The notes under the pieces were generated by a model. The model did no database searches. It was not told the DNA's origin and saw only the letters and a list, made by a program, of their open reading frames with translations. A program made the translations under genes and the position numbers. A stretch of DNA of 33,336 nucleotides from Bacillota bacterium (GTDB taxonomy: Bacteria; Bacillota; Dethiobacteria; DTU022): contig JAUWPV010000017.1 of NCBI GenBank assembly GCA_030611385.1, positions 1 through 33,336 on the forward strand, given 5' to 3'. Shown here one piece after another: positions 1 through 33,336 of the stretch. The stretch's first letter is position 1; each line of letters opens with the position of its first letter.

Positions 1-32
1 ATTTTTTCGTCTACTAAGCGAACTAAATCCAT
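1..32 (-). CDS. 5' end of an unidentified gene, cut by the window edge
   Basis: An ATG on the minus strand at 32-30 opens a frame reading MDLVRLVDEK that stays open to the first base of the window. Upstream on the same strand lie GAGG about 6 bases before the ATG and GGAGG a little further back, plus a possible promoter at 88-116. Ten residues are too few to identify a product. The call rests on frame, ribosome-binding context and promoter only, and it could be chance. Confidence 0.4.
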   Translation of the reverse strand, partial: MDLVRLVDEK

Positions 33-85
33 GAGGAACCTCTGCCTCCTTCGGGGGGTTATTCTTGCTGAATACGAGGTTCCTC
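33..85 (-). promoter_or_regulatory. Leader hairpin abutting the truncated gene
   Basis: A perfect 10-base inverted repeat (GAGGAACCTC at 33-42, GAGGTTCCTC at 76-85) encloses two smaller stems: CCTCC-TTCG-GGGGG near 45-58 and ATTC/GAAT at 61-64 and 70-73. This gives a small three-way junction. Read on the minus strand, the 3' arm holds the GAGG just before the ATG at 32, so the structure could mask the ribosome binding site. Read on the plus strand, the inner stem pairs better (G-U instead of A-C) and a T-rich tract follows, so a terminator of an upstream plus-strand transcript is the alternative. Confidence 0.45.
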
Positions 86-87
86 TT

Positions 88-116
88 TCTATATGTCTTG
101 CAGTCTTCCCTGCAAA
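88..116 (-). promoter_or_regulatory. Possible sigma-A promoter for the truncated gene
   Basis: On the minus strand TTTGCA (116-111) and TATAGA (93-88) are separated by 17 bases. Each box matches four of six consensus positions. Transcription would start close to the 5' arm of the hairpin at 76-85. The TTTGCA box overlaps a short inverted repeat (TTGCAG/CTGCAA at 98-103 and 110-115). Confidence 0.3.
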
Positions 117-275
117 TACCTACAGTAACTTTACACTAACAAAACCACGTGGTTAATCAGCGATAATGTCGCCATGAGTAAAGGCGATATTTTCTGGAAA
201 CCTAAAGAAACGAAAAGAGTCAATGTAGTGGAACAGTTAGTGCGAGGCACCAGTGGATAAGACGCCAGCAGATAG

Positions 276-305
276 TTGACACAATCGGAAAATAAAAAGT
301 ATAAT
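276..305 (+). promoter_or_regulatory. Consensus sigma-A promoter for the small CxC/CxxC gene
   Basis: A perfect TTGACA (276-281) and a perfect TATAAT (300-305) are separated by 18 bases. Transcription would start near 312, leaving about 35 bases of leader before the ATG at 348. A 12-base palindrome, AACCACGTGGTT, lies further upstream at 143-154 and could be an operator, although nothing else links it to this promoter. Confidence 0.75.
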
Positions 306-347
306 TACGCTAACAGGGTCCTATACAGAAAATGAGGTGACATGCAT

Positions 348-746
348 ATGAAGGACAATCCGGTTGTCGGTGATTTTCAGGAAACGGTGTCGGAGGTTTT
401 AATCCGCCATCGCAGCATTCTCGACTGCCTGTCCAAATACCAGGAATCGACTGCCCGAGTCAATCGCAGTGTGATTAAAACCGTCACTGACTGCGGCTGT
501 ATCTCGATTATTGCCAATAAAAAACAGTACCCCCCGATGGACTCGCTCAAAGATTGCGCAAAGTATATGGACTCCCATATAAAAGGAAAGATGTGCGAAC
601 ACTGCCGGGAGGTAATTGCCGAAGAAATCGGCAAACACCTCTTCTACCTGACTGCCCTGTGCAATACCCTCGACTACAAGCTGGAAGACCTTTTTGAACT
701 GGAGCACAATCGCATCAACACTCTCGGCCATTTCATGCTCTCCTGA
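348..746 (+). CDS. Small conserved-looking protein with CxC and CxxC motifs, function unknown
   Basis: Encodes about 132 residues, predicted soluble and helical. Two ATG codons lie in frame at 342 and 348. GAGGTG at 334-339 leaves only 2 bases before the first but 8 before the second, so 348 is preferred. Four cysteines form a DCGC pair (Cys49, Cys51) and a CEHC pair (Cys83, Cys86), which could bind a metal. The C-terminal third (AEEIGKHLFYLTALCNTL and onward) resembles the helical, acidic pattern of MazG-like proteins, but the usual MazG metal-binding EExxE signature is not clear, so no enzymatic role is claimed. A consensus promoter at 276-305 suggests steady expression as a single gene. 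It converges with radA; the 61 bases between them show no clear terminator. I do not recognise the family with certainty. Confidence 0.75.
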   Translation: MKDNPVVGDFQETVSEVLIRHRSILDCLSKYQESTARVNRSVIKTVTDCGCISIIANKKQYPPMDSLKDCAKYMDSHIKGKMCEHCREVIAEEIGKHLFYLTALCNTLDYKLEDLFELEHNRINTLGHFMLS

Positions 747-807
747 TTAGCCACTTTATATTTATTTTTTCCGGTTCATCGGCGCTCCGCACTTTGCCTT
801 CCGCCCT

Positions 808-2172
808 TTATGGCAGTAGGGCAACGCCGATTGCTTCCTTAATATTATCTGCACCGACCAACTGCAAACCCCTGAATTCACCCGCCCCTTTCTTCAACTC
901 GTCCTGATTGACCTGAGGCAGGATAAAGCGTTTGAAACCGAGTTTCAGCGCTTCGTTCAGGCGCTGCCTGATCCTGCTGACCGGACGGATTTCACCGGTC
1001 AGACCTACCTCGCCGACAGCGACAGTGTCGCCGTTTAAGCTTTTTCCCTTTAAGCTGGAAGTCAGGCTCAGGGCTAAAGCCAGGTCAGAAGCCGGTTCAT
1101 AAAGACGCACTCCGCCGACCACGTTGACAAAGGTATCGAGCCCGAAGAATGAGATGCCGGCATGCTTTTCGAGCACAGCCATGACCAGGGCAACCCGGTT
1201 CAGGTCGATCCCGGCGGAAGTACGCCGCGGTGTCGGGTAGCTCGACGGAACCACCAGCGACTGAATCTCAACCAGAAGCGGCCTGGTTCCTTCCATACTC
1301 GCCGTAATTACCGCCCCCGGAGATTGCTCCTGGCGCTGCGTAATAAAGAGGTGCGAGGGATTGGCCACTTCGATCATCCCTTCCGCCTCCATCATAAAAA
1401 CCCCGATTTCATTGGTTGAGCCGAAACGGTTCTTGACTCCGCGCAGGATCCGGAAGTTGTGGTAGCGGTCTCCCTCCAGGTAGAGTACACAATCGACCAT
1501 GTGCTCGAGCAGACGTGGCCCGGCCATGATCCCTTCCTTGGTTACGTGCCCGACCAGAAAAACTGCAATGTTTTCTTCCTTAGCCAAACGGATCAATTCG
1601 GCAGTGGCCCCGCGCACCTGGCTGACACTGCCGGGCACGCCGTCTACCTCACTGCGGTAAACCGACTGCACCGAATCAACGATCAATACGTCCGGTTTAA
1701 GCGAAGCTGTGGTTTCCAGGAGAATTTCAAGCTCGGTAATCGCCGCCGCATAAAACTCTTCCTTTATGTTCAAACGTTCCGCGCGCATCCTGATCTGGTG
1801 CAACGACTCCTCACCGCTGGCGTAAAAGACTTTCTTTTTCCCGGCCAAACAGGCAGCCGCCTGCAGCAGTAAAGTTGATTTGCCGATACCGGGATCGCCA
1901 CCCAGCAAGATCACCGACCCGGAAACCACCCCTCCGCCGAGAACCCGGTCGAATTCGCCGATACCGCTGACAAAGCGTTCTTCGGCCGCCGCCTGTATCT
2001 TGTGCAGGTGAACAACCTCAGCTCTGACCTTTGCCGCCGCCGACCGCCGGGCAGGTACCGCAATAATCTCAGCTATCGTATTCCATTCGTTACAGCCGGG
2101 GCAGCGCCCCAGCCACTTCTGGGTTTCATGACCGCAACTGCTGCAGCAGAAAGACGTCATCTTCTTCGCCAC
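808..2172 (-). CDS. radA: DNA repair protein RadA
   Basis: RadA is a RecA-like ATPase that promotes branch migration during recombinational repair. The 454-residue product shows the full family layout. An N-terminal zinc finger (Cys10, Cys13, Cys24, Cys27) is followed by the Walker A motif GDPGIGKST (about residues 92-100), the RadA-specific KNRFG motif (247-251) and a C-terminal Lon-protease-like domain. The frame is open much further upstream, but that part overlaps nfo and has no resemblance to RadA. GTG at 2172 gives the typical VAKKMTSF start and lies 8 bases after AGGGAG. A GTG at 2181 overlaps that ribosome binding site, and an ATG at 2160 is a weaker option. In many Bacillota radA follows clpC; here it is separated from ctsR-clpC by about 18 kb and lies just downstream of nfo. 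Confidence 0.95.
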   Translation of the reverse strand: MAKKMTSFCCSSCGHETQKWLGRCPGCNEWNTIAEIIAVPARRSAAAKVRAEVVHLHKIQAAAEERFVSGIGEFDRVLGGGVVSGSVILLGGDPGIGKSTLLLQAAACLAGKKKVFYASGEESLHQIRMRAERLNIKEEFYAAAITELEILLETTASLKPDVLIVDSVQSVYRSEVDGVPGSVSQVRGATAELIRLAKEENIAVFLVGHVTKEGIMAGPRLLEHMVDCVLYLEGDRYHNFRILRGVKNRFGSTNEIGVFMMEAEGMIEVANPSHLFITQRQEQSPGAVITASMEGTRPLLVEIQSLVVPSSYPTPRRTSAGIDLNRVALVMAVLEKHAGISFFGLDTFVNVVGGVRLYEPASDLALALSLTSSLKGKSLNGDTVAVGEVGLTGEIRPVSRIRQRLNEALKLGFKRFILPQVNQDELKKGAGEFRGLQLVGADNIKEAIGVALLP

Positions 2173-2243
2173 CAAAACCACTCCCTGATCTGTGTTATGA
2201 GAATTTAAACTGAAATGATATTGTTTCGTAGTATTAATTGTTA

Positions 2244-3077
2244 TTATAGAAGACTCCGCAGTTTTTCTAGGTTGGTGCGATCCCAATCGGTGCCATTTTC
2301 CGGTGTTTCGAGGATAAAGGGGAAATCTTCCGGCCAGCCGTAATTGAGGATGGCGCCGAAACCCTCCGATAAGATATTGCCCTCGCCGATGTGGGCGTGG
2401 CGGTCGACCCGCGCACCGCATTTGACCCCGGTATCATTGACGTGGATGACGTGCAGGTGCTCCAGGCTGACATACTTGTCGAGCTCGCCCAGTGTTTTCT
2501 CCGCCGCCGGGGCGCTGCCGATATCATAGCCGGCCGCCCAGGCATGGGCGGTATCGATACAGACACCCAGTTTGCCCTTCGGGAAAGCTTTAAGGATATC
2601 GCCCAGTTCTGAGAAATTCGACCCCAGAGCGGTGCCGCTGCCGGCGGTATTCTCCAGCAGCAGTTTTACCGAGTCGGGCCAGTCGGGCAACCCTTCGCCG
2701 ATACTTTCGATTATCTGGGTTAAGCCTCTCTCCACACCCTGTCCGCCGTGGTTGCCGGTATGTAAGACCACATACCGAGCCCCGTAGAAACAAGCTCGTT
2801 CCATTGTTTCACCCAGTAATTTTTTCGATCGGATCAGAAATTCCTGGTTATTTGTGGCCAAGTTGATCAGGTAGGCAGAGTGGATTACCAGCGGGGAGAT
2901 GCTGAACTCTTCGAGCAGGGCAGAGCGTTTCTCGATCTCGGAGTTTTCGAGCCTGCCCATCTGCCAGCCGGTCGGGTTACCGGGGAAAATCTGGATCGCC
3001 TGGCAGCCGATTTCGGCCACTCTTTTTACATTTACCGCAAACCCGCCTTTTTGGGGCATGTGTACTCCCAGACGCAC
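2244..3077 (-). CDS. nfo: Deoxyribonuclease IV (endonuclease IV)
   Basis: An AP endonuclease of base-excision repair that cuts 5' of abasic sites using a trinuclear zinc centre in a TIM barrel. The 277-residue length is normal for the family. The metal-ligand motifs appear in order: VIHSAYLINLA, VVLHTGNHGG, LLLENTAGSG, GVCIDTAHAWAAGYD, VIHVNDTG, DRHAHIGEG and ILETPENG. The start codon is GTG at 3077, with GGAGGT six bases upstream (3084-3089). The gene runs in the same direction as radA, 71 bases away, and the two may form a small repair transcript. Confidence 0.95.
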   Translation of the reverse strand: MRLGVHMPQKGGFAVNVKRVAEIGCQAIQIFPGNPTGWQMGRLENSEIEKRSALLEEFSISPLVIHSAYLINLATNNQEFLIRSKKLLGETMERACFYGARYVVLHTGNHGGQGVERGLTQIIESIGEGLPDWPDSVKLLLENTAGSGTALGSNFSELGDILKAFPKGKLGVCIDTAHAWAAGYDIGSAPAAEKTLGELDKYVSLEHLHVIHVNDTGVKCGARVDRHAHIGEGNILSEGFGAILNYGWPEDFPFILETPENGTDWDRTNLEKLRSLL

Positions 3078-3123
3078 GGCTTTACCTCCGCTGTAGTCAA
3101 TATAGTTGGAAAATTAAATCAGT

Positions 3124-4320
3124 CTAGTATTGTTCCCCTTCCCGGTCGGTCAGGAAGGCCAGCATATTGCGGTATGCTTTCCGGTCAATCTGCAGTATCT
3201 GGTTGATCTCTGTGAACTTGCGGCGCACGCTCGCCGTCGAGACACCGTAAGCGGCGGCCAGCTCTTTCTGGGTCAGTCCGAGAAAATGGAATCGGGCCAG
3301 GCAGTATTCAAGCCCGGCGGCCCAGGTCTGCGGCCGATCGACGCGCGGGCCCTGCGGGTAAACCTGGTTGATGAAGTCGAGCCAGATCGCCTCGGCATCA
3401 TCGTAAAATTCTTGACTGTAATAGGCGCTGCGACGCATATTGGCAATGGTGCATTCGATCACCTGCTGCCATTTCCCTTCCCAGATCGGCGCCGGCGGAG
3501 GGTAGTCGCGCAGGCTGATCTCGCGGAAACGCCCCTCTTTATAGACGCGGCATCGGCCGGCCGGGTTTACTCTTTTCAGCTCGAGCAGAGCTACCTGGCG
3601 CAGTCTCTCGTTGACCCAGGGGTTGGCCGCAAAGTCAGCCAGGCTGGCCCGGGCCGTCTCGCAATCTGCGTCACCGTAAAGCCTGACAATCGCCTCTTTT
3701 AAGAAATCGCCGCCCTGGTAGAGGCCCCATTGCAGAGTTTGCTGAAAGCTCTCATTTTCCAGAAGGCGTTCTCTGAACTGTACCCTGTTCAGGTTCTCGA
3801 TCAGCCCGAGCAGCGCATCGTTTTCGGCAGCGTTGAGTCCGCGGTTGTAGGCTTCGCTGTCATCTTCGTCTTCCATTGAGAGCAGCAGGTCCTCGGCTTC
3901 CTCGGCCATGTCACCATCCGGCGTGGCATGCAGGTATTTGAGCAGGCAGCGTTTCGCTTCAAGAAGATCTTCCATCAACCCGTAATTAATGGCCATAAAG
4001 AAGTAGCACTCGGTCAGCTCAGCATCCATGTTCTGGACGATATGCTTGAAAATATAATTGGCCTCTTTCAGCCGATCAACCTTGCTGAGCAGACAGGCCA
4101 GGTTGTAATGGTTTAAAGGGTCGTCCGGACCGGCTTCGACCGCCTTCTGCAGGTAGAGCAGGGCCTTGGAGAGCCTGTTTTTCTGGTTGTAGTAAGTGCC
4201 CTTTTGGGCGTAATAAGAAGCATCCTGGGCGATGGGGATCACCTTCAGACTGCGATCAGCGGTTTTCAGTATTCCTCTGGGCTTATCGGCTCTTCCCAAC
4301 TCTTTCACCGTCACTCTCAT
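3124..4320 (-). CDS. TPR protein with C-terminal helix-turn-helix
   Basis: A soluble protein of about 398 residues with three visible parts. TPR-like helical repeats (AQKGTYYNQKNRLSKALLYL, then repeats around NHYNLACLLSKVDRLKEANY and ECYFFMAINYGL) occupy roughly residues 30-140. A long helical middle region includes an acidic MEDEDDSEAYN stretch. A C-terminal helix-turn-helix follows (LTQKELAAAYGVSTASVRRKF). The combination suggests a DNA-binding or scaffold protein, but I do not know its target. The frame opens at 4374, but ATG 4320 has AAGGGA about 8 bases upstream and gives an ordinary MRVTVKELG start, so it is preferred; the longer form cannot be excluded. No neighbour points to a function. 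Confidence 0.7.
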   Translation of the reverse strand: MRVTVKELGRADKPRGILKTADRSLKVIPIAQDASYYAQKGTYYNQKNRLSKALLYLQKAVEAGPDDPLNHYNLACLLSKVDRLKEANYIFKHIVQNMDAELTECYFFMAINYGLMEDLLEAKRCLLKYLHATPDGDMAEEAEDLLLSMEDEDDSEAYNRGLNAAENDALLGLIENLNRVQFRERLLENESFQQTLQWGLYQGGDFLKEAIVRLYGDADCETARASLADFAANPWVNERLRQVALLELKRVNPAGRCRVYKEGRFREISLRDYPPPAPIWEGKWQQVIECTIANMRRSAYYSQEFYDDAEAIWLDFINQVYPQGPRVDRPQTWAAGLEYCLARFHFLGLTQKELAAAYGVSTASVRRKFTEINQILQIDRKAYRNMLAFLTDREGEQY

Positions 4321-4395
4321 CTGTGTGTTCCCTTGAACATCTCTGATTTTTACCTTCTGCAGAGAGCAAAGCATATCCTGCCTGATCTATAGAAA

Positions 4396-4417
4396 TAATA
4401 CCGGGGGAAAACGGTAT
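4396..4417 (-). terminator. Possible terminator of the YhaM-like gene
   Basis: ATACCG and CGGTAT (about 4399-4404 and 4411-4416) pair over an 8-base loop. On the minus strand the hairpin is followed by TATTTCTATAG, a weak U tract. It lies about 60 bases downstream of the stop of the exoribonuclease gene and just upstream of the TPR/HTH gene. Confidence 0.35.
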
Positions 4418-4448
4418 GGGGACACACCTCCTACAGAGGAATGCCCCC
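4418..4448. repeat. Palindromic REP-like element
   Basis: GGGG (4418-4421) and CCCC (4444-4447) flank an inner stem CCTC/GAGG (4427-4430 and 4436-4439) with a CTACA loop. GC-rich palindromes of the form GGGGACA...CCTC...GAGG...CCCC resemble the dispersed repetitive extragenic palindromes seen in many bacteria. Only one copy is present in the window, so its repetitive nature is an inference. Confidence 0.4.
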
Positions 4449-4474
4449 GTCTTGTTTTAAATAATGGTAATAGA

Positions 4475-5464
4475 TCAGTTACCTTGTTCATCTTGCCCAT
4501 TGGCAAGGCTGATGAAGATGCTTCGCTCCAAAAAGCGGGCCCAATCTGTCCAGGCGCCGCTCTCGGGAACATGCCTCTGCATGATTTTGACAAACTGGTT
4601 CATCCGGGCGCTGATCAGGTCAGCGTGGAAAAGGGCGAAAGCATGGATAGTCTTCGGCACCTCCGGCGAACCCCATTCGCGCATACCGTGGTGGGATAAA
4701 ATCATATGTTCCAGCTCCAGCTTCAGGGCAAGCGGAAAGTCGGGTAAATCGGCCAGTTTCTGATCAAGCATCTCTTTGCCGATGCTGATGTGGCCAACCA
4801 GTTTGCCCCGGGCGGTGAAGTCGAAACTGATGCTGTCCTGACGATACTCTTCAATCTTGCCGATGTCATGCAGAATGGCCCCGGTAAGCAGTAGATCAGT
4901 TTGAATTTGCTGCGGGTAGAGCGTAGCCAAATTGCGGCAGACGGCGACAACCTCAAGAGTATGTTCGAGCAGGCCGCCGACACAGTTGTGATGAATCGTC
5001 CGTGCCGCCGGGGACAGGGCAAAACGACGGGCAAATTCACTGTCACTGAAAAATGCCTCCAGAAGGGTTTTCAGGTGCTTATCCTGCACAACCCCTGCGA
5101 TCACCGTTTTTAGCTCAGCAACCATCTCGGCCTGATCGCGCTCCGCGATCTGCTGGAAGAAGGCCCGATTCACTTTCAGCGGGTCGAGTTTGCGCATATC
5201 ACCGACTACTATCTGGGGGCCGTGGTAGTCGCTGACCGAACCGCGAACGAAGACAACGTCATCCTGCAGCACAGCCTCTTCCCCCGATGGTGGGTCCCAC
5301 ATTACCGCCTTGACCCGCCCGCTGACGTCGCCCAGGGTCAGCTTTAAAAAGTATTCGCCGGCACGGTGCGGCGAAGAAAAAACGGTTCGGTTCATTTCAA
5401 GCACTATGGCCTGGGTTTCGACTTCGTCACCGACGCGCAAATCTTTAATCATCTGTTTTTTCAT
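4475..5464 (-). CDS. yhaM: YhaM-type 3'-5' exoribonuclease (OB fold plus HD domain)
   Basis: YhaM is a 3'-5' exoribonuclease of Gram-positive bacteria that trims RNA ends in the cytoplasm. The 329-residue product has an N-terminal OB-fold (IKDLRVGDEVETQAIV to about residue 110). A metal-dependent HD domain follows, with GGLLEHTLEVV, the AILHDIGKIEEY HD pair and a downstream ILSHHGMREWGSPEVPKT histidine cluster. The length is close to the B. subtilis protein. A GTG at 5473 lies inside the CAGGTG ribosome binding site; ATG 5464 has correct six-base spacing and starts MKKQMIKDL, so it is chosen. It is first in its transcription unit. The large gene-free region to the right lies upstream of it and also carries the divergent promoter for the exported protein gene. 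Confidence 0.9.
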   Translation of the reverse strand: MKKQMIKDLRVGDEVETQAIVLEMNRTVFSSPHRAGEYFLKLTLGDVSGRVKAVMWDPPSGEEAVLQDDVVFVRGSVSDYHGPQIVVGDMRKLDPLKVNRAFFQQIAERDQAEMVAELKTVIAGVVQDKHLKTLLEAFFSDSEFARRFALSPAARTIHHNCVGGLLEHTLEVVAVCRNLATLYPQQIQTDLLLTGAILHDIGKIEEYRQDSISFDFTARGKLVGHISIGKEMLDQKLADLPDFPLALKLELEHMILSHHGMREWGSPEVPKTIHAFALFHADLISARMNQFVKIMQRHVPESGAWTDWARFLERSIFISLANGQDEQGN

Positions 5465-5473
5465 CTGATTCAC

Positions 5474-5878
5474 CTGACCGTTCTATTCTTAAATAGCGTG
5501 GTTCCGCTCCTTAATTTAACATATAAATTGGCAGAAGGGTAGGGTTGGAGGCCGAAAGTGTGTTAAAATAAGCTAATCCGCCATTAATTAATAGAAACTT
5601 GTTGAAAACAGCAGGATGTTAACCGTTCCTTAACAATTCGACCATTATAGCAAATATTATTAATGTGATGCATTATGTTTTCGAATGTAAAACAAGCGTC
5701 GGGCGCGTCGCCAATCTGGTTATTCTGCCCTGACGCACAGCATAATATACCTTAAACAAAGGCTGATCACCTGTTTACGGCTACCGGCGCGGCCTGCCCG
5801 GGTCTTTCTACAGGCTTGAGAAGAACGGCTATTTCTTAACATTTTCATAATATTTCTTCATATTTTTATAAAAACCTA
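5474..5878. other. Gene-free region between yhaM and the first exported protein
   Basis: About 400 bases without a plausible coding frame on either strand. It contains an imperfect 8-pair hairpin (5696-5703 with 5729-5736, one G-U pair), a small GTTAA/TTAAC hairpin near 5619-5635, and A+T-rich blocks, the densest at 5838-5876 just before the promoter. No tRNA, riboswitch or CRISPR signature was recognised. It probably carries the yhaM promoter and upstream elements for the strong plus-strand promoter. Confidence 0.5.
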
Positions 5879-5907
5879 TTGACAAGTTGGAATCCGGATG
5901 ATAGATT
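5879..5907 (+). promoter_or_regulatory. Strong sigma-A promoter of exported protein gene 1
   Basis: Perfect TTGACA (5879-5884), 17-base spacer, TAGATT (5902-5907). The A+T-rich tract immediately upstream could act as an UP element. The leader to the GTG at 5975 is about 60 bases. Confidence 0.75.
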
Positions 5908-5974
5908 AATAAACAGCGAGGTCCTTTATGTAAGGCAAGATATTATTAAAACTTTGAAAGGAAGTGTTTAACAA

Positions 5975-6880
5975 GTGAAAAGAACAATCGCATTGGCATT
6001 AGCTGTAGCATTAGTACTGGCTTTCGCCGCACCGGTTTTGGCACAGTCCATTACCCACAGTGCAACTTATGAAATGGACGGCACCATTACCATGAAGAAG
6101 CAGATGGGCCACCTTTGCAACACTGGCGCAGAAATTAAGCAGACCATCGCGGGCAACGGCGTAATGAGCAAAGTCCAGACCGTTTCTATGATTCCTGGCA
6201 GAATCACAATGGATGACGCAAACGACTACGTAGCAGGCGCAACCTCCCTGACCGTAACCACCGTTTGGGAACTCTGCACACCTCCGAAGTATATCTATGA
6301 TGATGGCACCTATGAAGGCATTGTTCATCCAGCCTACCTGTATCCGATGGCTGGCGGTGCTACTTCCACACCTCGCATATGGGCAGGAGTACCGAACGGT
6401 GCATTGGCTGAAGGAGTATGGAATGGTGGTTATAACGTTTCTGAGATAGTTGACTTTAATGAATTTGAAGCAGTCAGCGACCAGATCTGGGCAGTTCAGG
6501 TTGCCGCAGATCCTGGTTTCTCAGGCAACTTATCCCAGAGCGGCGTAGCAGCTTACGGTCGTTTTGATGGAACTGACTATTTCAACATAGATGATGATAC
6601 GTTTGACGACGTAGCTGACGACAGCTGGGGCTGGGAAAATGACGATTGGGGCGTAGTAATAGGTGCTGACTTTGTCGGCGACTACTTCACCATGAATCAG
6701 AATGCCCGCACCTCTCAGGGCACTCTGAAGCGCTACATCAGCGTCAGCAGCCCATGGAGCCATGGTTACCTGATGGAAGACATGAGCGTTGTCGGCAAGT
6801 CTGATATCACAGAAGCATTTGCCCTTGCCAACCTTCCGGCTGGCGCAGACATTCCGGGCCTGTGGTATGACCTCTTCTAG
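5975..6880 (+). CDS. Exported protein of unknown function, paralog 1
   Basis: A 301-residue protein with a clear Sec signal peptide: KR, a hydrophobic core, and probable signal peptidase I cleavage after VLA at residue 23. The mature part lacks a further membrane segment and is acidic, with an Asp-rich stretch near residues 205-232 (DDDTFDDVADD, then ENDDWG) that could bind calcium. It aligns by eye with the next gene: DQIWAVQVAADPGFSG with GQIWYTQVMTNPGHSG, FVGDYFTMNQNARTSQGTLKR with YVGNYFNIDQFAYTSGGELKR (aligned blocks), and an identical C-terminal WYDLF. The start is GTG, behind AAAGGAAG at 5957-5964. It has its own promoter and a strong terminator. I do not recognise the family; a cell-surface or extracellular structural role is only a guess. 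No secretion, sortase or S-layer anchoring motif is visible. Confidence 0.85.
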   Translation: MKRTIALALAVALVLAFAAPVLAQSITHSATYEMDGTITMKKQMGHLCNTGAEIKQTIAGNGVMSKVQTVSMIPGRITMDDANDYVAGATSLTVTTVWELCTPPKYIYDDGTYEGIVHPAYLYPMAGGATSTPRIWAGVPNGALAEGVWNGGYNVSEIVDFNEFEAVSDQIWAVQVAADPGFSGNLSQSGVAAYGRFDGTDYFNIDDDTFDDVADDSWGWENDDWGVVIGADFVGDYFTMNQNARTSQGTLKRYISVSSPWSHGYLMEDMSVVGKSDITEAFALANLPAGADIPGLWYDLF

Positions 6881-6924
6881 AATCGCTTCAATTTAACAAG
6901 TGTTCGTTAGCCTCGCTGATATTT

Positions 6925-6960
6925 AAAAACAGGGGAGATTAATTTCTTCCCTGTTTTTTT
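6925..6960 (+). terminator. Intrinsic terminator of exported protein gene 1
   Basis: AAAAACAGGG (6925-6934) pairs with CCCTGTTTTT (6949-6958), extended inward by GAGA/TCTT-type pairs, and runs into a T stretch to 6960. The position, 45 bases after the stop codon, separates this gene from its paralog. Confidence 0.9.
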
Positions 6961-7034
6961 ATTATCACACTTTTTGCCTTGATCTCTATAAACTTGCGCT
7001 GTTTGGATCCCATCCCACTTTGACCGGAATTAGT

Positions 7035-7063
7035 TTGACAGGGTTTAATTATCATGCTATATT
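7035..7063 (+). promoter_or_regulatory. Sigma-A promoter of exported protein gene 2
   Basis: Perfect TTGACA (7035-7040), 17-base spacer, TATATT (7058-7063). The leader is about 88 bases. Together with the terminator at 6925-6960 this makes the second paralog a separate transcription unit. Confidence 0.75.
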
Positions 7064-7157
7064 TGGAAAGGTATTTGCGTGGAATTGGCAAATGGATCAC
7101 TATGATTATAAACGTTATAGAAACATGGATTATTCGATGAAGGGAAGTGTTTAACAG

Positions 7158-8036
7158 GTGCGGAAATGGTCTTATCTTTATATATTAATTATCGCTATTT
7201 TCCTTATAACCTTAACTACTCCGGTTATCGCCCAGGATAGCAGTCGTTTCGACCATACCATCAATTTCAAGATCGGCGGTTTGATTTTTATCGACAGGTT
7301 GTTGGGCCACGCCGGCACCACCGGGGCCGATAAATACCAGACAGTCCGGGGCTACGGTGATATGACCAAATCGGAAACCGTCAGGATCACCGCCAACATT
7401 ATCGCGATCGACGAAAAAATGGATTGGTCGACTGCAGCCGATGCCCTCGGCGGTCTTACCGTGACAACAACTATCGACCTCTGCAGCCGGCCGATGTCCG
7501 CCGCTACCGAAACATATACCTCCACTACTTCTCCCGCTTATACTGTCTATGAAGATGATATTATCAACGTCTATTCCCTTCCTGTTGTCAGTGGAGATAT
7601 CGATGTTTACGGATTGACCGGGCAGATCTGGTATACTCAGGTAATGACCAACCCGGGCCACAGCGGTAGCTACCACTCCGACTTTACCGCCGCCTACGGT
7701 CCCGGGCCCTATGAAAGAGCATATGGGGCAGTTGCCCCGCAGGGCAATATTTTCTTTTACGACGAGGAATACATGTGGGCCTTTGACGATACTGAAGAAG
7801 ACGGCATCAGTCGCGGCGATTACTATGTGGGCAACTATTTCAATATCGACCAGTTTGCCTATACCTCCGGCGGTGAACTGAAACGCTACTTCAGCATGAG
7901 TAATCCCTTCGAAAACACTTACATCCAAGAAGACCTGGCTGTAACTGGTATGGCTTCGGTCAGGGAAGCTTTTGAGATGAATATATTAGAGGGTGGGCCG
8001 AAGGCGATCACCCTGGCCTGGTATGACCTGTTCTAA
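7158..8036 (+). CDS. Exported protein of unknown function, paralog 2
   Basis: A 292-residue protein with a signal peptide (RKW, long hydrophobic core, probable cleavage after VIA at residue 25). It resembles the preceding gene along the whole mature part. Shared features are an N-terminal GHxxTxGAxxxQT-like block, the DLCSRP/ELCTPP cysteine position, the IWxxQVxxxPGxSG block, the VGxYFxxxQ...GxLKRYxSxSxPxxxxYxxEDxxVxG block, and the terminal WYDLF. It lacks the long Asp-rich stretch of paralog 1 but keeps a shorter acidic segment (DDTEED). It also starts with GTG, behind the same GGAAGTGTTTAACA leader found before paralog 1. This argues for tandem duplication that included the translation start region. 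Function unknown. Confidence 0.85.
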   Translation: MRKWSYLYILIIAIFLITLTTPVIAQDSSRFDHTINFKIGGLIFIDRLLGHAGTTGADKYQTVRGYGDMTKSETVRITANIIAIDEKMDWSTAADALGGLTVTTTIDLCSRPMSAATETYTSTTSPAYTVYEDDIINVYSLPVVSGDIDVYGLTGQIWYTQVMTNPGHSGSYHSDFTAAYGPGPYERAYGAVAPQGNIFFYDEEYMWAFDDTEEDGISRGDYYVGNYFNIDQFAYTSGGELKRYFSMSNPFENTYIQEDLAVTGMASVREAFEMNILEGGPKAITLAWYDLF

Positions 8037-8129
8037 AAGCAAGGCGCGAACCGAGAGTAAACACATAATAGAAAAACGTTAAAGAAAGCCCTAAAGATTG
8101 AACATTAAAGAATACTATACCTATAAATC

Positions 8130-8158
8130 AGCCCCCTGCAAATCCGCAGGGGGCTTTT
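8130..8158 (+). terminator. Intrinsic terminator of exported protein gene 2
   Basis: AGCCCCCTGC (8130-8139) pairs perfectly with GCAGGGGGCT (8146-8155) over a 6-base loop and is followed by a short T run. Confidence 0.9.
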
Positions 8159-8204
8159 CCGTCTAGATGGTTGTGCTGCAAATATAACCGATCATTATCT
8201 TGAG

Positions 8205-8240
8205 TTTCAACCCCACTCCGCGCCTCTCCTTTGGAAGAGG
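8205..8240. repeat. Dispersed palindromic element, copy 1
   Basis: TTTCAACCCCACTCC followed by a hairpin CCTCT/AGAGG (8223-8227 with 8236-8240). It matches the element at 13579-13616 in order and spacing: TTTCA, CCCCAC, CC, a GCCTC-type stem and a TTT loop. It lies in the gene-free space between the exported protein terminator and the end of hbd. Confidence 0.55.
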
Positions 8241-8292
8241 TGATATTGTAAGTTGTGGTGGTTTTGAACTTTCTCACCTTTCAAATCCCACT

Positions 8293-8320
8293 GGCCACCT
8301 CTTATTTGTGAGGGGGTGCC
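8293..8320 (-). terminator. Imperfect hairpin downstream of hbd
   Basis: GGCCACCTCT (8293-8302) and TGAGGGGGTGCC (8309-8320) pair with one bulged base and G-T pairs. It lies a few bases after the hbd stop on the minus strand. No T run follows, so it may be a transcript-end hairpin or part of a repeat rather than a classic intrinsic terminator. Confidence 0.3.
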
Positions 8321-8328
8321 CATAAACG

Positions 8329-9189
8329 TTAACTGTAACTATAGAAACCGCGACCGCTCTTGCGGCCGAAGTGGCCGGCGCGGACCATTTTACGGATCAG
8401 GGGGCAGGCGCGGTACTTGGAATCGCCTGTCTCCTTATAAAGAGTATCCTGCACCGCCAAGAGAACATCGATGCCGACCAGGTCGGCTAAAGCCAGCGGG
8501 CCGATCGGGTGGTTGGCCCCGAACATCATACCCTTGTCGATATCTTCAGCCCCGGCCACCCCTTCCATCAACACATAGGCCGCTTCGTTGATCATCGGCA
8601 CCAAAATCCGGTTAACCACGAAAAGGGGCGCCTCGTTGACTGCAATCGGTTCCTTGCCCATCTGGCGGGCGATATCCATAATCAGCTGAAAAGTCTCTTC
8701 AGAGGTTGCTGCACCCTTGATCACCTCTACCAACTTCATCACCGGTACCGGGTTGAAGAAGTGCATGCCGACTACTTTATCCGGCCTTTTGGTGGCCGCG
8801 GCCATCTCGGTAATGCTCAGGCCGGAGGTGTTCGAGGCCAATACCGCACCCGGGCGGCAGATCTTATCGATTTCCCCGTAAAGTTCTTTTTTCAGCTCCA
8901 TATTTTCGATTACAGCTTCGATCACCAGGTCCACCAATTTGAAATCTTCAAGCCTGGTTGTGCCGCAGATACGGGAGGCAATTCCTTCAGTTTCTTCTTT
9001 TGATCTCTTGCCCTTTTCGACAGCCCGGTTGAGGTTTTTATTGATCGCAGCCATACCTCGCTGGACAAAGCTCTCTTCGATATCGCGCATGATTACATTA
9101 TAACCGGCCTCAGCCGCTGTCTGGGCAATACCACTGCCCATAGTCCCGGCGCCAACCACACCAATCGTTTTAATTTCCACTGTTTTCAT
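8329..9189 (-). CDS. hbd: 3-hydroxybutyryl-CoA dehydrogenase
   Basis: Interconverts acetoacetyl-CoA and 3-hydroxybutyryl-CoA with NAD(P)H, in butyrate formation or beta-oxidation. The product of about 286 residues has the Rossmann motif VVGAGTMGSGIAQ near the N-terminus. The catalytic region GMHFFNPVPVMKLVEVI and the C-terminal dimerisation domain (NHPIGPLALADLVGIDVLL) follow. The start is uncertain: AAAGG lies only two bases before the ATG at 9189 and 11 before a GTG at 9180; a GTG at 9192 is also in frame. It follows crt by 12 bases or less and is surely co-transcribed with it. Butyryl-CoA dehydrogenase and thiolase genes, the usual partners, are not in the window. Confidence 0.93.
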   Translation of the reverse strand: MKTVEIKTIGVVGAGTMGSGIAQTAAEAGYNVIMRDIEESFVQRGMAAINKNLNRAVEKGKRSKEETEGIASRICGTTRLEDFKLVDLVIEAVIENMELKKELYGEIDKICRPGAVLASNTSGLSITEMAAATKRPDKVVGMHFFNPVPVMKLVEVIKGAATSEETFQLIMDIARQMGKEPIAVNEAPLFVVNRILVPMINEAAYVLMEGVAGAEDIDKGMMFGANHPIGPLALADLVGIDVLLAVQDTLYKETGDSKYRACPLIRKMVRAGHFGRKSGRGFYSYS

Positions 9190-9201
9190 CACCTTTCTTT
9201 A

Positions 9202-9978
9202 TTATCTGCCCTTGAAAGCAGGGGGCCGTTTTTCGAGGAAGGCCCTGGCCCCTTCTTTTTGGTCTTCGCTATCGCAGAGTCGGGCAAAGAGAGCTGCTTC
9301 GGTTTTTTGACCCTCTTCCAAGGTCTGGTCAAGACCCTTATTGACAGCTTGCTTGGCCAAACGGACAGCGACAGGACCGACTTTTAGAATCTTTCCAGCC
9401 ACTTCACGGGCCTTATTCAGCGCTTCACCTGCCGGGGTGAGATGATCGGCAATACCAATGCGGTACGCTTCGGCAGCATCAATCATTGCCCCGGTGAAAA
9501 TCAACTCCTTGGCCTTACCGGCGGCGATAATCCGCGGCAGGCGCTGAGTGCCGGCATAACCGGGAAAGATACCGAGGGTTACCTCGGGCAGGCCGACCCG
9601 GGCATTTTCGGCAACAACCCGGATATCACAGGCCAGGGCCAGTTCCAAACCCCCACCGAGGGCAAAACCGTTAACAGCAGCGATAACCGGAGCCGGAAAG
9701 TCGGCGATCTTCTGAAAGATCATCTGACCACGGCGGCTTAGCTTTTCACCGTTTGCGCTATTCAGATTCGGGAACTCGGCAATGTCGGCCCCGGCAACAA
9801 AAGCTTTTTCTCCGCCACCGGTAATAATGACTGCACCTACCAATTGATCCTTGGCCAGTTCGTCAAAAGCAGCTTCGAGATCATTTAAAACATCCTGGTT
9901 CAGGGCGTTGACCGGCGGGCGGTTGATTGTAACTATGGCCAGGCGGTCTTCGCGGGTAATTTGGACTATTTCAGACAT
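9202..9978 (-). CDS. crt: Enoyl-CoA hydratase (crotonase family)
   Basis: Adds water to crotonyl-CoA, or removes it from 3-hydroxybutyryl-CoA, supplying or consuming the substrate of the neighbouring Hbd. The 258-residue length is typical. Both crotonase glutamates are in place: one in GGGLELALACD and one in LPEVTLGIFPGYAGTQRL. The oxyanion-hole segment GADIAEF is also present. Start ATG 9978 has AAGGAGG behind it. The ribosome binding site lies only about ten bases after the terminator hairpin at 9999-10024. crt-hbd transcription may therefore depend on read-through from metF or on an unseen promoter. Confidence 0.93.
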   Translation of the reverse strand: MSEIVQITREDRLAIVTINRPPVNALNQDVLNDLEAAFDELAKDQLVGAVIITGGGEKAFVAGADIAEFPNLNSANGEKLSRRGQMIFQKIADFPAPVIAAVNGFALGGGLELALACDIRVVAENARVGLPEVTLGIFPGYAGTQRLPRIIAAGKAKELIFTGAMIDAAEAYRIGIADHLTPAGEALNKAREVAGKILKVGPVAVRLAKQAVNKGLDQTLEEGQKTEAALFARLCDSEDQKEGARAFLEKRPPAFKGR

Positions 9979-9994
9979 AATAACTCCTCCTTAA

Positions 9995-10024
9995 TTAAAA
10001 GACAGGCCGGTGAAGGCCTGTCTT
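9995..10024 (-). terminator. Terminator between metF and crt
   Basis: AAGACAGGCC (9999-10008) pairs perfectly with GGCCTGTCTT (10015-10024) over a GGTGAA loop. On the minus strand the stem is followed by TTTTAATT. It lies about 48 bases after the metF stop and would end, or attenuate, transcription of the acs operon ahead of crt. Confidence 0.75.
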
Positions 10025-10071
10025 GGTTTGATTTATTCAGGATTGATAGCAGTATTTGCCCGGTTCACTGG

Positions 10072-10998
10072 TTATACTTTCGGGCGGGGGTATAAGCCGG
10101 CCCGCTCGACGATTTCAGGAATAACTTCTTCCCAGGCTATGGCCATAATATGAACGCCAGCTACACCTTCGATCTCTTTCAATCGCTGGATGGTCTCAAT
10201 GGCTATCTTCAGACCTTCTTCTTTTTTCTTTTCTGCTCCCGTCATCCGTTCGATCAGCTCATCAGGAATAGTGATCCCGGATACATTGTTTTTCATGTAC
10301 CGGGCCGCTCCGAGCGATTTAATCGGGGTAACTCCGCCGAGTATCGCCACTTTCTTGTGCAGGCCGCGCTCGCATACCATCTCCATCCACCGCTCAAAGC
10401 GGTCGAGATCGAAAATACACTGGGTCTGGATAAAGCTGGCTCCGGCTTTGATCTTCTTCTCGAGCCGGTCAACGCGGTACTCAAAGGGATCGGCAAAGGG
10501 GTTTTCCACCGCCCCCAAGAAATAGCTGAGTTCACCATTAAGCTCTTCTCCACCCATGAACTTCTTCTCGTCGCGCAGATCTTTCAGTCCCTTTAGCAGC
10601 TGCATCGAGTCAATATCAAAAACGCCCTTCGAGCCAGGTTCGTTACCGAATTTCTGGTGGTCGCCGGCCAGGCAGAGGATATTCTTGACACCGAGAGCAT
10701 GAGCGCCCAGCACATCACTCTGGATGCAGATACGGTTGCGGTCGCGCACGACAATCTGAATGATCGGTTCCAGGCCCATCTGAACCAGGGTAGCGCCGCA
10801 GGCGATGCTGGAGGTTCGCACGATTGCCGTCTGGTTGTCGGTGATGTTGTAGGCTTCGACGTGGTTACGCATTCCTTCAGCGTGGTGCTTAAGTTGAGTG
10901 AGATCGGCGCCCTTCGGCGGCCCGAGCTCACCGGTTACTACAAATTGTCCACTGTTTATTGTTTTTTCCAGTTTGCTACCCGCGATCAATTCTAACAT
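10072..10998 (-). CDS. metF: 5,10-methylenetetrahydrofolate reductase, catalytic subunit
   Basis: Reduces methylene-THF to methyl-THF, the last methyl-branch step before the corrinoid protein in the Wood-Ljungdahl pathway. The 308-residue protein shows the family TIM-barrel features: VVTGELGPPKG near the N-terminus, ITDNQ, NILCLAGDHQKFG, FIQTQCIFDLDRFERW and ILGGVTPIKS. ATG 10998 is used here, but GGGAGG directly abuts it. A TTG at 10989 has proper nine-base spacing and may be the true start (305 residues). The gene overlaps metV by up to 23 bases, which suggests translational coupling and a MetVF complex. No rnf, hdr or hydrogenase subunits are adjacent, so the electron donor cannot be read from this window. 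Confidence 0.93.
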   Translation of the reverse strand: MLELIAGSKLEKTINSGQFVVTGELGPPKGADLTQLKHHAEGMRNHVEAYNITDNQTAIVRTSSIACGATLVQMGLEPIIQIVVRDRNRICIQSDVLGAHALGVKNILCLAGDHQKFGNEPGSKGVFDIDSMQLLKGLKDLRDEKKFMGGEELNGELSYFLGAVENPFADPFEYRVDRLEKKIKAGASFIQTQCIFDLDRFERWMEMVCERGLHKKVAILGGVTPIKSLGAARYMKNNVSGITIPDELIERMTGAEKKKEEGLKIAIETIQRLKEIEGVAGVHIMAIAWEEVIPEIVERAGLYPRPKV

Positions 10999-11656
10999 CC
11001 TCCCTTACTGAGGTTCTTGCGCCCCCACCATGATGCGATTTTGACCAGTCCTTGGGAGGCTGAATCTCCTCGAGGTCAGACAGGCGGCCGAATGCAGAAA
11101 GGCGTTCATGGATCAGATGCCAGGCGCAATCTACATCTTTGCCTAATTCACATTTGCCTTCAGCCGAACCACCGCACGGTCCGTTGAGGATGCTCTTGGC
11201 ACAGCGGGTGATCGGACAGATACCCATAGTCAGGTCCAAAACACAGTCGCCACAGCCGAGACAGCGCTCTTTCCAAACACCCTGTTCGGTGGGGTAACCC
11301 ATCGAAGTCGTGTTCAGGCCGGGCAATACTCTAAGCGAGGGGACATGCTCGACTATAGTCTGCACTCCGACGCCACAGGCGAGCGAAACGATGACGTCAT
11401 AGCTTTTCAGCTTTTCGAGCACCTCATCGATCATCTCAAACTCACACTGTCTTTCAATCGAAAATACTTCCACTTCGCCGTCCACGTTTTCCTTCTTGCG
11501 GTGTATGCGGAGAAGCGTTGCTGTTTCTTCAGCTTCCTTCTGGCCGCCGGCCATACAAACAGCTACGCAGGTGTTGCACCCGAGAACACAGACGCGTTTA
11601 TACGGGGCTGCCATAGCCGCAATTTCTTCAAGCGGTTTACGCTCAGCGATAATCAT
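10976..11656 (-). CDS. metV: MetV, cysteine-rich partner of methylene-THF reductase
   Basis: The partner protein of MetF in acetogens, with the methylene-tetrahydrofolate reductase C-terminal-like domain. The 226-residue product is rich in cysteines: CVLGCNTCVAVC at the N-terminus, then CLGCGDCVLDLTMGICP and further pairs (RCAKSILNGPCGG, GKCELGKDVDC). These are likely ligands for Fe-S clusters or zinc. MetV is known to be needed for MetF activity in MetVF-type enzymes. Start ATG 11656 follows AAGGAAGGTGAGTAT. It is located 58 bases after acsE and overlaps metF, so it belongs to the same operon. Confidence 0.9.
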   Translation of the reverse strand: MIIAERKPLEEIAAMAAPYKRVCVLGCNTCVAVCMAGGQKEAEETATLLRIHRKKENVDGEVEVFSIERQCEFEMIDEVLEKLKSYDVIVSLACGVGVQTIVEHVPSLRVLPGLNTTSMGYPTEQGVWKERCLGCGDCVLDLTMGICPITRCAKSILNGPCGGSAEGKCELGKDVDCAWHLIHERLSAFGRLSDLEEIQPPKDWSKSHHGGGARTSVREDVRIDRG

Positions 11657-11714
11657 ATACTCACCTTCCTTTCTTTCTTACAAGGTATTCTTTGTATTTT
11701 ACCACATGTCAGCT

Positions 11715-12560
<846 letters not shown>

Positions 12561-13535
12561 TCAGCTGTTGTCCTTCATCAAATCGTCGATACTGCTCTTG
12601 ATTACTTTCAGGGCTTCGGGGTGACGCATGACCAGGATATCAATGCCAGATTGCAGATAAGCCATGGCCGTGGTAGTTTCCCACAGCAAACCGCGCTCTT
12701 CCTGCTCTCCCCAGCCAGGTTCATCTTCAGTCGGTGAGTTTGCTTCCTTGGCCCGCCAAGCTTCGAGACCGACGTTTCCGATCATCGGCATGGCCAGCAT
12801 CTTATCACCCTGAAGGGCGCCGTTGCGGGCCCGTTCCATGATCGAGTAAGAATACTCAATACCGTAGCCGAGAGCAGCTATAGTCGGGTCGACAATGATC
12901 CGGTTAGCCATGGCGGTGCTCATTTCGGCAATGAGAATGTTCAACTGTTTGCAGATATTTATATCAATCGGCGACTGGGCAATGATATTGTGCTGGTTAG
13001 CCATGCAGGCGCTGGTAACCGCCTTGTAGTTCTCTAATTCCGCCACACCGAGCAGCAGATTTTCACCGGCAGCCGCTTCGGCGATCGGGTTGTAGATGAG
13101 GTTATCTTTTTCGGGTTTACCGCAACCGACGATAATCAGGGGCACCCCAACTGCTCCGAGGACCTTCTTCACAATCGCAGCGCAATCTTCCGGAGAAGAG
13201 TCGCCAAGATCGGGGTCGGCACTCTTCAGACGGATCTGGATCATTTCAGCGCCGAATTCTTCGACGCATTTCCTGGCCCAGGCGGCCGGGTCGCTCCACA
13301 CATCACCGTAATGCTTTTCAAAACAGGGATTCCATTCAGTGGGAACTATATCCCACACTTCAAGAACCAGTACCGGCCGGTTGGGTATTTCTCCTTCAAA
13401 GTGGAGAAAAGGCAGGGCCTCTTCGCCGCCGACAGTAATGGTATGGCTGCGGGTTCCGCCCTGGTCACTGGTTGCTCCGAGGACGACCTCGCCTACTTTA
13501 TTTCTATATTTTTCCTTAAGGATTTCTACAGCCAT
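12561..13535 (-). CDS. acsD: Corrinoid/iron-sulfur protein, small subunit
   Basis: The small subunit of the heterodimeric corrinoid/iron-sulfur protein, which carries the methyl group between AcsE and acetyl-CoA synthase. 324 residues, a TIM-barrel protein recognised by [20 protein letters not shown] near the N-terminus, [36 protein letters not shown] and a C-terminal [14 protein letters not shown]. Start ATG 13535 follows AAAGGAGC. The 127 bases separating it from acsC contain a palindromic repeat, the only sizeable interruption within the operon apart from the cooC-acsA gap. Confidence 0.96.
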
Positions 13536-13578
13536 TTAAATGCTCCTTTCATCAGGTGTTTCCAGAATGCGGCAGGGT

Positions 13579-13616
13579 TTTCATCCCCACACCGGCCTCC
13601 CCCTTTAAGGGGAAGG
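13579..13616. repeat. Dispersed palindromic element, copy 2, inside the acs operon
   Basis: TTTCATCCCCACACC is followed by a stem built on CCCC (13600-13603), loop TTTAA, GGGG (13609-13612), with outer CCT/AGG-type pairing (13596-13598 with 13614-13616). It aligns with the copy at 8205-8240. It lies between acsC and acsD and will be present in the operon mRNA. Confidence 0.55.
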
Positions 13617-13662
13617 GAACAATGCTGCTTCGGGTATAGCAATCCATACACTAAGCAGGTTT

Positions 13663-14991
13663 CTATGCAAAATTATCCTTGGAGAACTTTGTGATACCGG
13701 AAGCTTCGCGCGGGCCGACCATTACTTCCCATCCGGACTCTTCTTCAAGAGCCCCTTTGAGCACGGCCACATAACCAGGAATAACAATCTTGCGATGTTT
13801 TATTTTTTCTTCCAAACCGGACTTTTTAATCGCCGCTGCAATGATTTCAGCCGAGAATTTATTGTCGGCATATGCCGTCAGCACAGAGATTCCATTGGTG
13901 TCGACCGACAAGATACGGCTGGGAATGCGGGAACTTTCCACTTCACCTTCGACGATAAAGTAAGTCAGGGAGAAATTCGTGGTTACATACACAGGAGAAT
14001 TTTCACTGGGAGTGCCTACATCATAGAGTTTTGCTTCAACAGCGATCGGTTTCTGCGGGTCTGTGTAGAGATTCTGGCGCCAGGAGAGCAGTGGTAACAG
14101 CTGCTGCTTCTCGCATGCTTTCAGAACGACAATATCAGCGTACTTGCTTAGATAGACACAGGCCTGAGCCACTTCTTCCCGGGGATCTTCTTTACTGGTA
14201 ATGGCAATGGTCGGGTAACCGAAGAGACGGTATTTTTTGCGTACCGCCAGGCGACGGAACTGGGTCAGATTGGCCAGCACTTTGCTGGTTTCACAAGCCC
14301 CGCTATCGAGAACAAGTTCCTTGTAATCAAGGGCGACAATCTTTTCGACCAGTTCGGCAGTTTCATCGAGACTCTTGCCCCTGACAGCGAGCGGGCATCC
14401 TTTACTTTTGGCCAGTGCAGTCATTTTTGCGTAGTTCTCGGCAGTAGCGGCATAAACCAGGGGTTTCCGATCGGCAACAACGGCGAGAGCCCCTTCCATA
14501 ATAGCCGGATCTTCAGCCAGCAGAATCATCGCTTTTTTGGTCTTGCCGGCCACGGCCTCAATAGCTGCCTTAAATTTGGCCGCATCGCCTGAATCGCATT
14601 TCACGGCGACCATGTCAGTAATATAATCCATACCGACGCGGTGGAATTCGAGCGCATCAAATTTTTCCGCTTTGGCGGCGGCGTCATCAGTGTCGCTGAT
14701 CAATACGGCAATACCGGTCGGGTGGAAGAAACGCTTGTCATGACGGAATATTTCTGTCTCTTCGCCGAGTTCGACAATATGATCTCCGACGCCAACTTTG
14801 ACCATTTTGATCGGAGGAGCCGAGGCAGAATCAAGGGCCGCCTTTGCCTCGTCGGTTACATACGGACAGGTATCAAGCGAAGCTTTAGCTGAGGCCAGGG
14901 CCATGGCGAAAGCCAGGCAGGTCGGCAAACCGCATTCTTTACAGTTTGTTTTGGGTAGATGTCTATAAATCTCTAAACCGGTTAAACCCAT
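13663..14991 (-). CDS. acsC: Corrinoid/iron-sulfur protein, large subunit
   Basis: The corrinoid- and 4Fe-4S-bearing subunit of the methyl carrier. The Fe-S motif is near the N-terminus (NCKECGLPTC, then LDTCP about 16 residues later). A TIM-barrel middle region and a C-terminal corrinoid-binding domain follow (LLSWRQNLYTDPQKPIAVEAKLYDV and VTTNFSLTYFIVEGEVES as separate blocks, VDTNGISVLTAYADNKFSAE, VGPREASGI). ATG 14991 gives MGLTGLEIYRHLP, which agrees with the usual N-terminus, and AGAAAGGAG lies ten bases upstream. A second in-frame ATG at 15042 also has a good GGAGG site and would add 17 residues. 442 residues with the chosen start. Confidence 0.95.
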   Translation of the reverse strand: MGLTGLEIYRHLPKTNCKECGLPTCLAFAMALASAKASLDTCPYVTDEAKAALDSASAPPIKMVKVGVGDHIVELGEETEIFRHDKRFFHPTGIAVLISDTDDAAAKAEKFDALEFHRVGMDYITDMVAVKCDSGDAAKFKAAIEAVAGKTKKAMILLAEDPAIMEGALAVVADRKPLVYAATAENYAKMTALAKSKGCPLAVRGKSLDETAELVEKIVALDYKELVLDSGACETSKVLANLTQFRRLAVRKKYRLFGYPTIAITSKEDPREEVAQACVYLSKYADIVVLKACEKQQLLPLLSWRQNLYTDPQKPIAVEAKLYDVGTPSENSPVYVTTNFSLTYFIVEGEVESSRIPSRILSVDTNGISVLTAYADNKFSAEIIAAAIKKSGLEEKIKHRKIVIPGYVAVLKGALEEESGWEVMVGPREASGITKFSKDNFA

Positions 14992-15078
14992 TAATTGTCT
15001 ACTCCTTTCTTGTGTTGCTAAATTAAAAGGCTGCGGTTTCATTGTCGCCTCCACCGAAGCTTTGGTTCTTATTCCGGA

Positions 15079-17292
15079 TTACATCAGCGGATCCATGGTC
15101 AGGGCCGGATGACCCTTTTCTTCAAGGAAGGGCAGGATTTCTTCTGCTGTCATACCGACGGTTTCATCGGCGATTTTTTCGATGAAGTCAGCTCCCAGGC
15201 CCGCTTCTTCAGCCCGCTGGCGCAGAGCGTCACCGAGTGAGTCTTTCAGCTCCTTGGGCATCCAGACTAAACGGCCCAGACCACCGTCAGCGCTGATGAA
15301 CTTCTTGCTTAGCACATACGCGCGTCCGTGGCCCATAAAACCGGGGGTCTGAATCCCACCGCCAATTGAACCGGCCAGGGTGGAGAAGGTCATGCCAACG
15401 GGGGTGTCGCCGCTGTACTCGCGGGTGGTAATCATTACCCCGTTTGCTTCGGGCAGAATAGCCATAATGCACTCGAAACAGCCGCAGGAGGTCATCGGAC
15501 GATCCATAAAGCTGTACATCGAACACTCTTCAATGGTCCGGTTGGTGTTGTTATAGACATATTCATTAACGGAAGCCCAGATGCCTTTTTCTGCGTCCAG
15601 CAGGCCCTCTTTCTTGATCGGACGGTTCGGGCCGGTCGGGCTGATTTCAAAGGCCGCCTTGCCGTCAAGCCAGCTGACTGCGCCGCAGAGCCCGAGCCGT
15701 TCTGGGGTAACCACGCAGCAGTGGTTGGGAGCAAAGGACTGGCAGAGAATGCAGGAGTAAAACTCCTCGACCGATTCATCGGTAAGGCCTTTTAAGCGCT
15801 CGTTACGGGCGCTGTAGAAAGTGCGGGCCCGGACGAGCTCTTTTTCAACCTTCGCGGCGTCAGTAATCAGGGTGACCTGAACACGGTCGACTATGGAGGG
15901 GAATTCGTCTTTAAATTTGGCTACAAGTAGTTCACCGTAGTCCCTGACCTTGAAGCCCTTGGCGGCGGCATCCTTGCTGATCCTCATCCAGATCGTATCG
16001 CGCTGGGCCATATGCCAGAGGCCTTCACCGTAGTTGATCAGATAGTGAAGACGACGCTCGAGAACGCCTTCGAAGTCTTCCTGCATCTTGCGGCCGAAGA
16101 TCTTGACCATTAAGCCCAGGGGCAGGGAACTGCCTACTTCGACATCGTCAATTTCGGGACCGATAACCTCGATCTTGCCATCTTCGATATCACCCTCGTC
16201 AACCATTTCCACCAGCTCAAAGCCGGTGGTACGGCCTCCTCCAAACTCAACGTGCATATCACCCTTACGGATGATCTCTCCTTCAAAAGCAGGGCCGACG
16301 GTAATCGGGATCGGAATGTCGAGAATTTTCAGCTTGATACCACGAATTTCCATGGCTACCTGGACAAGATCATCATAATCGGGATGTGATACATACCAGT
16401 TCGGAATCTGCTCGTCTTTGGGAAGCTCCTGGTCGGTAATAACCGGGAAACCAAGGAAGATCGCGGCAAAGTGCGCGGCTACCTGGACTTCATCGATCTC
16501 GCCCAGCTGGAGCACAAAAACGCGCACCCGTCGACGCTGGTAGTCGCGGGTATTCTGGCGCTCTCCTGCCGGAATCCCACCGAATGTCATACCAGCGCGC
16601 AGGGCGTAGTTCACAGCGTGGATAACCTGGGTAAAGTTTCCAATAGGGAAAGCAATGAAGTCGATACCGAGCTTGCAACCGGCCTCGATGGCCTGCTCAA
16701 TCACCTGGTTGCAGAGGAAGATCATGAATCCTTTACTCTGCAGGTCCTGGATCAGCTTGCCGACGGCCTCGCTCGACTTGCCCTTACCGTTGATTACAGC
16801 CTGGCCGGGAATAGTCCAGTCGACCAGAAGGATGCCGTAACGGCGAACTACCGGATCGCCCAGGAAACCAGTCCACGGATCAACGTGCGGCCTGGCCCCG
16901 TCGAGGTAGCGTAGGGCTTCGATGATTTCAGCCGAGTAAGCGGCTGCTTCTCCGCAGAGGCGAGCATTAGCAAAGTTCAGCTCCTCATAAATCTGGTTGC
17001 GCATACGGTTGAGGATCGGGGGCAGATCACCCAGCTTTTCTACGGCCTCACCGCTTAAAGCCCTGATTACAGGCAGGTAATAGGCGGTGTCGGGATAGGC
17101 AACCGGTTTGTCGGGACCAAACCGTTTGATGGCCTGGTTTAACAGTATTTCGGCATAGCTGGTAGCGATAACGGCCCCGTCATATGCCTTTTCAAATAGT
17201 TTTAACGGCGGATTCGACTCGTCGACAGCGCCGTCGAATATCTCATCGAACGATTCTTTCCAGTCTCGGGTCAGAATACCATCACTGCTCAT
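15079..17292 (-). CDS. acsB: Acetyl-CoA synthase (CODH/ACS beta subunit)
   Basis: Joins CO, a methyl group from AcsCD and CoA at the nickel-containing A cluster. 737 residues, the full bacterial three-domain form that docks on AcsA. All six A-cluster cysteines are present with family spacing: Cys514, Cys517, Cys526 and Cys536 (in SCILCQSFAPNHCC and RLGLCG), then Cys603 and Cys605 in SCGCFEC. ATG 17292 (MSSDGILTRDW) has AAAAAGGAGG eight bases upstream and is preferred over an in-frame upstream start at 17349 that would overlap acsA. Separated from acsA by 28 bases. Confidence 0.97.
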   Translation of the reverse strand: MSSDGILTRDWKESFDEIFDGAVDESNPPLKLFEKAYDGAVIATSYAEILLNQAIKRFGPDKPVAYPDTAYYLPVIRALSGEAVEKLGDLPPILNRMRNQIYEELNFANARLCGEAAAYSAEIIEALRYLDGARPHVDPWTGFLGDPVVRRYGILLVDWTIPGQAVINGKGKSSEAVGKLIQDLQSKGFMIFLCNQVIEQAIEAGCKLGIDFIAFPIGNFTQVIHAVNYALRAGMTFGGIPAGERQNTRDYQRRRVRVFVLQLGEIDEVQVAAHFAAIFLGFPVITDQELPKDEQIPNWYVSHPDYDDLVQVAMEIRGIKLKILDIPIPITVGPAFEGEIIRKGDMHVEFGGGRTTGFELVEMVDEGDIEDGKIEVIGPEIDDVEVGSSLPLGLMVKIFGRKMQEDFEGVLERRLHYLINYGEGLWHMAQRDTIWMRISKDAAAKGFKVRDYGELLVAKFKDEFPSIVDRVQVTLITDAAKVEKELVRARTFYSARNERLKGLTDESVEEFYSCILCQSFAPNHCCVVTPERLGLCGAVSWLDGKAAFEISPTGPNRPIKKEGLLDAEKGIWASVNEYVYNNTNRTIEECSMYSFMDRPMTSCGCFECIMAILPEANGVMITTREYSGDTPVGMTFSTLAGSIGGGIQTPGFMGHGRAYVLSKKFISADGGLGRLVWMPKELKDSLGDALRQRAEEAGLGADFIEKIADETVGMTAEEILPFLEEKGHPALTMDPLM

Positions 17293-17320
17293 TATTCGTG
17301 CCTCCTTTTTCGCGATTTGT

Positions 17321-19291
17321 TTACCATCCGGCGGATAGTGCGGTTTCAAATTTTTCAGCGGTCTGCTGATGTATTTTCAATTTCCAGGTACGTTCATCAA
17401 GAGCGCCCAAGATCTTTTCGACGGACTTTTCAAGATCTTCCTCCCATATAAAATAACCACCAAAGACATCTTCGGCAATCTGCAGAGCAATGCCGTTGAC
17501 CAGGGCGCTTCCGGTTACCTCGGGGACAACACCAACGTGGGTCGGTATACCAAGGGTAACACACCCGCTGCCGATAGATATGGCTTTCTCGCTCATCGCT
17601 TCCGGTGCGGAGGCAACGAAAGGAACCTTCGGAACGTCAACATCCCATTGGCGGGCCAGGGCGGTTGTAAAATCATGAGCCCTTGAGTTGTCCACACAGG
17701 AACCCATGTGAAAGACCAGGGGCAGTTTTTCCTTTAATTTCTCTTGATTGGCATCGTTCAGGGTCTTATAGAAAGCTTTCAAGCCTTCACCGGCGTATTT
17801 TTCCACGGCCTCATCATTCATCAGGCCGAGCTTGGCAGCGGTGCCGGCAGCACAACCGGTGGCGAGTAAAAGAACGTTGTGCTTAGCTAACTCCTTAATG
17901 ATATGGGCACCGCTGGCGTCATGGAGCACGCGCAGGTTGTTGCAACCCGCCAGCAGGACAACTCCGCGCAGCTGGCCGGAATCAACGGCATCGGTGACAA
18001 CCTTGATCGGCTCGTCGGGATTAACCGCTTTGAACAGATCCTCCATCGCTTCCATACTGAAGCCTGCGGTCACTTTAACCTTCACGTCGGGGATATCGAC
18101 ACCTTTACCCTGGCGCTCTTTAAAAGCCTCAATCGCAAGATTGATTACTTCGCGGGCTTTCTCGACAGCGCGACTCTCGGTAAATTCCACGTGGTAAGAA
18201 CCCGGAATCTTTGAATGCGACATAGTCGTGATGATGCGGGTATGGTAGCATTCGGATACCGCTTTAATCCCCGGCATAATACACTGAACGTCGACAACCA
18301 TTGCATCGATAGCACCGGTCATAATCGGCAGTTCCTGCGAGAGGAAGTTGGTCAGCATCGGTACACCCTGGCGCATCAGCACCTCGTTACCGGTACAGCA
18401 GACACCCAGACATTTGACACCTTTTGCTCCTACCGCTTCGGCTTCCGCTTTCATGTCGCGAGCTACGCGCACAATCATCTCGCTCAGGAGCGGATTGTGG
18501 CCGTGTAAAGCGATATTAACCATTTCGGGATCGATCACCCCGAAGTTTGCTTCTGTAGTCACCGGCTTCGGTGTGCCGAAGAGAATATCGGAGAGGTCGG
18601 TGGCAATGTGCATGCTAATGTAGTCAGCAAGGGAAGTTTTCAAACCCTGGAAGATCAGGTTAACCGGGTCGGCGTCGACGCCCATATGAGTTTGACCCAT
18701 GACCTCGGCAATGGTCGTATGGACTGAACGCGGTTGGATATTGCATTTGTTAAATACCTCCATGCGGCCTGGAACAACCGTTGTTTCCAGCCATTTACAC
18801 GGTTCATCACTCATCTTTGAGAAATCAGCCTCGGCAAGAGCAACAACCTCTTTAAGTAATTCCATGTCTTCTTTACCTTCAACGGTGAGGCCAAGCCTTT
18901 CAGCCACCCGGCGCAGCTTTTCCGGATCCTCGATGGCATAGTCCGGCGCTTTACCTTCAACTAGCTCATGAATGGCGTAAAACATGTGCCGACTGTGGTC
19001 AGCGTGGGCTCCGCAGCCGCCGGCAATGGCCCTGATCAGGTTACGGGCAACAATGGTATAGCCGTGGGCGCCGCAAACGCCCTTGGATGATTTCTTGGTA
19101 ATACGGCAGGGGCCCTGCAAGCAGATTCGGCAGCAGACGCCGGTGCGCCCGAAGTTGCATTGGGGCTGCATTTTTACATAGCGATCGTAAGCGGTTTCTA
19201 CCTGGCCGTCGCGATCATTTCTGTCAATAACAGCCAGCGCCGCCGGATCAATTGTCCTTCGGTTGTCAATCTTTTTCTTTTCTTCGGACAT
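17321..19291 (-). CDS. acsA: Carbon monoxide dehydrogenase catalytic subunit
   Basis: Interconverts CO and CO2 at the Ni-Fe-S C cluster and sends CO through the internal tunnel to AcsB. 656 residues, normal for the monofunctional bacterial type. N-terminal B/D-cluster cysteines are visible in CNFGRTGVCCRICLQGPCRI and KGVCGAHG. C-cluster ligand regions follow: the histidine in NIALHGHNPLLSEM, and cysteines in GVCCTGNE, DVQCIMPG, LAGCNNLRVLHDASG, LATGCAAGTAAK and MGSCVDNSRAHD. Start ATG 19291 follows AAAGGAGGT. The C-terminus is complete. Confidence 0.97.
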   Translation of the reverse strand: MSEEKKKIDNRRTIDPAALAVIDRNDRDGQVETAYDRYVKMQPQCNFGRTGVCCRICLQGPCRITKKSSKGVCGAHGYTIVARNLIRAIAGGCGAHADHSRHMFYAIHELVEGKAPDYAIEDPEKLRRVAERLGLTVEGKEDMELLKEVVALAEADFSKMSDEPCKWLETTVVPGRMEVFNKCNIQPRSVHTTIAEVMGQTHMGVDADPVNLIFQGLKTSLADYISMHIATDLSDILFGTPKPVTTEANFGVIDPEMVNIALHGHNPLLSEMIVRVARDMKAEAEAVGAKGVKCLGVCCTGNEVLMRQGVPMLTNFLSQELPIMTGAIDAMVVDVQCIMPGIKAVSECYHTRIITTMSHSKIPGSYHVEFTESRAVEKAREVINLAIEAFKERQGKGVDIPDVKVKVTAGFSMEAMEDLFKAVNPDEPIKVVTDAVDSGQLRGVVLLAGCNNLRVLHDASGAHIIKELAKHNVLLLATGCAAGTAAKLGLMNDEAVEKYAGEGLKAFYKTLNDANQEKLKEKLPLVFHMGSCVDNSRAHDFTTALARQWDVDVPKVPFVASAPEAMSEKAISIGSGCVTLGIPTHVGVVPEVTGSALVNGIALQIAEDVFGGYFIWEEDLEKSVEKILGALDERTWKLKIHQQTAEKFETALSAGW

Positions 19292-19424
19292 TATCTGGTC
19301 TAACCTCCTTTAAATTTGTTAGATAAGTAAGAATAGTAGTGTTAAATCTAACCTGTCCCTTGGTTACCTGTTTATTTTACAGAAAATAATTATTTGGGTC
19401 TACCAGCACTAACCGGCAGCCAAG
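19292..19424 (-). promoter_or_regulatory. Leader between cooC and acsA with inverted repeats
   Basis: 133 bases containing an inverted repeat GTTAGAT/ATCTAAC (19318-19324 with 19346-19352, loop 21) just before the acsA ribosome binding site, and a 12-base palindrome AAATAATTATTT (19384-19395). A TAAAAT box is present but no convincing -35 partner, so an internal promoter is possible but unproven. The hairpin could instead stabilise the 5' end of the acsA message. Confidence 0.35.
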
Positions 19425-20183
19425 TCACCTCCCACAAACCATTGTATATATTTTATTCAGGTCGGGAAATATGTCTTCCAGGGTGGAGACCAGGGGTTCA
19501 CCGCAGCGGGCTCTTTCCAAAATCTTATCAGAGAATGGAATCATACCGGCAAAGCGTTCTGCCGGAAGAGATGCTTCAAGGTAAGCGCGGTCTTCGTCAC
19601 TGCGGATCTTATTGCCGATAAAAAGAACCTTTTTTATCTTCAAATCAGCGGAGAGCCGATCGACAGCCTTTGCCGTGCTCACACCGGCCCGGGTCGGTTC
19701 AACTACCACCAGCATCAGCTCAACGCCGCGGGCTGTGCCGCGGGTAAGATGCTCGATTCCGGCGCTCATGTCGAGGACAACCGCTTCGGATCGATCGAGC
19801 AGCATGGTGGTTAATATAGCATTCAAAAATGAGTTCTCTTTACAGTAGCAAGCTGACCCACCCTGCTTGATCGCGCCCATTTTAAGAAAACGGAGCAACC
19901 CTTCCTGCAGGGTGTACTTTTCGAGAACATCATCGACATTGGGGTTGAGATCGACCAGGGTGCCGCCTCCGGCGTTCTTAGCCGCGATCACTTCCTGCAG
20001 GTCGATCAGGGGTCGCAGGTTTTCAAGTTTTCCCGGATCCAAACCCAGGACAAGACCCAGGTTGGCATCGGGATCGGCATCAACTGCAAAAACCGGCATC
20101 TGGTGAAACGTAAAACAGCGCACTAACTGAGCGGACACCGTTGATTTACCGGCACCACCCTTGCCGGAAACAGCAATTTTCAA
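19425..20183 (-). CDS. cooC: CODH nickel-insertion ATPase CooC
   Basis: A MinD/ParA-like ATPase that supports loading of nickel into the CODH C cluster. The P-loop reads GKGGAGKST with the deviant-Walker lysine. The nickel-binding CxC motif is present as CYC at residues 112 and 114, the position described for CooC1. The chosen start is TTG at 20183 (giving KIAVSGKGGAG), eight bases after AAGGAG. A GTG at 20192 directly abuts that ribosome binding site and is less likely. With this start the protein has 252 residues. It is the first gene of the acs operon, as in several acetogens. Confidence 0.92.
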   Translation of the reverse strand: MKIAVSGKGGAGKSTVSAQLVRCFTFHQMPVFAVDADPDANLGLVLGLDPGKLENLRPLIDLQEVIAAKNAGGGTLVDLNPNVDDVLEKYTLQEGLLRFLKMGAIKQGGSACYCKENSFLNAILTTMLLDRSEAVVLDMSAGIEHLTRGTARGVELMLVVVEPTRAGVSTAKAVDRLSADLKIKKVLFIGNKIRSDEDRAYLEASLPAERFAGMIPFSDKILERARCGEPLVSTLEDIFPDLNKIYTMVCGR

Positions 20184-20218
20184 AAATGACACTCCTTAAC
20201 AGGGCAAAAAAATACACC

Positions 20219-20247
20219 CTTATGAAATTACTGGCGATCTTCGACAA
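20219..20247 (-). promoter_or_regulatory. Possible promoter of the cooC-acs operon
   Basis: On the minus strand TTGTCG (20247-20242) and CATAAG (20224-20219) are 17 bases apart. Both are partial matches to the sigma-A consensus. The leader to the TTG at 20183 would be about 30 bases. Confidence 0.3.
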
Positions 20248-20317
20248 AACCGGCCAAATATCCTTTACCGGCGTTAAAGTTGGTACTTTCATAATATTTA
20301 TAATATTTATATATTAC

Positions 20318-20341
20318 AGGGGCACGGTTACCCGTGCCCCT
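20318..20341 (-). terminator. Hairpin downstream of clpC
   Basis: AGGGGCACGG (20318-20327) pairs perfectly with CCGTGCCCCT (20332-20341) over a 4-base loop, six bases after the clpC stop. The following minus-strand sequence is A+T-rich (GTAATATATAAA) rather than a pure T run. Its position between clpC and cooC fits a transcription end. Confidence 0.65.
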
Positions 20342-20346
20342 CATGT

Positions 20347-22779
20347 CTATTTTTTGCTGAAGACTAATTTTTCTTTGTCATCTACTGTCACCGTCACGGT
20401 ATCGCCCGGAGCAATTTTGCCCTGCAGAAGCTCTTCCGAAAGGCCGTCTTCAAGGCGGCGCTGGATTACACGCCTGAGCGGCCTTGCCCCGAAGTCGGGA
20501 TCAAAGCCCTCCTTGAGCAGCATCCCCTTTACTTCATCGGACACCTCTACACGAAGATTGTGTTCTTCAATACGCCGATTCAGTTCAGAGAGCATGATTT
20601 CGACGATCTGACGAATATGCGCTTCGCTTAGTGAGTGGAAGACAATCAGGTCGTCGACCCGGTTTAAAAACTCGGGACGGAAAGTCCGTTTCAGTTCATC
20701 CATTACCCGCTCTTTCATTTTTTCGTAATTGACATCTTCACCCATTGCGCCAAACCCGACCGTTGATTTATTAAGGAAGTTGGCGCCGACGTTTGAGGTC
20801 ATGATCACCACGGTATTGCGAAAATCAACCGTACGTCCTTTTCCGTCGGTCAGGTGCCCGTCTTCTAAAACCTGCAGCAGAATGTTAAAAACATCCGGGT
20901 GTGCCTTCTCCATTTCGTCAAGCAAAATTACCGAGTACTGCTTGCAACGCACCTTTTCAGTCAACTGGCCACCTTCTTCATAACCGACATAGCCGGGTGG
21001 CGCCCCGATCAGGCGGGCTGCGGTGTGCTTCTCCATATATTCGGACATATCAAGTCGAATGACCGCATTTTCATCTCCGAAAAGCGCCTCGGCCAGAGCC
21101 CGGCCCAGTTCGGTCTTGCCCACTCCGGTCGGACCGAGAAAGATAAATGAACCGATTGGCCTTTTCGGGTCTTTCAGGCCGGCCCGGGCGCGGCGCACAG
21201 CGCGCGCTACCGCGCTTACCGCTTCATCCTGTCCGATAATGCGTTTATGAAGAGTCTCTTCAAGCTTGAGCAGTCGCTCCGATTCCTCCTCAGTCAGGCG
21301 CTTGACCGGAATACCTGTCCAGCTAGAAACTATATACGCAACATCTTCTTCGGTCACCAAAGACAGGTCTGAGGTGCCCACTTTCTGCTCCCAATCTTTT
21401 TTCTGCTCTTCCAGTTCTTCTTTCATCTTGTGTTCCTGGTCGCGTAGTTTGGCCGCTTTTTCAAATTCCTGATTGCGCACAGACGCTTCTTTCTCCATGC
21501 GCAGGACGGAAAGTTTCTCTTCGACTTCTTTTAGATCGGGTGGTACGGTATAGTTTCGAATGCGCACCCGCGAAGCGGCTTCATCAATCAAGTCAATCGC
21601 CTTGTCGGGCATGAAACGGTCTGAAATATAGCGGTCGCCCAATTTGACAGCGGCTTCCAGGGCTTCATCGGTAATCTTCACTTTGTGGTGAGCTTCGTAG
21701 CGATCGCGCAGCCCTTTTAATATGGCGATGCTTTCTTCACAGGTCGGCTCACCGACGATGATTGGCTGGAACCTTCTTTCCAGAGCCGTATCTTTTTCGA
21801 TATGTTTGCGGTACTCGTCTATCGTTGTGGCTCCGATACACTGCATCTCACCGCGAGCCAGCGCCGGTTTGAGGATGTTTGAGGCATCAATGGCCCCTTC
21901 GGCTGCGCCAGCGCCAATCAGGGTATGTAGTTCATCGATGAACACCATGACATTACCAGCCTGGCGCAGTTCGGCCATCAGCTTGCGCAGCCGCTCTTCA
22001 AATTCACCGCGGTACTTTGTGCCGGCAACAACGGCGGCCAACTCAATGGTAATCACCCGTTTATCGCGCAGGATCTCCGGCACCTTGCCCTCGATAATAC
22101 GCTGGGCAAGACCCTCGGCAATGGCAGTCTTGCCGACGCCGGGTTCACCGATCAAACATGGATTATTCTTGGTACGACGGCTTAAAATCTGAATGACCCG
22201 TTCGATCTCTTTTTCACGCCCGATTACCGGATCAAGCTTACCTTCCTGCGCTAGTTTGGTCAGGTCGCGGCCAAAAGAATCAACCGTTGGCGTCTGTGTT
22301 CCGGATTTCTCTCCCTGGGTTGTCCTGGCTCCGCCTTCTTCACCGCCTAAAAGCTGGATAACCTCTTTACGGGACCGTTTAAGATCAATACCCATATTGG
22401 CGAGGATCTGGGCGGCAATACCTTCGCCTTCCCTGACCAGGCCGAGCATCAGGTGCTCGGTACCAACGTAGTTGTGTCCAAGGTTCTGGCTTTCTTCAAT
22501 GGCCAGTTCGACCACCCGCTTGGCGCGCGGTGTATAGCTGATACCCTGTTGGATGACCTTCTCGCCCTTGGGGGTAATTTTTTCGACCTCCGTGCGAACA
22601 CTGTTTAAATCGACAGTCATATTCTGGAGAGCCCGGGCGGCAATGCCGGAACCTTCGCGGACGAGGCCTAAAAGCAGGTGCTCTGTACCAATAAAGTTAT
22701 GGTTCAAGCGTTTAGCCTCTTCCTGTGCCAGGACTAAAACCTGCTGTGCTCTTTCTGTAAATCGTCCAAACATAAACAT
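20347..22779 (-). CDS. clpC: ATP-dependent Clp protease ATPase subunit ClpC
   Basis: A Hsp100/AAA+ unfoldase that feeds substrates, including arginine-phosphorylated proteins, to ClpP. About 810 residues. Two Clp-N repeats ([19 protein letters not shown] and the later [19 protein letters not shown]) lead into the first AAA+ domain with [13 protein letters not shown]-type coiled middle domain ([18 protein letters not shown]) and a second AAA+ domain with GPTGVGKTE follow, then a ClpB-D2-like C-terminus. ATG 22779 lies six bases after GAGGTG; the ATG two codons later is possible, and a GTG at 22788 overlaps the ribosome binding site. It is the last gene of the ctsR operon, 14 bases after mcsB. 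Confidence 0.96.
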
Positions 22780-22793
22780 AGGATTCACCTCTT

Positions 22794-23846
22794 TTATTCT
22801 AAATGCCGATCCAGGGTTTTTTTGATCTGGGCCGGACGTTCCAGGTTTCTTTCGCTGTTGTCAAGTTCTTTTCCGGCCAGCAGCTGCAGGCAGCCGGGAC
22901 GGATCAGGACAAGTAGTTCGTTTAAAATTTTATGGTTGACCGTTTTAATCAGGCCAAGGTCGTAACCTAGGCGCAGGTCGGAAATAAGCTGGATTGCCTC
23001 CTGCGAACTCATCACCTGGGCATATTTGAGCAGCCCCAGAGCCCGCCAGGCTCTGTCAGCCAGGTTAGCTCTCTTTTTATCAAGCAGAGCCTGCCGCGTG
23101 TTCTGTTCCTGCTCGATTACCTGGTGTATAACGCTGTAAAGGTTGCTGATAATTTCATCTTCAGTCTGTCCCAGGGTTACCTGGTTGGATACCTGAACCA
23201 GGTTGCCGATAATTTCAGTGCCTTCGCCATAAAGGCCGCGAACGGTCAGGCCAACCTGGGAAAGCGCTCCCAGTAAATGGTTGATCTGCCTGGTCATGAT
23301 CAGGGCTGGCAGATGCAGCATTACCGATGCCCGTAGACCTGTTCCAATATTTGTCGGGCAGGCAGTCAGGTAACCGAAACGCTCATTAAAAGCATACTCG
23401 AGCTCACTTTCAAGCAGATCGTCATAGCGGCCGGCTTCCCGCCAGGTCTCTTCAAGCTGAAGCCCAGGTAAAATCGCCTGGATCCGCAGATGGTCTTCTT
23501 CATTGATCATAATACTAACCGCTTCATCCCGGCGTAACAGCAGTGCTCCATGTGTCGATTCACGGGCCAGAAAAGGGCTGATCAGGTGTTTTTCAACCAG
23601 GGTCTGCCTTTCTAAGGTGGATAGTTTTCCCATCGTCCAGTTCGTAAAATCGGCAAAGTCCGGTTTGCCGTCCACCGCCGCAGAGATTATTTTCAAAACA
23701 GCAGCAGTTTCCTGATCGGAAGCGAGACAGGGAAAAGAATGTCCCTTAATGTTACGCGCTGCCCTCATCCGCGAGCTAATTACGATATCGCTTTCCGGGC
23801 CGCTGCCGTCCATCCAACGGCTCAGGCTGAATTCTATTTGTTTCAC
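22794..23846 (-). CDS. mcsB: Protein arginine kinase McsB
   Basis: Phosphorylates arginine residues on CtsR and misfolded proteins, marking them for ClpCP. The 350-residue product belongs to the guanidino-kinase family: [18 protein letters not shown] near the N-terminus, [46 protein letters not shown] in two blocks around the catalytic cysteine, and the RGLYGEGTE loop. It overlaps mcsA by four bases (ATGA), typical of translational coupling between the activator and the kinase. Confidence 0.95.
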
Positions 23847-24385
23847 TGTGGATCTCCTTTTTCGGTTAAATCTTCCTGTACTGTCCCTTCCATGGCTCTG
23901 ACCCGGTCACGCAGAAGAGCAGCCTCTTCGAACTCTTCACCTTGGATCTTGACCTGTAGTTCTTCTTTTAGCTGATCAATTTCCCGTAAAATATTGACCC
24001 TGTTTTGGGCCCGGGAAGGCACTTTACCGCTGTGGATACAGCTGCCATGGATACGCCGAAGCAGCGGTTTCAACCGCCCCTCAAAAGCCGAAAAACATTC
24101 GCTGCATCCGAGACGCCCAATCTGACCGAACTGGGCAAATGTCAGGCCACAGGACGGGCATTGCATGGCGGCGGCTGTCATTTCTTCACGGCTGCCGCGA
24201 ACACTTTGACCGAGCATGCTGGCAAATAACTTGTGCAGCGAAAATTGAGGTTCGAACGAGAAGTCGAGTTCCTCTTTTTTACGGGCACACTGCTCGCAAA
24301 GATTTAGCTCTGACTGTTTGCCATCCACATTCTTAATGATATGGATGTTTGCCTCATTACGACGGCATTCCTGACAAAGGATCAT
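23843..24385 (-). CDS. mcsA: McsA, activator of the arginine kinase
   Basis: A zinc-binding protein that activates McsB and modulates CtsR. The 180-residue product has paired CxxC motifs at the N-terminus (CQEC and CEQC), a second set in the middle (CPSC and CSEC), and a C-terminal UVR motif (EEFEEAALLRDRVRAMEG). The start is ATG 24385 with AGGAG six bases upstream. It follows ctsR by 21 bases in the standard ctsR-mcsA-mcsB-clpC order. Confidence 0.94.
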   Translation of the reverse strand: MILCQECRRNEANIHIIKNVDGKQSELNLCEQCARKKEELDFSFEPQFSLHKLFASMLGQSVRGSREEMTAAAMQCPSCGLTFAQFGQIGRLGCSECFSAFEGRLKPLLRRIHGSCIHSGKVPSRAQNRVNILREIDQLKEELQVKIQGEEFEEAALLRDRVRAMEGTVQEDLTEKGDPQ

Positions 24386-24406
24386 TGGACACTCCTGTCT
24401 TTCTCT

Positions 24407-24883
24407 TTAATAGTTAATCTTGAGCAGTTCTTCCAGAGCTTCGCCGAAAAGCCGGCGCTGCAGTTTCCTGGCCAGAAGTTTACTTAACCCCAACCCGGCA
24501 TAGCTCTCGTCACGGATAATCGCCTCGAGAACACAACATTCACGCTTTGAAATTACTTTTTCCTCATCCATTCTTTTAAGCAGCTGTCTTACCCGAGCCG
24601 GTTCAAATTCATCTTCCCGGATGCTATTGATCAGCTCACGCCACGACCTAACCTGTCCCGGTTCTATACGGTAGATGCGAATGCAACCTCCGCCTCCACG
24701 CCGACTTTCGACCAGGTAACCTCTTTCCAGGGGAAAGCGGCGCTCCAGCACATAACTAATCTGAGAAGGAACACAAGAAAACTTACCGGCTAGCTCACGA
24801 CGCTTTATTTCTATATATTGACTTGTACTTAAAGTCAGCAATCTCTTCAGGTGTTCCTCGATATAATCGGTAAGGTTGGGCAT
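24407..24883 (-). CDS. ctsR: Heat-shock repressor CtsR
   Basis: Represses class III heat-shock genes by binding tandem RGTCAAA heptads, and is inactivated by heat and the McsAB system. The 158-residue product has the N-terminal winged helix (LAGKFSCVPSQISYVLERRF). The wing carries four consecutive glycines in ESRRGGGGCIRI, the known temperature-sensing turn. A C-terminal McsB-interacting domain follows. ATG 24883 has GCAGGG six bases upstream. A matching operator lies in its own promoter, so the operon is probably autoregulated. Confidence 0.95.
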   Translation of the reverse strand: MPNLTDYIEEHLKRLLTLSTSQYIEIKRRELAGKFSCVPSQISYVLERRFPLERGYLVESRRGGGGCIRIYRIEPGQVRSWRELINSIREDEFEPARVRQLLKRMDEEKVISKRECCVLEAIIRDESYAGLGLSKLLARKLQRRLFGEALEELLKINY

Positions 24884-24908
24884 GGCCGCCCTGCCTTTCG
24901 GGAAAATG

Positions 24909-24925
24909 TCTGACCTTCTCTGTCC
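24909..24925 (-). promoter_or_regulatory. CtsR operator
   Basis: On the minus strand GGACAGA-GAA-GGTCAGA forms two direct heptads with the family's three-base NAN spacer, against a consensus of RGTCAAA-NAN-RGTCAAA. It begins about where transcription should start from the promoter at 24933-24961, so bound CtsR would block initiation. Confidence 0.75.
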
Positions 24926-24932
24926 TTAATTG

Positions 24933-24961
24933 ATAATAACTCATTCAGCAGATCTAATCAA
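24933..24961 (-). promoter_or_regulatory. Sigma-A promoter of the ctsR operon
   Basis: On the minus strand TTGATT (24961-24956), 17-base spacer, TATTAT (24938-24933). Five of six bases match in the -10 box and four in the -35 box. The CtsR operator follows directly downstream. Confidence 0.75.
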
Positions 24962-25066
24962 GGGTATAAATTAGGCTGTCCACGTTGTGTAGGCGAAAGA
25001 AGAGGGTTTTTATCATTATTCCTGCTGATAACAGCTATTTACTGCAGTTTATACCAGTATACATTC

Positions 25067-25804
25067 CTATAATGAGTCAGTTTGATAATTGTCTTTCCTC
25101 ACCAATTCGCTTTGCCAGCTAACCTCAATAATCCCCTTTAGACCGTAAAGACGTTTAAACAGCTGTTTCAAGTCAATATCCAGGGGTATCTCAATCATAA
25201 ATTCAATGTTAATCAGGGCTTTACCAGTCTCACTCTGCTCTACCGGATCACCCAGTTCGCTTCTCCGGATGTTAATCATCATATCGCCGAAGATAGCGCT
25301 GACACGGCCGAGCAAGCCGGGTTGATCAACAGCCATGATTTGCAGGTGTTTCAGACGGCGCCGGGCAAAGTAAGATTTTTCGAAGCGCCCCAGTAAAAGC
25401 AGGCTGATCAAAACAAAAGCTGTAGTCAAGATCGCGCCAAGGTAAAAACCGATTCCGGCAGCCAGGCCTATCCCGGAGACCACCCAGATCGTGGCGGCTG
25501 TGGTGAGACCGCGCACATTGCCCCGCTGCTGCAGTATAGTGCCGGCACCAAGAAAACCGATACCGGTGACTACTCCGGCAGCAATGCGACCAGGGTCTGC
25601 CATGAAGCCTGCGCCGATCTGTCCGGTAAATCCGTAGGCTGAGACCATCATGATCAGGGCCGAGCCGACACAGACCAGGATATGTGTCCGAAAACCGGCC
25701 GGCCGGTTGTGGCTTTCACGCTCGAACCCGACCAGACCACCCAAGACCACGGCTAAAAAGAGTCTGAGGGCAATTTCCCAGTAGTTAACAATCATGCTGG
25801 CCAT
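25067..25804 (-). CDS. MgtC/SapB family membrane protein
   Basis: A 245-residue integral membrane protein. It has about five N-terminal membrane segments carrying the family signatures LGGLVGFERESHNRPAGFRTH and GIGFLGAGTIL, and a cytoplasmic C-terminal ACT-like domain from about residue 150 (HLQIMAVDQPGLLGRVSAIF). MgtC proteins are linked to Mg2+ limitation and membrane homeostasis, and their transport activity is disputed. ATG 25804 follows AAAGGAG closely. It is located 8 bases after trxB and is probably co-transcribed with it. No magnesium riboswitch is visible. Confidence 0.88.
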   Translation of the reverse strand: MASMIVNYWEIALRLFLAVVLGGLVGFERESHNRPAGFRTHILVCVGSALIMMVSAYGFTGQIGAGFMADPGRIAAGVVTGIGFLGAGTILQQRGNVRGLTTAATIWVVSGIGLAAGIGFYLGAILTTAFVLISLLLLGRFEKSYFARRRLKHLQIMAVDQPGLLGRVSAIFGDMMINIRRSELGDPVEQSETGKALINIEFMIEIPLDIDLKQLFKRLYGLKGIIEVSWQSELVRKDNYQTDSL

Positions 25805-25812
25805 GATCTCCT

Positions 25813-26733
25813 TTAAGAAAATATATATTGCGCGGCTGCCGTGGCAGCGACAGCACCGTCAGAGACGGCTGTGACAACCTGGCGTAAAAATTTATGGCGG
25901 ATATCCCCGGCAGCATAAACTCCGGGCAGTGATGTTTCCATCTTTTCATTGGTAATAATGAAACCGCTTTCATCGACCTTGATAACCGGGTCTTCCAGGA
26001 ATGCAGCATTTGGTTTGCGGCCGGCATAGATAAAAAGTCCATCGACAGAAAGCTGGCCTCTCTGGCCTTCCCGAACAATCTGCAGGCTGCTGACTTTTTT
26101 TTCACCTTCTATTTTACTGACAGTCGTATTCCAAAGGACTTCGACCTGCGGAAGGCTAAGCACTTTTTCCTGCAGTCCTTTAACGCCGCGAAACTGGTCG
26201 CGGCGATGAATCAGGTATATTTTTGCCGCAAAACGGGCCAGAAAAATCGTTTCTTCAAGGGCAGCATTGCCGCCGCCAACCACAGCCACCGCTTTGCCGC
26301 GAAAGAAGGCCGCATCACAGGTGGCGCAGTAGGATACCCCATGGCCGCGCAGCTCTATTTCGCCTTCCACCCCGAGCAGGTTTGGTTCGGTTCCGGTGGC
26401 GATCAACACTGTTTTCCCCGCATAGACCCCGGCGGTGGTTATAACTTCTTTTGTCTCCTTGGTTAAAGATACTTTTTCAACCTGGACCGAGTGGATAGGG
26501 ACATTCAAATTCTCAATCTGCTGCTGCAATAGCATGCCGAACTCAGCCCCGGCTATTCCATCCGGAAAAGCGGGATAGTTGTCCAAGCGATCGGTGGCGA
26601 CAATTTCCCCACCGAAAGTCATCTGTTCGAGGATAACGGCGGAGAGACCGGCCCTTGCCGCATAGAGCGCTGCCGCTGCTCCGGCCGGGCCTCCTCCGAT
26701 AATTACCAGATCATACTGCTGGTTTTGGACCAT
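25813..26733 (-). CDS. trxB: Thioredoxin reductase
   Basis: A flavoprotein that passes electrons from NADPH to thioredoxin. 306 residues with the FAD motif GGGPAG (13-18), the redox-active CATC (Cys136 and Cys139), the NADPH-binding GGGNAALEE and HRRDQFRG motifs, and the C-terminal GVYAAGDI FAD segment. ATG 26733 has AGGAGG eight bases upstream. A GTG at 26739 is too close to that site. It is transcribed divergently from the Fe-S scaffold gene; the shared 248-base intergenic region must hold both promoters. Other members of the family use ferredoxin or reduce other disulfides, so the electron donor is inferred from the HRRxxxR motif. Confidence 0.93.
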   Translation of the reverse strand: MVQNQQYDLVIIGGGPAGAAAALYAARAGLSAVILEQMTFGGEIVATDRLDNYPAFPDGIAGAEFGMLLQQQIENLNVPIHSVQVEKVSLTKETKEVITTAGVYAGKTVLIATGTEPNLLGVEGEIELRGHGVSYCATCDAAFFRGKAVAVVGGGNAALEETIFLARFAAKIYLIHRRDQFRGVKGLQEKVLSLPQVEVLWNTTVSKIEGEKKVSSLQIVREGQRGQLSVDGLFIYAGRKPNAAFLEDPVIKVDESGFIITNEKMETSLPGVYAAGDIRHKFLRQVVTAVSDGAVAATAAAQYIFS

Positions 26734-26908
26734 TTGCACATCCTCCTGAAGGTATGCTGCTAGAATAATTTAATAATAACAGAAAAGATGACGATTCTGT
26801 GTCCCAATCTTCACCTGACTTCTGTTTACGGTAATTATCTGCGATCAGGCAGGTTGTGTCAATGGAACCGTGGTGGTATATATTGCCGGGAACAGTTTGC
26901 GCCCGATA

Positions 26909-26917
26909 TGGTATACT
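26909..26917 (+). promoter_or_regulatory. Extended -10 promoter of the Nfu gene
   Basis: TGGTATACT (TG at 26909-26910, TATACT at 26912-26917). No good -35 box at 17 bases. The -10 lies inside a small inverted repeat GTATA/TATAC (26911-26915 with 26920-26924), and GGTTA-type direct repeats follow at about 26934-26950. Confidence 0.45.
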
Positions 26918-26981
26918 AATATACGGTTTTATTTGGTTAGGTTAGGTTTAGTTCAAGTTATTGGAAGGAGGCTTACTGACA

Positions 26982-27203
26982 ATGAGAGAACAAGTAGAAA
27001 AGGCTCTGGAGAAAATCCGCCCGGCTCTGCAGAGAGACGGAGGCGATGTTGAATTGGTCGAAGTTGGTGAAGACGGCATCGTCAAGGTGCGGCTTACCGG
27101 CGCCTGCGGCGGCTGCCCGATGTCTGCAATTACCCTGAAACAGGGTATTGAAAGAGTGTTGAAACAGGAAGTAGCTTCAGTTACAGAAGTTGTTTCTGTT
27201 TAG
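26982..27203 (+). CDS. Nfu-type Fe-S scaffold protein (NifU C-terminal domain)
   Basis: A 73-residue stand-alone NifU C-terminal domain that can assemble or carry a 4Fe-4S cluster. The cluster-binding CGGC (Cys42 and Cys45) is followed by [12 protein letters not shown], the family signature, and the N-terminus has [18 protein letters not shown] 26982 follows GGAGG by ten bases; the frame also opens at a TTG at 26961, which is upstream of that site and rejected. It has its own terminator, so it is a single-gene unit, although it neighbours a cysteine desulfurase gene. Confidence 0.92.
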
Positions 27204-27217
27204 TTGATCGAAACCTG

Positions 27218-27244
27218 AAAAACCCGGGGCAACCCGGGTTTTTT
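27218..27244 (+). terminator. Intrinsic terminator of the Nfu gene
   Basis: AAAAACCCGGG (27218-27228) pairs with CCCGGGTTTTT (27233-27243) over a GCAA tetraloop, followed by a T run. It ends 25 bases before the start of the cysteine desulfurase gene. Confidence 0.93.
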
Positions 27245-27268
27245 ATTTAATCAGCGGAGGTCTTGACC

Positions 27269-28429
27269 ATGGCTGTCGTTTATCTCGATAACAGCGCCAC
27301 CACCCGCCCATACCCAGAAGTAATCGAGTTGATCAGCAAAATCCAGAGCGAAACCTACGGCAATCCCTCCTCAATGCATGAAAAGGGGCTGACGGCGGAA
27401 AAACTGATCAGGGAGGCACGCCGGCAGATCGCGTTATTTTTCAACGGCCGTGAAAAAGAAATAATATTTACCTCCGGCGGCACCGAAGCAAACAACCTGG
27501 CTATATTAGGTACGCTATACCGTAACCGACAGAGGGGCAATCATTTAATTACCAGCTCAATTGAGCACCCCTCTGTTTTAAACTGCTTCCACTTCCTGGA
27601 GCAGGAAGGTTATGCGGTCAGTTATCTGCCGGTTGACAGGCAGGGAACAGTAAGCCCGGACGATATCAGGGTTCTGATCAGAAAAGATACAGTCCTGGTC
27701 AGTATCATGCATGTCAACAACGAAGTAGGATCGATCCAGCCGCTGAAAGAAATCGGCCGGGCAATCAAGGAAGAAAACCCTGCTGTATTGTTTCACGTCG
27801 ATGCGGTGCAGTCTTTCGCGAGGTTGCCGCTCAAAGTGAAAGATTGGCTGGCCGACCTGGTCAGCTGCAGCGGCCACAAGGTGCATGGCCCCAAGGGGGC
27901 CGGTTGCCTCTGGGTCAGAGAAGGTGTTATGCTGCAGCCGCTGATGCACGGTGGCGGGCAGGAAACGGGTCTGCGTCCGGGTACGGAAAACGTGGCCGCT
28001 CTGGCCGGTTTCGGGCTGGCCGCCAATTTGTCTGGGGGGAATCAGAAATTAAAGACAACGGCACTGAACAGTTTAAAGAGAACCTTTTACCAGACCCTTC
28101 AAGACAGCGGGATAGAATGTCATCTTAACGGACCTTCACCGGAAGAGGGCGCTCCGCATATCATCAATCTTTCTTTTCCCGGAGTCAAAGCCGAGATGCT
28201 GCTGCACACCCTGGAAGAGCGAGGCATCTACGTTTCAGCCGGCTCAGCCTGCCACTCAAGCCGACCCGAACCGAGCCGCGTCCTTGAAGCTATCGGCCTG
28301 GGGAGAAAAGATCTATTAAGCGCTCTGCGTTTTAGTTTTTCCTGTTTTAACAGCGAGGAAGAAATTAGATCAGCGGCACTGGAAACAGCTGCCGCGGTGC
28401 AGGAGCTCATTTCGCTGACACGGCAATAA
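27269..28429 (+). CDS. Cysteine desulfurase, probable sulfur donor to ThiI
   Basis: A PLP enzyme that takes sulfur from cysteine as a protein persulfide. 386 residues. The N-terminal YLDNSATT, the PLP lysine in SGHKVHGPKGAG (Lys204) and the catalytic cysteine in SAGSACHSSRPEPSRVL (Cys328) are in place; the short active-site loop marks the IscS/NifS class. ATG 27269 has GGAGG eight bases upstream. thiI follows after 24 bases, the same pairing as nifZ-thiI in B. subtilis, so tRNA 4-thiouridine formation is the likely job. It lies after the Nfu terminator and must use another promoter or read-through; none is obvious in the short gap. Confidence 0.93.
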   Translation: MAVVYLDNSATTRPYPEVIELISKIQSETYGNPSSMHEKGLTAEKLIREARRQIALFFNGREKEIIFTSGGTEANNLAILGTLYRNRQRGNHLITSSIEHPSVLNCFHFLEQEGYAVSYLPVDRQGTVSPDDIRVLIRKDTVLVSIMHVNNEVGSIQPLKEIGRAIKEENPAVLFHVDAVQSFARLPLKVKDWLADLVSCSGHKVHGPKGAGCLWVREGVMLQPLMHGGGQETGLRPGTENVAALAGFGLAANLSGGNQKLKTTALNSLKRTFYQTLQDSGIECHLNGPSPEEGAPHIINLSFPGVKAEMLLHTLEERGIYVSAGSACHSSRPEPSRVLEAIGLGRKDLLSALRFSFSCFNSEEEIRSAALETAAAVQELISLTRQ

Positions 28430-28453
28430 ATATTAAGCGGGGGGGAGAATCCG

Positions 28454-29626
28454 ATGCCGGTAAAAATTCTGGTACGTTACGGTGAAATTGCGCTTAAGGG
28501 GAAGAATCGCGGCCAGTTTGAGCAGCGGCTGCACCAAAACCTGAAAGCAGCTGTTAAAGGCCTCTCCGCTGAAGTGGTCAGGCTGCGCGGTCGCTTTACC
28601 GTTAGCGGTCCGGATGAATATCTGGATCAGATGCTTGAAAGTGTGAGCAGAGTTTTCGGCGTTGTCTCGATCAGCACAGTCCAGGAAACAGAGCTGGATC
28701 TTGATCGGATCAAAGAAATGGCCGCTGAAATAGTGAGCCGGATATTTCCGGAATTAAGAACCTTTAAAATTGCGGCCCGTCGGTCCAACAAAAAGTTTCC
28801 CTATCCCTCACCGGAAATTAATAAACTGCTCGGCGCACATCTGCAGCAGCTTTATCCAGCGCTTGAAGTAAACCTGCACCAGCCTGCCTTTATCCTTGCT
28901 GTTGAAATTGGCTTCGACACTGCTTTTCTCTATCTGGATCGGACAGCCGGCCCCGGCGGCCTGCCGATGGGGATAACCGGCCGTTCACTGCTTTTGCTTT
29001 CGGGAGGGATCGACAGCCCGGCAGCCGGATGGCTGGCGATGAAACGAGGATTGTCTGTTGAAGCTCTGCACTTCCACAGCTATCCTTTTACTAGCAGGCG
29101 ATCTCAGGAGAAAGCAGTCGAACTCAGCCGTAAATTGGCTGTCTACAGCGGAAAAATACCCCTGCATATGATCAACGTTGCCAGCATCCAAAAAGAGTTG
29201 CGATCACAATGCCCTGAGGAACTGGGTATAATCCTGCTGCGCCGGATGATGCTTCGTCTGGCCTCGCTGGTCAGTGAAGAACGCGGCTTGCAGGCTCTGG
29301 TTACCGGAGAAAATCTGGGTCAAGTGGCCAGCCAGACGCTGGAAAGCATTAATGTTATCTCCAAAGCAACCGGGATGCTTATCTTAAGGCCTCTGCTGAG
29401 CATGGATAAGAGAGAGATCATTGATTTGGCGCGGATGATTGATACTTACGATACTTCAATACTTCCTTATGAAGATTGCTGCACACTTTTTGTTCCGAAA
29501 AATCCGACGACCAAACCGAAGATCGAAATAGTGGAAAGGGTTGAAACAAGGCTGGATATTGCCAGGATGCTTGAAGAGGCGATTGGCTCCCTGGAGACAA
29601 CGATCGTCAAGCGGGTCGTCTGGTAA
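28454..29626 (+). CDS. thiI: tRNA 4-thiouridine synthase ThiI
   Basis: Activates tRNA U8 by adenylation and inserts sulfur to make 4-thiouridine. 390 residues: a ferredoxin-like/THUMP N-terminal half (MPVKILVRYGEIALKGKNR and the later block ending in LHQPAFILAVEI), then a PP-loop domain with SGGIDSP (183-189) and the conserved YEDCCTLFVPKNPTTKP. As in B. subtilis, the C-terminal rhodanese domain of the E. coli protein is absent, so sulfur is probably received directly from the adjacent cysteine desulfurase. ATG follows a G-rich GGGGGAGA site. Confidence 0.95.
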   Translation: MPVKILVRYGEIALKGKNRGQFEQRLHQNLKAAVKGLSAEVVRLRGRFTVSGPDEYLDQMLESVSRVFGVVSISTVQETELDLDRIKEMAAEIVSRIFPELRTFKIAARRSNKKFPYPSPEINKLLGAHLQQLYPALEVNLHQPAFILAVEIGFDTAFLYLDRTAGPGGLPMGITGRSLLLLSGGIDSPAAGWLAMKRGLSVEALHFHSYPFTSRRSQEKAVELSRKLAVYSGKIPLHMINVASIQKELRSQCPEELGIILLRRMMLRLASLVSEERGLQALVTGENLGQVASQTLESINVISKATGMLILRPLLSMDKREIIDLARMIDTYDTSILPYEDCCTLFVPKNPTTKPKIEIVERVETRLDIARMLEEAIGSLETTIVKRVVW

Positions 29627-29662
29627 CAAGTATTCATCTCTACCAATCCAGGAGGTGATCTC

Positions 29663-30010
29663 GTGTCTTTTGAGTTAAAAACTAAAATGTGGCTTGAAAA
29701 AGAAAACTGCAAGGTTTTCGGTGACGGGCCGTGGGATATATTAAAGCGAGTTGATAAGACCGGATCTTTGAGGCAGGCCGCCACCGAAATAAATATGTCC
29801 TACAGCCAGGCCTGGCGCCTGATTAAAATGATCGAAGAGAATCTGGGTTTTCCTCTCCTTGAAAAAAAAGCGGGCGGCCCCGACGGTGGCCACTCGAGGC
29901 TTACGCCACAGGCAGAAAAACTGACTGCCGCTTATAATTCCTTCCGTGATGAAGCTGACCAGGCGCTCGGAAAGCTTTATCAAAAACACCTTTCAACACT
30001 GGTAGATTAG
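29663..30010 (+). CDS. ModE-like winged helix-turn-helix regulator, stand-alone DNA-binding domain
   Basis: A 115-residue protein made only of the LysR/ModE-type N-terminal winged helix. WDILKRVDKTGSLRQAATEI and MSYSQAWRLIKMIEENLGFP (recognition helix) form adjacent blocks, followed by LLEKKAGGPDGGHSRLTPQAEKL (the wing, in part). The ModE molybdate-binding domains are missing, so effector sensing is unknown. The start is GTG 29663 behind GGAGGTGATCTC. It follows thiI by 36 bases and may be co-transcribed. No molybdate transport or cofactor genes are in the window. Confidence 0.85.
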   Translation: MSFELKTKMWLEKENCKVFGDGPWDILKRVDKTGSLRQAATEINMSYSQAWRLIKMIEENLGFPLLEKKAGGPDGGHSRLTPQAEKLTAAYNSFRDEADQALGKLYQKHLSTLVD

Positions 30011-30197
30011 ACAGCAGATAAGGCTCGGTATTTAATGATTGTTTCAAAAGTGACATGGGATACCTCGGATGGCACATAGTCTGCAAACAGGAACACTGCT
30101 TAATTTTAAAGGATAAAATATATATTTGTAGAATGGAATAGCAGTTGTTTAGGGAAGATGGGTTGCCTGAAATAGATCAGTTGGGAGAAATAAAAAA
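30011..30197. other. Gene-free gap before the Wzy-like gene
   Basis: 187 bases. No coding frame, strong terminator or convincing promoter was recognised. A+T content rises towards the next gene. GGGAG precedes its ATG by about 11 bases. Confidence 0.4.
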
Positions 30198-32873
30198 ATG
30201 CAAACTGGGACAACAAAGAAAAATAAGGGTGAAAGAAAAACTCAGGAACGGCAAACTGAGAAGAAGAGATATATTAAAAAAACAGCGGAGTATGTGTTAC
30301 TAACAATTATGGTTATTATCGTAACTCTTTTACTCTTTGTCGGCCCGTTTATGCGCGGCCTATTTTTCCCACGCGAACTTCTATTTGCCAATGCTTTCGT
30401 TTTTGGCCTGTTGATTATTTGGGGTTTGTTCCGTATTATAAAAGGCGAAGGCCTTTTTATTAACTCGTCCCTCGATATCTGCCTGGCAGTACTTTTTCTT
30501 GCCTATGTAGCTTCATTTTTTGTCGCCGTCCATAAACGTGATGCCCTTACTGAAGTGTTTAAAACTGCTTCTTATCTAATAATATATTTAGTTGCACTTG
30601 ATATCAGCCGTTTCTACTACCTGCCCTGGATGAAAAAAAAACCAACTATAAATGAAGTTGTTAAGGGAGATGCCCGGTCTGTGCCTCCAGGAGCAAACCT
30701 CCTCTTACACCTCGCACTAATATCTGCATTTGCAATTGCGATTGCCAGCATCGGAATTGTTGCCGGTCACTGGGATTTTCCATATTCGTACGTTAACAAT
30801 CGAATCGCTACACCAATCGGTTACGCGAATACAGCGGCGGCTTATTTGATGGCCGCTTACTTTCTTGCTGTCGGCCTTGCCCCACTTGCCAGAAAGTGGC
30901 TCAGAGTGATCTACTTGGCTATAGCTGTAGTAATTCTATTGGTAGTGATCCTAACTTATTCACGGGGGGCCTGGTTGCTACTGCCACCACTTGGTTTACT
31001 CCTTGTGCTGGTTTCAGCTCCAGGCAAAAGACTTCGGTCTTTTTTATATCTTCTGTCAACTGGTTTAACAGCTGCAATAATGGCTTTGTTTGCCAGTTCT
31101 ATTATTCAATCCAGTTCTCCTATCCTAATATGGCCTGTGGTTCTTGCTTCTTCTGTGGTGGTTATTCTGCTTGGTTTAATAGTAGATCTATACTTCAACC
31201 AGGACCGCAAGTTCCGCTTTGCTTTAGCATCTGTTATAACGACATTTTTGCTTTTATTCCTTATTGTTACAATCGCTGTGCCGCTATTTTCACCACTTCA
31301 CTTAGAAACTTCAGTCAGTGAACCAGTCCAGATCAAGACTTTAGAACAGGTGATCGATAATGTTTCTGCTGGCGAGACCTATAAGCTTACCCTTGAGGCC
31401 AAAGCTGATTATTATATACAACCTGAGACTGAACTCCCTGAATATATCTGGGGAATCAAAGTTCTTGGCGGATTACCCGGCTATGAATATGTAGAACTCC
31501 TTGATTATCGAGCAGGCGTAACTAAAAATTGGCAGAAGAAAGAGTTTGCTTTTCAAACAAACGAAGACATTAATCGCCTCGAAGTTCATATCCTTAATCA
31601 GTGTCCGGGAACTTCAGTGACTGTTCGTTCTGTCATACTCAGCTCAGCTGGTAAAGAGCAAAATTTAAGCTTTGCCTTTAACCGTATTCTGCCACAGCGT
31701 TTTTATGATCGAATCTTCTCTTATTCCAGCGATCACAACGTTGATCGGCGATTCGAGCTGTTTCGCGATGCTGTCAAAGTAATCAAAGACTATCCAATCC
31801 TGGGGCTCGGCGGTGGCGGCTGGGCAGCGGTATATAAAGGTTACCAGGAACAGCATTATAATTCAAAGCAAGTCCATAACCACTACCTGCAGGTTTGGGT
31901 TGAAGCAGGTATATTCGGATTTTTGGCTTTTATCGGTATCTGGTTGAGTTTTACTGCTATTTTTGTGCGTAATTGTTATAAAGATAGAGTTTCGCCAGAA
32001 GTGCGTAATCTATGGACAGCTTCTTTTATCCCTTGTGTTGCTCTGGCATTGCACAGCGCTATTGACTGGAATTTTGCATATACTTCTGTTGGCATTTTCT
32101 TGTTTGTTTTAATTGGGGCCGGCATCAGTATGAATCGTAGACAATGGGTCAATTACGATAAATCAAACAAGAGAAAATCTGGTCATGGCGGTCTCTTGAT
32201 CGGCATCTTAGCAATTATAATCGGTATTTCCATGCTGATTTATACAATTAGCTTGATCGTTGGTCTTTATGCTACCTGGCAAGCACAGGAGCTTATGGCA
32301 CAGAACAACCTGAAACAGGCCACAATGGAGATGGAAAAAGGTATTCGTTTTGATCCGTTACGAGCTGATAATTACCATAACCTGAATATTTTACTTGAAG
32401 GTCAGGTTTTACGAACACAAAACCATGCCACAATCCAGAACATGCTTTTTCTCGCCCAGCAAGCCTATGAACTTGAACCTTATAATATCTACTACATCAC
32501 AAGATATGGTCAATTACTGTTAAATTATGTTAATATTGAAGAAGGACTTTCCTACATAGATCGAGCTTATGAGTTAACTCCGTTCATAGAAAGCAGCTAT
32601 CTATATTCGGCTTATTCACGACTTACTCTCGCTGATTTTTATATTGAGTCCGGCAATCCAGATAAAGCGAAACCTTATTTAGTTGAAGTACTGGAACTTG
32701 AAATTATAATGGAAGAAAAATACGACAGCAGCGAACCCCTTACTTTTGCTCTTGGTCGAGCCTGCCATTTGATGGGAGATAAATCTTCTGCAGTTAAATA
32801 TTATACTGCAGTTCAGGAAAGCGATCAGTATTATAACGAGGCACAACGTTTCCTGGCAGAAATACTTGAATGA
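30198..32873 (+). CDS. O-antigen ligase/polymerase-like (Wzy_C) membrane protein with C-terminal TPR-like repeats
   Basis: An 891-residue protein. A basic N-terminus is followed by about eleven hydrophobic segments up to residue 362. A soluble, probably extracytoplasmic, beta-rich segment spans residues about 370-475 (ETYKLTLEAKADYYIQPE, VTKNWQKKEFAF, SVTVRSVILSS). The Wzy_C/O-antigen-ligase signature lies near residues 530-570 (LGLGGGGWAAVYKGY, VHNHYLQVWVEAGIFGFLAF). More membrane segments end near residue 693, then TPR-like helices run to the C-terminus (AMEKGIRF-type repeats, YITRYGQLLLNYVNIEEGLSY, ALGRACHLMGDKSSAVKYY). The family polymerises or ligates glycans at the membrane; the substrate here is unknown. 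The gene is visibly richer in A+T than the acs and housekeeping genes, which may indicate recent acquisition. It overlaps nothing upstream and almost abuts the next small gene. Confidence 0.82.
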   Translation: MQTGTTKKNKGERKTQERQTEKKRYIKKTAEYVLLTIMVIIVTLLLFVGPFMRGLFFPRELLFANAFVFGLLIIWGLFRIIKGEGLFINSSLDICLAVLFLAYVASFFVAVHKRDALTEVFKTASYLIIYLVALDISRFYYLPWMKKKPTINEVVKGDARSVPPGANLLLHLALISAFAIAIASIGIVAGHWDFPYSYVNNRIATPIGYANTAAAYLMAAYFLAVGLAPLARKWLRVIYLAIAVVILLVVILTYSRGAWLLLPPLGLLLVLVSAPGKRLRSFLYLLSTGLTAAIMALFASSIIQSSSPILIWPVVLASSVVVILLGLIVDLYFNQDRKFRFALASVITTFLLLFLIVTIAVPLFSPLHLETSVSEPVQIKTLEQVIDNVSAGETYKLTLEAKADYYIQPETELPEYIWGIKVLGGLPGYEYVELLDYRAGVTKNWQKKEFAFQTNEDINRLEVHILNQCPGTSVTVRSVILSSAGKEQNLSFAFNRILPQRFYDRIFSYSSDHNVDRRFELFRDAVKVIKDYPILGLGGGGWAAVYKGYQEQHYNSKQVHNHYLQVWVEAGIFGFLAFIGIWLSFTAIFVRNCYKDRVSPEVRNLWTASFIPCVALALHSAIDWNFAYTSVGIFLFVLIGAGISMNRRQWVNYDKSNKRKSGHGGLLIGILAIIIGISMLIYTISLIVGLYATWQAQELMAQNNLKQATMEMEKGIRFDPLRADNYHNLNILLEGQVLRTQNHATIQNMLFLAQQAYELEPYNIYYITRYGQLLLNYVNIEEGLSYIDRAYELTPFIESSYLYSAYSRLTLADFYIESGNPDKAKPYLVEVLELEIIMEEKYDSSEPLTFALGRACHLMGDKSSAVKYYTAVQESDQYYNEAQRFLAEILE

Positions 32874-32874
32874 A

Positions 32875-33123
32875 ATGAAAGTTGGTGATTGCCTTTTGGC
32901 TAAAAGCTGGAGTATCAAAAACCTTTATTTTTACCTGGTTTGCCTGGTGACCCTCTTCCTTTTTGTCGGCGGAGCGATCGCGGCCATTAATAGTTCTATG
33001 CAGCTTGCTTTACCTGATCGACCTTATGTGCCTCTGACCTACGTTTATTATCCGGAGTATAAAGGAGAACCGGCTCAACCTGTTTTTGATCCACCGCCTT
33101 TAGCGGAGCTGGAAACGGAATAA
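32875..33123 (+). CDS. Small single-pass membrane protein, DUF5671-like N-terminus
   Basis: About 82 residues with one predicted membrane helix (YLVCLVTLFLFVGGAIAAI) followed by a short, proline-rich, acidic tail ending in LAELETE. The segment from IKNLYFYLV to LALPD recalls the first helix of DUF5671-type membrane proteins, by memory only. ATG 32875 starts one base after the TGA of the Wzy-like gene, so translation is probably coupled; a TTG at 32866 is an alternative start. No independent ribosome binding site is evident. Function unknown. Confidence 0.6.
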   Translation: MKVGDCLLAKSWSIKNLYFYLVCLVTLFLFVGGAIAAINSSMQLALPDRPYVPLTYVYYPEYKGEPAQPVFDPPPLAELETE

Positions 33124-33163
33124 TCAAGAAGTTGGAAAAGCTTTAGGCACTGATCCGGCAAAC

Positions 33164-33191
33164 TGACCTCTGATCTCTGACTTCTGACCTC
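33164..33191. repeat. Four tandem 7-base repeats (TGACCTC type)
   Basis: TGACCTC, TGATCTC, TGACTTC, TGACCTC in direct succession. It lies between the small membrane protein gene and the rRNA operon terminator. Possibly a slippage-prone spacer; no function is known to me. Confidence 0.8.
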
Positions 33192-33195
33192 TAAT

Positions 33196-33229
33196 TAAGA
33201 AGGCCTCCCTCGTGTTCATAGGGAGGCCT
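33196..33229 (-). terminator. Terminator of the rRNA operon
   Basis: AGGCCTCCCT (33201-33210) pairs perfectly with AGGGAGGCCT (33220-33229) over a 9-base loop. On the minus strand TTCTTAATTAG follows. It lies just past the 5S 3' end. On the plus strand TTTGAAATATTT follows, so it may also stop transcription from the Wzy-like unit. Confidence 0.75.
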
Positions 33230-33242
33230 GTTTGAAATATTT

Positions 33243-33336
33243 CCCGGCGGGGACCTACTCTCCCGGGGGCTCGCGCCCCGAGTACCATCGGCGCTGGAGG
33301 GCTTAACTTCCGTGTTCGGTATGGGAACGGGTGTGG
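33243..33336 (-). rRNA. rrf: 5S ribosomal RNA, 3' part (5' end beyond the window)
   Basis: Read on the minus strand, the last 94 bases contain the conserved 5S core CCGAACACGGAAGTTAAGC, then GCCGATGGTACT and GGGAGAGTAGG. About 20-25 bases of the 5' end are missing at the window edge. The 16S and 23S genes would normally lie further right on the same strand. Confidence 0.95.

Follow-up and report, generated by a model that had tools for sequence, protein, structure and literature searches.

Two neighbouring genes for exported beta proteins with a common aromatic C-terminus, and a candidate surface role for their family

Genes A and B and their expression units

The window, the whole stretch of 33,336 nucleotides that was analyzed, stems from an uncultured acetogen-like bacterium and carries two neighbouring genes for exported proteins. 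Gene A (5975..6880, + strand) codes for 301 amino acids and gene B (7158..8036, + strand) for 292. Both start with GTG, as the first-pass annotation had read them, and both products are predicted to be exported. They are full-length paralogues with 31% identity in BLASTP (E 9e-36), and the alignment score of the mature proteins lies 41 standard deviations above that of shuffled sequence, which bears out the proposed relatedness along the entire length. This relatedness and the common tail far exceed chance. Mature A and B are acidic (pI 4.05 and 4.24, respectively) all-beta proteins.

The signal peptides were assigned by eye, as were the transcription starts. That of A (5975..6046, +) spans about residues 1-24 (...APVLAQ) with n-, h- and c-regions and a VLA site, and that of B (7158..7235, +), read from the sequence, spans about residues 1-26 (...TPVIAQ); both cleavage points are putative. 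An N-terminal beta domain of three long strands follows in A (residues 26-100; 6050..6274, +; AlphaFold2 pLDDT mostly 73-97), which occurs in long members of the family only. The core beta domain of A (residues 166-285; 6470..6829, +), with strands at 170-194 and 236-284, is the sole part in common with short members. The core of B (residues 150-278; 7605..7991, +) was delimited by BLASTP and family comparison. The N-terminal domain as a duplicated core was considered and found unsupported (hhalign probability 0.5%). The C-terminus had been described as a fixed WYDLF. Both A (6863..6877, +) and B (8019..8033, +) do end in these five residues, but it is W-x-x-[LM]-F that the main subfamily keeps throughout; that both tails have -YD- is in part coincidence. 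At the level of sequence, an architecture of predicted export signal, core beta domain, optional N-terminal beta domain and free C-terminal W-x-x-[LM]-F could be shown.

The AlphaFold2 model of A, built from 19 sequences, has a mean pLDDT of 64 and a pTM of 0.62, with confident long strands at 26-44, 52-73, 76-100, 170-194 and 236-284 and values mostly below 50 from residue 285 on, the tail included. A short-form model (mean pLDDT 63, pTM 0.45) shows a small helix at the tail W. The tail is not confidently attached in either model; both are of middling confidence and, being single-chain, have little bearing on assembly.

Each gene has its own predicted promoter. That of A (5879..5907, +) reads TTGACA-17-TAGATT and matches the consensus at 10 of 12 positions, that of B (7035..7063, +) reads TTGACA-17-TATATT with 11 of 12, and both carry an extended -10 TG. 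TTGAC and the -10 core of the A promoter are kept in eight A-type copies from several genera, whereas the B-type genes of relatives have a conserved promoter form of their own, TTGACAG..CATGCTATAGT. Downstream of A, a Rho-independent terminator (6925..6968, +; placed at 6925-6958 by the scan) was found, with a matching AAAACAGGRGAGA..TCTC(C/T)CCTGTTTTTT in two relatives (L138 and L149). Gene B is followed by a strong terminator-like element (AGCCCCCTGC..GCAGGGGGCTTTTC; 8130..8160, +), whose GC stem at 8130-8156 was found by eye and missed by the scan because its short T-run lies under the threshold. The separate promoters and terminators claimed earlier were thus recovered, and the dedicated strong expression units proved to be conserved across genera. 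The abundant products that had been deduced from them, and the surface layer, matrix or filament proposed as their role, are conjectural: the units are real, but codon bias (A 0.695, B 0.703 vs. 0.68-0.79 for ribosomal proteins) is no pointer to unusual abundance. The separate, conserved, near-consensus promoters would fit high and independent expression, to which the codon bias is neutral either way.

The predicted 5′ end of the A mRNA carries the Shine-Dalgarno-like leader element AGCGAGGT (5915..5922, +), which is invariant in all eight A-type leaders (several genera) and lies about 8 nt past the -10 box, at a predicted start site. GAGGTG matches the Shine-Dalgarno consensus; the window copy reads GAGGTC. 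At 5915-5934 of the window, AGCGAGGT is followed by an ATG-TAA start-stop. The lake relative L079 has GTG-TAG there, and most others have no start-stop. The ribosome-binding region of A (AAAGGAAGTGTTTAACAA; 5957..5974, +) has the same context 5′ of B. In the 1.76-Mb genome this start context of 18 bases, GGAAGTGTTTAACARGTG, has exactly two occurrences, at A and B (statements on the whole genome of the window rest on searches); the common start context noted before is genuine. By its sequence it is the Shine-Dalgarno or ribosome-binding region, and relatives read AAAGGAGTGTT..GTG. An Rfam search gave no credible RNA element.

In the window (g1), in L031 (g13) and in L138 (g4), the pair is located between a yhaM-like HD/OB gene and hbd-crt; L135 and L139 (g4) and L149 (g5) give partial views with the same gene order around it. 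The expectation of tandem pairs among homologues is thereby supported. In the tree, the B-type genes form one clade (8 rows, including gene B, with support 100/100), which excludes the A-type genes of those genera. The duplication is therefore older than the genera and, judged from the tree, is ancient.

Further along the window, positions 10072-19291 (-) carry genes for a methylene-THF reductase, a pterin-binding methyltransferase and CODH/acetyl-CoA synthase; the gene content is that of a Wood-Ljungdahl cluster, known from acetogens and from bacteria that oxidise acetate syntrophically. A gene at 30198-32873 (+) encodes an O-antigen ligase-like protein (Wzy_C) with TPR repeats. It was possibly acquired, and its third-position GC is 0.36 versus 0.47-0.69 in the other measured genes.

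Range and forms of the family

The pair had been assigned to no recognised family, and this assessment stands, as neither sequence nor fold matched a characterised one. Against Pfam, NCBIfam and PHROGs, A (Pfam negative), B and their relatives gave only unrelated names below threshold, a sequence search of the PDB was empty or weak, and Foldseek with the two models found no credible match in the PDB. Foldseek matches to perforin-like and gasdermin pore proteins were rejected, as their TM-scores of about 0.1 reflect only long beta strands. By these searches the A/B family is previously uncatalogued.

Within the class of the window, the family was found in 28 of 98 genomes, all of them in one bacterial family (28 of 43 there, 0 of 55 in the others). 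A phylum-wide sample of 398 genomes gave two matches, both in that same bacterial family, and none in the approximately 393 genomes elsewhere. A scan of 84,980 species genomes yielded 15 loci, by title 12 in Syntrophomonadaceae MAGs, two in Bacillota and one in Hydrogenedentota; it was run with peptide patterns, which distant members may escape. The last of these (L080, PUMX01000049.1) is a 3-kb contig with two A-type genes in a MAG titled Candidatus Hydrogenedentota and is probably misbinned. The NCBI titles of relatives are mostly 'Syntrophomonadaceae' MAGs, many from soda-lake sediment. Since most of these MAGs are fragmented, copy numbers are minimum values and absences carry limited weight. 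As far as homology searches tell, the family is real, multi-copy and clade-bound. Searches for phages and plasmids found nothing and thus gave no sign of mobile import.

Several forms can be distinguished. In the main subfamily, long members of about 260-480 amino acids combine the N-terminal beta domain with the core, and short members of about 135-220 amino acids consist of the core alone, the most reduced of them keeping about 50 core residues followed by a long low-complexity linker. The export segment of the short members L082-L092 ends in a conserved TGF[TS] in most cases and not in A-x-A, so signal cleavage may be unusual in them. Furthermore, larger core proteins without the tail were found, one per genome in 14 genomes. 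They mostly measure about 315-451 amino acids and carry acidic, Ig-like-looking extensions with no Pfam match. One of them, L048, has a membrane segment as its C-terminus. The tail-less protein in the genome of the window (L029, G000:C46) is an adhesin-like protein of 867 amino acids with the core domain in its middle; it lies on a 4.8-kb contig, where a neighbouring gene resembles a serine recombinase. In addition, profile comparison identifies a distant subfamily, A5, of about 200-310 amino acids as homologous to the core (probability 97%, E 2e-11), and most A5 copies have an aromatic C-terminus of their own, [GA]-[FW]-W-x-x-P. Besides A, B and L029, the genome of the window encodes a linker form of 135 amino acids (C50) and two A5 members (C53 and C28).

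The C-terminal tail and its possible role

All 54 complete members of the main subfamily in the first collection have W-x-x-[LM]-F as their C-terminus, in two cases with an additional Y, and no such end occurs among the 665 other genes at these loci. This rules out chance as the source of the shared tail and upholds its conservation across homologues. The usual form is W-aromatic-[DE]-L-F. Of 52 members, 46 have W, H, Y or F at the fourth position from the end, and 42 have D or E at the position after it. Two looser ends, WSDLY and WNDFF, turned up among linker forms that joined the collection later. As all members are homologous, the tail could reflect mere inheritance by descent, with no special role. 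This is very improbable, given that W, L and F are unchanged in proteins whose remaining sequence has drifted to about 30% identity and whose linker has been remade.

At the DNA level, the genome of the window has 32 matches to W-x-x-L-F-stop, and the real gene ends among the 30 loci read are A, B and C50. Across 43 related genomes, in which 40 candidate stretches were read, W-x-[DE]-L-F was found outside the family, among the stretches read, in at most three proteins at two loci, a count near chance, for which residue frequencies give a rough expectation of 0.4. One locus (L232:2-1921 and 2712-3959; G047:C48) holds two nearby non-family genes with ends WFELF and WLELF and common C-terminal InlB-like repeats. 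The genome is 58% complete, and no homologue of the pair was found in the other 42 genomes. The other (L233:200-1294, - strand; G014:C81) encodes a phage-like coiled protein which ends in EWWDLF. As it has no signal peptide, its tail was taken as probable chance. Judged from these gene ends, the tail is practically private to the A/B family, which makes it more likely that its partner belongs to the family too. Occurring with this core and hardly elsewhere, it seems to go with the core, as expected of a core-binding peptide.

The favoured reading, tentative and with a probability of about 40%, is that A and B founded, as an old tandem pair, a lineage-restricted family of acidic, all-beta surface proteins exported by Sec, and that the tail is a docking peptide through which core domains are linked to form a polymer or coat outside the cell. 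The main rival is a C-terminal sorting or retention signal that a specialised apparatus at the surface would recognise for export, wall attachment or processing; such a signal would be of a new type with a role like that of LPXTG or PEP-CTERM. The tail stays at the extreme C-terminus despite very different linker lengths, tail-less members carry other C-terminal features such as the membrane segment of L048, and the unrelated InlB-repeat pair ends in a similar way, all of which a sorting signal would explain. A general signal would be expected on many exported proteins, however, and among the loci read in the genome of the window only family members have it, with merely two further loci across the 43 genomes; moreover, no hydrophobic segment or basic end lies beside it. 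A sorting signal is possible on this balance but rather unlikely.

The spacer between core and tail bears on a further explanation. Among 61 tailed members it measures 11-15 residues in 47 and 54-95 in 14, so the tail has been kept however far it lies from the fold. The near-fixed spacing of the majority is what would be seen if the tail docked in cis, as a cap folding onto its own subunit, and the family were stable soluble extracellular proteins, e.g., binders of ligands or ions. The same tail on the long linkers, its undocked position in the models and the larger core proteins that manage without it make such a cap unlikely.

Peptides of similar appearance are known from other settings. The end [DE]-x-F-COOH resembles a PDZ class III ligand, and with D or E at that position in most members the tail might be read by a PDZ-type extracytoplasmic protease (HtrA or Ctp) that serves in quality control or in regulated release. 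The W that is invariant at the fifth position from the end is not required of PDZ ligands, and a motif nearly confined to one family speaks against this role as well, which is considered improbable. The tail also resembles DNA-clamp and FxxLF receptor peptides; both were rejected because the proteins of the A/B family are exported.

Under the docking reading, the tail would possibly form a short amphipathic turn that brings W, L and F (i, i+3, i+4) to the same side, and it would dock in a core-domain groove of another subunit. Its unattached position in the monomer models would agree with this. This docking would link the subunits to an extracellular polymer, coat or fibre at the cell surface, with the tail-less core members as chain ends or anchors and the members with 54-95-residue linkers as flexible or branching subunits. 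One larger tail-less core protein per genome fits an acceptor-only terminus; a point against it is that in several genomes with tailed members, some of them fragmented assemblies, no tail-less member was seen. The dedicated promoters conserved across genera would fit a structural product, and the aromatic C-terminus that subfamily A5 keeps may be counted in favour of docking. The codon bias, which lends no support to exceptional abundance, is a point against the docking reading, and recognition of the tail by a separate receptor would look identical in sequence. More specifically, the family might represent a new kind of extracellular polymer in bacteria of Gram-positive type, in which W-x-[DE]-L-F plugs the core of the next subunit and tail-less paralogues form the chain ends, but this version is doubtful.

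The bacterial family to which the window belongs is prominent in soda-lake sediments, and its members possibly oxidise acetate in syntrophy with partners (PMC6704655, PMC6295475). In the literature searched, no description of their cell surface was found. The genome lacks the usual SLH system, and a clade-specific, multi-copy secreted family with a near-invariant C-terminal peptide is a strong candidate for a main surface structure.

Comparison with known systems

A and B resemble SLH-type S-layer proteins in being exported and acidic and in having strong promoters. The SLH domain (Pfam PF00395) was found neither in A and B nor anywhere in the genome, which is 99.4% complete, so an S-layer of the SLH type, one form of the surface layer suggested in the first-pass annotation, is unlikely. 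Sortase substrates (LPXTG) are likewise exported proteins with a short conserved motif close to the C-terminus, and the genome has one sortase; A and B differ from such substrates in having no LPXTG, membrane segment or basic end, and their motif forms the very C-terminus. As in the outer-membrane beta-signal, a beta-rich protein ends in F, but the D or E third from the end breaks the alternating hydrophobic pattern.

For the leader of A, the STAB-SD of cry3A, an mRNA stabiliser, offers a parallel (PMC4113751). In position and sequence, the points on which this comparison rests, the Shine-Dalgarno-like GAGGT(G) at the predicted 5′ end of the leader and away from the start codon is similar, and AGCGAGGT is possibly a STAB-SD-like mRNA stabiliser.

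Finally, the TasA/camelysin fibres of Bacillus assemble by donor-strand exchange, in which TasA donates an N-terminal beta strand (PMC9674648). The Pfam models of TasA/camelysin had no match at E<=1 in 18 members, and the Foldseek comparison with the PDB, looked at for a beta-sandwich like that of TasA, gave no credible match, though from models with a pLDDT of only 63-64. Both systems consist of secreted all-beta subunits in a Gram-positive lineage, a terminal segment may link the subunits in each, and an accessory member may form the fibre end, TapA there and the tail-less members here. In contrast to the N-terminal beta strand of TasA, the putative linking segment of the A/B family is a C-terminal aromatic pentapeptide.
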